A DNA stretch of 39,393 bases. Origin: Aquificota bacterium. GTDB taxonomy: Bacteria > Thermosulfidibacterota > Thermosulfidibacteria > Thermosulfidibacterales > B14-G1. Below are positions 1 through 39,393 of the stretch, one piece after another. Positions within the stretch are counted from its first letter, which is position 1. Each line of letters begins with the position of its first letter. The translations under genes and the position numbers were made by a program. Below the pieces are notes generated by a model. It ran no database searches. It was given only the letters and a program-made list of their open reading frames with translations, and was not told where the DNA came from. The stretch spans positions 1 to 39,393 of the forward strand of contig WFSL01000037.1 of NCBI GenBank assembly GCA_015486015.1, in the 5' to 3' direction.

Positions 1-715
1 CCCCCCCTGTCTCCGTCATACCAATGATGTCGAATGTCTCTATGCCCATGGCCTCCTCTATACGGTGGCGCATCTCGTCGCTCCATACCTCTGCACCAAA
101 TATCCCCACTCGGAGCTCTGTGTCGCTAAAGAGAAAACCCTCTTCCTTTGCTACCTCTATGAGGCGTAAGGGATAGGAGGCTATGGCGCAAAGGACCGTG
201 GCCCCAAGCTCCTTCATAAGTTTAAGCTGCAGCATACTTCTGCCAGCCCCTATGGGTATGACCATAGCCCCCAGCCTCTCTGCGCCGTAGTGAAAACCAA
301 AGCCTCCATTGAAAAGCCCAAAGGAGGGGGTGATCTGGATCACATCCCTTCTGCCTACCCCTGCTGCGGTGTAACACCGTGCCATCACTTCTGCCCACTG
401 CCTTATGTCGCTCCTGGTGTAGAAATTAATGATAGGTGTGCCTGTGGTACCCGAGGACATGTGAAAGCGGAGGAAGCTCTCTTTGGGGGCACAGATGTAT
501 CCATAGGGGTATCCTTCCCTCAGGTGGTCCTTGGTGAGGAAGGGGAGATGTCGTAGGTCATCTAAACTCTTGATATCTCTGGGATTAACCTTTCCTATCT
601 GTGCGTGGTAAGTGGGGTTGTTCTCCATGATCCTTTGGATAGTGCCCCTTAAGCGCTCCACCTGGAGCATCTCCAATTCCCCTCTGGCCATCCCTTCCAG
701 TTCAGGTTGTAACAT
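1..715 (-). CDS. paaK: Phenylacetate-CoA ligase family protein (N-terminal part)
   Basis: This is an adenylate-forming enzyme expected to activate phenylacetate or another aryl acid to its CoA thioester with ATP. About 238 N-terminal residues are present and the 3' end lies beyond the left edge. The AMP-binding loop SSGTTGTP is at about residues 87-94, and DIIGMTETGG near the edge matches the family's DIYGLTE-type motif. The ATG at 715 overlaps the end of iorB by 14 bp, so the two are co-transcribed. Pairing with iorB suggests a role in arylpyruvate fermentation: indolepyruvate ferredoxin oxidoreductase makes aryl-acetyl-CoA, which such a ligase can interconvert with the free acid. The family is clear; the exact substrate is not. 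Confidence 0.86.
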   Translation of the reverse strand, partial: MLQPELEGMARGELEMLQVERLRGTIQRIMENNPTYHAQIGKVNPRDIKSLDDLRHLPFLTKDHLREGYPYGYICAPKESFLRFHMSSGTTGTPIINFYTRSDIRQWAEVMARCYTAAGVGRRDVIQITPSFGLFNGGFGFHYGAERLGAMVIPIGAGRSMLQLKLMKELGATVLCAIASYPLRLIEVAKEEGFLFSDTELRVGIFGAEVWSDEMRHRIEEAMGIETFDIIGMTETGG

Positions 716-1232
716 GGCAGGCCTCCTCATAGCCCAACTCCAAGGCCCTAACGTTTTCATTGAGATGGCGGTTGCCAACCACCCTCATTACCGCAGTGAG
801 TAAGGAGTCCTTAGGGGTGTTGAGCACCCGCACTCCCATCACCCCCAACATGATGAGGTTTGCGTAAACGGGGGAACCCAGTTTCTCAATAGCCATTCTA
901 CTGGCGTTTATGGCGAGAATCTCCTCCCCCCTTCCTTCTCTGTTGGTAAGGAGGATTCCTTGTGGGGCAAGGTACCTTTTGGCCCTTTCCTCCTCTGCGG
1001 CATGCAGGGCCAAGGCCGCGTGGGCCTTCCCCTTTGTGACCAGTGGGAAGTAGTAGTCCCCTATTTTCACATGAGAGGTGACAGTTCCCCCTCGTGCGGC
1101 CATACCATGGGTCTCCGTGGCTAAGACCCGGTAACCCTTGAGCATTGCCCATTCCCCCAGTATCCGAGTGAGAAGAATCACCCCCTGACCTCCTCGACCT
1201 GTGATGACCATTTGGAGATCCCTCTCTGTCAT
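702..1232 (-). CDS. iorB: Indolepyruvate ferredoxin oxidoreductase, beta subunit (IorB-like)
   Basis: This is the gamma-domain subunit of a 2-oxoacid:ferredoxin oxidoreductase, which with IorA decarboxylates aryl pyruvates to aryl-acetyl-CoA. The N-terminal VITGRGGQGV and the ETHGMAARGG stretch near residue 40 are typical of the family. At 176 residues it is close to the usual length of about 190. No ribosome-binding site precedes the first ATG (1232). The next ATG (1211) has GAGGG eight bases upstream and a possible -10 lies at 1241-1246, so a start at 1211 is also plausible. It overlaps paaK downstream. The expected iorA is absent: the next gene upstream is tsaB on the other strand, so iorA must be elsewhere or the partner differs. 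Confidence 0.86.
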   Translation of the reverse strand: MTERDLQMVITGRGGQGVILLTRILGEWAMLKGYRVLATETHGMAARGGTVTSHVKIGDYYFPLVTKGKAHAALALHAAEEERAKRYLAPQGILLTNREGRGEEILAINASRMAIEKLGSPVYANLIMLGVMGVRVLNTPKDSLLTAVMRVVGNRHLNENVRALELGYEEACHVTT

Positions 1233-1240
1233 GGGGAGAA

Positions 1241-1270
1241 TCTATACCATAAGTCCCGAGATCCACTCAA
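1241..1270 (-). promoter_or_regulatory. Candidate promoter of iorB-paaK
   Basis: On the minus strand TTGAGT (1265-1270) and TATAGA (1241-1246) are separated by 18 bp, with TG just before the -10. Transcription would begin near 1234. That leaves almost no leader for an ATG at 1232 and about 23 bases for the ATG at 1211. Identified by eye only. Confidence 0.35.
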
Positions 1271-1281
1271 GGTAAATGAAA

Positions 1282-1310
1282 TTGACAAATGAGACCTGAG
1301 GGAATACTAA
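1282..1310 (+). promoter_or_regulatory. Candidate promoter of tsaB
   Basis: A perfect TTGACA (1282-1287) is followed after 17 bp by TACTAA (1305-1310), a weak -10. If real, the in-frame ATG at 1289 lies inside the promoter, which favours ATG 1325 as the tsaB start with a very short leader. It is divergent from the iorB promoter. Confidence 0.35.
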
Positions 1311-1324
1311 CTCAAACATCGGTT

Positions 1325-2002
1325 ATGTCCAACAGACGGCTCCTTTTGGGATGGGATACGGCGACCCCCAGCAGCGGTTTGGTGTTGATGGAGGGGGAAG
1401 AGGTTCTCGCTGCCCTGGATATCCACTTAGACAGATTCTCCACAGGGAAGGTCTTTGTGGCCTTGGATGCGTTGCTGAAGATGATAGGGAAAGAGAGGGA
1501 AGCTATAGGGGCCATGGGCCTTGTGAGGGGACCGGGCTCCTTCACGGGTATTCGCCTTGCTGTCTCTGCAGCCAAGGGTTTGGCCCTGGCCTTGAACCTC
1601 CCCATCTATCCATGCACAACCACTGAGGCTATTGCTAAGGTGGTGCCCCTGAAGGGCCAGATCATTGCCCCCATCTTAGATGCAAGGAGGGGACAGGGTT
1701 ATGGGGCCCTTTTTCGGTGGAGTGAGGGGAGACTGGAGCGTCTCACTGCCGATATGGCCATGGACGTAGAGAGGTGGAGGGAAGCGGAGGGGAAGGTGCT
1801 CTTCGTAGGTCCAGGGGTGAGGGCCTTGGGTTTAAAGGGTCTGTATCCCACGCCTTTAGCGGCATTGGGAGCGGCTCTTCTTGCCCAAGAGAGGATAGAG
1901 TCTGGAGATGAGGGTGCGGATCCTTTCTCCTTGAGCCCTCTTTACATCAGGCCTTCGGATGCGGAGGCCAGCACAGGGATAAAGGTGTCTTCGTGGGATT
2001 GA
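1325..2002 (+). CDS. tsaB: tRNA threonylcarbamoyladenosine biosynthesis protein TsaB
   Basis: TsaB is the dimerising partner of TsaD in making the universal t6A37 modification of ANN-decoding tRNAs. It has the ASKHA-fold N-terminus LLLGWDTATPSSGLVL and the family signature GPGSFTGIRLAVSAAKGLA at about residues 70-90. Reading from ATG 1325 gives about 225 residues, normal for the family. An earlier in-frame ATG at 1289 would add 12 residues; neither has a good ribosome-binding site, and a candidate promoter covers the earlier one. The 3' end overlaps rimI by 10 bp, a pairing often seen in bacteria. TsaD and TsaE are not in the window. Confidence 0.9.
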   Translation: MSNRRLLLGWDTATPSSGLVLMEGEEVLAALDIHLDRFSTGKVFVALDALLKMIGKEREAIGAMGLVRGPGSFTGIRLAVSAAKGLALALNLPIYPCTTTEAIAKVVPLKGQIIAPILDARRGQGYGALFRWSEGRLERLTADMAMDVERWREAEGKVLFVGPGVRALGLKGLYPTPLAALGAALLAQERIESGDEGADPFSLSPLYIRPSDAEASTGIKVSSWD

Positions 2003-2478
2003 GAAGGGCAGGGCCTGAAGATTTGAAAAAGGTGGTGGAGATAGAACAGGCATCCTTCAGGTTTCCCTGGTCTTTTTATCTCTTTCTTCGAGAGCTGGAG
2101 AATCCAGCCTCCAGGTTCTTCGTATGGGAAGAAGCTGAAGCGGTGGTGGGCTATGCCTGCTACTGGGTAGTGGCAGATGAGGCCTATTTAGCGAATATTG
2201 CCTTAGATCCTTCCTGGCGGCGGCAAGGGTTTGGACGGAGGCTTCTTGAGGGGTCCTTGGGGAGGCTTGCAAAGGAAGGGGTGACCCAGGTGGTGTTAGA
2301 GGTGAGGCGAGGCAATGGGGCTGCCCTTTCTCTGTATCGGTCACTGGGTTTCAAGGTGGTGGGTAAGAGACCCAGGCATTACGAAGATGGGGAGGATGCC
2401 TGGGTGATGAGACTAAGGCTTAAGGAGGTATTTCATGACAGATCAGGAGATTATAGAGAAGCTTATGGAAAGCCATGA
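1993..2478 (+). CDS. rimI: RimI-like GNAT N-acetyltransferase
   Basis: This is a GNAT-fold acetyltransferase of the RimI family, which acetylates the N-terminal alanine of ribosomal protein S18 in E. coli. The acetyl-CoA-binding loop [10 protein letters not shown] (about residues 77-86) and the following [18 protein letters not shown] are diagnostic. The start is GTG at 1993, overlapping tsaB by 10 bp. At 161 residues it is slightly longer than usual, because its C-terminus reads about 44 bp into the next gene. Translational coupling with tsaB supports the RimI call. Acetylation of another substrate cannot be excluded. Confidence 0.88.
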
Positions 2479-2668
2479 GGAGTTTAGGAGGCTGAAGAGT
2501 GAGCACGCCCAACTGGAGTCGCGTTTGGAGGAGCTTTACTCCAATAGGCGATTCTTCACCACCGAGGAGGAGGTGGAGATTAAGGGGATTAAGAGGCGCA
2601 AACTCCAGTTAAAGGATAGGATGAACGCTATAGTGAACCAGGTGAAGAGGGGAGAGATCCCCCTGTAG
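2435..2668 (+). CDS. DUF465 (YdcH-type) small coiled-coil protein
   Basis: This 77-residue, highly charged, mostly helical protein has the DUF465/YdcH pattern: [21 protein letters not shown] followed by a basic [11 protein letters not shown] segment. It probably forms a short antiparallel coiled coil. The function of the family is unknown. A strong ribosome-binding site (aaggaggtatttc before ATG 2435) lies inside rimI, so the 44-bp overlap is real and not a wrong start. It is cytoplasmic with no signal peptide. Confidence 0.8.
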
Positions 2669-2727
2669 ATTCCCATTGCCTATCGAGGATGGGGGGAGTA
2701 GAAGGTAAGGTCAACGGAGGTAGGGCG

Positions 2728-4389
2728 ATGTACAGGAGTGATTTGGTGAAGAAAGGGGTGGAGAGGGCGCCCCATAGGGCCCTTCTTTATGCCACGGGGA
2801 TGCCTACCAAGGCATTGGACATGCCCTTCATTGGGGTAGTAAGCAGCTTTACCGACCTGGTGCCTGGTCATGTAGCCATGAGGGATCTGGAGCGCTGGAT
2901 AGAGAAAGGTGTCCATACGGGAGGGGGATACGCCTTTTTCTTCTCTGTTCCCGGGATATGTGATGGTGTGGCTATGGGTCATGGGGGGATGAAGTACTCT
3001 CTCCCTTCCCGCGAGCTCATAGCGGACATGATAGAGGCCATTGTGGAGGCCCACCAATTGGATGGGCTGGTGATGCTTACCAATTGCGATAAGATCACCC
3101 CTGGGATGCTCATGGCGGCAGGTAGGCTTGACCTCCCCACAGTGGTGGTGACGGCAGGCCCTATGTTGGGGGGGAGGATTGGGAATAGACGCTTGAGCTT
3201 GGTGAGGGATACCTTTGAGGCAGTGGGTAGGTTCCAGGCGGGGGAGATCACCCAGGAGGAGCTCTCCCTTTATGAGATGGAGGCCTGTCCTGGTCCGGGC
3301 TCATGCCAAGGTCTCTATACAGCCAACACCATGGCCTGTATGACGGAGGCCCTTGGGATGTCCCTGCCGGGGTGCGCCACAGCCCCCGCCGTGATGGCCA
3401 AGAAGAGGCGCATTGCATTTGACAGTGGTGTTGCCCTCATGGAGCTGGTGCGCAATGGGGTTACTGCCAGGGCCATCATGAATAGGGCTGCTTTTGAGAA
3501 TGCTATAAGGGTGGATATGGCCTTGGGGGGGTCTACCAACACCCTCCTTCACCTCATGGCCATTGCCCATGATGCCCGGGTAGACCTTGGTCTGGACACC
3601 TTTGACAGAATCAGTCGGGAGACCCCGAACATCGCCAGGCTAAGGCCGGCCGGGGACTACATGATGGAAGACCTGGATGCTGCAGGTGGGATCCCAGGGG
3701 TTTTGAAACGCCTCTTGGAGAGCATTCAGGACAACCCTACGGTGGCGGGTGTGGGGATCAAGGAGATCGCCCAGGGGGCGCGCATCATTGATGAGGATGT
3801 GATTCGTCCCTTGGAGAATGCGTATCATCCCGAGGGGGGGCTGGCCGTACTCTGGGGCAACCTCGCCCCTGGGGGTGCTGTGGTGAAGCAGTCTGCTGTG
3901 AGTGATGGGATGATGCGGTTTGAAGGTAAGGCCCGTTGCTTCGACTCAGAGGAGGCAGCGATGGCTGCCATCACTTCTGGGGGTGTGGGGCCTGGGGATG
4001 TGGTGGTTATTCGGTATGAGGGCCCCAAGGGTGGGCCTGGCATGCGGGAGATGTTGGCCCCTACCTCTGCCATTGTGGGGATGGGACTCTCCGATTCTGT
4101 TGCCCTTATCACAGATGGACGCTTCTCAGGGGGGACGAAGGGTCCATGCATTGGGCATGTCTCTCCTGAGGCAATGGAGGGTGGTCCTATCGCCCTAATC
4201 CGGGATGGGGACAGAATAAGGGTGGATATCCCTGGTAGGCGCTTGGAGCTCCTGGTGGATGAGGAAGAGTTGGCCAGGAGGAGGGCGGCATGGGTTCCAC
4301 CTGAGCCCAAAGTTACTGGGGGTTATTTGGCACGTTACGCCCAGCTGGTCACTTCTGCCAGCACAGGGGCAGTGTATAAAGGAGGATGA
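2728..4389 (+). CDS. ilvD: Dihydroxy-acid dehydratase IlvD
   Basis: IlvD dehydrates 2,3-dihydroxy-isovalerate and 2,3-dihydroxy-3-methylvalerate to the 2-oxoacids that precede valine and isoleucine. The family motifs [26 protein letters not shown] and [20 protein letters not shown] are all present, contributing the cluster cysteines. The N-terminal [10 protein letters not shown] has VPGH where the oxygen-stable [2Fe-2S] enzymes carry a cysteine, as in the oxygen-sensitive [4Fe-4S] E. coli enzyme; an anaerobic lifestyle would fit. The start is ATG 2728, which has GGAGG seven bases upstream and gives 553 residues, the standard length. An upstream in-frame ATG at 2689 adds only 13 residues without family similarity. 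ilvB follows 13 bp downstream. Confidence 0.96.
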
Positions 4390-4402
4390 GGGGGTAAGCG
4401 GT

Positions 4403-6181
4403 TTGGCAAAGCTGAAGGGTTATCAGATATTTTGGGAATCCCTGTTGAAGGAGGGGGTGGATCTGGTCTTTGGTTTTCCAGGTGGAGCTGTCATTAACAT
4501 CTATGATGAGTTGGTGAACTATCCTCAGATCCGCCATATCCTCACCCGGCACGAGCAGGGGGCAGTTCACGCAGCCGATGGTTATGCACGTTCCACTGGA
4601 AGGGCGGGGGTAGCCATTGTTACCTCAGGTCCAGGGGCTACAAATACGGTGACGGGTATAGCAACGGCATACATGGACTCCAGCCCAGTTGTGGTTTTCA
4701 CAGGCCAGGTGCCCACAGGACTCATAGGGAACGATGCCTTTCAGGAGGCGGATATTGTGGGTATCACCAGGCCCTGTACCAAGCACAATTTCTTGGTGAA
4801 GTCTACCCAGGAATTGGCTGAAACCATAAAGAAGGCATTCTACATTGCCACCACCGGTAGGCCGGGTCCTGTATTGGTGGATATCCCTAAGGACGTACTC
4901 ACTGGAGAGGCAGAGTTTGAGTACCCGGAGAAGATCAGCATAAGGGGCTATCATCCCAGTACCCGGGGGCATCCCCAGCAGGTGAAGAAGGCCGCCCAGC
5001 TCATTGCCCAGGCCCGGAGGCCTATCATCTATGCAGGGGGAGGGGTGATCATATCTGGTGCATCTCGGGAACTGAGGGAATTGGCGGAGCTTATCCATAC
5101 ACCCGTTACCCTTACCCTCATGGGATGTGGAGCGTTTCCGGGGGATCATCCCCTCTTTTTGGGGATGCTGGGTATGCATGGGACATATGTAGCCAATATG
5201 GGGATTTCGAATTGCGATCTCATCATAGCCATTGGGGCCCGTTTCGATGATAGGGTTACGGGGAAGCTCGATGCCTTTGCCCCTATGGCAAGAAACAAGG
5301 CGGTGGGCGGATTGGGGATCATTCACATAGACATAGACCCTACATCCATCAGTAAGAACGTAGAGGTGGACGTCCCTATTGTGGGGGATGCGAAAAATAT
5401 CCTGGAACAGCTTATTGATGTGATTCGGACCATGGAGGTGGATTGGGAGGGTAGGCATCGGGATTGGCTTGCCCAGTTGAAGGGGTGGGACAGCCAACAT
5501 CCCCTCCAGTATGAGTACTCCGATGAGGTGATTAAGCCCCAATATGTAGTGGAGAAGCTTTGGGAGGTCACGCAGGGGGAGGCCATTATCACGACCGAGG
5601 TAGGGCAAAATCAGATGTGGGCGGCCCTCTTTTATAGGTATAAGAGGCCCAGGCAGTTTATCACCTCTGGTGGATTGGGGACCATGGGATTCGGCTTCCC
5701 TGCTGCCATTGGCGCTCAGTTGGGCAATCCTGAGGCCTTGGTTATAGATATTGCAGGGGATGGCTCCTTTCAGATGAACATCCAGGAGTTGGCCACAGTG
5801 GCCGAGTACCGGATACCTGTGAAGGTGGTGATACTCAACAATAGGTACTTAGGTATGGTACGCCAATGGCAGGAGCTCTTCTTTGATAAGAAGTATTCCC
5901 AAACCGATATCTCTGTGCAGCCGGACTTTGTGAAGGTGGCAGAGGCTTATGGGATTAAAGGGTATAGGATTGAGGATCCCAAAGAGGTGGGTCCCTTCTT
6001 TGAGAATCTGGTGAAGATGAAGGAGGCGGTCATTGTAGACGTGATAGTAGAGAGGGAGGAGGGCGTCTTTCCTATGGTGCCGGCAGGGGCTGCGACCTCT
6101 GAGATGCTCTTGGACAAACCCGCCTCTGCTAAGAACGGGGAGAGGCTGAAGAGGCTTTTGCCCCTTAACTTCCCCTCTTGA
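4403..6181 (+). CDS. ilvB: Acetolactate synthase large (catalytic) subunit
   Basis: This ThDP-dependent enzyme condenses two pyruvates, or pyruvate plus 2-oxobutyrate, to acetohydroxy acids, the first common step to branched-chain amino acids. It has the N-terminal [15 protein letters not shown] with the catalytic glutamate in [16 protein letters not shown], a central FAD-binding domain, and the ThDP motif from GDGSFQMN through to VVILNN. Open reading extends back into ilvD, but similarity begins at [17 protein letters not shown]. The TTG at 4403, with a purine-rich AGGGGG about nine bases upstream, is therefore the likely start, giving 592 residues. The small subunit follows after 9 bp. Confidence 0.94.
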
Positions 6182-6190
6182 GAGGTAACA

Positions 6191-6703
6191 ATGGATGAGA
6201 TAAGGAGGCACACCATATCCCTTTTGGTGGAAAACAGACCCGGTGTGATGGCTCGGATAGCGGGGCTTTTCAGTTCCAAGGGTTACAACATTCATTCCCT
6301 TTCGGTTGGGGAGACCATGGATCCCTCTGTTTCCAGGATGACCATTGTGACTTCTGGGCACCCCTTGGTATTAGAGCAGATTGTGAAGCAGTTGAGGCGA
6401 CTCATTGACGTGATTAAGGTAGTGGATCTCACTGCCACAGGGGAGAAGTTTGTGGATAGGGAGATGATCTTAATGAAGGTAAATGCGAAGGGGGATGCCA
6501 GGGCTGAGGCCATGCGTATTACAGAGATCTTCAGGGGGAAGATTGTAGATGTGAGTCCCGAAACCTTTGTCATAGAGATCACGGGGGATGAGGGCAAGAT
6601 TAAGGCGGCAGTTGAGCTCCTGAAACCCTGTGGAATCCGCGAGGTGGTAAGGACGGGGAAGGTGGCGGTAATGAGGGGACCGAAGAGCCTGAAGTTGGTT
6701 TAG
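6191..6703 (+). CDS. ilvN: Acetolactate synthase small (regulatory) subunit
   Basis: This ACT-domain subunit activates the catalytic subunit and confers valine feedback inhibition. The N-terminal ACT domain (about residues 5-78) reads [31 protein letters not shown]-like, and a second ACT-like C-terminal domain completes the 170 residues, the usual length of the IlvH/IlvN long form. GAGGTAACA precedes ATG 6191. It sits between ilvB and ilvC as expected. The symbols ilvN and ilvH are used interchangeably for this type. Confidence 0.94.
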
Positions 6704-6748
6704 GATGCTACTTGGGAGGCAGTACCAAGGGATTAAGGAGGTGTGACG

Positions 6749-7750
6749 ATGGCAAAGATTTATTACGATAAGGATGCAGATCTCGAGCTACTGAAGGGAA
6801 AGAAGGTGGCCGTCATAGGGTATGGGAGTCAGGGGCATGCCCATGCCTTAAACTTGAAGGACAGTGGGATTGACGTGGTGGTGGGTCTCCGTAAGGGGGG
6901 TCGATCCTGGGCGATGGCCCAAGAGGCAGGCCTCCAGGTGAAGGAGGTGCCTCTGGCAGTGGCGGAGAGCAATGTGGTGATGATGCTCATCCCAGATACG
7001 CTTCAGCCCAGAGTTTATAGGGAATCAGTGGCTCCCCATCTCCATGAGGGGGATGCCTTGGCCTTTGCCCATGGCTTCAACATCCACTATGGCCAGATAG
7101 TCCCTCCGCCCCATGTGGATGTATTTATGGTGGCCCCTAAAGGTCCGGGGCACTTGGTACGCCGGACTTTCACCGAGGGGAAGGGTGTGCCATGCTTGGT
7201 GGCCGTGGAGCAGAATGCATCTGGTAGGGCCATGGATATAGCCCTGGCCTATGCCAAGGGTATCGGCGGTACCCGTGCAGGGGTGATAGAGACCTCATTT
7301 GCCGAGGAGACGGAGACGGATCTTTTCGGGGAGCAGGTGGTGCTTTGCGGGGGCGTCACATCACTTATCAAGGCCGGTTTTGAAACCTTAGTGGAAGCAG
7401 GGTACCAACCTGAGGTGGCATATTTCGAGTGTCTTCATGAGCTTAAGCTCATTGTAGATCTCATCTATGAGGGCGGCATCTCCGGGATGCGCTACTCCAT
7501 CTCCGACACGGCTAAGTATGGGGATGTTACCAGGGGCCCCAGGGTGATCGATGAGGAGGTGAGAAAAGAGATGTGGGGCATCTTAGATGAGATTCGATCT
7601 GGGGAGTTTGCCAGGGAGTGGATCCTTGAGAACCAGGCGGGCAGGCCTGTGTTTAATGCCCTTCTCAAGAGGGATGCGCAGCACCCCATAGAGGAGGTGG
7701 GGAAGCAACTTCGGTCTATGATGTCCTGGATTAAGGGGAGTTTAGCCTAA
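6749..7750 (+). CDS. ilvC: Ketol-acid reductoisomerase IlvC (class I)
   Basis: IlvC isomerises and reduces acetohydroxy acids to 2,3-dihydroxy acids using NAD(P)H and Mg2+. The Rossmann motif [17 protein letters not shown] is at about residues 24-40. The cofactor loop [13 protein letters not shown] follows, with basic residues compatible with NADPH. The C-terminal metal-binding region includes [10 protein letters not shown] and the [12 protein letters not shown] helix. ATG 6749 follows AAGGAGGTGTGACG and gives 333 residues, typical of the short class I enzymes. It is the third enzyme of the ilv cluster, and psd follows 11 bp downstream. Confidence 0.96.
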
Positions 7751-7761
7751 GGGAGAGAATC

Positions 7762-8361
7762 ATGAGCGTGAGGCCAGAGGGTTCCCCTTTCATTGGCGGG
7801 GGTTTGGTTTTGGTGATGGTGATGGGCCTTCTTGGGTTGCCCGCTTTGGCTGCCCTTGTGGCCCTGGCAGTCGTTTTTCTTTTGAAGTTCTTTGGTGATC
7901 CTCAGAGGGAAGGGCCCAGAGGGGATGGCCTTCTCATTTCCCCTGCCGATGGTCGGGTTGTGGAGGTGGGGGATGGACACTTAGCCATCTTCATGAGTCT
8001 CTTCGACTGTCATGTGAACCGGGCTCCAGTGGACGGAGAGGTGGTGGGGATCACCCATACCCCAGGAGGATACCGCCCCGCTAATAGCCCTCAGGCTAAG
8101 GAGAACGAGAGGAGTACCATCACCTTTAGTACCCCTAAGGGGGAGGTGAAGATGAGCCAGGTTGCAGGGATGGTAGCCAGGCGCATCCTCTGTTGGGTGA
8201 AGCCTGGGCAGAGGGTCAAGCAGGGGGAAAAGGTGGGGATGATACTGTTTGGTTCCAGGGTAGAGATAGAAGTGCCTCCCCAGAGTTGGAGGTTTCTGGT
8301 GCCCCCGGGGGGCAAGGTGAAAGCAGGGGAGACCATTGTGGCACGGGAGGTATCGAATTGA
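7762..8361 (+). CDS. psd: Phosphatidylserine decarboxylase proenzyme (short form)
   Basis: This enzyme decarboxylates phosphatidylserine to phosphatidylethanolamine at the inner membrane. The protein has 199 residues, the short 'archaeal-type' PSD. One or two hydrophobic segments lie at about residues 10-42, followed by DGLLISPADGRVV and FMSLFDCHVNRAPVDG. The processing site is FGSR near residue 163; autocleavage before the serine would make the pyruvoyl cofactor and a small alpha chain. The last bases overlap the pssA start by 4 bp (TTGA), so substrate and product enzymes of PE synthesis are translationally coupled. Confidence 0.93.
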   Translation: MSVRPEGSPFIGGGLVLVMVMGLLGLPALAALVALAVVFLLKFFGDPQREGPRGDGLLISPADGRVVEVGDGHLAIFMSLFDCHVNRAPVDGEVVGITHTPGGYRPANSPQAKENERSTITFSTPKGEVKMSQVAGMVARRILCWVKPGQRVKQGEKVGMILFGSRVEIEVPPQSWRFLVPPGGKVKAGETIVAREVSN

Positions 8362-9092
8362 AACGGGGTGTATATCTCCTTCCTAACCTCTTTACCACGG
8401 GGAACCTTTTCATGGGCTTTTATTCTATAGTGGCCTCCTTGAAAGGAGAGCTCCATTTGGCTGCCTGGGCAATCCTGGGGGCCATGTTTTTTGATATGTT
8501 GGATGGGAGGGTGGCCAGGCTTATGAAGGCCACCTCGAGTTTTGGGGTTCAGTACGATTCCTTAGCGGATCTGGTCTCCTTTGGAGTGGCATCAGGCGTA
8601 TTGGCCTATAACTGGATCCTCTCTCCTTTGGGGAGGATAGGCTGGCTGATCTCCTTCCTGTTTCTTACCTGTGGTGCCCTTAGGTTAGCCCGTTTCAACA
8701 TTCAGGCTGAGAATCCTCAGACAAAGAGGGTGTTTGTGGGACTTCCCATTCCTGCTGCAGCAGCTGCCGTGGCCACCACTTATCTCTTCATTGCCCGGGT
8801 GGGCCTGACATTGCCCCATCGCCTGATCCTGGCGTGGACCGCCTTCATGATGGTTTCCTTGGCCTTCCTGATGGTGAGCAATGTGGAGTACAGGGCATTC
8901 AAGGAAGTGGATCCTGCCAAGAGGCATCCCTTTGGCACCCTCTTTCTTGCAGTGGGTCTCCTCTTTGTAATTGCTGCCGAGCCACACATCACCCTCTTTC
9001 TCTTTGTCATGGGCTATGTTTCCTCAGGGCCCCTCTTCTCTCTGCTACATGCCAAGAAGTCCTCGGTGGTCCATAAGGAGGCAGAGGCATAA
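8358..9092 (+). CDS. pssA: CDP-diacylglycerol-serine O-phosphatidyltransferase
   Basis: This integral membrane enzyme makes phosphatidylserine from CDP-diacylglycerol and serine, supplying Psd. The CDP-alcohol phosphotransferase motif DG-x2-AR-x8-G-x3-D-x3-D is intact, starting at MLDGRVAR and ending YDSLAD. Several hydrophobic segments follow. The open frame extends upstream inside psd, but the start is most likely TTG 8358, which overlaps the psd stop and has GGAGG about eight bases before it. This gives 244 residues, normal for the family. ychF begins directly after the stop. Confidence 0.93.
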   Translation: MKRGVYLLPNLFTTGNLFMGFYSIVASLKGELHLAAWAILGAMFFDMLDGRVARLMKATSSFGVQYDSLADLVSFGVASGVLAYNWILSPLGRIGWLISFLFLTCGALRLARFNIQAENPQTKRVFVGLPIPAAAAAVATTYLFIARVGLTLPHRLILAWTAFMMVSLAFLMVSNVEYRAFKEVDPAKRHPFGTLFLAVGLLFVIAAEPHITLFLFVMGYVSSGPLFSLLHAKKSSVVHKEAEA

Positions 9093-10187
9093 ATGGGTTT
9101 CTCTTGTGGCATAGTGGGGCTCCCCAATGCGGGGAAATCTACGGTTTTTAACGCCCTTACCGCTGCATCTGTTCCTGCGGAGATATACCCCTTCTGCACC
9201 ATAGATCCCAATGTAGGGATGGTCCCTGTTCCCGATGAGCGGATAGGAGTGGTGAAGGAAAGGGTGGGTTCTCCTAAGGCCGTTCCTACTGTGATGGAGT
9301 TTGTGGATATTGCAGGTCTGGTAAAAGGGGCCAGCAAGGGGGAGGGGTTGGGGAATCAGTTCCTCTCCCATATCAGGGGGGTAGATGCCATTGTTCAGGT
9401 GGTACGTTGCTTTAAAGACCCCAATGTGGCCCATGTGTCTGGGTCCATTATCCCCCCAAGGGATGTGGACGAGGTGAACACGGAGCTTATCCTGGCTGAT
9501 CTGGAGTTGGTGGAGCGCCAGTTGGCGAGAGCAGAGAAGGCCTTTAGAGGTGGGGACAAGAAGAGGGACTTCGAGGTCAAGGTCCTCAGGAGGGCTAAGG
9601 AGGTCCTCCTTGAAGAAGTGCCCCTGCGGAGGGTGGAATGGACTGATAAGGAGAGGAGGGTTTTTATCCCATACCAGCTCCTTACCCTTAAGCCTATGCT
9701 TTACGTGGCCAACACGGACGAGGAGGGTTTGGCGGGAGAGACCCCGTACGTGGCCATGCTCGAGGAAAAGGCGGAGCAGGATGGTGTTCCGGTGGTAGTG
9801 CTCTGTGGCAAGGTGGAGGCGGAGCTTGCACAACTGGATTCTGAGGATGCCAGAGAGTTTAGGGAGTCTTTGAATCTCCTGGAGTCTGGACTTGAGAGGT
9901 TGGTGCGGGCAGGGTATCGCCTCCTCTCCCTAATCACCTTCTTCACTGCAAACGAGAAAGAGGCCAGGGCCTGGACAGTACGAGGGGGTACACGGGCCCC
10001 CCAGGCGGCAGGGAAGGTACATACGGATATGGAAAAGGGGTTTATAAAAGCCGAGGTAATCTCATATGAAGACCTGCTGAAGATCTCTTCTCTTATCCAG
10101 GCCAGGGAGAAGGGGCTACTGCGTGTTGAAGGAAGAGATTATATTGTTCAGGACGGCGATTTGATGTACTTTAGGTTTAACCCGTGA
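9093..10187 (+). CDS. ychF: Redox-regulated ATPase YchF (OLA1 family)
   Basis: YchF is an Obg-related P-loop protein that binds ribosomes and hydrolyses ATP rather than GTP. The P-loop [14 protein letters not shown] is at about residues 8-21, followed by the switch motif [17 protein letters not shown]. The specificity motif reads VANTDEEG, NxxE-like as in YchF, in place of the GTPase NKxD. A C-terminal TGS domain ends with [15 protein letters not shown]. The 364 residues match the family. The ATG follows the pssA stop without a gap. Confidence 0.95.
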
Positions 10188-10199
10188 AAGGAGGGTATC

Positions 10200-11381
10200 T
10201 TGGGTCTGTTCGAGAAGTGCTTCCAGTTCACGGACGCTGATAAAATTAGGAGGCTTGGTCTGTATCCGTACTTCCGCCCCATCTCTACCGAACAGGATAC
10301 GGAGGTGGTCATTAATGGAAAACGGGTTTTAATGTTGGGGTCGAACAGTTATTTGGGTCTTACCAACCACCCTCGGGTGAAGGAGGCGGCTGTAAAGGCC
10401 GTTGAGAGGTATGGGACGGGATGTGCTGGCTCCCGCTTCCTCAATGGGACCCTGGATTTGCACTTGCAGTTGGAGCATGAACTGGGGGAGTTCTTGGGGA
10501 AGGAGGCGGTACTTCTATATTCCACAGGTTTTCAAGCTAATTTAGGTATAATATCTGGATTGGTGGAGAAAGGGAACTATGCCATCACAGACAAATCGGA
10601 TCATGCTTCCATACTGGAGGGTTGCAAGCTTTCCTTTGGTGAGACCAAGCGTTTCCGCCACAATGATATGGAGAGCCTCAGGAAGGTCTTGGAGCGTTTG
10701 CCCCAAGATGCGGGTAAACTCATCGTTGTAGACGGTGTCTATAGCATGGAGGGGGACATTGCTCCTGTCCCCGAGATTATCAAGCTTGCACGCCGCTACA
10801 ACGCCCAGGTAATGGTGGATGATGCTCATGGATTGGGGGTGTTGGGTAAGACTGGGGCTGGAACCTGTGAGCACTATGGGGTGACCCAGGATGTGGATGT
10901 TATCATGGGTACCTTCAGCAAATCCTTGGCCTCCTTGGGGGGCTTTGCCGCTTCCTGCAAGGAGGTGATTGAGTATCTGAAGCACCACTCTCGGCCCCTT
11001 ATCTTTAGCGCCAGCATCTCGCCTCCCAATACGGCTGCGGCCCTTGAGGCCCTGAGGATACTGAAGGGTGAGCCGGAGAGGAGGGAGTGGCTTTGGAGAA
11101 ACACTAAAATACTCCATGATGGGCTCAGGTCCCTGGGATTCAATATTGGGACCAGTCAAACCCCTGTGATTCCTGTCTACGTGGGTGATGTGATGAAGGT
11201 CTTCCAGATGTGCATGATGCTCCATGATGAGGGGATCTTTGTAAATCCTGTAGTACCTCCAGGTGTACCCCCTGGTCGTTCTCTCATCCGGGTGAGTTGC
11301 ATGGCCACCCACACCCCAGAGCAGATGTACTTCTCATTGGAGAAATTTGAGAAGGTGGGCAAAGCACTGGGGGTGATATAG
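10200..11381 (+). CDS. Alpha-oxoamine synthase, serine palmitoyltransferase-like
   Basis: This PLP enzyme of the alpha-oxoamine synthase family (KBL, BioF, HemA, SPT) condenses an acyl-CoA with an amino acid and releases CO2. The PLP lysine is K241 in GTFSKSLAS, with SDHAS (H135) and VDDAHG also present. The N-terminus, with [11 protein letters not shown] and [14 protein letters not shown], and [14 protein letters not shown] resemble the bacterial serine palmitoyltransferase-like proteins of Bacteroidetes more than BioF or KBL. If correct, the product would be 3-ketodihydrosphingosine. The TTG start (10200) has GGAGGG four bases upstream. The neighbours are lipid (psd/pssA) and lipoprotein genes. 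A BioF role is possible, but bioB lies 13 kb away on its own. Confidence 0.78.
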
Positions 11382-11417
11382 GATCGAATTAGCCATCCCG
11401 GCTTGGGAGGTGTAGCA

Positions 11418-11966
11418 ATGCGACGGACTGCATGGTTGGTGGTGTTGGCCCTATTCTTGGTAGGGTGTGGGCAGCGTATCTCGGTAAAGAGCATGGCACC
11501 TCTTCGACTGAAGCATACATATGCCCTTGTCATTGCTACCAGCTATCCACCTGATGAGACCACAAGGGTGGTGCTTCGAGAGATGAAGGAGGTGATGGAG
11601 TTTGAAAATCAGGTGTTTACACCTTTCTTTGCTTCCCCTCTCCAGCTCAAGGATAAGCCCGAGTCTCTCAAAGATGTGGGGGACACCCTCTTACTCATTA
11701 AGGGTATAGAGTTTAAGCCCCCACCTCAAGCCAGTCTTACCTTAAAAATGGAATTCTTTGAGTATGATACAGGTGAGAAGAACTGCCGGACTACCTCTGT
11801 CTTTTGCCAGTGCCCCCGTACACAAAAGGAGAAGGCCTTAAAGATCCTTGCCAAGGAAGCGATTCGTTATATCCTCGAGGAGATCAAGTCTCCCCCTGAT
11901 GCATTTCTCTCGACGGGATTCGGGGGTTTGGGAGATGGTGGTACAGAAGGAGGTGAAGTCCGATAA
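11418..11966 (+). CDS. Hypothetical lipoprotein
   Basis: This protein of about 182 residues has a clear lipoprotein signal: MRRTAW, a hydrophobic core and lipobox LVGC with cysteine near residue 17. It should be anchored in a membrane on the periplasmic side. The mature part shows no family I recognise. It contains a C-x12-C-x-C-like cluster of cysteines (KNCRTTSVFCQC) near residue 130 and ends in a glycine-rich tail. GGGAGG lies eight bases before ATG 11418. It probably belongs to the preceding operon (21-bp intergenic distance after an upstream in-frame extension). It is convergent with hisG. Confidence 0.7.
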   Translation: MRRTAWLVVLALFLVGCGQRISVKSMAPLRLKHTYALVIATSYPPDETTRVVLREMKEVMEFENQVFTPFFASPLQLKDKPESLKDVGDTLLLIKGIEFKPPPQASLTLKMEFFEYDTGEKNCRTTSVFCQCPRTQKEKALKILAKEAIRYILEEIKSPPDAFLSTGFGGLGDGGTEGGEVR

Positions 11967-11994
11967 TTGAGGGTTTGAATCCGCTCATGTAGCA

Positions 11995-12879
11995 TCAGAT
12001 CACCTTATTTAGTGGGTATTCGATGATACCTACAGCCCCCAATTTCTGGAGTTTTGGCACCAAGATGCGGACCTCTTTCTCAGTGGTGATGGTCTCTACT
12101 GAGTACCAGTCCGACTGATATAGGGGAGCCACGGTGGGGGCTGTGATGCTGGGTAACAGTTGGGTGATCGCCTCCAGCTTATCCCTGGGCACGTTCATCT
12201 TGATCCCCACCATCCCGTGGGCATTGAGGGCCGACTTGAGCATGAGGGATATGCACCCAATCTTTTCCCTCTTCCATGGATCTCTCCAAGCATTCCTATT
12301 GGCAATGAGCTGGGGATATGTGATCATGAGTTCCTCTACTATTCTCAGCCCATTTGCCCTGATGGTGGAGCCTGTCTCTGTTACTTCGACAATGGCATCT
12401 GCGAGCCCCTCGGCGATCTTGGCCTCTGTAGCCCCCCAAGAGAACTCGACGTCTACCGGTATGCCCAATTTCTGAAAGTATCTGCGGGTAAAGTTTACCA
12501 ACTCCGTATATACCTTTTTGCCCCTGCACCCTTCTGGAGAGTTGATGGGGGAGTCCTTGGCCACTACCAGGACCCATCGGGCGGGCCTTTTGGTGGTTTT
12601 GGAATAGATCAGATCTTGGATGATCTCCACATCGGAGCCGTTCTCCATGATCCAGTCCTTGCCGGTGATGCCGGCATCGAGGATCCCCATCTCCACAAAG
12701 CGAGGCATCTCTTGTGCCCGTACCAGGGCACAGGAGATCTCATCGTCGTCAATGGAGGGAAAGTAGCTCCTCTCACGCACGGTGATGCGCCAGCCCGCCT
12801 GGCGAAAGAGGTCTATAGTAGCCTTCTCCAGGCTTCCTTTGGGTATGCCCAATTTGAGGATGCCCTCTCTCACACCCAT
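11995..12879 (-). CDS. hisG: ATP phosphoribosyltransferase HisG (long form)
   Basis: HisG catalyses the first step of histidine synthesis, joining ATP and PRPP. The catalytic part begins [18 protein letters not shown] and includes [10 protein letters not shown] and the PRPP-loop region [16 protein letters not shown]-terminal regulatory HisG_C domain (about residues 215-295, ending [15 protein letters not shown]) marks the histidine-inhibited long form, which needs no HisZ. ATG 12879 has AGGGAG six bases upstream; a GTG at 12894 is in frame but less likely. It is the last gene of the minus-strand pilus operon, 57 bp after the TPR gene, with no other his gene nearby. Confidence 0.94.
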
Positions 12880-12936
12880 TTCTTTCTCCCTCACTTTTAA
12901 AGTTTTAGCCCCTTTTATTCATCAGTGCAACAAGGG

Positions 12937-13908
12937 TTACATGTGTTCCTCGGTTCCCCTGTTTTCCAGCCCTCTGAAGTATGGGTGGAGGGAGATTAGC
13001 AGGGGGATATGCCCTAAACGGCCCTCTGCCTTCTGGACCAAGGAGTAGGCGTCACTTGTGAGTCCCATGCGGATCATAAGGGCGGCCAGGTTATATACGG
13101 CCAAGGGAGGAAGGTCGTTCCTCACCTTCAGGCCCTCAACCTCTCTTAGGCTCTCTCCCTTCTTCCCGGATGCCCAGAGGGCCATGGCCCTGTTCACACC
13201 GATCTCGGGGTCCTCAGGATTGATGGAGTGGGCCTTCTCAAGCGCAGAGAGGGCCAGTTTGGGCTCACTCATTCGCAGGTAGATGACCCCTATGTTGTTC
13301 CACACCTTGCTGTTTTTGGGGTTGTTCACTGCATACTCCTGATAGAGCCTGAGGGCCCTCTCCAGGTCGCCTCCTTTTAGTGCCTCATTGGCACTCATGA
13401 GGAGGTAGGTATACTTATAGTTCTCAGTGCTCTCTAAGGGGGGTTGAGGTGGCCTCACCTTTTCATTGCTTGACTTCGTCAGGGGGCTTCGGATCTCGGG
13501 GGGATGGGCTTTCTGTTGAGGTAAGGGTTTGGGAGGTATCTGTCTCGCTGTGTGGTGCAGGTTTTGGGGAAATGTGAATGCTTGCAAGGGTTTGAGGGGC
13601 TTTTGCACCTTTATGGGCTCCTTCTGCACAGAGGCCACTTGTTCCTTCACCTCTTTCTGGAGTTGGGCTACCTTGGTGGGGGCCTTTGCCTCATGGGGAA
13701 TGTTTGAGGTTGTCTGCTTAGTAGGGACATTATGGAGGAGTTCCAGGCCACCTGCCAATGCCAACAGCAGTACTACCACCCCTATGATTATGGCCCTTCC
13801 GAGGGTTGCCCTCTTCTTGGAGAAAGGGATGAAGGGGGGAATTGGGCCTTGTCGATCCTTCTTCTGTCCCCTCTCGATCCTCTTTAATGCCTCAAAAAGT
13901 TCGCTCAT
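12937..13908 (-). CDS. TPR-repeat membrane protein, MshN-like
   Basis: This 323-residue protein has a short cytoplasmic N-terminus (MSELFEALKRIERG), one transmembrane helix at about residues 37-59, a proline/lysine-rich linker to about 165, and tetratricopeptide repeats (NPKNSKVWNNIGVIYLRMSE is typical) in the rest. The layout matches MshN of the MSHA pilus locus, a periplasmic TPR protein anchored in the inner membrane. Its ATG overlaps the stop of the secretin gene (ATGA), so the two are translationally coupled. Similarity at residue level is weak; the call rests on architecture and position. Confidence 0.7.
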   Translation of the reverse strand: MSELFEALKRIERGQKKDRQGPIPPFIPFSKKRATLGRAIIIGVVVLLLALAGGLELLHNVPTKQTTSNIPHEAKAPTKVAQLQKEVKEQVASVQKEPIKVQKPLKPLQAFTFPQNLHHTARQIPPKPLPQQKAHPPEIRSPLTKSSNEKVRPPQPPLESTENYKYTYLLMSANEALKGGDLERALRLYQEYAVNNPKNSKVWNNIGVIYLRMSEPKLALSALEKAHSINPEDPEIGVNRAMALWASGKKGESLREVEGLKVRNDLPPLAVYNLAALMIRMGLTSDAYSLVQKAEGRLGHIPLLISLHPYFRGLENRGTEEHM

Positions 13909-15383
13909 TCTTCTATCAAGGTGGGTTTTAAGAGGATCACCAGCTCGACCGTATTGGTGTACCTCCGGTGCTGTCTGAAGAGGGCACCTGCAAGGGGTAT
14001 CTTGCTTACCCCTGGGACCTGTTTGTTTTCTTCCCTTTTCTCCCGGCTGATAAGCCCACCCAATACTATCAGATCTCCACTTCTGGCCCTTACCACGGTG
14101 GAGGCCTCCCTCAGATTCACCTGGGGGAGTGTGTAGGTATTCTCGCCTATCTGCCTCTGCAAGAGCTCCGTCACATCGCTTTTTATAGGCACAATGCTGA
14201 TGGTGATGGAGTTGTCCGAGGCCACGTAAGGGGTGATGCCTAAGAGGATGCCATCGAAGATGGAACTGATCTCTACCGTGGGGGAGACGATGGTCGTGCC
14301 CCCTTCTGTGGTCTCAGTGGTCACTTCCACCTTTTTGAGATACGAGATGGACTTCCCCACACTGATCATGGCCGATTGACCTGTAAGTGCCCGAATTCTG
14401 GGGCTTGAAACGATCCTCACCTTGCCAAAGGTCTCTAAGAAGTTGATTACAGATGAGAAGTGTGCTCCAGCGATTGTGGCTGTGAGAAATGGATTTTCCA
14501 AGGCCAAACTTTGGGTGATACTCACCCTGTAGTCCCCCATCTTTCTGTTGAGTTCTGACCAGTTTATCCCGTACCTACTGTCCCTATTGAGGTTTACCTC
14601 GATTACCCTGGCCTCTATGAGGACCTGTTTCCTCTGTGTGGACTTGAGGGCGTCTATGTACTCCTGGATCCTCTCTATGTTAGGCCTTCTGTCTCTCACA
14701 AAGAGGACACCTGTAAGCCGATTGAGGGAGTACTTTCCCTGAGGGGATAGAAGGGCCTTAACGGTGGCCTCCACTTGGGCATAAATGTCGGTGCTCTTGC
14801 CCTCGGTCTTGCCCTTCACTTGGTAATCCCCTTTGAGGGGTGTGGTTACCTCTTCTCCTCCAGCACCTCCAGAGGTGATGCCCCCTAAGACGTCACCCCC
14901 CACATTGAACTTGGACTCTCTGATGGTGGCCAGGTAATTGAGATTGAAGATCCTCTCGTCGAATGCACTGATAAATAGAGAGTTTCTCTTGATCTTGTAA
15001 AAGAGATCAAGGGAATCTAAGACATTGTTCAGGGCATCCTCAAGGGGCATCCGGTGAAATGCGACGGTGATCCTGGACTTTGATAAGTCCACCTCCTTAC
15101 TGAAAACCAGGTTCAGTCCAGCATCCTGGGCTAAGGCGTACAGGACTTCTTGGGCGGGGGCATCTTTTACTGTGAGAGAAACGAACTTTCCCTCAAAGGG
15201 AGAGGGGGTCTTGATTATCGGCTTGAAGATGGGCTTCTGGGCTGGGGGCTTAGGCGGTGGAAAGAGGGCCTCCTTTTTTGGAGGTGGAGCAGCGGTTCTG
15301 CACCCCGCCCCCATGAGCAAGAGGAGCAAGAGTACCGCCAGACTACCTATAAGGCGACAGGGCAATAAAGACCTTCCTCCCAT
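13905..15383 (-). CDS. mshL: Secretin, MshL/PilQ family outer-membrane channel
   Basis: This secretin should form the outer-membrane ring through which a pilus passes. A lipoprotein signal (hydrophobic stretch and GAGC, cysteine near residue 28) is followed by a proline/lysine-rich linker. An STN/N0-type domain begins VSLTVKDAPAQEVLYALAQ, then come an N1-like domain with LFVRDRRPNIERIQEYI and the C-terminal secretin domain (VRIVSSPRIRALTGQSAMI, then DLIVLGGLISREKR). The 492 residues fit MshL better than the longer PilQ proteins with AMIN domains. It overlaps the upstream PilP-like gene by 41 bp; AGAGG precedes the ATG. Confidence 0.9.
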   Translation of the reverse strand: MGGRSLLPCRLIGSLAVLLLLLLMGAGCRTAAPPPKKEALFPPPKPPAQKPIFKPIIKTPSPFEGKFVSLTVKDAPAQEVLYALAQDAGLNLVFSKEVDLSKSRITVAFHRMPLEDALNNVLDSLDLFYKIKRNSLFISAFDERIFNLNYLATIRESKFNVGGDVLGGITSGGAGGEEVTTPLKGDYQVKGKTEGKSTDIYAQVEATVKALLSPQGKYSLNRLTGVLFVRDRRPNIERIQEYIDALKSTQRKQVLIEARVIEVNLNRDSRYGINWSELNRKMGDYRVSITQSLALENPFLTATIAGAHFSSVINFLETFGKVRIVSSPRIRALTGQSAMISVGKSISYLKKVEVTTETTEGGTTIVSPTVEISSIFDGILLGITPYVASDNSITISIVPIKSDVTELLQRQIGENTYTLPQVNLREASTVVRARSGDLIVLGGLISREKREENKQVPGVSKIPLAGALFRQHRRYTNTVELVILLKPTLIEE

Positions 15384-15783
15384 TTTCCTCTACCCAAACC
15401 CCATTTTCCAATATCCTAATTACCCTAAACCCCTTTGTCACCAACTCCCCTTCCTTCACCATCTTATTATCTATAATACAACTTTTACCCTTGCCAAGCA
15501 AAACCATGGTTAATATATGTCCTCCTTCCTTTTGGGGGGCGGTCCTTTTTATTCTCATGGCATAGGTACTGGGAAGGAAGGGGTTCCTCAAGGGCATGGA
15601 GGTGAGCAGGGGCTTTTCCTTTTTTAAGGTTACGGGGGGGAACTCTATCTCCTGGATGGTGGGGAGTTGCCCCCTGACGATGGGCTTACCAGGTGGGTGA
15701 GAGAGGAGGTAGAGGCCCACGCTTACAGCCACCAGGAGTGGCAAGATCTCGAAAAACAGTGCCTTGACAAAGACGGCCTTCAT
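15343..15783 (-). CDS. PilP/GspC-like pilus assembly protein (MshK-like)
   Basis: This 146-residue protein has one N-terminal transmembrane helix (about residues 9-27). A periplasmic part follows with RNPFLPSTYAMR and a compact beta domain containing MVLLGKGKSCIIDNKMVKEG and GVWVEENGRKVFIALSP. That is the pattern of the PilP/GspC HR domain, which links the inner-membrane assembly complex to the secretin. Its ATG overlaps the previous gene by 4 bp, and the next gene is the secretin, as expected. In the msh locus this position is MshK. The family assignment is by pattern and context. Confidence 0.72.
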   Translation of the reverse strand: MKAVFVKALFFEILPLLVAVSVGLYLLSHPPGKPIVRGQLPTIQEIEFPPVTLKKEKPLLTSMPLRNPFLPSTYAMRIKRTAPQKEGGHILTMVLLGKGKSCIIDNKMVKEGELVTKGFRVIRILENGVWVEENGRKVFIALSPYR

Positions 15784-16229
15784 CTCCTGTAACCCACTAT
15801 CTTCTTCCCCGTGATGGAGGCGATGGCCATGGGGAAAGGTGGAGCTTTCCCTTTGGAAGGCAAGGCTTCACCTTGGGGGCTCCCACTTTTCTCCTCGAAG
15901 GCGTCCAAAAAGAAGAACCCCCCGCTGTAATAGATGTCGGTTATGTGCTTGACAAAACTGTTGAAGTCTATCACTGAGAAGGAGGCCTCTAAGTCAATCC
16001 CCTTTTCCTCTCCGGTGAATCCTGCCTCTGCCATCTTTTCCCTTATGCGGGCCATCTTTTCGAGGGTTTTCTTGTATTTGGCGAGCCTCATTTTATAGTT
16101 GGTTAACTCTCTGAGGGCCTCTTTCACGGCTGACCTCTCCTTTATCACGTGGGCCAGAAGTCCTATGGAGAAGATGAGCAATAGGGAAATCAATATGGCA
16201 GGCACCAGTCCCTTCTTTCTCCTCTTCAT
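15780..16229 (-). CDS. PilO/MshJ-like inner-membrane pilus assembly protein
   Basis: This 149-residue protein has a basic N-terminus (MKRRKKG), one transmembrane helix (about residues 9-27), a coiled-coil segment (about 35-65, NYKMRLAKYKKTLEKMARIR) and a small periplasmic domain. This is the layout of PilO, GspM and MshJ, which pair with the PilN part of the preceding protein. ATGA overlaps join it to both neighbours. Sequence identity with named PilO proteins is too low to see by eye, so the call rests mainly on architecture and gene order. Confidence 0.68.
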   Translation of the reverse strand: MKRRKKGLVPAILISLLLIFSIGLLAHVIKERSAVKEALRELTNYKMRLAKYKKTLEKMARIREKMAEAGFTGEEKGIDLEASFSVIDFNSFVKHITDIYYSGGFFFLDAFEEKSGSPQGEALPSKGKAPPFPMAIASITGKKIVGYRR

Positions 16230-17611
16230 AGCAGCCCCTGCTTTTTAGGGTACAGGGCCTTGATAGTAAACTCCCCTTCCCCCTGGCCATAATCGAACTG
16301 GGATTCCCTCACGTCGGCGATCTTCTCCATTTCCCCCACAAAAGTATAAAAATCCCCTTTTACTTCATAATATCCACCTATCAGTTTCCCTTCAATCTCT
16401 ATTTGTAGGCCATTTGCTTGAGGGAAGGCCTCTTTTGGAGAAGCATTGGTAGTTTGGGCACCTTCGGGCTTTGCCTTCATTTGTGTAATAGTGGCCCTGG
16501 GCGGGGTATGGGTGGATAACCAGACGAGGAACCTGTCCAGTTTAGGTTGATTCTGAAAGGCCTGATAGAGCTTTAAGAACTTAATCATATCCTGTATCTC
16601 CTTTTGGGTGGGTTGGACCCTTAGGATCTGGGCGATCTCCTTCTGGAGGGCATTGTGAGCGCTAATGTACCGGTGCCTCAGCATCACAAGGTCTACACCT
16701 TGCTCCAGCGTGAGCAGGAGCACTGCGAGGGACATTCCTAAAGCACCCCAATAGATCCTCTTGCTCCAGTGGGTGGCTTTGAGCTCTGCGGTATACTCTT
16801 CTTCCATAAGGTTAAACTCTGGAGGGGCAAGCAGGTTTCCTATTAGCGGTGCGAGCACCTCTGGTGCCTCATGGAGGCCAGGGGGCAGGATCTCTTGGAT
16901 AGGGGCCATGGAGATAGTGTATGAATCCTTGAATGGAGAGAGGAGCGATAAGGCTTCTTCGTTGAAGGCATAGAGGGAGGACGGGGTGAATCCTTGGCTT
17001 TGCTTGAGGAACCTCAAGGTCTCTTCCATGAAGGATCGGAAAGCATCGGGCTCCTGGGCAGTGGTAGGGGGTATGATTCGACTATAGATTGCGCTCCCCC
17101 TCTGAAAGAAGGTGCACTCGTATCCATATTTGGTGGGGTAGATCACACCTGCCGGTTCATTGGTCCATTGGGAGGCTAAGGCAGAAAGGGAGGTTTGGAG
17201 GGTGAACAGCCCTCCAATGGGATGGTCCTGGGGCACTATGATTTGGAGGACCCTTTCCCTCTCTTGGAATGGGATTGCCAGGTAACTTACCTGGGAGAAC
17301 CTCTCCCTCTTCTCCTGGGTGCGGAAGCGCAGGAGGAAGGGACCGTGTAGGATCCCGGTATCTATCACGCTTTTCCTGATGTTAAGTTCCATGAAGGTGG
17401 TTTTACCTGTGGGGAACTCCCCTGTCCCAAAGAGTGCATCCCTGGTAATGAAACAGACCAGGATGGGGGTGGGAAGATCATCAAGCGCTGATGTTAGCCC
17501 CTTTAGGGGTCTGGATGACACAGACTCTATGCTGAGCCTTTTCTTCTTGTAAAGAAGGGCGATATAGGCCTTCTCTTCTGCAATGAAGATAGAGGCTATC
17601 CTTCTGGCCAC
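16226..17611 (-). CDS. PilM-PilN fusion (MshI/GspL-type) pilus assembly protein
   Basis: A 461-residue protein joins a divergent actin-like cytoplasmic part (residues 1 to about 275, starting RRIASIFIAEEKAYIALLY) to a PilN-like part: PPEFNLMEEE, a transmembrane helix at about 285-302, a coiled coil, and a periplasmic ferredoxin-like domain (EGKLIGGYYEVKGDFYTFV). In classical type IV pili these are two genes, pilM and pilN; a single chain is the architecture of GspL in type II secretion and of MshI with its partner. The GTG start (17611) has AGGAGG just upstream and heads the operon. The actin-like ATP-binding motifs are degenerate, so nucleotide binding is uncertain. Confidence 0.75.
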   Translation of the reverse strand: MARRIASIFIAEEKAYIALLYKKKRLSIESVSSRPLKGLTSALDDLPTPILVCFITRDALFGTGEFPTGKTTFMELNIRKSVIDTGILHGPFLLRFRTQEKRERFSQVSYLAIPFQERERVLQIIVPQDHPIGGLFTLQTSLSALASQWTNEPAGVIYPTKYGYECTFFQRGSAIYSRIIPPTTAQEPDAFRSFMEETLRFLKQSQGFTPSSLYAFNEEALSLLSPFKDSYTISMAPIQEILPPGLHEAPEVLAPLIGNLLAPPEFNLMEEEYTAELKATHWSKRIYWGALGMSLAVLLLTLEQGVDLVMLRHRYISAHNALQKEIAQILRVQPTQKEIQDMIKFLKLYQAFQNQPKLDRFLVWLSTHTPPRATITQMKAKPEGAQTTNASPKEAFPQANGLQIEIEGKLIGGYYEVKGDFYTFVGEMEKIADVRESQFDYGQGEGEFTIKALYPKKQGLL

Positions 17612-17631
17612 TCACCCCTCCTTAAAAATAA

Positions 17632-17660
17632 ATTTTATCATTTAATGCCTTATTTAGCAA
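17632..17660 (-). promoter_or_regulatory. Probable sigma70 promoter of the pilus operon
   Basis: On the minus strand TTGCTA (17655-17660), a 17-bp spacer and TAAAAT (17632-17637) form a good sigma70 promoter. The start site would be near 17625, leaving a short leader that just includes the AGGAGG before GTG 17611. Confidence 0.5.
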
Positions 17661-17698
17661 GCCCAAGCATTGGAGTACCTCTGGATCCTAAGGCACAC

Positions 17699-17732
17699 TT
17701 GACAGTTTATACCTTGAGGAACTACGTATTAC
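17699..17732 (+). promoter_or_regulatory. Possible promoter of the liv operon
   Basis: A perfect -35 TTGACA lies at 17699-17704, about 65 bp before livK. No convincing -10 stands at the right distance: TACGTA at 18 bp and TATTAC at 22 bp are both poor. An activator-dependent or alternative promoter is possible. Confidence 0.25.
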
Positions 17733-17768
17733 TGCTGTTGTGAATGGATTTCTATCAGGAGGTGTATC

Positions 17769-19022
17769 ATGAAGAAGTTTGGTGCGTTGTTAGTGGGTTT
17801 GGCCTTCTTGTTGGTGGGCCTGATGCCCAGCGCCGGTTTTTCTGCCAAAAAGGGCATCGTGATTGGCTTCACCATGTCCCAGACGGGCAAGTTCAACTCC
17901 GAGTCCAAAGAACAGTTCCAGGGACTAAAGCTTTGGGCTGAGCAGGTGAATGCCAAGGGTGGGATCTATGTGAAGGCCATAGGGAAAAGGCTGCCCGTGG
18001 TCTTCAAGTACTATGACGACGAGAGCAGCAAGGACAGGGTCCAGCAGCTTTATGTACGGCTCATCAACTCTGACAAGGCGGACTTCCTCATCAGCCCTTA
18101 CTCCAGCGGCCTCACAGCCTCCGCCGCCATCATCGCTGAGCAGTATGGCAAGGTGATGATGGCCGCAGGTGCGGCCTCTGATAGCATCTTCAACAAGGGC
18201 TATACCCATGTCTTTCAGATCTATACCCCCGCCAGCCGGTACCTCACCGATGCTATGGATATACTTTCTAAGGTGGATCCCAAGGCCAAGAAGATCGCCA
18301 TTGTCTATGAAAACTCCAAGTTCGCTAAGGCTGTATGTACCTCCGCCAAGGAGTATGCCGAAGAGAAGGGCTTTAACGTTGTCCTCTTCGAGGCCTATGA
18401 TTCGGGGACTACTGACTTCACCAGTTTCATCAGTAAGATCAAGGCCACAAACCCCGACGCCATCATTGGTGGTGGCCACTTCGCCGATGGAGAGACCTTC
18501 GCCAAGCAGCTCTTCGAGCAGAGGGTGAAAGTGAAGCTGGTCTCTCTCCTGGTGGCCCCTGCCGTTCCCGAGTTTGCCGAGCTGGGCAAGGCTGCCCTTT
18601 ACGTCACCGGTCCTTCTCAATGGGAACCTTTGGCCAGGTTTAGGAAGGAGGCTGCAGGTAGTAAGGGTTGGTATGGCCCCAGCTCTCAAGAGTTCATTAA
18701 GGCCTATAAAAAGGCCTATGGGTATGTGCCTGGGTACCATGGTGCTGGCGGCTACGTAGCGGGGCTGGTGCTTCAAAAGGCCATTGAGGATGCGGGATCC
18801 ATCAAGGCAGATTTGGTAAAAAGGGCCTTAGAGAGAATGGCCATTACCACCTTCTATGGAAGGATCAAGTTTGACACGGGCAAGTACTATGGCCGTCAAA
18901 TTGGCCACTCCATGGTCTATCTTCAGTGGCAGGAGAAGGGCGGCAAGATGGTCAAAGAGGTGGTGTGGCCCTTGGAGGCTAAATCTGCCGACTTGGTATA
19001 TCCATTTTCCAAGAAATATTGA
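17769..19022 (+). CDS. livK: Branched-chain amino acid ABC transporter substrate-binding protein
   Basis: This is a periplasmic type 1 binding protein of the LivJ/LivK family. A Sec signal peptide (MKKFGALLVGLAFLLVG, cleavage near ...GFSA, residue 26) precedes a mature part starting IVIGFTMSQTGKFNSES. The ligand-contact region FLISPYSSGLTASAA and the hinge motif KIAIVYENSKFAKAV are typical. Of 417 residues, the last 30 form a charged tail. AGGAGG precedes the ATG. It is the first gene of a complete liv operon; real ligands of such proteins range from leucine to amides, urea and aromatic acids, so the substrate is open. Confidence 0.92.
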   Translation: MKKFGALLVGLAFLLVGLMPSAGFSAKKGIVIGFTMSQTGKFNSESKEQFQGLKLWAEQVNAKGGIYVKAIGKRLPVVFKYYDDESSKDRVQQLYVRLINSDKADFLISPYSSGLTASAAIIAEQYGKVMMAAGAASDSIFNKGYTHVFQIYTPASRYLTDAMDILSKVDPKAKKIAIVYENSKFAKAVCTSAKEYAEEKGFNVVLFEAYDSGTTDFTSFISKIKATNPDAIIGGGHFADGETFAKQLFEQRVKVKLVSLLVAPAVPEFAELGKAALYVTGPSQWEPLARFRKEAAGSKGWYGPSSQEFIKAYKKAYGYVPGYHGAGGYVAGLVLQKAIEDAGSIKADLVKRALERMAITTFYGRIKFDTGKYYGRQIGHSMVYLQWQEKGGKMVKEVVWPLEAKSADLVYPFSKKY

Positions 19023-19049
19023 TCCCTCATCGGCCGTAGGGGGGTTATA

Positions 19050-19907
19050 GTGCTTGCCACCTGGCTGGGGGCTGTTTTGAACGGCACGCTGTTGGGATTG
19101 CTCTATGGTTTAGCCGCCATAGGCCTCAATCTCATCTGGGGGGTGATGAACGTCATAAACCTCTCGCATGGGGCATTTATTGCTTTGGGGATGTTCGCTG
19201 CTTACTTCATGGTGCATTCCTTTCACCTTTCTCCCTTCATTGGGGTCTTTGCTGTGCTGGTGATGGGGGTGTTCTTGGGTATGGCCACCTACTTCGTGTC
19301 ACTTCATCGTATTATTTCTGCCCCTGAGCTCTCCACCCTTTTGGCAACCTATTCTGTGAGCCTTGTGATCATTGGATTGGGCACCTTTATCTTCACCACC
19401 AATCCCAGGGCTATAGACGTCAGGATGGGTGCTCTCAGCATCGGGGGTACGGTGTTGCCTATGACCAGGGTCCTTACCGGTCTATTTTCTGTGGGATTCA
19501 TCCTGTGGCTCTACTATTTCCTTTATAGGACCTGGTCTGGCAAGGCCATTAGGGCAGTCTCAATGAACAGGGATGCGGCAGAGCTCATGGGCATAAACAC
19601 CACCATAACCCTCGCATTGGCCTTTGGCATCGGCGTGGCCCTGGCCATGACGGCTGGGGTCCTCGCCGCTACCATTTTCCCTTTTACCATCCTCTCAGGT
19701 GGGGGCTATGAGCTCAAGAGCTTTGTCATCTGCGTCCTGGGTGGACTGGGGAGTCCATTGGGTGCCATGATAGGAGGGCTCATCTTGGGGCTTATAGAGA
19801 ACCTCATTACCCTTCAGATCCCCACGAGTTACGTGCCCTTCTTGGAGTTTGCTATCTTGGTCTTCATTCTGGTGGTGAGGCCTACAGGGCTCCTGGCCAG
19901 GAGGTAG
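19050..19907 (+). CDS. livH: Branched-chain amino acid ABC transporter permease LivH
   Basis: This 285-residue inner-membrane permease has about eight hydrophobic segments. The family motif GLNLIWGVMNVINLSHGAFI lies near residues 25-45, and the coupling region near the C-terminus contains CVLGGLGSPLGAMIGGLILG. The GTG start at 19050 has AGGGGGG about five bases upstream. It pairs with LivM to form the channel, with LivG and LivF as ATPases. Confidence 0.94.
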   Translation: MLATWLGAVLNGTLLGLLYGLAAIGLNLIWGVMNVINLSHGAFIALGMFAAYFMVHSFHLSPFIGVFAVLVMGVFLGMATYFVSLHRIISAPELSTLLATYSVSLVIIGLGTFIFTTNPRAIDVRMGALSIGGTVLPMTRVLTGLFSVGFILWLYYFLYRTWSGKAIRAVSMNRDAAELMGINTTITLALAFGIGVALAMTAGVLAATIFPFTILSGGGYELKSFVICVLGGLGSPLGAMIGGLILGLIENLITLQIPTSYVPFLEFAILVFILVVRPTGLLARR

Positions 19908-19910
19908 ACC

Positions 19911-20873
19911 TTGGAGAGGGGGAAGACGCTCTTTTGGCTTATCCCCTTTCTCGTTTTTATTGTGGCCCTGCCTCCTGTTACGGGGTCCGTTACGTTGAGA
20001 GAGGGGATATTTCTTATCCTTATGTATGTGACCCTGGCCAGCAGTCTCAATGTCATAATGGGATATACAGGGTATGTGAGCTTTGGACATATCGTCTTTT
20101 ATGGAATAGGCGGATATATCTCTTTTTACCTCATGCTTCGCGATGGGATGCACCTCATTCCTGCCATGATCTTGGGAGGCATAGGGGCTGCCTTGGCAGC
20201 TTTTGCTTTGGGCGAGGCAGTGCTGAGACTGAGGGGGGCCTTCTTTGCTATCGCCACCATCGGAGTGAATGAGGCGGTGAAGGCCCTGGTGAACAACCTG
20301 AACTTCATCGGAGGAGCAGAGGGTCTCTTTTTCAACTTCAGCGTATATAAGGCCTATGGAGGAGCCGCCAGGGCCATCTGGTTTTCTTATTATACCATGG
20401 CCGCTGTTACCTTGATCACCGTGGTAGCAAGCTATCTCATAAAGATGTCCAAGTTTGGCCTGGGTCTCAGGGCTATCAGGGAGGATGAAGACGCTGCCAT
20501 CATCCTTGGTGTCAATGCGAAGCGGTATAAAAGCCTGGCCTATGCGGCTTCTGCCTTCTTCCCTGGGATGGCGGGGGCCGTCTTCTTTTTCAAGGCGGGC
20601 AATATTGAGCCCCACGATGCCTTTCATCTTATCAAGTCCATCGAGATGATCTTTATGGTGATGCTGGGGGGTTATGGTAACGTGGCTGGGGCCTTTACAG
20701 GGGCCTTGGTGTACGAGAGGCTTAAGGGGTTTTTGCTGGTGAATCCGCTCTTTAAGAACCTCCACATGGCCATCTCGGGTGTGGTATTGCTCCTCATCGT
20801 TCTCTTTATGCCCCAGGGCATTATCGGATTTATCAGAGAAAAATCCAAAAAACTCAGGGGGGTGCTGGAGTGA
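19911..20873 (+). CDS. livM: Branched-chain amino acid ABC transporter permease LivM
   Basis: This 320-residue permease is the partner of LivH. It shows the typical SLNVIMGYTGYVSFGHIVFYGIGGY near residues 45-65, the DEDAAIILGVN loop, and the coupling region MVMLGGYGNVAGAFTGALVY. The start is TTG 19911, with GGAGG overlapping the end of livH. The livG start codon overlaps its last bases (GTGA), giving translational coupling through the operon. Confidence 0.93.
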   Translation: MERGKTLFWLIPFLVFIVALPPVTGSVTLREGIFLILMYVTLASSLNVIMGYTGYVSFGHIVFYGIGGYISFYLMLRDGMHLIPAMILGGIGAALAAFALGEAVLRLRGAFFAIATIGVNEAVKALVNNLNFIGGAEGLFFNFSVYKAYGGAARAIWFSYYTMAAVTLITVVASYLIKMSKFGLGLRAIREDEDAAIILGVNAKRYKSLAYAASAFFPGMAGAVFFFKAGNIEPHDAFHLIKSIEMIFMVMLGGYGNVAGAFTGALVYERLKGFLLVNPLFKNLHMAISGVVLLLIVLFMPQGIIGFIREKSKKLRGVLE

Positions 20874-21628
20874 TCCTCCAGGTGGAGGATGTGACCAAGA
20901 CCTTTGGAGGCCTTGTGGCCTTGAGCGACGTCACCTTCCAGGTGGAAGAGGGAGAGATCCTGGGCATCATAGGACCCAACGGTGCAGGCAAGACTACTCT
21001 GTTCAACGCCATTAGCGGGGTCTTTAAGATAGATAAGGGCAAGGTGATCTTCAAGGGTAAAGAGATTACCAAGTTGCCTCCTAACCAGAGGGCCCAGCTG
21101 GGCATAGCCCGGACCCACCAGATTGTGAAGCCCTTAGATGATTTGAGTGTAGTGGAGAATGTAATGGTGGGGGCGTGCTTTGGGAAAGGGAATGCTGGGC
21201 TCGCTTCCGCCAGAAGGAAGGCGGGAGAGGTCTTGGAGTTTGTGGGGCTCGAGGGCAAGGGCGATGTCCTGGCTGGAAAGCTGAATGTTCCAGAAAAAAA
21301 GAGGTTGGAAATGGCCAGGGCCCTGGCCTCGGACCCCGACCTCCTCCTTTTAGATGAGGTCTTGGCGGGACTAAACCCCGCGGAGATCTCTAACATGTTG
21401 GAAGTCGTCAAAGCCATCAGAAACAAGGGGATAACCATTCTCATGATTGAGCACCTCATGCATGCCATCATGAATGTGTCTGACAGGGTCATGGCCTTGG
21501 TGTATGGGAGAAAAATCTCCGAGGGGACCCCCAAAGAAGTGGCCAACGACCCTCAGGTGGTGGAGGCTTATCTGGGCGATCCGGAACTGGCCATTGGCCT
21601 CCTTAAAGATAAAAGGGGGCGGGGATGA
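20870..21628 (+). CDS. livG: Branched-chain amino acid ABC transporter ATPase LivG
   Basis: This ABC ATPase has Walker A GPNGAGKTTLFNAI (about residues 33-46), the Q-loop region RTHQIV, Walker B LLLLDEV and the H-loop MIEHLMHAI. The signature motif reads LNVPEKKRLEMARAL, not LSGGQ-type; such degenerate signatures occur in LivG-type subunits, and the catalytic glutamate is retained (DEV). There are 252 residues. The GTG start overlaps livM by 4 bp and the stop overlaps livF by 4 bp. Confidence 0.93.
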   Translation: MILQVEDVTKTFGGLVALSDVTFQVEEGEILGIIGPNGAGKTTLFNAISGVFKIDKGKVIFKGKEITKLPPNQRAQLGIARTHQIVKPLDDLSVVENVMVGACFGKGNAGLASARRKAGEVLEFVGLEGKGDVLAGKLNVPEKKRLEMARALASDPDLLLLDEVLAGLNPAEISNMLEVVKAIRNKGITILMIEHLMHAIMNVSDRVMALVYGRKISEGTPKEVANDPQVVEAYLGDPELAIGLLKDKRGRG

Positions 21629-22341
21629 CAGGGCCTGCACTGCAGGTCGAGGGTTTAGAAACGGGCTATGGGGAGGTCCAGATCCTCTGGGGTATTGATA
21701 TAAATGTGCCCTATGGCACCCTCACCACCATCTTAGGGGCTAATGGGGCGGGCAAGAGCACGCTCTTGAGGGCGATAACTGGGATCATTACCCCTTGGAA
21801 AGGAAAGGTCTTCTTCAATGGGGAGGAGATTACAAAGGTCTCTCCCCATGTTCGTGCTTCGATGGGGCTCATTATGGTGCCGGAAGGTAGGCTCATCTTT
21901 CCAGGGATGACGGTCCTGGAAAATCTGGAGATGGGCGCCTTTACCAAGAGGGCCAGGACCAGGATGGCTGAACAGATGGATTATGCCCTTTCTCTCTTTC
22001 CCAGGCTCAAGGAGCGTCTCTCTCAGAGGGCTGGTACCCTCAGTGGTGGAGAACAGCAGATGCTGGCTGTGGCGAGGGGGCTTATGGCCTCCCCCGAGTT
22101 GCTGATCTTTGATGAGCCCAGTCTGGGATTGGCACCTAAATTGGTGATTGAGGTTTTCGAGACCATTCAGAAATTGAAAGAAGAAGGGATTACCATGCTC
22201 CTGGTGGAACAGAACGTCCGTCTTTCTTTAGCTATTACGGACTATGCCTATGTCCTTGCAGAGGGGAAGGTGGTGATGGAGGGTAGGGGAGATGAGCTTG
22301 AGGAGTCTGAGGAAGTGAGGAGGGCCTATTTGGGTGTCTAA
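21625..22341 (+). CDS. livF: Branched-chain amino acid ABC transporter ATPase LivF
   Basis: This second ABC ATPase of the transporter has Walker A GANGAGKSTLLRAI, the LivF-typical VPEGRLIFPGMTVLENLEMG, the canonical signature LSGGEQQMLAVARGL, Walker B LLIFDEPSLGLAP and the H-loop switch LLVEQNV. There are 238 residues. The ATG overlaps the livG stop (ATGA). Together with livK, livH, livM and livG it completes a five-gene transporter. Confidence 0.95.
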   Translation: MTGPALQVEGLETGYGEVQILWGIDINVPYGTLTTILGANGAGKSTLLRAITGIITPWKGKVFFNGEEITKVSPHVRASMGLIMVPEGRLIFPGMTVLENLEMGAFTKRARTRMAEQMDYALSLFPRLKERLSQRAGTLSGGEQQMLAVARGLMASPELLIFDEPSLGLAPKLVIEVFETIQKLKEEGITMLLVEQNVRLSLAITDYAYVLAEGKVVMEGRGDELEESEEVRRAYLGV

Positions 22342-22347
22342 GTAGGG

Positions 22348-23598
22348 ATGTGCCGAACCTTTCTTCACCGTTTGATGGTCGTTGCACTTTTTTGTCTCTT
22401 TTTGCCCTATGTTGCCATTGCAGGTGGGGGTCCTTGGAAGGTGGCATTGGTGCTCCCAATGAGAGGGGCCAAGGGGCCTGTGGGGGAGCGCATGAAGAAG
22501 GGGTTTCAGCTTGCCCTCAAGGATTTGGAAGGGGAGGGGATTCACCTTGAGCCTGTATGGATAGATGAGGCTTCCATTTCGCTCAGTGATCCTGGAGAGA
22601 AGGTGGAAGGCGTCCTTCAAGACCCTAACCTTTTGGCCATGGTTGGTGGGTACTCCAGTGAAGTGACTTACAGGCTTTCCGTTTTAGCTCAAAAGTGCAG
22701 GATCCCTTTCATTATATCTTCTGCCATGGCAGACCGGCTCACACGTCAGGGGTTCAGGTGGGTGTTTCGTATCTGTCCATCGGGGCGGCTCTTCATAAGA
22801 GGATTTCTCTCCTTCCTCGCCCATCTTAATCTCTCCTCCATAGCCCTCTTATATGAGGATACCCCTTGGGGGAGGACGCTGTGCAAAAAGGTAGAGCATC
22901 TCTTGAGGCGCCAGGCATATCTTACCATATCCTCGTGGGGATACACCCCTGGTGCCTCTACGTACGAGGTTATTGTCCATCGTTTGGAGGTGAAGGCCCC
23001 TGAAGGGGTATTGCTGCTCTCCTCTCCATCAGACACCCTTCAACTGACCCATCATCTCTCTCGTAAGGGCCTATCCTTAAGGGTAGTGGCAGGGTTGAAT
23101 CTGGCCCTCTCCCTCCCATCGTTTATGGAGGATGATATTGGGCAGGCCATGGGGCTTGTGTTCCCTACCATTTGGATCCCTTATGTCCCCTATGCCGAAG
23201 GGTTTGTAAAAAAATACCGGGCCACCTATGACGAGAGTCCAGACTATCATGCTGCAGAGGCTTACTCTGCTTTATACCTTCTTGGTGGGGTGCTTGAAAA
23301 GGTGGGGGATACAAATGCCCCTGGGCTGAGGAGGCAGATCAGGAAGTCCTTAGAGAAGGGGTCTTTTGATACCCCCTTGGGGAGTGTGAAGTTCCAAAGC
23401 GGGAGTGGATATACGCATCAAAACATGGTCAAGGTCTTAGTGGTCCAGGTGCAAAGGGAGGGGATCCGTGTGGTCTATCCCCCAAGTGCCGCCACTGGGG
23501 GAATAAAGATTCCCAGAGATAAGGGTCAAAGGTCGGATCGAAGGGTAAGCTGGCCATTCGAGACAATTTGTTTTACAAAGGTCTCGTGGTTTCAGTGA
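22348..23598 (+). CDS. Second periplasmic substrate-binding protein (type 1, LivJ-like)
   Basis: This 416-residue protein has a Sec signal (hydrophobic LMVVALFCLFLPYVAIAGG, about residues 9-27). The type 1 periplasmic binding fold begins WKVALVLPMRGAKGPVGERM, followed by MVGGYSSEVTYRLS and SIALLYEDTPWGRTL. It is only distantly similar to the livK product and lies 6 bp after livF, so it is probably co-expressed. It may give the transporter a second ligand or act as a sensor. The last 30 residues look unlike the family. The ribosome-binding site is weak. Confidence 0.82.
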   Translation: MCRTFLHRLMVVALFCLFLPYVAIAGGGPWKVALVLPMRGAKGPVGERMKKGFQLALKDLEGEGIHLEPVWIDEASISLSDPGEKVEGVLQDPNLLAMVGGYSSEVTYRLSVLAQKCRIPFIISSAMADRLTRQGFRWVFRICPSGRLFIRGFLSFLAHLNLSSIALLYEDTPWGRTLCKKVEHLLRRQAYLTISSWGYTPGASTYEVIVHRLEVKAPEGVLLLSSPSDTLQLTHHLSRKGLSLRVVAGLNLALSLPSFMEDDIGQAMGLVFPTIWIPYVPYAEGFVKKYRATYDESPDYHAAEAYSALYLLGGVLEKVGDTNAPGLRRQIRKSLEKGSFDTPLGSVKFQSGSGYTHQNMVKVLVVQVQREGIRVVYPPSAATGGIKIPRDKGQRSDRRVSWPFETICFTKVSWFQ

Positions 23599-23617
23599 GG
23601 TAAAGGTGGGCGTTTTT

Positions 23618-24052
23618 ATGGGATTTGTGAAGGATCATTCGGCCGGGGGAGTGGTCTTCAGAGGGGGCGATGGGGAGGTGGAGATCCTCATTGTCGCCAC
23701 AAAGGGGAAGTCACGCTGGCAGCTCCCAAAGGGCAGGGTGGAGGATAAAGAAGGGCCGTTAGAAGCGGCTCAGAGGGAAGTGAAGGAGGAAGGGGGTGTG
23801 GAGGGTGAGGTGGTTTGTCCCTTGGACACCATCTCCTATTGGTACCGTTGGGAGGGGAAGAGACACAGGAAACTGGTGGATTTCTTTCTCTTCCGCTATC
23901 TCAGGGGTGACCCCCGCGAGCATGACTGGGAGGTGGATGAAGCTGCCTTCTTTCCAGCTGATCAGGCCTTGAAGTTGCTTACCTTCCCTACGGAGAGGAA
24001 GGTGGTGGAGAGGGCCTTGGAGGTGATTAGGAAGAAGAGACTTGTGCTCTGA
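23618..24052 (+). CDS. Nudix hydrolase
   Basis: This Nudix-fold pyrophosphohydrolase of about 144 residues starts GFVKDHSAGGVVFRGG. It has a complete Nudix box G-x5-E-x7-REVKEEGGV (KGRVEDKE through REVKEEGG), whose glutamates bind the metal. It resembles small Ap4A/NUDT2-like or MutT-like enzymes; the substrate (dinucleoside polyphosphate, damaged nucleotide or other) cannot be read from the sequence. An upstream GTG (23606) is also in frame, but spacing from AAGGTGGG favours ATG 23618. Its stop lies one base from the bioB stop on the other strand. Confidence 0.85.
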   Translation: MGFVKDHSAGGVVFRGGDGEVEILIVATKGKSRWQLPKGRVEDKEGPLEAAQREVKEEGGVEGEVVCPLDTISYWYRWEGKRHRKLVDFFLFRYLRGDPREHDWEVDEAAFFPADQALKLLTFPTERKVVERALEVIRKKRLVL

Positions 24053-24053
24053 G

Positions 24054-25004
24054 TTACACGAGTACCAAACCCAAGTCGTCCACAAGTTGCTTGTCCTCCG
24101 TAGGGTCTCTGCCTGCTCTGGTGAGATACCCCCCTACCATAAATCCGTTTACCATCATTGCGGCTAAGGATTGAAGATCCCGAAGATTGGCCTCTCTCCC
24201 ACCGCATATGCGTATCTCGCTGTGGGGGAGCACCATCCTGAACATGGCGATGATCTTTAAACAGTGGATAGGGTTTAGATCCCTGCGATCCTCCAATGGG
24301 GTGCCAGGAATGGGGATAAGGAAGTTAATGGGTACGGAATCTACCCCTATGTCCCTCAGAGTGAACGCCAAATCCACCCTGTCCTCGTCCAACTCCCCTA
24401 TACCAAAAAGGCCCCCACAGCAGACGGAGAACCCCATATCCTTGGCCCTCTCCACAAAGGCGCGTTTCTCCTTCCAGGATATCTTGCTGGTTACATAAGG
24501 ATAGAACCTTTCGGAGGTCTCAAGGTTGTGGTGGATGCGATCTACCCCTGCATCCTTCAGGGATTCAAGCTGATGGGTGGGCATCATGCCCAGGGAGACA
24601 TCTACCTTTAAAGGCACGGCCTCCCTTATGGCCCTAACGCCCTTGATAATCCTCTTTATCTCTCCGTTTGTGGGTCTTCTTCCACTGGTGACTATACTGT
24701 ACCTGCTGGACCCAGCCTTGTGGGCCTTGTATGCTCCCCTTAGCATCTCCTCCACAGGTACCAAGGGATAGACAGGGGCATGGGTCTTTTGGGGATAAGC
24801 CTGGGCACAAAAGGTACACCCCGCATCGCACAGTCCGCTCTTGGCATTGATGATAGAGCAAAAGGAGAAGTCCTTCTTCCATACGGTCTCCTTCACTCCT
24901 CTCGCCCTGTCTACCAGGGGTAGGATTTCATCCCAAGTGCACCCCAGAATTTCTAAGGCCTCACTCTTCCCTATCCCTTGCATTCCTGTCCTCATCACCT
25001 TCAC
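24054..25004 (-). CDS. bioB: Biotin synthase BioB
   Basis: BioB is a radical SAM enzyme that inserts sulfur into dethiobiotin. The radical SAM cluster motif is NAKSGLCDAGCTFCAQ (C-x3-C-x2-C, near residue 60). The auxiliary-cluster and substrate regions include SIVTSGRRPTNGE, HHNLETSERFYP and GGLFGIGE. The 316 residues match the family. Several starts are possible (GTG 25004, ATG 24995, ATG 24983); a candidate -10 at 25016-25021 and AGGA before 24983 make the later ones attractive. No other biotin gene is in the window. HmdB-like relatives exist, but the motifs fit BioB. Confidence 0.88.
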   Translation of the reverse strand: MKVMRTGMQGIGKSEALEILGCTWDEILPLVDRARGVKETVWKKDFSFCSIINAKSGLCDAGCTFCAQAYPQKTHAPVYPLVPVEEMLRGAYKAHKAGSSRYSIVTSGRRPTNGEIKRIIKGVRAIREAVPLKVDVSLGMMPTHQLESLKDAGVDRIHHNLETSERFYPYVTSKISWKEKRAFVERAKDMGFSVCCGGLFGIGELDEDRVDLAFTLRDIGVDSVPINFLIPIPGTPLEDRRDLNPIHCLKIIAMFRMVLPHSEIRICGGREANLRDLQSLAAMMVNGFMVGGYLTRAGRDPTEDKQLVDDLGLVLV

Positions 25005-25015
25005 TGCGGCCCCAC

Positions 25016-25034
25016 CTTATAGCACCTGGGTGCT
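25016..25034 (-). promoter_or_regulatory. Palindrome and -10 in the bioB promoter region
   Basis: AGCACC TG GGTGCT (25021-25034) is a perfect 6-bp inverted repeat. Read on the minus strand it runs directly into TATAAG (25016-25021), a good -10 just before bioB. This is a typical place for a repressor operator. It does not resemble the BirA or BioR operators I know. Confidence 0.35.
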
Positions 25035-25139
25035 CTATGGGGAAGTCTTATGCCTTATACCCGGGATGGCGTTGTGATCTTCGCTTGACAGGGGTATTTT
25101 CATAGGATAACAGGTGCCTACTTGGTGATGGAGGTGTAA

Positions 25140-26501
25140 ATGTTTGAGGCCCTCTCAGACAGGATTCAGGGGATCTTAGGGCGGTTCAAGGGGAGATCGA
25201 GGCTCACAGAGAAGGAGGTGGAGGCCAGCCTGAGAGAGATACGTGTGGCCCTTTTGGAGGCCGACGTTCATATTGAGGTGGTGCGTCAGTTTACCGGTTC
25301 CCTCAGGGAGAGGCTTGTTGGTAGGGAGGTGCGGGGGGCCCTTACCCCTTCACAAGAGGTGGTCAAGGTGGTCTCCGAGGAGCTTCAGGGCCTCTTGGGC
25401 GGGTATCATCAAGGCCTGAGCTTTTCTTCGCGCCCACCTACTGGCATTATGCTTGTAGGGCTTCAGGGTTCCGGGAAGACTACCACTGCTGCAAAGCTGG
25501 CAGTGATGATGAAGAGGGAGGGTAAATGGCCACTGATGGTGGCGGCAGATGTATATCGCCCAGCCGCCGTTGAGCAGTTGATCACCTTGGGGAAAGGGAT
25601 TGGAGTGGAGGTCTTCTATGAGGATAGCGATCCCGTGGCTATCTGTGCTCATGCTATGGAGGAGGCCAGGAGTCGGGGCATGGATGTGGTGATTATGGAT
25701 ACTGCGGGCCGGCTTCACATAAACGAGACACTTATGAGGGAGCTGGAGCAGATAAGGGAGAGGACCCTTCCCCAGGAGATCCTTCTCGTGGCCGATGCCA
25801 TGACAGGTCAGGAGGCAGCCAATGTGGCCAGGACATTCCATGAGCGGTTGGGGCTTACTGGTGTAGTGCTTACCAAGATGGATGGTGATGCAAGGGGTGG
25901 CGCTGCTCTCTCTATTAAGGCTGTAACGGGCTGTCCTGTGAAGTTTGTGGGTATGGGGGAGAAGGTGGAGCAACTGGAACCCTTCCACCCAGACCGCATG
26001 GCATCGAGGATCCTCGGTATGGGGGATGTGCTGAGCCTCATCGAGAGGGCAGAGCGTGCATTCACTGAGCAGGAGGCCCAGCAGCTTCAGGAGAGGCTAA
26101 TAAAGGGTACCTTTACCTTGGAGGACTTCAGGGAGCATTTAAGGGGCCTTAGGAAGATGGGTTCTATTGATCAGATCCTGAAGATGTTGCCCGGGATAGG
26201 GGGTATGAAAACTGCCTTAAAGCAGATTAAGATAGACGATAGGCAGATTGCTAGGATGGAGGCCGTGATCAACTCTATGACACCCCAGGAAAGGGCCAGG
26301 CCAGCGATCATCAACTCCAGTCGTAAGAGGCGGATCGCTCGTGGGAGTGGCACCACTGTTCAAGAGGTGAATCGGGTATTGAAGCAGTATGCCCAGATGC
26401 AGAAGGTGATGAGGGGGGCCAAGAAGGGGAGCAGGGGGAAGATGGCAAAGAGGATGAGGGATATGCCCTTTGGCCCAGACATCATGAACATGATCCACTA
26501 A
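25140..26501 (+). CDS. ffh: Signal recognition particle protein Ffh
   Basis: Ffh is the SRP GTPase that binds signal sequences with 4.5S RNA and docks to FtsY. The N domain starts [18 protein letters not shown]. The G domain has [15 protein letters not shown] (near residue 108), DTAGRL and [13 protein letters not shown]. The methionine-rich M domain covers about residues 300-453, with [20 protein letters not shown] binding RNA. GGAGGTGTAA precedes the ATG. TTGACA at 25085-25090 could be its -35, but the -10 is unclear. It heads the classic ffh-rpsP operon. Confidence 0.96.
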
Positions 26502-26517
26502 GGAGGAGGTGAAGGGA

Positions 26518-26754
26518 GTGGTAAAGATCAGGCTGATGCGCATGGGTGCTAAAAAGAGGCCTTTTTATCGGATTGTGGTGGCCGATTCCAGGGCTCCTGC
26601 CGATGGAAGGGCCTTGGAGATTCTGGGCTATTATAATCCCCTCACCGATCCCCCTGAGGTAAGGGTAGACTTGGATCGTGCCAAGTTCTGGATTGATAGA
26701 GGGGCCCAGCCGACGGCCCAAGCCAGGGCCATACTTAGGCTTTCTGGCATGTAG
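26518..26754 (+). CDS. rpsP: 30S ribosomal protein S16
   Basis: S16 is a small-subunit assembly protein. The sequence [20 protein letters not shown] and the following [18 protein letters not shown] are diagnostic. The family begins M-V-K-I-R, so GTG 26518 is chosen over the in-frame GTG at 26509; a GGAGG lies about ten bases before. This gives 78 residues. It lies between ffh and khpA as in many bacteria. Confidence 0.94.
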
Positions 26755-26807
26755 TGTATAATCCCGCCCTCTCAGGAGATGGAAGACTTTATACGGAGGT
26801 GGTTTCC

Positions 26808-27041
26808 ATGTTGAAGGAACTGGTTGAGAAGATGGCCAAGGCGCTGGTAGATAATCCGGACAAGGTGGAGGTGGTAGAGGTAGAGGGGGAGAAGACTACC
26901 GTGGTAGAGTTGAGGGTGGCCCCGGACGATCTTGGAAAGGTGATAGGCCGGCAGGGGAGGACGGCCAGGGCCATGAGGACCATTCTTTCCGCGGCTGCAA
27001 CCAAGGGGAACAAGAGGGCGGTACTGGAGATCTTGGAATAG
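26808..27041 (+). CDS. khpA: KH-domain RNA-binding protein KhpA
   Basis: This 77-residue single KH domain protein of the KhpA (YlqC) family binds RNA with KhpB. The KH signature is [20 protein letters not shown], with the GxxG loop as GRQG. The start is ATG 26808, with GGAGG eight bases upstream; the reading frame upstream of it has no family similarity. It is placed between rpsP and rimM as usual. A strong terminator-like hairpin begins 31 bp after its stop. Confidence 0.92.
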
Positions 27042-27072
27042 CAGTAGGTCATAGGCTGGGTCTCTGGGGTGG

Positions 27073-27101
27073 AAAGAACGGGTGACTGCCCGTTCTTTTT
27101 T
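27073..27101 (+). terminator. Intrinsic terminator (or attenuator) between khpA and rimM
   Basis: A perfect 10-bp stem AAAGAACGGG / CCCGTTCTTT with a six-base loop (TGACTG, 27083-27088) is followed by an unbroken run of T to 27101. It lies 31 bp after khpA and 21 bp before the rimM start. As the genes downstream belong to the same conserved operon, it may terminate only part of transcription or be regulated. Confidence 0.8.
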
Positions 27102-27122
27102 CTCCCTTATGGTAAGGTATCT

Positions 27123-27629
27123 ATGGAGGATGAGTGGGTTGCTATATGCAGGCTGGTAAGACCCCATGGTGTAAGGGGAGAAGTGAAGGGTGTCTCACTT
27201 ACCGATGTTGTGGAGAACCTATTGGGGAGGGAATGGATTTACTGGGTTCAGGGCAGTATACGTCGAAGGTTAGAAATAGAATTTGCTCGTCTGCAGGGTC
27301 TATTCATCGTCTTCAAGTTTAGGGGTGTGGAAGACAGAGAGGCTGCTCAGGAGTTGGTTGGTGGGCATCTGGAGATCCCTGTGAATGAGTTGGTTCCTCT
27401 GCCGCCCGGGGAATTCTATTGGTATCAACTTCTCGGATTAGATGTATATACCTTAGAAGGCGAGCATCTGGGTGTCCTGGAGGAGATCATGGAGACTGCG
27501 GGTCATGATGTGTATGTAGTAAGGAAGGGGAATGAGGAGATACTGATCCCCGCTGTGAGGGAGGTGGTGAGGCAGGTCTCATTGGAGGAGGGGCGTATAG
27601 TCGTTAGTCTGCTGGAGGGGCTCAGGTGA
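27123..27629 (+). CDS. rimM: Ribosome maturation factor RimM
   Basis: RimM binds S19 and assists maturation of the 30S head. The N-terminal RimM domain begins AICRLVRPHGVRGEVKG, and the PRC-barrel follows from LPPGEFYWYQLLGLDVYT to EEILIPAV. ATG 27123 gives 168 residues, the usual length; AAGG lies about six bases before it. Open frame extends upstream through the terminator hairpin but is unlikely to be translated. The stop overlaps trmD by 4 bp. Confidence 0.93.
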   Translation: MEDEWVAICRLVRPHGVRGEVKGVSLTDVVENLLGREWIYWVQGSIRRRLEIEFARLQGLFIVFKFRGVEDREAAQELVGGHLEIPVNELVPLPPGEFYWYQLLGLDVYTLEGEHLGVLEEIMETAGHDVYVVRKGNEEILIPAVREVVRQVSLEEGRIVVSLLEGLR

Positions 27630-28366
27630 GGTTCTATGTGGTTACTATCTTTCCCAATGTATTGGAGGCCCTGGACTTTAGCATCTTAAGGCTGGCCCAG
27701 CAGAAGGGCCTGTTAGAGGTAGTGCCTGTCAATCCTCGGGACTTTGCTCAGGATAAGCATAGGACTGTGGACGATGAGCCTTACGGTGGGGGGGTGGGGA
27801 TGGTGTTGAAACCTGAGCCTTTGGTAGCCGCCATAGAGGAGGTGAGACGTTGCGACCCTGGGGTTCAGGTGTACCTTCTCTCTCCTCGGGGTCTTCCCTT
27901 CAACCAATCTATGGCCCAGAACCTGGCCCATATGCACTCTGTAGTTCTGGTTTGTGGTCGTTACGAGGGGGTAGATGAAAGGGTAAGGTCTTATGTAGAT
28001 GGCGAGATATCCCTGGGGGACTTTGTCATGGCTGGTGGGGAATTGGCATCTATGGTAATCATAGAGGCCGTTGCCAGGCTTGTTCCCGGAGTGCTGGGTG
28101 CTCAGGAGTCCTTGGAGGAAGAAAGCTTTGTAGATCATCTTTTAGAGTATCCTCAGTATACCAGGCCTTCCCTTTACAGGGGCATGGAGGTGCCAGCTGT
28201 ATTGCGCTCCGGGGATCACCATGAGGTCTCCAGATGGCGTCGGTTTCAAAGGATCAAAGTCACATGGGAAAGGAGGCCCGATCTCCTATCCCGTGCTGCC
28301 TTGACAGCCGAAGACAAAGCATTCCTGGAGCTGCTCCTTAGGGGTAAAGACCCATGGGAGCATTGA
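27626..28366 (+). CDS. trmD: tRNA (guanine-37-N1)-methyltransferase TrmD
   Basis: TrmD is a SPOUT methyltransferase that makes m1G37 to prevent frameshifting. The deep trefoil knot motifs are present: [15 protein letters not shown] and [19 protein letters not shown], then [14 protein letters not shown]. The 246 residues are typical. The GTG start overlaps the rimM stop (GTGA), and the stop overlaps the next methyltransferase gene by 13 bp. Confidence 0.96.
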
Positions 28367-28926
28367 GGTATTACCTGGCCCTACTTCACTACCCTGTCTA
28401 TAACAAGGAGGGGTGGGTGGTGGTTTCATCTATAACAAACCTGGACATCCATGACCTCTCCAGGTTAGTGAAAACTTATAATGGTCGGGCCCTTTATATG
28501 ATAACCCCTTTGGAGAACCAGAGGGCTATGATAGAGCGAATATGTGCCCATTGGAAAAGTGGTTTTGGCGCGACTTACAACCCCAACAGGGGTGAGGCGC
28601 TGGAGCTGGTGAGGGTCATCCCTTCCTTAGAGGATATGGCAAATGAAATCACAAAGGAGGAGGGAGAACCTCCCATCCTGGTGGCCACATCTGCAAGGGA
28701 ATGGGAAGGAAGCCTTATTGGTTATAGTGAGTTAGGGGAAATGATCCTTAAGGGCGACGATCCTGTGGTCATCCTTTTTGGTACAGGATGGGGATTAACC
28801 CAGGAAGTGATAAGGGGTTGCCATTACTTGCTGAGGCCTATAAAAGGGATGAGTCGTTACAATCACCTTTCTGTGAGGTGTGCAGCTGCTATTGTGTTGG
28901 ACAGGCTATTTTTCAAGGAGGAGTAG
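28354..28926 (+). CDS. TrmD-associated SPOUT-like RNA methyltransferase
   Basis: This 190-residue protein of the SAM-dependent RNA methyltransferase family (TM1570-like) is often found between trmD and rplS in deltaproteobacteria, Thermotogae and Aquificae. The N-terminus [19 protein letters not shown] and the [16 protein letters not shown] stretch are characteristic, with a knot-like [14 protein letters not shown] near the C-terminus. The RNA target is unknown. It overlaps trmD by 13 bp, and rplS follows after 3 bp. Confidence 0.85.
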
Positions 28927-28929
28927 ACC

Positions 28930-29298
28930 ATGAGCGAGGAAATCATCAGGTCCATTGAGTCCAGGTACCTGAGGGATGATCTCCCCGACTTTAAAGTGGG
29001 TGACACTGTACGTGTGTACTTCAAGATTAGAGAGGGGGACAAGGAGAGGATACAGCCCTTTGAGGGGGTAGTTATACGCTTTCAAGGGGCCATGAACAGG
29101 AGAACGTTTACTGTGAGACGCATAACCGGTGGTTTGGGGGTAGAAAGGACCTTCCCTTACCACTCTCCCAGGTTGGAGAAGATAGAGGTTCTCCGCAGGG
29201 GTAAGGTGAGGAGGGCCAAGCTCTACTATCTCAGGGAGCGTATGGGTAAGGCTGCCAGGGTGAAGGAAAGGTTCTACGCTCGTGAAAACAAGAAGTGA
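28930..29298 (+). CDS. rplS: 50S ribosomal protein L19
   Basis: L19 lies at the 30S-50S interface. [51 protein letters not shown] and [10 protein letters not shown] are all typical. There are 122 residues, with AAGGAGG before the ATG. It is the last gene of the ffh-rplS operon. The rnhB gene often found next is absent, and the accessory region begins within about 50 bp. Confidence 0.95.
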
Positions 29299-29350
29299 TT
29301 GGATGGCCGTTTCATTTTTGTAGGCATCATAGGAGTTTTTATTCGTGAGT

Positions 29351-29382
29351 GGAATTACCAAATTCAAGACCTGACCCCCAAA
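29351..29382 (-). repeat. Tail-motif copy of the composite repeat (GGTCAGGTCTTGAATTTGG)
   Basis: On the minus strand this reads GGTCAGGTCTTGAATTTGG preceded by GGG and followed by TAATTCC. The same motif recurs at 31289-31318, 34159-34193 and 36475-36507 in the same orientation. Here it supplies the stop codon and last residues of the sugar transferase. Confidence 0.75.
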
Positions 29383-30050
29383 GCTCCTTGCACAATCCTG
29401 ATCCCTCTTAGCGCCCTCCTCCATTTCCTGAGCATCTGGGGTTTTCCCCTGTCCTCCCACTTGCCCATAAAAGTGATGAGGAAGGAGAAGAGTATAAGCT
29501 GGACATCCAGGGGAAAAGACTGGTTTTCTATATAGAACAAATCATACCTCAGCTTGTGCCTGGGGGGAGTGTCGTATTTCCCATAAACCTGAGCTACCCC
29601 TGTGAGTCCAGGCTGAACCTGGAATCTCTCCATAAACCCGGGGATCTCCCTGGTGAACTCCTCCACCAGCTCCGGCCTTTCAGGCCTCGGTCCCACAAAG
29701 CTCATATCACCCTTAAAGATGCTCCAGAGCTGAGGCAGCTCGTCCATGGCCGTGGCCCTCAGGACTCTGCCCACCCTGGTCACCCGGTGATCATTCTCGG
29801 AAGCCCAGACCGCTCCAGTGCGTTTTTCCGCATCGGGGATCATGGAACGAAACTTGTAGACCTTAAAAACTCTGCCCCCTTTTCCCACCCTCTCCTGGCT
29901 GTAAAAGACAGGTCCCCCATCCTCCAGCTTTATGGCAGCAGCAATCAACAGCCACAGAGGGAGAGAAGCGATAAGACCAATGCCAGAAAAAAATATGTCA
30001 AAAATGCGCTTCAAAAGTGAAGTATGATCCAGCCCACCCATACACCCCAC
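29364..30050 (-). CDS. Undecaprenyl-phosphate sugar phosphotransferase
   Basis: This bacterial sugar transferase (WbaP/PssY C-terminal domain family) starts a repeat-unit polysaccharide by loading a sugar-1-phosphate onto undecaprenyl phosphate. One N-terminal transmembrane or re-entrant helix (about residues 17-40) is followed by KVYKFRSM, RVGRVLRATAMDELPQLW, FVGPRPERPE and QVQPGLTGVAQV, the catalytic block of the family. There are 228 residues. The extreme C-terminus (GVRS and the stop) is encoded by a repeat copy, so the original end was probably different. It may be the surviving member of an exopolysaccharide locus, with wrecked pieces at 35 kb. Confidence 0.9.
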   Translation of the reverse strand: MGCMGGLDHTSLLKRIFDIFFSGIGLIASLPLWLLIAAAIKLEDGGPVFYSQERVGKGGRVFKVYKFRSMIPDAEKRTGAVWASENDHRVTRVGRVLRATAMDELPQLWSIFKGDMSFVGPRPERPELVEEFTREIPGFMERFQVQPGLTGVAQVYGKYDTPPRHKLRYDLFYIENQSFPLDVQLILFSFLITFMGKWEDRGKPQMLRKWRRALRGIRIVQGALGVRS

Positions 30051-30136
30051 CCACTAAAGAGACCAGAAGTTTGTAAAAGTATAGTCAAAAGTACTGAAGA
30101 AGTAAAGCAACCTACTTTCTCCAGGTTTTTCCTGGC

Positions 30137-30360
30137 ATCTGGTCTATTTGGTCTATCTGGTCGGCATGGGTGAGAAAGGGTTTATACCGTTTATTGGGTT
30201 TGTTGGGTTGAGGCAGGAAAGGCGAGAAATGCGGGAAATGCGAGACAGGCAGGGAAAGCCTCATTTCGCTAACTCCACTGATTTTAGTGATTTCTAATTT
30301 CACACTCAACGCCTATGCCTTCAATCCCTTAATCCTTACTCCTTACTCCTTAATCCTACC
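30137..30360 (+). repeat. Composite repeat copy R1
   Basis: A 9-bp array (GGTCTATTT, GGTCTATCT, GGTCGGCAT) at about 30137-30170 is followed by a TTTGTTGGGTT stretch, then GCGAGAAAT/GCGGGAAAT units to about 30255. A T-rich block of repeated CCTTAATCC/CCTTACT words runs at 30318-30360. No hairpin CCACCTACGAAGTGG is visible in this copy. It is located between the sugar transferase and the first toxin gene. Confidence 0.7.
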
Positions 30361-30491
30361 AATCAGTTCAAGATGGTGCTGGGCGGCTACGGTGAGGGAG
30401 AGATTCCGCTCTGCATACTGCCTGCCCCCTTCTGCCCGTCTCATCCCTCTTTTCCATTTGTAAAAAGGGTGTCTTTGACATCTTTTAGCAC
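30361..30491 (-). other. Gap after mazF with a possible gene remnant
   Basis: The stretch 30051-30491 has no confident gene. On the minus strand an unassigned 33-codon frame (30444 to 30343, beginning MRRAEGGRQYAERN) runs into the T-rich repeat block of R1. It has no ribosome-binding site that I would trust and no recognised family. It may be the tail of a lost gene. Confidence 0.2.
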
Positions 30492-30845
30492 TTAAGCAAA
30501 CTCTAAAACCAGCTTAACCGCCTCTTCCACCTGGGCCATAACTTCCCTCTCCAACGTCCCGATTCGTTCAACAAACCTCCCCTTGGATATGGTGAGCAAC
30601 TGCTCGGCTTTTACATAAGATCTCCTCTTCAATCCATTCCTGGGCGAGGGTTCCACAGGCACGTGAAAGGGAACGGGCTTACCTCTGGTGCTTACTGCAA
30701 CCACTATCGTATTGGGATATCTGGGGTTAGAGCTGGCAGCATCCGTTTGAACGACCAAGGCAGGCCTGAGCCCCTGCTGCTCTGATCCTCTTCCAGGGGA
30801 CCAATCAACCCACCAGATCTCTCCCCGCCGAACATCCCTGCTCAT
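30492..30845 (-). CDS. MazF/PemK-family endoribonuclease toxin
   Basis: This 117-residue toxin of the MazF/PemK family cuts mRNA at short sequence motifs. RRGEIWWVDWSPGRGSEQQGLRPALVVQ is the family N-terminus (arginine and glutamine of the active site loop). VPFHVPVEPS and SYVKAEQLLTISKGRFVERIGTL form the remaining core. The ATG overlaps the antitoxin stop (ATGA), giving the usual antitoxin-first coupling. A truncated second homologue lies at 37345-37410. Intact and probably functional. Confidence 0.88.
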   Translation of the reverse strand: MSRDVRRGEIWWVDWSPGRGSEQQGLRPALVVQTDAASSNPRYPNTIVVAVSTRGKPVPFHVPVEPSPRNGLKRRSYVKAEQLLTISKGRFVERIGTLEREVMAQVEEAVKLVLEFA

Positions 30846-31081
30846 TCCCCAAGCACCACACGTCTCTGAGCCTCAAAGGCATACTTCACATCCACCTCTT
30901 CTGCATCATCAGCCACCAGAGAGAAGCAGTCAAACAACCTTTTTCTTCTCTCTTCCTTCAACTTTTCCTCCAAAAGCTCACGCATGTAGCAGGAGAAGCT
31001 TTTCCCTTTCTCCTTGGCCATTTCTTTCGCCCCTTGGTATATCTCTGGAGGGAGACGGAGAGTTAAAGCCACCTTCTTCAT
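30842..31081 (-). CDS. Ribbon-helix-helix antitoxin of the MazF module
   Basis: This roughly 79-residue antitoxin has an N-terminal ribbon-helix-helix DNA-binding domain (VALTLRLPPEIYQGAKEMAKEKGKS, then SCYMRELLEEKLKEE) and a C-terminal toxin-binding tail. It should neutralise the MazF product and repress the operon. ATG 31081 is preferred over an in-frame GTG at 31096, since GGTGGG precedes it. The promoter/operator lies at 31111-31151. Confidence 0.82.
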   Translation of the reverse strand: MKKVALTLRLPPEIYQGAKEMAKEKGKSFSCYMRELLEEKLKEERRKRLFDCFSLVADDAEEVDVKYAFEAQRRVVLGE

Positions 31082-31110
31082 CTGCACCCACCTCACGATT
31101 CATTTTCTAG

Positions 31111-31151
31111 TGTCCTTAGAATATACCATAAACTGATACCTATCAAGGACA
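31111..31151 (-). promoter_or_regulatory. Promoter flanked by inverted repeat, mazEF module 1
   Basis: The half-sites TGTCCTT (31111-31117) and AAGGACA (31145-31151) flank a promoter reading TTGATA (31141-31146), 15-bp spacer, TATATT (31120-31125) on the minus strand. A smaller GATA-CC-TATC palindrome lies inside. This arrangement suits autorepression by the ribbon-helix-helix antitoxin. Confidence 0.45.
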
Positions 31152-31159
31152 TTAAAAGT

Positions 31160-31318
31160 TCTGGTCTATTTTGTCGGGCTGGGCGAGGCAGGCGGGAAAA
31201 GCGCGCAATGCGACCTACGAAGTGGAATAGTAGAAAATAGGGTGCTGGTTTTGAGGGGGTGGCAGGTTCCTTATAAAGGGGCAGGGGAAATTACCAAATT
31301 CAAAATCCGACCCCCAGG
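31160..31318 (+). repeat. Composite repeat copy R2 (with full tail)
   Basis: A short GGTCTATTT piece is followed by GGCGAGGCAGGCGGGAAAA, GCGCGCAATGC, a hairpin unit (31212-31225) and a long tail ending in the tail motif (31289-31318). Positions 31194-31318 match 36383-36507 with about seven differences in 125 by eye. The copy ends 12 bp from the stop codon of the PIN toxin at 31331. Confidence 0.85.
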
Positions 31319-31330
31319 GTATGCCCTCCC

Positions 31331-31732
31331 TCAAGGCACAAGGGAAAAACCCAATACTTCAAAGTCCCTGTCGTACCCGAAAACCCTGTCAATGCCCATC
31401 TGCCTCATTACAGCAAAGCTTGTGCAATCGGTGTAGCTGAAGCGGTGGTCATCATACCTTACAAAGATCTCCCATGCCCTTCTCCTAAGGTTCCTGTCCA
31501 CCTCTACCAGATCAACCACTGAGCTTTTTAGTAACGATTCTCCCAAAATCACAGCCTCCCCATGCCCCACCCTCATCCTCACAATGGTCACCGTCTCATC
31601 GAATACATAATCTGTGGTGACCAGGGGAATCCTCTCTTTCCTCAAATACTCAGCCACTTCCCTGGCCGTCTGGTGATTCTGATCCCTCCTATCGTACAGA
31701 GCAAGCCAGGCACTGGTATCCACAAAGATCAC
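31331..31732 (-). CDS. PIN-domain toxin (VapC family)
   Basis: This 133-residue PIN ribonuclease has the acidic active-site residues in FVDTSAWLALYD (D5), DYVFDETVT (E near 46), SYTDCTSFAVM (D near 102) and FGYDRDFEVLG. Most VapC toxins cleave tRNA or rRNA. The gene overlaps its antitoxin by 4 bp. Its stop lies 12 bp from a repeat copy. It appears complete. Confidence 0.88.
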   Translation of the reverse strand: MIFVDTSAWLALYDRRDQNHQTAREVAEYLRKERIPLVTTDYVFDETVTIVRMRVGHGEAVILGESLLKSSVVDLVEVDRNLRRRAWEIFVRYDDHRFSYTDCTSFAVMRQMGIDRVFGYDRDFEVLGFSLVP

Positions 31733-31974
31733 TTCCCTTCCACCTTGTAAAGGTAGTAATCATGCCTCGATGAGAGATCTCCCCAGGTGCTCTCTGCTTT
31801 GCCAATTAAGCTCCACACCGGATCCTTATCCCAATCCACCCTCTTCTTACGTTCCAGGTATTCCATCACGGCCACCCGCACCACCTCGGCCATACTGACC
31901 CCTTCCTTCTCTGCCTCCTCTTTCACCTTTTGGAGAAGCTCCTCAGGAAAATAAAGCTGAGTCCTTTTGGACAT
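31729..31974 (-). CDS. Ribbon-helix-helix antitoxin of the PIN module
   Basis: About 81 residues. The N-terminal RHH domain (QLYFPEELLQKVKEEAEKEG, then SMAEVVRVAVMEYLERKK) resembles CopG/VapB regulators, and the C-terminal tail (WSLIGKAESTWGDLSSRHDYYLY) is typical of PIN-toxin partners. The start ATG 31974 has GGAGG five bases before; the ATG at 31986 overlaps that ribosome-binding site. A palindromic operator lies just upstream. Confidence 0.85.
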   Translation of the reverse strand: MSKRTQLYFPEELLQKVKEEAEKEGVSMAEVVRVAVMEYLERKKRVDWDKDPVWSLIGKAESTWGDLSSRHDYYLYKVEGK

Positions 31975-31990
31975 TTTCACCTCCATTAGC

Positions 31991-32030
31991 TGTATACAGT
32001 ATACATATACATCATACCCTGATCTGTCAA
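31991..32030 (-). promoter_or_regulatory. Promoter and palindromic operator of the PIN module
   Basis: TGTATAC A GTATACA (31991-32005) is a perfect 7-bp inverted repeat, with another ATATAC half-site next to it. TTGACA on the minus strand (32025-32030) is the -35; the -10 would be within the TATA-rich operator. Repressor binding would block the promoter directly, as expected for RHH antitoxin autoregulation. Confidence 0.65.
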
Positions 32031-32290
32031 CCTATTTGGTCTATTTGGTCTGTTTGGTTGATCTATGTGAGAAAGGCGAAACAAGCGCGAAAAGCAAGAC
32101 AAGCGAGAAAAGTGGGAAAGCGAGAAAGGTGGTAAGGCGGGAAAAGCGCGCAATGCCACCTACGAAGCGGGATAATAGAACATGGGCGAGAAATGCGAGA
32201 CACGCGGGAAAAGCGAGATTAACTTTACCCCTTCAATCCTTAATCCTCTAATCCTTACCCCTACATACACCACCGACTAAGTGGCTCAAA
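32031..32290 (+). repeat. Composite repeat copy R3
   Basis: The array GGTCTATTT/GGTCTGTTT (32031-32065) passes into AAGCGAGAA-like 9-mers (to about 32150), GCGCGCAATGC, a hairpin unit CCACCTACGAAGCGG (32156-32170) and a second round of GCGAGAAAT units. A T-rich tail (TTCAATCCTTAATCC, 32225-32265) and a decayed hairpin near 32276 follow. The 32291-32345 remainder holds diverged GCGCTCC-type repeat sequence. No gene is seen in 31987-32345. Confidence 0.8.
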
Positions 32291-32345
32291 AGCGCTCCAA
32301 TACTGGCTTTAACACCGCGCCTGCGAAGCAGAACAGGTATGGGCC

Positions 32346-32700
32346 TCAGATCTCCTTTAACCCCACTGCTATTTTTAAAGCCTCGTCCAATCTCAACATC
32401 GTATCTTCGGGCAGTACACCGAGTTTCCCAAGGACCTTCTTTTGTCTATAGCCCTTATCTGAAGGAGTAGAACTTTAGATTTCCGGGTTAATCCAGCTTC
32501 AGGGGGTTTTATCAAAACCTCAAAGGGGTAAACCCTATCCGTTTTTTAGTAGTTAGAGCGGCCACGATCACCACAGGGCTATACTTATTTATGATATCTG
32601 GAGAGATTACCACAGCCGGTCTTTTACCAGCCTGCTCAGATCCTTCCACAGGATCCAGCCGAACCCACACAACGTCCCCTCTACCTCTTCTTCCAGGGGA
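32346..32700 (-). pseudogene. Frameshifted MazF-family toxin
   Basis: Three frames together spell a MazF toxin. The N-terminal part is [20 protein letters not shown], then PAVVISPDI to VAALTTKK. A middle part follows after a shift near 32530 ([20 protein letters not shown], then VLLLQIRAIDKRR). A final part comes after a second shift near 32430 (LGKLGVLPEDTMLRLDEAL to the stop at 32346). No good start codon remains at the antitoxin junction. The toxin is therefore almost certainly inactive, unless sequencing errors explain both shifts. Confidence 0.82.
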
Positions 32701-32921
32701 TGAAACTCCTTCTCCACCTCCATATAAACCTCGGCCATCTCCTGGCACCCCTCCAGGATTTCCTTCCTGAGCCTCTCCCTTTCTTTTTCCTCAATCCACC
32801 TTGAAACAAGCTCAGTGATCACCCTACTCCTCTCCCTCTTAGGTACAATCTCCTCAAATCGCCTCCATAAAGGCTCGGTAAGGGAATACGTTCTCTTTAT
32901 AACCTTAACCCTATTTCCCAT
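32607..32921 (-). CDS. Ribbon-helix-helix antitoxin of the decayed MazF module
   Basis: The first 80 or so residues ([20 protein letters not shown], then [16 protein letters not shown], ending EFHPLEEEV) look like an RHH antitoxin of the MazE-like type paired with MazF. ATG 32921 follows AGGAGTAGAGGGC. Such proteins normally stop where mazF begins; here the frame runs on 24 residues inside the toxin region, so the end has probably been altered. TTGATC upstream and two CTGAAAG direct repeats (near 32945-32970) may be control elements. Confidence 0.65.
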
Positions 32922-32980
32922 GCCCTCTACTCCTACAAAACAATACTTTCAGGAAAACCTTTCAGATCAACTTGTGCACG

Positions 32981-33164
32981 GTCCATCTGGCTTATTTGGT
33001 CGGTCTGGTCTATCTAGTCTATCTGGTTTCTTTGGTCTATCTGGTCCGTTTAGTCTATTGGGTTGTTGCGTTGATTGGGTTTGTTGGGTTGGGCGGGAAA
33101 AGCGAGAAAAGCAAGAGCAAGACTATTAGGAAAAGCGGAAAGCCCAGTGCCACCTGAGAAGTGG
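32981..33164 (+). repeat. Composite repeat copy R4 (longest 9-bp array)
   Basis: About sixteen consecutive 9-bp units are readable from 32981: GGTCCATCT, GGCTTATTT, GGTCGGTCT, GGTCTATCT, AGTCTATCT, GGTTTCTTT, GGTCTATCT, GGTCCGTTT and so on. They change through GTTTGTTGG to GAAAAGCGA units without losing the 9-bp phase. A variant hairpin CCACCTGAGAAGTGG (33150-33164) follows. It lies between an antitoxin start and the next toxin's end. Confidence 0.82.
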
Positions 33165-33189
33165 GATAACAGAACTTGCAGGAAGTGAA

Positions 33190-33666
33190 TCACTCACTGC
33201 CCACCGATCCCAATTTCCCCCAGGATTCAGGCCCTGCCACCTCAACCAAACCTCTAAACTTCCTAAAATCCTTCAAATTCTCAGTGCAGAGGATGCCCAA
33301 TCCATTCTCAAGGAGCGTAGCTACCAGCACCACGTCCCAGAACCTTATCCCAGTTATTCCCCTTGAGGTAGAAAGCTCCACCGCCCTTTTAACGATACCA
33401 GGAGTCACAACCAAAACATCAAACAAGCCAGATCCAAGAAGGGAGCCTATCTCCTCTCCGGCCTCTTTAGGATTCAAAGGAGCACATAAACCACCTACCG
33501 ACCGGGTAATAGACACATAGAACTCCCCCAGTACTTGGGTAGAAATGAAGGCCTTGAGTTTGCCTCTTTTTACACCACCAATAAGAGCCAGGGCTTCCGC
33601 ATGAAACCTACGGGTTGTATCGATGCAGGTAACCAAAACATTGGCATCCAGGAAAACCTCAGTCAT
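33190..33666 (-). CDS. PIN-domain toxin (VapC family)
   Basis: This 158-residue PIN ribonuclease has EVFLDANVLV (first aspartate), STQVLGEFYVS (glutamate) and GIRFWDVVLVATLLENG (third aspartate), then LCTENLKDF. It overlaps its antitoxin by 8 bp. Complete in length for the family. Confidence 0.87.
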   Translation of the reverse strand: MTEVFLDANVLVTCIDTTRRFHAEALALIGGVKRGKLKAFISTQVLGEFYVSITRSVGGLCAPLNPKEAGEEIGSLLGSGLFDVLVVTPGIVKRAVELSTSRGITGIRFWDVVLVATLLENGLGILCTENLKDFRKFRGLVEVAGPESWGKLGSVGSE

Positions 33667-33898
33667 ACAGATCCTGGCGGCTGAAATCCTTCACCCCAAT
33701 AGCCCTGGGCTTGGGCCACTCCTCCTTGGCTCTTTCCTTTAGAATGGAAGCCTTCACCAGAGATTTCCTAATAAGATCGGTAACAGTAGTTCCCCTCTTC
33801 TCAGCCTCTTCCATCAAAGCCTTCTTTTCCTCCACGGGGATCCTTATTGTGAGTGTCGTTTTAGGCTCTTTTATTCTTGACCTGGCCCGGGTTTTCAT
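33659..33898 (-). CDS. Ribbon-helix-helix antitoxin of the PIN module
   Basis: This roughly 79-residue antitoxin has a basic N-terminus and an RHH core (TTLTIRIPVEEKKALMEEA, TVTDLIRKSLVKAS). Its C-terminal tail (PKPRAIGVKDFSRQDLYD) suits toxin binding. ATG 33898 has GGAGG five bases upstream. A palindrome at 33919-33932 covers a TATATT -10. Confidence 0.82.
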   Translation of the reverse strand: MKTRARSRIKEPKTTLTIRIPVEEKKALMEEAEKRGTTVTDLIRKSLVKASILKERAKEEWPKPRAIGVKDFSRQDLYD

Positions 33899-33918
33899 AA
33901 ACACCTCCCTGTTTTTGC

Positions 33919-33932
33919 ACTATCAATATAGT
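33919..33932 (-). promoter_or_regulatory. Palindromic operator candidate
   Basis: ACTAT N4 ATAGT is an inverted repeat 21 bp upstream of the antitoxin ATG. On the minus strand it contains TATATT, a likely -10; the -35 is weak. Antitoxin-mediated repression is the simplest reading. Confidence 0.4.
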
Positions 33933-34032
33933 TCAAAATGTCGTCTAAATCTACCCCCCTCTCATGTGATCCACTTACCCAAACCTTATCTCCCACCTGA
34001 AACTGGTTTTGAGTCTGTTGCGTTTATAGCGT

Positions 34033-34193
34033 CATTTACACCACCTACGAAGTGGTGTAAAGGCGCTCCAGTGCTGGGTTTGTTCTACCTACGAGGTGGA
34101 ATAGGTGGGCATTGGGGGGTGTTGGTGGGTTTTGAGGAGGTGGCAGATTCCCTCAAAAGGGGAAATTACCAAATTCAAGATCTGACCCCCAAG
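34033..34193 (+). repeat. Composite repeat copy R5 with double hairpin and tail
   Basis: A 10-bp stem TTTACACCAC (34035-34044) / GTGGTGTAAA (34052-34061) is followed by AAGGCGCTCCAGTGCTGG and a second hairpin unit (34085-34099). A diverged GGTGG-rich middle and the tail motif (34159-34193) follow. The copy ends 54 bp from the stop of the next PIN toxin. Most of 33905-34247 is repeat; no other gene is seen there. Confidence 0.85.
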
Positions 34194-34247
34194 GAGAAAA
34201 CCCGCTTTCCCTTCCTCCACAAGCTCTGAAACGCCTGTCTTGCTCCC

Positions 34248-34634
34248 TTACCAGATGACCTTCACTGAGTATCGGGCGATCCGCGGATCGGCAGTTAGGA
34301 TTGGAAAGTTTTCCAATTGAGCCTGAACGATGAGCAAACGGTCAAAGGGATCTCGATGGTGATCCGGAAGATTGTAAACATGCAGGGCATGGCTCATCTG
34401 GATAGGCAAGCTCTCAATGGCGTTGAGGGCCATCTGCTCGGGAATAAAGCGCTCAGGAGCATCGGGCAACTGTAATCTACCAAGCTTGGCCTTAATCGCT
34501 ATCTCCCAACCGCTGGCAGCGCTGAGGAACAGCTCATTCTCCCCATCACTGATGATCTCGCGAACTTTCCTGGACAGCCGGGGATCGCCGGTAATCCACC
34601 ACAGGAATGTATGGGTATCTAATAGAGCCCTCAT
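34248..34634 (-). CDS. PIN-domain toxin (VapC family, Phd-linked type)
   Basis: This 128-residue PIN ribonuclease of the subtype that pairs with Phd/YefM antitoxins has ALLDTHTFLWWITGD (D5), SGWEIAIKAKLGRL, HHRDPFDRLLIVQAQ (acidic site) and FPILTADPRIARY. The ATG overlaps the antitoxin stop by 4 bp. It looks complete. Confidence 0.9.
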   Translation of the reverse strand: MRALLDTHTFLWWITGDPRLSRKVREIISDGENELFLSAASGWEIAIKAKLGRLQLPDAPERFIPEQMALNAIESLPIQMSHALHVYNLPDHHRDPFDRLLIVQAQLENFPILTADPRIARYSVKVIW

Positions 34635-34867
34635 CCCTCGAATTCCCTGAGAATGGCTTCAGGCAGCGGCGCATCGAAATCAGGGGCGATGGTCACTTTC
34701 CCTTTCGCGCTTCCGGGAAGACGCCGCGCCGGCCGCTCCACCACCGGGACCAGCCTGGCGATGGGCTTACCGGCCTTGGCGATGATGACCTCCTCCCCCT
34801 CTTTCACCCGCGCTAAGAGCTTGGAGAAGTGGGTCTTCGCCTCGTGAATGTTCACCTGCACTGGCAT
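34631..34867 (-). CDS. Phd/YefM-family antitoxin
   Basis: This 78-residue antitoxin has the Phd/YefM fold: VQVNIHEAKTHFSKLLARVK, GEEVIIAKAGKPIARLVP and a flexible C-terminus (FDAPLPEAILREFEG) that binds the toxin. ATG 34867 has GGAGG eight bases upstream; an earlier in-frame ATG adds five residues. It sits under a consensus promoter with two operator palindromes. Confidence 0.9.
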   Translation of the reverse strand: MPVQVNIHEAKTHFSKLLARVKEGEEVIIAKAGKPIARLVPVVERPARRLPGSAKGKVTIAPDFDAPLPEAILREFEG

Positions 34868-34897
34868 TGTATTCACCTCCATCTACTGCCACTTTTC

Positions 34898-34926
34898 ATT
34901 ATAGACTAAGTCACGGACTAAGTCAA
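34898..34926 (-). promoter_or_regulatory. Consensus promoter with double Phd-type operator
   Basis: On the minus strand TTGACT (34921-34926), a 17-bp spacer and TATAAT (34898-34903) form a near-perfect sigma70 promoter. Two copies of the palindrome GACT-A-AGTC (34904-34912 and 34916-34924), 12 bp apart, fill the spacer. Two adjacent palindromes are the known pattern for Phd-type antitoxin repression. Confidence 0.7.
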
Positions 34927-34971
34927 ATTAGCCCCTCCGGCTCTCCTTCCCCGCTGCTTCTTAGCGCTCAT

Positions 34972-35445
34972 TCATAGTAAATAAATGTTCTTATATTTGC
35001 CTTGGATGTCCTTGGTGGCATTCCGCGTATCGAAGATCAGCTTCGCATGCTTGGCGATAAAGTCTCAGTTGTAGTTAGAATGATCTGTAAGGACAAGCAC
35101 ACAATCCTGTACAGTCAGTAACCCCTCGTTCAACTCTTGAGACCGCCATTCTTGGTTCAGATATTCCAACCGCGGCACATAAGAATCATTATAAGCCACT
35201 CCTGCACCTTTCTGCAGGAGTAGCCCGATGATGTCCAGCGCCGGCGATTCACGGATATCGTTAACATCGCGTTTATAAGCCACGCCCAGAATTAGGATCT
35301 TAGCGCCCTTGAGCGGCTTACCCTGTTGATTTAGAAGGTCAGCTACTCGCTCCACCACATAAGCAGGCATCTGGCTGTTGACCTTGCCTGCAAGCTCGAT
35401 AAAGCTGGTATCGGCCTGATAAGTCTTGGCCTTCTGGTCTCCATG
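34972..35445 (-). pseudogene. Nucleotide-sugar 6-dehydrogenase, C-terminal remnant
   Basis: Only the C-terminal third of a UDP-sugar 6-dehydrogenase (WbpA/WecC-like) is present. It reads KAKTYQADTSFIELAGKVNS, PAYVVERVADLLNQQGKPLK and ILILGVAYKRDVNDIRESP. A TGA at 35065-35067 interrupts the frame, which then continues as DFIAKHAKLIFDTRNATKDI to a stop at 34972. The catalytic N-terminal domains are missing, and the 5' end is joined to a deacetylase fragment. It is inactive. Confidence 0.85.
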
Positions 35446-35600
35446 AGTCTCTCTATCCTTTTCAAGCTCCCATACCTTTTATTCACCGAAACCGAGGCGG
35501 GCATGAGGCTGGAGTCGTACTGGTAACCCACCTCCTTTATGATCTCCACAGCCCAGGGGGTGATGGAAAAGCTGGGCGCCCTATAACTCCACTCCACTCC
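35440..35600 (-). pseudogene. Polysaccharide deacetylase fragment
   Basis: About 50 codons (EWSYRAPSFSITPWAVEIIK, EVGYQYDSSLMPASV, KRYGSLKRIERL) match the NodB-type deacetylases of exopolysaccharide loci, where RAPSFSI is a hallmark. Both ends are lost: the 5' side meets the YgiT gene region and the 3' side fuses, out of frame, to the dehydrogenase remnant near 35440. Confidence 0.78.
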
Positions 35601-35623
35601 GTAAGCGGAAAAGAGGCCACAAC

Positions 35624-35866
35624 TCAGGATCCCACTCCAGTTGCAGACGCATACCGGAGAACCTCTAACTCTGAGCCGCTCCGAATGGACGCATCGGCCC
35701 TTTTCAGAAGTTCATCGGTCACTTCGTCCGATAGGTAGTACTCCCCGCAGTTCTCACAAACCTCGGCTGGAACCCCTTTGAAAATCACAGTAGCATCTCC
35801 CCTGGTAAGGGTAACTGTCACCCAACCAGGCTTCGTTTCCCCCTGCTTGCAGATAACGCATTTCAT
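35624..35866 (-). CDS. YgiT-type zinc-finger antitoxin
   Basis: This 80-residue protein has two C-x2-C pairs (CVICKQGETKPG and VCENCGEYYL) forming the YgiT/MqsA-like zinc domain, and YYLSDEVTDELLKRAD typical of the family. It follows the DUF4258 gene with a 4-bp overlap. The C-terminus (ATGVGS) lies at the junction with decayed polysaccharide sequence and may not be original. The helix-turn-helix half of MqsA is absent, as in most YgiT-type partners. Confidence 0.82.
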   Translation of the reverse strand: MKCVICKQGETKPGWVTVTLTRGDATVIFKGVPAEVCENCGEYYLSDEVTDELLKRADASIRSGSELEVLRYASATGVGS

Positions 35867-36150
35867 AACTCCCTCCTCTTCCTAAAACCGTCCTCCCATA
35901 AATCCGGATCCGGTGAGTATACCGTAACCACAATGCAAAGCCTGCTTTCGCTCTCAACAGCCACCACTACATGAAGAGGCTCATTGTCGACCCAGCCCAA
36001 CATCAAAAAACTGGGATATGGCTTATCCTCCAAATATTCTGCAATTACCTCACCTACCAGCACGACTCTTACAACATCACCTCCCACAATACCCCTCTCA
36101 AACACCCTTCTTATAGCGTGAGAACTAAACCTAATCTCTTTACAATCCAT
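35863..36150 (-). CDS. DUF4258 protein, probable RNase-type toxin
   Basis: This 95-residue DUF4258 protein has IRFSSHAIRRVFERGI (the SxHAxxRxxxR pattern), then GEVIAEYLEDKPYPSFLMLG, VDNEPLHVVVAV and a final VVTVYSPDPDLWEDGFRKR. DUF4258 genes followed by YgiT-type zinc fingers form presumed toxin-antitoxin pairs related in fold to MqsR/RelE-like toxins. The order, toxin first, is opposite to the other modules here and like mqsRA. Function is inferred. Confidence 0.8.
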   Translation of the reverse strand: MDCKEIRFSSHAIRRVFERGIVGGDVVRVVLVGEVIAEYLEDKPYPSFLMLGWVDNEPLHVVVAVESESRLCIVVTVYSPDPDLWEDGFRKRREL

Positions 36151-36233
36151 TTAACTTATCCACCCTGCAAAGCCCAGGTCTTCGTTATTTAACCAGGCTT
36201 CTTCGCCACTTTCTGACCAATTTGTTAGGATAC

Positions 36234-36507
36234 TTCACCTACAAAGTAGTGTAAAGGAACTCGTACACTATAATAACAGGCTAATTGTGCCAAATACACC
36301 TATCGAACTAAAAACAGGGATAGGTGATTTATTGCATCTATCTGGTTGATCTGGTTAAAACAGGCGAGAAAGGTGGTAAGGTGGGAAAAGCGCGCAATAC
36401 CACCTACGAAGTGGGATAGTAGAAAATAGGGTGCTGGTTTTGAGGGGGTGGCAGGTTCCTTATAAAGGGGCAGGGGAAATTACCAAATTCAAGACCTGAC
36501 CCCCAAG
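36234..36507 (+). repeat. Composite repeat copy R6 (with full tail)
   Basis: A decayed hairpin (36234-36256) is followed by a short TATCTGGTTGATCTGGTT array (36336-36355), GCGAGAAAG units, GCGCGCAATAC, a perfect hairpin unit (36400-36414) and the long tail with the tail motif (36475-36507). Positions 36383-36507 are nearly identical to 31194-31318. The stretch 36151-36595 contains no gene that I can support. Confidence 0.85.
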
Positions 36508-36595
36508 GCATTTACACCTCCAGTAAAGTGAGCCAAAGTCTGGATCGGTTTCTTATAGACATTTTCGTGTGCAGTAACCCAAAACTCTTCAGAGA

Positions 36596-37027
36596 TTATC
36601 CCCCCTGAAGAACCTCCTGGGGGGATATAACCCTAAGGTCCCTGAAGTACTCGCGATAAAACCCTCTATCCCTCGTCAGCAGACAGTCACACTGCACCAG
36701 TGCATGTCCACCTATCAGAAAATCGGCCGCTATCCGCCTCTTCCCCTGCCCCCGTCCCCTCTCGAGGTACTCAGCCCAACATTTAGCGGCCATCAAGGCT
36801 GCCTCACGGCTTATCGCCAAAAACTGGATCCCCATCCGCTCCAACGTGTTAACAAGAACATCCTGAACCCCAGCATAGGCCACCGACACCTCAGCCCATA
36901 CAACCTCGCAAGCCACCACCACTCCCTCACGCAAGCTCCTTTTCAAGGCTTCCTTGGACATGAGCCCGTAAACCGGATCTGGCTCAAGGATGTCTATTAA
37001 TACGTTTGTATCAACGGCGGTAATCAC
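36596..37027 (-). CDS. PIN-domain toxin (VapC family, AbrB-linked)
   Basis: This 143-residue PIN ribonuclease has TAVDTNVLIDILEPD (D5), CEVVWAEVSVAYAG (glutamate), GKRRIAADFLIGGHALVQ (aspartate) and LLTRDRGFYREYF. This type commonly pairs with AbrB/MazE-fold antitoxins, as here. The GTG start at 37027 follows the antitoxin stop directly. Complete. Confidence 0.89.
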   Translation of the reverse strand: MITAVDTNVLIDILEPDPVYGLMSKEALKRSLREGVVVACEVVWAEVSVAYAGVQDVLVNTLERMGIQFLAISREAALMAAKCWAEYLERGRGQGKRRIAADFLIGGHALVQCDCLLTRDRGFYREYFRDLRVISPQEVLQGG

Positions 37028-37246
37028 CTATCCTTCCCTGAGCTCCCTCAGGATATCATCCGTACGCCTCCTGCGGCCAAACTTTCCATAAGCCTGATCT
37101 ACAGGATCCATATTATCCACCTTCACCGCTATCAGCCGCCCCCCTTCCTCTACAAACTCCAGAACCGTTCCAGGACGGATACCCAACCGATCCCGCAGTG
37201 CCTTGGGTATGGTAACCTGCCCCCGTTCAGCCACTTTTACTCTCAT
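37028..37246 (-). CDS. AbrB/SpoVT-type antitoxin
   Basis: This 72-residue antitoxin has the swapped-hairpin AbrB domain VAERGQVTIPKALRDRLGIR, PGTVLEFVEEGGRLIAVK. Its C-terminal tail (DQAYGKFGRRRRTDDILREL) contacts the toxin. ATG 37246 has AAGGAGG six bases upstream; the longer frame upstream has no family similarity. A promoter with a palindrome lies at 37266-37294. Confidence 0.9.
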   Translation of the reverse strand: MRVKVAERGQVTIPKALRDRLGIRPGTVLEFVEEGGRLIAVKVDNMDPVDQAYGKFGRRRRTDDILRELREG

Positions 37247-37265
37247 GACAACCTCCTTGGTATGT

Positions 37266-37294
37266 ATTCTGAAGCATGAATTCATACCTGTCAA
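37266..37294 (-). promoter_or_regulatory. Promoter and palindrome of the AbrB-PIN module
   Basis: On the minus strand TTGACA (37289-37294), a 17-bp spacer and CAGAAT (37266-37271) form a promoter. The spacer holds the perfect palindrome ATGAATTCAT (37276-37285), and GGTATG/CATACC half-sites lie to either side. It suits antitoxin autoregulation. Confidence 0.5.
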
Positions 37295-37344
37295 GATTGC
37301 ATACAAACATCCTCCAACTTGATGGCATTGGCTATGAGCAACCG

Positions 37345-37410
37345 CTCTAACCCCCTTCCTGGAAACCGGTCAACCTGCCAGATTTCACCTCGCTGCACGC
37401 TCCCGGTCAT
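37345..37410 (-). pseudogene. MazF N-terminal remnant
   Basis: A start codon at 37410 opens MTGSVQRGEIWQVDRFPGRG, which matches the N-terminus of the intact MazF at 30845 (RRGEIWWVDWSPGRG). After about 22 codons the similarity ends and the frame runs into the promoter region of the AbrB-PIN module. The rest of the toxin and its antitoxin are gone. Confidence 0.7.
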
Positions 37411-37478
37411 TCCTATGGAATAGGAAGAGACTCACTGCCACTGTTCCCCTACTTCCACTCACCCATTTTACCGGTTAA

Positions 37479-37618
37479 CTATTTGGTCCATTTGGTCTAT
37501 CTGGTCTTTCTGGTCCGTCTTGTCTATCTGGTCGATATGGGCGAGAAAAGCACACAGTTCCACCTACGAAGTGGTTCAAAGGCGCTCCAGTTCTGAGTTT
37601 GAACCACCTACGAAGTGG
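37479..37618 (+). repeat. Composite repeat copy R7 with double hairpin
   Basis: The 9-bp array (GGTCCATTT, GGTCTATCT, GGTCTTTCT, GGTCCGTCT, TGTCTATCT, 37486-37535) is followed by GGGCGAGAAAAGC, hairpin units at 37560-37574 and 37604-37618, and between them AAAGGCGCTCCAGTTCTG. No long tail follows. It separates the MazF remnant from hepT. Confidence 0.83.
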
Positions 37619-37702
37619 AATTTAGCTTGGGTAAATCTCAAAAACCCGGAACAACCTAAGGTCAATATGGGAAACTGCCAAATCCAATGGTAAACTCCAG
37701 GG

Positions 37703-38176
37703 TTACTCATCACCCTGTGATGCATCTCTGCTACGCGTATAGTCAGCAGGTAAGCCAAGGAAGCAGCCGACCTCCTTAAGGAATCGATCGAGATCCGAAA
37801 GGTTCTCTCGTAGGATCCGATGGACCTCCTCATCATCTGCTTCCCAGTAAAGGTGGACCAGGCGATTACGGAACTTTGCCATACGAATGAGCTGGGGGAG
37901 GAAATCGGAGGAGAAAGCCCCAGCTTCTCTTAAAACGCGAAATGTGTCGGCATAGTCTTCCGGTGCCCGAAAGCGGTTCTTGCTTATAAGGTGATGACAA
38001 AGATCGATTGCTGCCTCGATGGCTACGATGAAGTGATATTTGGCACTACCGACCTTGTGAGGATCCTGAAGGAATTCCTTTCGTGGGAGAGCTTGCAGTT
38101 CAGCGAGTCGAGCACGAGCCTTGAGAATCTCCGAGATAAAGCGGCGGACCCGTTCCTCATCGTACGCCACTGCCAA
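37703..38176 (-). CDS. hepT: HepT-like RNase toxin
   Basis: This roughly 157-residue, four-helix HEPN protein has the catalytic R-x4-H-x-Y motif RNRLVHLY near residue 114 and the typical YHFIVAIEAAIDLCHHLI helix. HepT is an RNase held in check when its MNT partner polyAMPylates the tyrosine of this motif. The TTG at 38176, with GGAGG about nine bases upstream, is the likely start, since the open frame further upstream lies inside the mnt gene and has no similarity. It overlaps the MNT gene by 20 bp. Confidence 0.87.
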   Translation of the reverse strand: MAVAYDEERVRRFISEILKARARLAELQALPRKEFLQDPHKVGSAKYHFIVAIEAAIDLCHHLISKNRFRAPEDYADTFRVLREAGAFSSDFLPQLIRMAKFRNRLVHLYWEADDEEVHRILRENLSDLDRFLKEVGCFLGLPADYTRSRDASQGDE

Positions 38177-38639
38177 GGCCCAACACCTCCATAAGATAAG
38201 CTTGCTGAAAGGGCGCAAAGTCAAAGTATTGAGAAAAGGCCCGTGTCTCAAAATCAACTCTGAGGGTCTCCTCCCGAGAGAAAAGCAACAGCCCTTCTCG
38301 GATCACCCTATAGCGAAAGGCAAGAGGCGCTCGGTTGAGAAGTCGAACATCCACCGGAAGGAGGTATCCGGCTTCTTCGAGGACTTGCTCCAACTCCACC
38401 TCCAACCTAAGTTCATAGCTCAAACTCGAGGTTCCCTCTGCGCTCGAATAGACAGCGAGATCAACGTCGTGAAAGGGCCCACCGGTGAGGAACGAACCAT
38501 GCACATAAGCGAAGGCTAAGGTACTCTCCTGAAGCAGCCTCTCCCGCAAGGCTGTGAGAACAGCCTCTTGCTCCTCAGGCCCAAAAGGTAAATGGAGCTT
38601 CCGCTCTTCCAGATCGTGCTTATGCTTATAGGTTCGCAT
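38157..38639 (-). CDS. mntA: MNT-type nucleotidyltransferase antitoxin
   Basis: This 160-residue minimal nucleotidyltransferase is partner of HepT. The active-site motif is GSFLTGGPFHDVDLAVY, with aspartates binding metal and ATP; the spacer between GS and DVD is 8 residues, shorter than the 10 of many MNT proteins but a known variant. Family members transfer AMP from ATP to the toxin. A small palindrome AACTT-ATA-AAGTT (38655-38667) lies 16 bp upstream of the start. Confidence 0.87.
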   Translation of the reverse strand: MRTYKHKHDLEERKLHLPFGPEEQEAVLTALRERLLQESTLAFAYVHGSFLTGGPFHDVDLAVYSSAEGTSSLSYELRLEVELEQVLEEAGYLLPVDVRLLNRAPLAFRYRVIREGLLLFSREETLRVDFETRAFSQYFDFAPFQQAYLMEVLGLGSGVR

Positions 38640-38811
38640 AAAAATACCATAGTCAACTTATAAAGTTTATGCAAGATTTCCCCGGCATTGTGCCAGACTT
38701 AAACGATTAAACCGGAATCATCTGTCTATCTGCCCACGAAAAATCCCACGTATACCTCAGTGCGGAACAACGCAGAAAATTGACTCCACTATCTCCCCTC
38801 ATTTCTTTCAT

Positions 38812-38875
38812 TTACACCACCTACGAAGTGGTGCAAAGGCGCTCCAGCGCTGGGTTTGGACCACCTACGAAGTGG
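38812..38875 (+). repeat. Composite repeat copy R8 (double hairpin only)
   Basis: TTTACACCAC/GTGGTGCAAA encloses the first hairpin unit (38817-38831). AGGCGCTCCAGCGCTGGGTT, itself able to pair, follows, then a second unit (38861-38875). It resembles 34033-34099 closely. Its right end lies 14 bp from the premature stop of the truncated PIN gene. Upstream, 38640-38811 holds no gene. Confidence 0.85.
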
Positions 38876-38888
38876 AACTGAGGGCTTT

Positions 38889-38954
38889 TCACTCTTCGGA
38901 TCTCTCCTGATCTAATAACCTCTCCAGCCAAACATTTGTGTCAACCAAATACAC
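38889..38954 (-). pseudogene. PIN-domain toxin cut off after 21 codons
   Basis: GTG 38954 starts (V)YLVDTNVWLERLLDQERSEE, the N-terminal strand of a PIN toxin with its first aspartate (VDTN). A TGA at 38889-38891 ends it and repeat copy R8 begins 14 bp further on; no later PIN motif follows. It starts one base after the DUF2281 antitoxin stop, as expected for a toxin-antitoxin pair. Confidence 0.78.
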
Positions 38955-38955
38955 C

Positions 38956-39165
38956 TCAATCGCCTCGCCATTCCAGTGCCTTCTTCTGTAATTCAAGTGA
39001 GGAATATCGAGCCTTATATTTGCTCAAAGCCCCAGCCCAATCCTGACGCATTATATATCCCTCTTTTTTCTTCCTTCTCTCTAAGAGAAAGCGAGCAAAA
39101 TCTTCCACTTCTCGCTGAAGTTCAGGAGGCAACTGTTCAATAAGTTCTTTCAAGGCAGCCACCAT
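38956..39165 (-). CDS. DUF2281-type antitoxin
   Basis: This 69-residue protein of the DUF2281/VapB-like type reads ALKELIEQLPPELQREVEDF, ARFLLERRKKK, with a C-terminal tail (QDWAGALSKYKARYSSLELQ) of the sort found before PIN toxins. GGGGG lies just before ATG 39165. Its toxin partner is truncated, so the antitoxin is orphaned. Confidence 0.8.
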   Translation of the reverse strand: MVAALKELIEQLPPELQREVEDFARFLLERRKKKEGYIMRQDWAGALSKYKARYSSLELQKKALEWRGD

Positions 39166-39228
39166 AACCCCCTTACGCTTTCTATGCTATTTCACAATAA
39201 CATAAAGCCACGGTAATGGGCAAAGGAC

Positions 39229-39354
39229 ATCTGGTCGGTCGGGTAAATCTGGGCGAGAAATGCAAGACGCGCGAGAAAAGCGAGATTAACTTCACCCCTT
39301 CAATCCTTAATCCTCTATTCCCCTACCTCTTTACATATGCCACCTACAAAGTGG
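39229..39354 (+). repeat. Composite repeat copy R9
   Basis: A short TCTGGTCGG array passes into GGGCGAGAAAT and GCGAGAAAA units. The second tail type (AGATTAACTTCACCCC, TTCAATCCTTAATCC, 39282-39320) and a hairpin variant CCACCTACAAAGTGG (39340-39354) follow. Its tail matches 32214-32245 closely. The window ends 39 bp later with nothing recognisable. Confidence 0.8.
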
Positions 39355-39393
39355 AATAGAATCGGCAAGGTTCTCATCTATCCAGTAAACGAT

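Follow-up and report, generated by a model that had tools for sequence, protein, structure and literature searches.

The intergenic regions of a toxin-antitoxin (TA) and polysaccharide island in an Aquificota bacterium contain tandem arrays of a degenerate 9-bp unit. On a balance of evidence that tips modestly in this direction, we regard these arrays as a family of intergenic short tandem repeats, which are altered by tandem duplication and by conversion of whole arrays and which are carried along with TA modules. We infer that slippage and recombination are their cause and that they lack a specific function. This reading is supported by the periodicity of the arrays, their confinement to the island, a junction that is common to several copies, differences in the number and type of units at orthologous sites and, in two genera, the association with the same TA-like gene. 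The window, by which we mean the whole analyzed stretch of 39,393 nucleotides, constitutes the entire contig C37 of a 1.62-Mb genome consisting of 43 contigs (G000), whose order was searched as a set of nine genomes (G000-G008).

In the copy at 32980-33115, the lag-9 match amounts to 0.589 (over 32981-33140), compared to a mean of 0.272 (sd 0.036, maximum 0.39) in 5000 dinucleotide-preserving shuffles, none of which attained the observed value. Each part of the copy is periodic on its own, as illustrated by a lag-9 match of 0.63 versus 0.31 for the A block and p values of 0.011 and 0.006 for the B and C blocks, respectively. Tandem Repeats Finder assigns periods of 9, 18 and 36 to this copy, with the top score obtained for 36, and the two longer periods are a sign of duplications spanning two to four units at once. 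Among the lags tested in the whole window, stretches with more than 60% match are confined to lag 9 and its multiple 18. The 9-bp periodicity described in the original prediction is thus confirmed. Three distinct types of units, A (TGGTYTRTY), B (GSGTTTRTT) and C (GCGAGAAAA), are joined in the arrays, and the copy at 32980-33115 is composed of nine A units, about four B units (GTTTGTTGG) and two to three C units (GAAAAGCGA). The transition between units, which had been perceived as gradual, did not prove to be so, as the three types are separate and some copies pass from A to C directly. A relation of the C block to an inverted A block was rejected, with 4.05 of 9 expected matches not being significant (p 0.67).

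The genome contains about 15 arrays, which are located on C37 (29-39 kb), at the start of contig C2 and, in one case, on C43. The A-type pattern has 24 matches in G000, which share one strand and are restricted to C37 (30-38 kb), C2 (1-13 kb) and C43 (7 kb). For the C-type pattern, 15 matches were obtained, again on one strand and restricted to C37 and C2, and a reversed control gave none. All further copies that had been claimed for the window (at 30137, 32031, 36336, 37479 and 39229) are present, and one more was found at 31163 (Table 1). On the G-rich strand, the units follow the order A-C in many copies and A-B-C in some. An A-to-C junction of TGGTCGACATGGGCGAGAAAAGC-like form is common to several of them, and a composite element therefore describes the array better than a gradual drift. 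In G000 and its congener G001, the A-to-C phase equals 3 in 7 of 11 copies, 6 in the copy at 32980-33115 and 5, 5 and 7 in the rest, an agreement with a chance of about 4 in 10,000 if phases were uniform and copies independent, although they probably share a common ancestor. Inside the copy at 30137, the C units also shift register. The 9-bp register is consequently retained in the majority of copies rather than in every one.

Table 1. Repeat arrays and array blocks in the window.
Feature	Position	Strand	Remarks
Array with A, B and C units	30137..30258	+	Upstream of sugar transferase gene 29364-30050(-)
Short array, one A then C units	31163..31205	+	Upstream of antitoxin-like gene 30842-31096(-)
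Array, three to four units of type A, then about ten of type C	32031..32150	+	Upstream of RHH/PIN pair 31331-31986(-); ortholog in G001
A block of the copy at 32980-33115	32980..33060	+	Nine TGGTYTRTY units, GGTCTATCT in the frame of the original prediction
B block of the same copy	33061..33092	+	GGTTTGTTG-like units
C block of the same copy	33093..33123	+	GCGGGAAAA GCGAGAAAA GCAAGAGCA
Short array, A then C units	36336..36395	+	
Array, six to seven A then one C unit	37479..37556	+	Followed by palindrome CCACCTACGAAGTGG at 37560
Short array, A then C units	39229..39286	+	Upstream of antitoxin-like gene; array upstream of that gene also in genus g2 (G002)

Nearly all arrays of G000 are found between co-directional TA and polysaccharide genes. 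Between 30.5 and 38.6 kb, the window encodes PemK/MazF, four PIN proteins, antitoxins of the RHH, Phd and MazE types, a HepT-nucleotidyltransferase pair and a DUF4258 protein. This island has its TA and sugar genes on the minus strand, and its left border is formed by a bacterial sugar transferase. Along the coding strand, the usual order comprises the 3' end of one gene, often a palindrome (CCACTTCGTAGGTGG), the C units, the B units if there are any, the A units and the upstream region of the next gene. Two short reading frames at 35065-35597 resemble pieces of a nucleotide-sugar dehydrogenase and a polysaccharide deacetylase and are probably decayed genes. Contig C2 carries on with TA genes and, judged by sequence, apparent nucleotide-sugar genes, and the arrays on C37 and C2 may belong to one island that is split over two contigs, although the longest stretch common to the contig ends is a 14-mer that is itself a repeat. 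A contig with a sugar transferase gene in G002 also contains arrays, together with two stretches homologous to TA genes of the window (with 86% and 73% identity) in rearranged order. Gene positions outside the window were assigned by a simple codon-usage caller, and single orientations are thus less certain than the overall pattern. The previously suggested recombination hotspot fits the place of the arrays in this variable island and is plausible. No support was obtained for a meaning of the period as three codons, since the arrays are intergenic and the wobble position T4 (in the frame GGT-YTR-TYT) is nearly fixed; an array runs into a gene in frame only in relatives.

Arrays of the same kind were identified in G001-G005, those of related genera adjoining the same sorts of genes, and none were found in G006-G008. 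Their comparison at orthologous sites reveals that the number of units changes at one site and that the type of a whole array differs at another. Upstream of the RHH/PIN pair, three A units are found in both G000 and G001 whereas the C part is unequal in length, and differences within units are located at free positions. At coaE, an array of about 10 units in G002 compares to one of 18 in G004, which includes runs of identical units. In both genomes, the array enters the gene in frame and the predicted protein starts within the repeat as MNQTNQ (L124:9564-9672 and L126:160-338), illustrating that arrays can extend a protein. A second pair of orthologous arrays in the same two genomes (on C50 and C168, respectively) has eight units each. 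At another orthologous intergenic site, C6 of G002 and C132 of G003 have about 12 units each, but the array of one species is A-type and that of its congener is B-type (GCGTTTATA). Both genera g1 and g2 carry an array upstream of one and the same antitoxin-like gene. For the copy at 30137, the spacer did not yield a convincing alignment with the sugar-transferase contig of G001, where a short B-like stretch stands alone.

As a family of passive repeats, the arrays would lengthen or shorten by gain or loss of one or several units through slipped-strand mispairing or unequal recombination, and a whole array could be converted from one unit type to another. Copies with the common A-to-C junction would descend from one composite element, which probably spread over the island through recombination and through joint transfer with TA modules. 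Even if the repeats are passive, they mark a variable island of the genome and could serve as strain markers. Among the processes initially proposed, a slippage-like one is supported by the multi-unit periods and by the unit numbers differing at orthologous sites. If slippage were simple and local, the units of one array should resemble each other more than they resemble those of other arrays. This likeness is 0.665 in G000, compared to 0.697 after permutation (z -2.0), and the corresponding z values are -3.7 in Nitrospira and 0.6 in G005, whereas the expected likeness is found in G317 (z 5.2) and, weakly, in G001 and G232. The results from G000 and Nitrospira thus count against pure local slippage. 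Where the likeness is absent, either old arrays have become saturated at their free positions, units are exchanged between arrays, or a constraint or generator is at work. Two further observations run counter to passive repeats, namely the orientation of the arrays of the island, which is the same in every case, and the occurrence of the same unit with the same free positions in unrelated phyla, which passive local expansion does not explain.

The unit common to different phyla is the new element described here. A-type matches were found in 17 of 386 genomes of a broad sample, some of them in coding sequence, and in 19 of 198 sampled Nitrospirota genomes, with up to 184 matches in one. In several phyla, T1, G3, T4 and T8 of the unit are near-fixed whereas positions 5, 7 and 9 are free, a likeness of unit profiles that is partly built in, as the genomes were picked by motif. 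We therefore also considered a scan that is free of the motif except for a GT anchor, on one 91.5-kb Nitrospirota contig, whose genome had been selected for its many matches. On this contig, lag 9 gave 18 regions, compared to 10 for lag 7 and to 2-3 for most lags, two of which are runs of N. A laxer lag-9 scan yielded 26 regions, among them 23 of A-type, with one of these overlapping a run of N, and another that consists of C-like units (TTTTCTCGC), implying that the sharing of the unit is not solely an effect of the search. In Nitrospira sp. RSF6, a G-rich run is followed by a C-rich run, with all 25 of 25 pairs in that order, and the tracts lie between genes irrespective of how these are oriented, in many cases no more than about ten bases from a stop codon. 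The complementarity of the arms of a pair (0.78) does not exceed that between arms of different pairs (0.793±0.013), indicating that the hairpin itself is not maintained. With this and the unstructured sense strand, a hairpin or structured RNA was rejected, and a search of 29000-39393 with the Rfam 15 covariance models was negative at E values of up to 0.5.

The presence of the A unit in other phyla leaves room for a templated or selected origin. Although we think it unlikely, all these phyla might draw on one intergenic vocabulary of 9-bp units, with the A type in this order, Nitrospirota, Aerophobetes and others and a C-like stretch in the Nitrospirota contig, where each unit would be an independent draw from a degenerate consensus and not copied from the unit next to it. 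This would call for a dedicated generator or a conserved binder, such as an enzyme adding degenerate units off a template or a widespread sequence-specific protein. If the unit reflects a real constraint or generator, a sizeable class of intergenic DNA from Nitrospira and further uncultured bacteria would share one cause, which is undescribed as far as our searches reach: text searches of the open-access literature found no description, with the unit strings matching 18 papers of seemingly unrelated titles, most of them by a single match, and the heptamer and C-type strings matching none.

We consider it doubtful that the arrays act as Rho-utilization (rut) insulators, which would stop read-through between TA and polysaccharide genes and which a NusG-like antiterminator could override. 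A rut site has been defined by an excess of C over G, a lack of structure, a length of 70-80 nt and regularly spaced C (PMC6407284). Sense strands of the arrays have far more C than G and fold worse than shuffles in most cases tested. Read in the direction of transcription, their RNA would be C-rich, G-poor and unstructured with a pair of C every 9 nt, which in the longer arrays extends over at least 70-80 nt and overall resembles rut sites in a range of 70-150 nt. With the exception of the one on C43, the arrays of G000 have their C-rich strand as the sense strand of the flanking genes, and the genome encodes a full-length Rho. In G001, a NusG-like protein with a KOW motif (L123:1480-1986) adjoins arrays and is possibly a specialized antiterminator of polysaccharide operons. 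However, the spacing of 9 nt differs from the 11-13 nt in rut sites (PMC6407284), and the same orientation inside one island may be inherited. Several arrays of relatives also deviate from it: at a minimum of three tandem sites in G005, the sense strand immediately behind the stop codon is the G-rich one, and the symmetric pairs of Nitrospira have the G-rich run ahead of the C-rich one on either strand, regardless of how the genes around the gap are oriented. Both observations weaken a Rho insulator as general explanation.

Similarly doubtful, in our view, are arrays that would serve as sites for a sequence-specific DNA- or RNA-binding protein reading each 9-bp unit, a role which the original prediction had also mentioned. 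The pattern of near-fixed and free positions in several phyla, the behavior of units as independent draws from one consensus and the placement of the differences between the G000 and G001 orthologs would all be expected of such sites. Conversely, congeners have different unit types at an orthologous site, the number of units varies, the fixed positions are, the motif-free scan aside, partly built in by the search pattern, and no candidate protein is known.

The remaining explanations carry little weight. It is very improbable that the arrays are recombination sites of an integron-like mobile cassette system gathering TA modules. The co-directional small TA genes with repeats of one orientation between them and the TA-like gene that shares its array between two genera would be consistent with such cassettes, but no integrase was found over the cut-off in the nine genomes, where only XerC/D-like matches were obtained. 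Neither is there a common core at a fixed array boundary nor are there foldable attC-like sites, the arrays being unstructured, and their lengths and unit types vary freely. An integron cassette array was rejected for the lack of the integrase and of the common core. We give still less credence to remnants of coding repeats, which, depending on the strand, would encode a hydrophobic run with a basic tail (G-rich strand) or MNQTNQ (opposite strand). The G-rich frame indeed reads GLF/GLS or VYL followed by EKREKR, coaE of G002 and G004 begins inside an array and locus L143 encodes a real GLFGLFGLS tail, but the arrays of the window sit between genes on the opposite strand and the wobble positions are among the most fixed of the unit, for which reasons a coding repeat was rejected for the window. 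At L143 (in G198), the pattern matches lie in a sequence that would encode DWGLLGLIGLFGLFGLSRKK near a C-terminus, akin to a sorting tail, which cautions that the 9-mer can be coding elsewhere. Finally, an artefact in the assembly of this metagenome-derived genome is next to negligible. The window comprises a whole contig, and contigs are prone to end at repeats, with matches located at contig ends in G002, but the units are not identical to one another and other assemblies contain orthologous arrays between the same flanks.

With respect to known repeat systems, the arrays are nearest in kind to STRR heptamers and BOX elements while being a member of neither. The STRR heptamers of filamentous cyanobacteria are short degenerate tandem units at many intergenic sites, whose function is unknown. 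The many dispersed intergenic copies in G000 are reminiscent of these heptamers, whereas the unit described here has 9 instead of 7 bp, several types are joined in one array, the lineages are unrelated and the 7-bp arrays of G000 use other units. BOX elements of Streptococcus pneumoniae are composite and intergenic, with ordered modules and variable tandem central units (PMC3049150). The arrays described here resemble them in the order of modules, which is A-(B)-C with a common junction, and in the variable number of units. However, BOX modules (boxA-boxB(n)-boxC) are tens of bases long with a predicted fold, whereas all modules here are 9-bp arrays whose sense strand does not fold. The A-type arrays of Nitrospira and other Nitrospirota have the same A-type unit with the same free positions but are distributed genome-wide as inverted G-rich/C-rich pairs, unlike the arrays of this island, which have one orientation and C-type units on the far side.

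Several other repeats were noted. The dispersed palindrome CCACCTACGAAGTGG is found in the window at 34041, 36400, 37560, 37604, 38817 and 38861, sometimes paired 44 bp apart and often adjoining the C-end of an array, and it recurs in G001 (L122) and, in the form CACTTCGTAGGTGG, in G002 (L213). A fourth type of 9-bp unit (GTAAAATGG) is located beyond the sugar transferase gene in G001 (L232:5311-5392), and its fragment ACCCATTTTACC abuts the array at 37458 of the window. Arrays with a period of 7 bp (of CCTTAAT, GCCATGA, GTCAGAA and CTTAAAA types) reside in the same gaps (window 30317-30365; L116, L117, L212, L213; L237-L241), with the GCCATGA type occurring at many contig ends in G002. Finally, a repeat GGGGTCAGGTCTTGAATTTGG, which resembles those linked to REP-associated transposases, adjoins arrays at about 34160-34195 and 36480-36510 of the window, at about 1891-1915 of L113 and in L160, and it appears as CCTGACCCC beside an array in Aerophobetes.

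Follow-up and report, generated by a model that had tools for sequence, protein, structure and literature searches.

A MazF toxin-gene remnant with a sugar-transferase-like tail upstream of an AbrB-PIN module in a repeat-rich toxin-antitoxin region

Introduction

How does the beginning of a MazF toxin gene come to stand upstream of a complete toxin-antitoxin (TA) module of another type? The question is raised by a locus in the window, i.e., the whole stretch of 39,393 nucleotides analysed here (Aquificota bacterium, GenBank assembly GCA_015486015.1, contig WFSL01000037.1), for which a preliminary description proposed a MazF remnant left as the scar of one TA unit being replaced by another. Decay of chromosomal TA loci is known, as related for ccdO157 and the hok-sok copies in the relevant part of PMC2654758.

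The MazF-like stub

The comparison involves the stub and the intact mazEF pair of the same window:

37342..37413, minus strand: MazF-like stub, comprising 3 nt before the ATG and codons 1-23 (71% over 70 nt to intact mazF; rank 3 of 1384 with a MazF profile)
30492..30845, minus strand: intact MazF toxin gene, used as reference (PF02452, E 1.9e-31)
30842..31096, minus strand: presumed CopG/RHH-like antitoxin of the intact MazF, lying ahead of mazF with an overlap (only sub-cut-off Pfam matches)

Read directly, the minus strand from 37410 to 37294 is MTGSVQRGEIWQVDRFPGRGLERLLIANAIKLEDVCMQS, followed by the stop TGA at 37293-37291. Codons 1-23, from the ATG at 37410 to 37342, follow the MazF reading frame and agree with the N-terminus of the intact MazF (30845-30492) in 14 of 23 residues (tblastn E 1.8e-5), and the nucleotide alignment covers 70 nt at 71.4% identity (blastn E 4.7e-8, in a database of the window plus 14 fetched loci). 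The homology begins 3 nt ahead of the ATG and sinks to background level beyond about codon 23. Taken in 60-nt steps, identity to the intact mazEF is 35% just ahead of the frame, 68% at its beginning and 37% beyond that. No dinucleotide shuffle equalled the ungapped match of 48/69 nt, whether in 5000 trials against mazF or in 1000 against the full window. In a search with a MazF profile derived from 14 relatives outside the window, drawn from genomes of several phyla, the stub comes third among 1384 six-frame window segments (E 0.0066), behind the intact MazF and the frameshifted copy at 32.5 kb only; the similarity to MazF noticed in the preliminary description thus persists in a profile search. 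That description had a start codon and about 20 codons matching MazF before an abrupt stop, which agrees with codons 1-23, but the match occupies 37342-37413 on the minus strand and is followed by a probable scrap of a second gene.

The stub resembles the MazF/PemK family (PF02452) over codons 1-23, which take in the start codon and the RGEIW..VD..PGRG stretch, and matches the family by our own profile; unlike family members, it is without about four fifths of the domain (complete at ~109 positions) and without an antitoxin gene. A Pfam PemK_toxin scan of the 39-residue peptide, which spans about a fifth of the domain, returned no match at E<=1, the stub probably being too short for the curated model. 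No antitoxin gene lies directly upstream, where the 60 nt hold no trace of mazE (35% to the mazE end, which is background) and the DNA is a spacer common with the same-genus genome G001. On sequence evidence, the stub is a genuine MazF pseudogene remnant; no function is visible for it, and it is apparently dead scrap, an ordinary product of TA decay.

Further MazF copies occur in the window and in the order. A second window MazF (32432-32748) is split over two reading frames, its profile match ending at position 86/109, and locus L034 (G005:C6, 6876-7300) holds a mazEF of the same type in which mazE is kept and approximately the first 78 mazF codons are missing. A PemK family search found 16 matching stretches in 5/9 genomes of the order; no MazF gene among the order loci compared matches the stub with an E-value below 1.6.

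Divergence of the stub

The stub differs from the window mazF at 4, 7 and 10 first, second and third codon positions, respectively, with changed codons in 8/14 conserved residues. The corresponding values are (i) 6/6/15 and 9/14 for the MazF of L051 (Desulfohalobiaceae), (ii) 5/9/13 and 7/12 for that of L058, and (iii) 6/8/13 and 9/12 for that of L053. From this codon-position pattern, together with the changed codons in conserved residues, much of the divergence seems to be older than the truncation. As far as a sample of 23 codons indicates, the stub likely stems from a paralogue that was still functional while it diverged, rather than from a recent copy of the neighbouring mazF.

The sugar-transferase-like tail

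The frame opened by the stub continues into a second segment, listed here with its nearest counterpart in the window:

37291..37410, minus strand: chimeric reading frame of 39 codons (direct reading and scan), its stop TGA inside the -35-like TTGACA
37308..37343, minus strand: scrap resembling a sugar transferase, continuing the stub's reading frame (LLIANAIKLED vs LLIAAAIKLED; 27/36 nt)
29364..30050, minus strand: sugar-transferase gene that directly follows the intact mazEF on the same strand (PF02397, E 1.1e-65)

The 11 codons after stub codon 23 read LLIANAIKLED in the same frame, and the nearest sequence in the window is LLIAAAIKLED of the sugar transferase (30050-29364), with 10/11 residues in common. 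The corresponding E-values are weak (tblastn 0.19, blastn 0.022), and a transferase profile from relatives does not detect the tail (0.8 bits, E 22). In 5000 shuffles compared with the transferase gene and 1000 compared with the full window, a nucleotide match of 27/36 never arose; a further 4000 dinucleotide shuffles of the tail produced it once, at some place in the window. Out of the 77272 real window 36-mers, only the overlapping ones at 37307-37310 have at least 26 matches to the transferase gene; the next independent place among the 18616 from the TA-rich island has 25, and none of the 58656 from elsewhere has 25. A sparser control (3102 segments, every sixth base) leaves the tail ahead by a single match, 25 vs 24. 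At the residue level, 0/2000 shuffles reach the score of the tail against the transferase alone, and 1/60 scored as high as the tail against all 77 window ORFs of at least 100 aa (43 vs 42).

Judged from these alignments and controls, a sugar-transferase gene is, with good confidence, the likely origin of the tail. In the intact copy, 825 bp separate the positions corresponding to the two sides of the junction (30777 and 29951), so that a single deletion in a similar neighbourhood would yield the chimera.

The AbrB-PIN neighbour

Downstream of the chimeric frame, on the same strand, the following features are found:

37266..37294, minus strand: promoter-like TTGACA-17-CAGAAT ahead of the AbrB gene (consensus scan, 10/12)
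37028..37246, minus strand: AbrB/MazE-type antitoxin gene, ATG at 37246 (PF04014, E 8.6e-12)
36596..37027, minus strand: PIN toxin gene (PF01850, E 1.8e-8)

The two genes, an AbrB-type antitoxin followed by a PIN toxin and both complete by Pfam, constitute an AbrB-PIN (VapBC-type) module; the complete module (37246-37028 and 37027-36596) and the repeats around it lie where the preliminary description placed them. One promoter-like site was found, compared with 0.9 in shuffles, and the -35-like box of the AbrB gene is only suggestive. AbrB homologues in the order are distant, the best match having E 1.8e-10 with 37% identity over 69 residues and the highest identity being 55% over 42.

Repeats and the start-codon-side break

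The surroundings of the stub are rich in repeats:

37418..37472, no strand assigned: spacer segment common with the same-genus contig G001:C42 (89.5% over 57 columns, E 2e-13)
37480..37533, plus strand: 9-nt tandem repeat block of the TATTTGGTC type
37560..37618, plus strand: repB hairpin pair (CCACCTACGAAGTGG), 44 nt apart, perhaps the repeat R7 of the preliminary description (repeat scan)
36478..36503, minus strand: repA repeat behind the PIN gene; in three genomes a Y1 transposase gene has copies of it on either side

The window and the end of G001:C42 part at 37418, 4 bases from the stub homology. Beyond this point G001:C42 enters a hairpin-like repeat, TACTTCGCCGGTGG, and then an RHH-PIN module, whereas the window has four bases, which are unexplained, and then the stub. 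By eye, TACTTCGCCGGTGG differs in 3/14 places from CACTTCGTAGGTGG, the other strand of repB. Since the start-codon-side break falls within a few bases of the relative's hairpin-like repeat, it may well be due to recombination or slippage at such repeats. An alignment of breakpoints with repeat copies, envisaged in the preliminary description, is seen on the start-codon side in G001, but no repB copy lies at the stub's own edge in the window, the hairpin being present in the relative G001 only.

Counted with at most 1 mismatch, repB (CCACCTACGAAGTGG) has 10 sites in the genome of the window, 9 of them in this island, and 11 in the same-family genome G002, where 10 are packed into 4.2 kb of contig C39; it is present in 5/9 genomes of the order, and pairs with a 44-nt spacing are found repeatedly in the window as well as in G001 and G003. 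The palindromic repB is concentrated in TA-rich stretches (window 31211-39354, G002:C39:5355-9559), and in G002:C39 several copies lie on both sides of a Y1-like ORF (Pfam Y1_Tnp E 2.2e-7, profile positions 41-119). The other family, repA, is a 26-nt repeat (GGGGTCAGGTCTTGAATTTGGTAATT) with window copies at 29353, 31289, 34164 and 36478; inverted copies stand on both sides of the Y1 transposase gene in G000:C22, G002:C22 and G003:C53, i.e., at 3/8 Y1 loci scanned, whereas the remaining five scanned genes showed no such double flanking. Degenerate 9-nt tandem repeats (TATYTGGTC-type) also adjoin TA modules, at 37480-37533, 32980-33082 and 30137-30190, with similar ones in G001, G002 and G005.

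In the arrangement of RAYT transposases, REP copies are inverted on both sides of the transposase gene, according to the portion of PMC2817692 that treats it. Within the features given in the portions of PMC2817692 and PMC3733652 used for comparison, repA resembles REP elements with RAYT transposases in its inverted copies on both sides of a Y1 gene (3/8 loci), and repB resembles RAYT-linked REP in being a short palindromic element that often comes in pairs and has GTAG on one of its strands; it is unlike them in its low copy number and local clustering.

A parallel PIN stub and the island around it

At 1.5 kb from the MazF stub, the window holds another truncated toxin gene:

38892..38954, minus strand: 21-codon remnant of a PIN toxin gene, with a repB pair 17 nt away (alignment to the intact G002:C39 module ends at 38893)
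38956..39165, minus strand: whole DUF2281 gene, presumed antitoxin (PF10047, E 7.5e-15)
38817..38875, plus strand: repB hairpin pair beside the PIN stub (repeat scan)

This DUF2281-PIN module (38892-39165) is whole in G002:C39, where the PIN toxin matches PF01850 over positions 1-117/120 (E 9.6e-13). Broken toxins recur in the region and its relatives. In G002 the DUF2281-PIN module follows the transferase at a distance of ~1.1 kb, with another module in between, but in the window it lies 8.8 kb upstream of that gene. Contig G002:C39 carries the transferase and then TA modules plus the Y1-like ORF amid repB copies; in G001:C115, a 6-kb contig, the transferase is found among polysaccharide-type genes (named by eye) with one nucleotidyltransferase-like ORF, and no PIN or MazF gene is evident on that contig. 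As modules change place between genomes, a chromosomal integron cassette array was considered and rejected: 0/9 genomes exceed the TIGR02249 cut-off, and sub-cut-off matches occur in 9/9, as in 14/14 controls.

Gene pieces of other kinds are scattered in the same island. A UDP-glucose dehydrogenase piece (35065-35370, PF03720) lies beside a probable polysaccharide deacetylase piece within 34980-35600; the deacetylase piece, identified by eye and with no Pfam match, is also found among TA modules in G001:C42. A glycosyltransferase tail (by eye) at 30383-30449 is common with a scrap at G002:C39:8122-8187.

Search for an earlier state

Neither an intact mazEF nor a close AbrB was found at the stub's place among 60 genomes searched by DNA and 9 genomes of the order searched with PemK and AbrB protein, the PIN gene being covered by the DNA search alone. 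The DNA of 36500-37560 matches 4/60 genomes, its own included, and all 22 matches beyond its own place correspond to the spacer 37418-37472 or to repeat sequence. An intermediate with an uncut mazF-transferase neighbourhood was likewise found in none of the 60 genomes by DNA search.

Discussion

The stub is probably a dead 5' mazF remnant forming a deletion chimera with a sugar-transferase scrap, left when an old neighbourhood was cut down. The course of events would be as follows: (i) a MazF paralogue, having diverged from the 30.5-kb copy under protein-level constraint, would have stood upstream of a sugar-transferase gene, in the same gene order as the present mazEF and sugar transferase at 31.1-29.4 kb; (ii) the antitoxin of the paralogue would have been lost; (iii) a deletion would have fused mazF, cut after codon 23, to a stretch from within the transferase gene, with the reading frame kept; and (iv) a second break would have brought the scrap beside the AbrB-PIN promoter region. 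A toxin is a cost to its host, so that its loss would be tolerated and perhaps favoured.

If the MazF stub alone were real, the tail would be random sequence resembling a transferase by chance, as its weak E-values (0.19 for protein, 0.022 for DNA), the blindness of the transferase profile and the one residue shuffle in 60 that matches its score against all ORFs would allow; this is nevertheless unlikely, for no residue shuffle out of 2000 scores as high when the transferase is the only target, 1/4000 dinucleotide shuffles reaches 27/36 nt anywhere in the window, at least 26 matches to the transferase occur only at 37307-37310 among 77272 real 36-mers, and the matched gene directly follows the intact mazEF and runs in the same direction. 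The same tail bears on the proposal of the preliminary description that a mazEF unit at this place was displaced by the AbrB-PIN unit. A 5' mazF stub does precede a complete TA module of another type in the same orientation, TA modules do occupy different places in relatives (DUF2281-PIN in G002 and the window), and of that proposal the MazF remnant and one edge aligned with a relative's repeat hold good; but the stub does not abut the AbrB-PIN module, the transferase-like scrap between them speaking against a direct swap, the 60 nt on the other side show no trace of mazE, and the earlier state appears in none of the relatives searched, which together make a replacement scar improbable.

A functional role for the frame, as an upstream frame or leader peptide of the AbrB-PIN operon with a captured MazF start, is very improbable. 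Its 39 open codons, with a stop overlapping the -35-like box of the AbrB gene, would be in keeping with such a role, but a frame ending at the putative promoter lies outside a transcript starting there, and by direct reading AGGA abuts the ATG, which under the usual spacing rule leaves too little distance for a ribosome site. Nor did a conserved antitoxin leader, the other possibility raised in the preliminary description, emerge from six AbrB-like loci of relatives, which gave no convincing related peptide (best E 0.077 over 11 residues).

Read as a chimera left by deletion, the stub is comparable to the decayed ccdO157 and hok-sok loci, within what the part of PMC2654758 on these loci describes, in being a chromosomal TA locus broken by mutation or rearrangement; it is unlike them in its MazF-type toxin, its apparent fusion to a sugar-transferase scrap and its repeat-rich region. 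A wider idea, that palindromic repeats reshape the TA-rich region and repeatedly cut toxin genes 21-23 codons after the start (MazF and PIN stubs) while antitoxins and other modules survive, is doubtful at best; if true, repeat-driven cutting would be a way of disarming TA modules. The region holding the TA modules also holds polysaccharide-gene pieces. The stub documents the death of a toxin gene by deletion, as the preferred reading would have it, and alone it changes no current view; with a second toxin stub whose whole counterpart is present in a relative, the region becomes a small test bed for repeat-linked TA decay.
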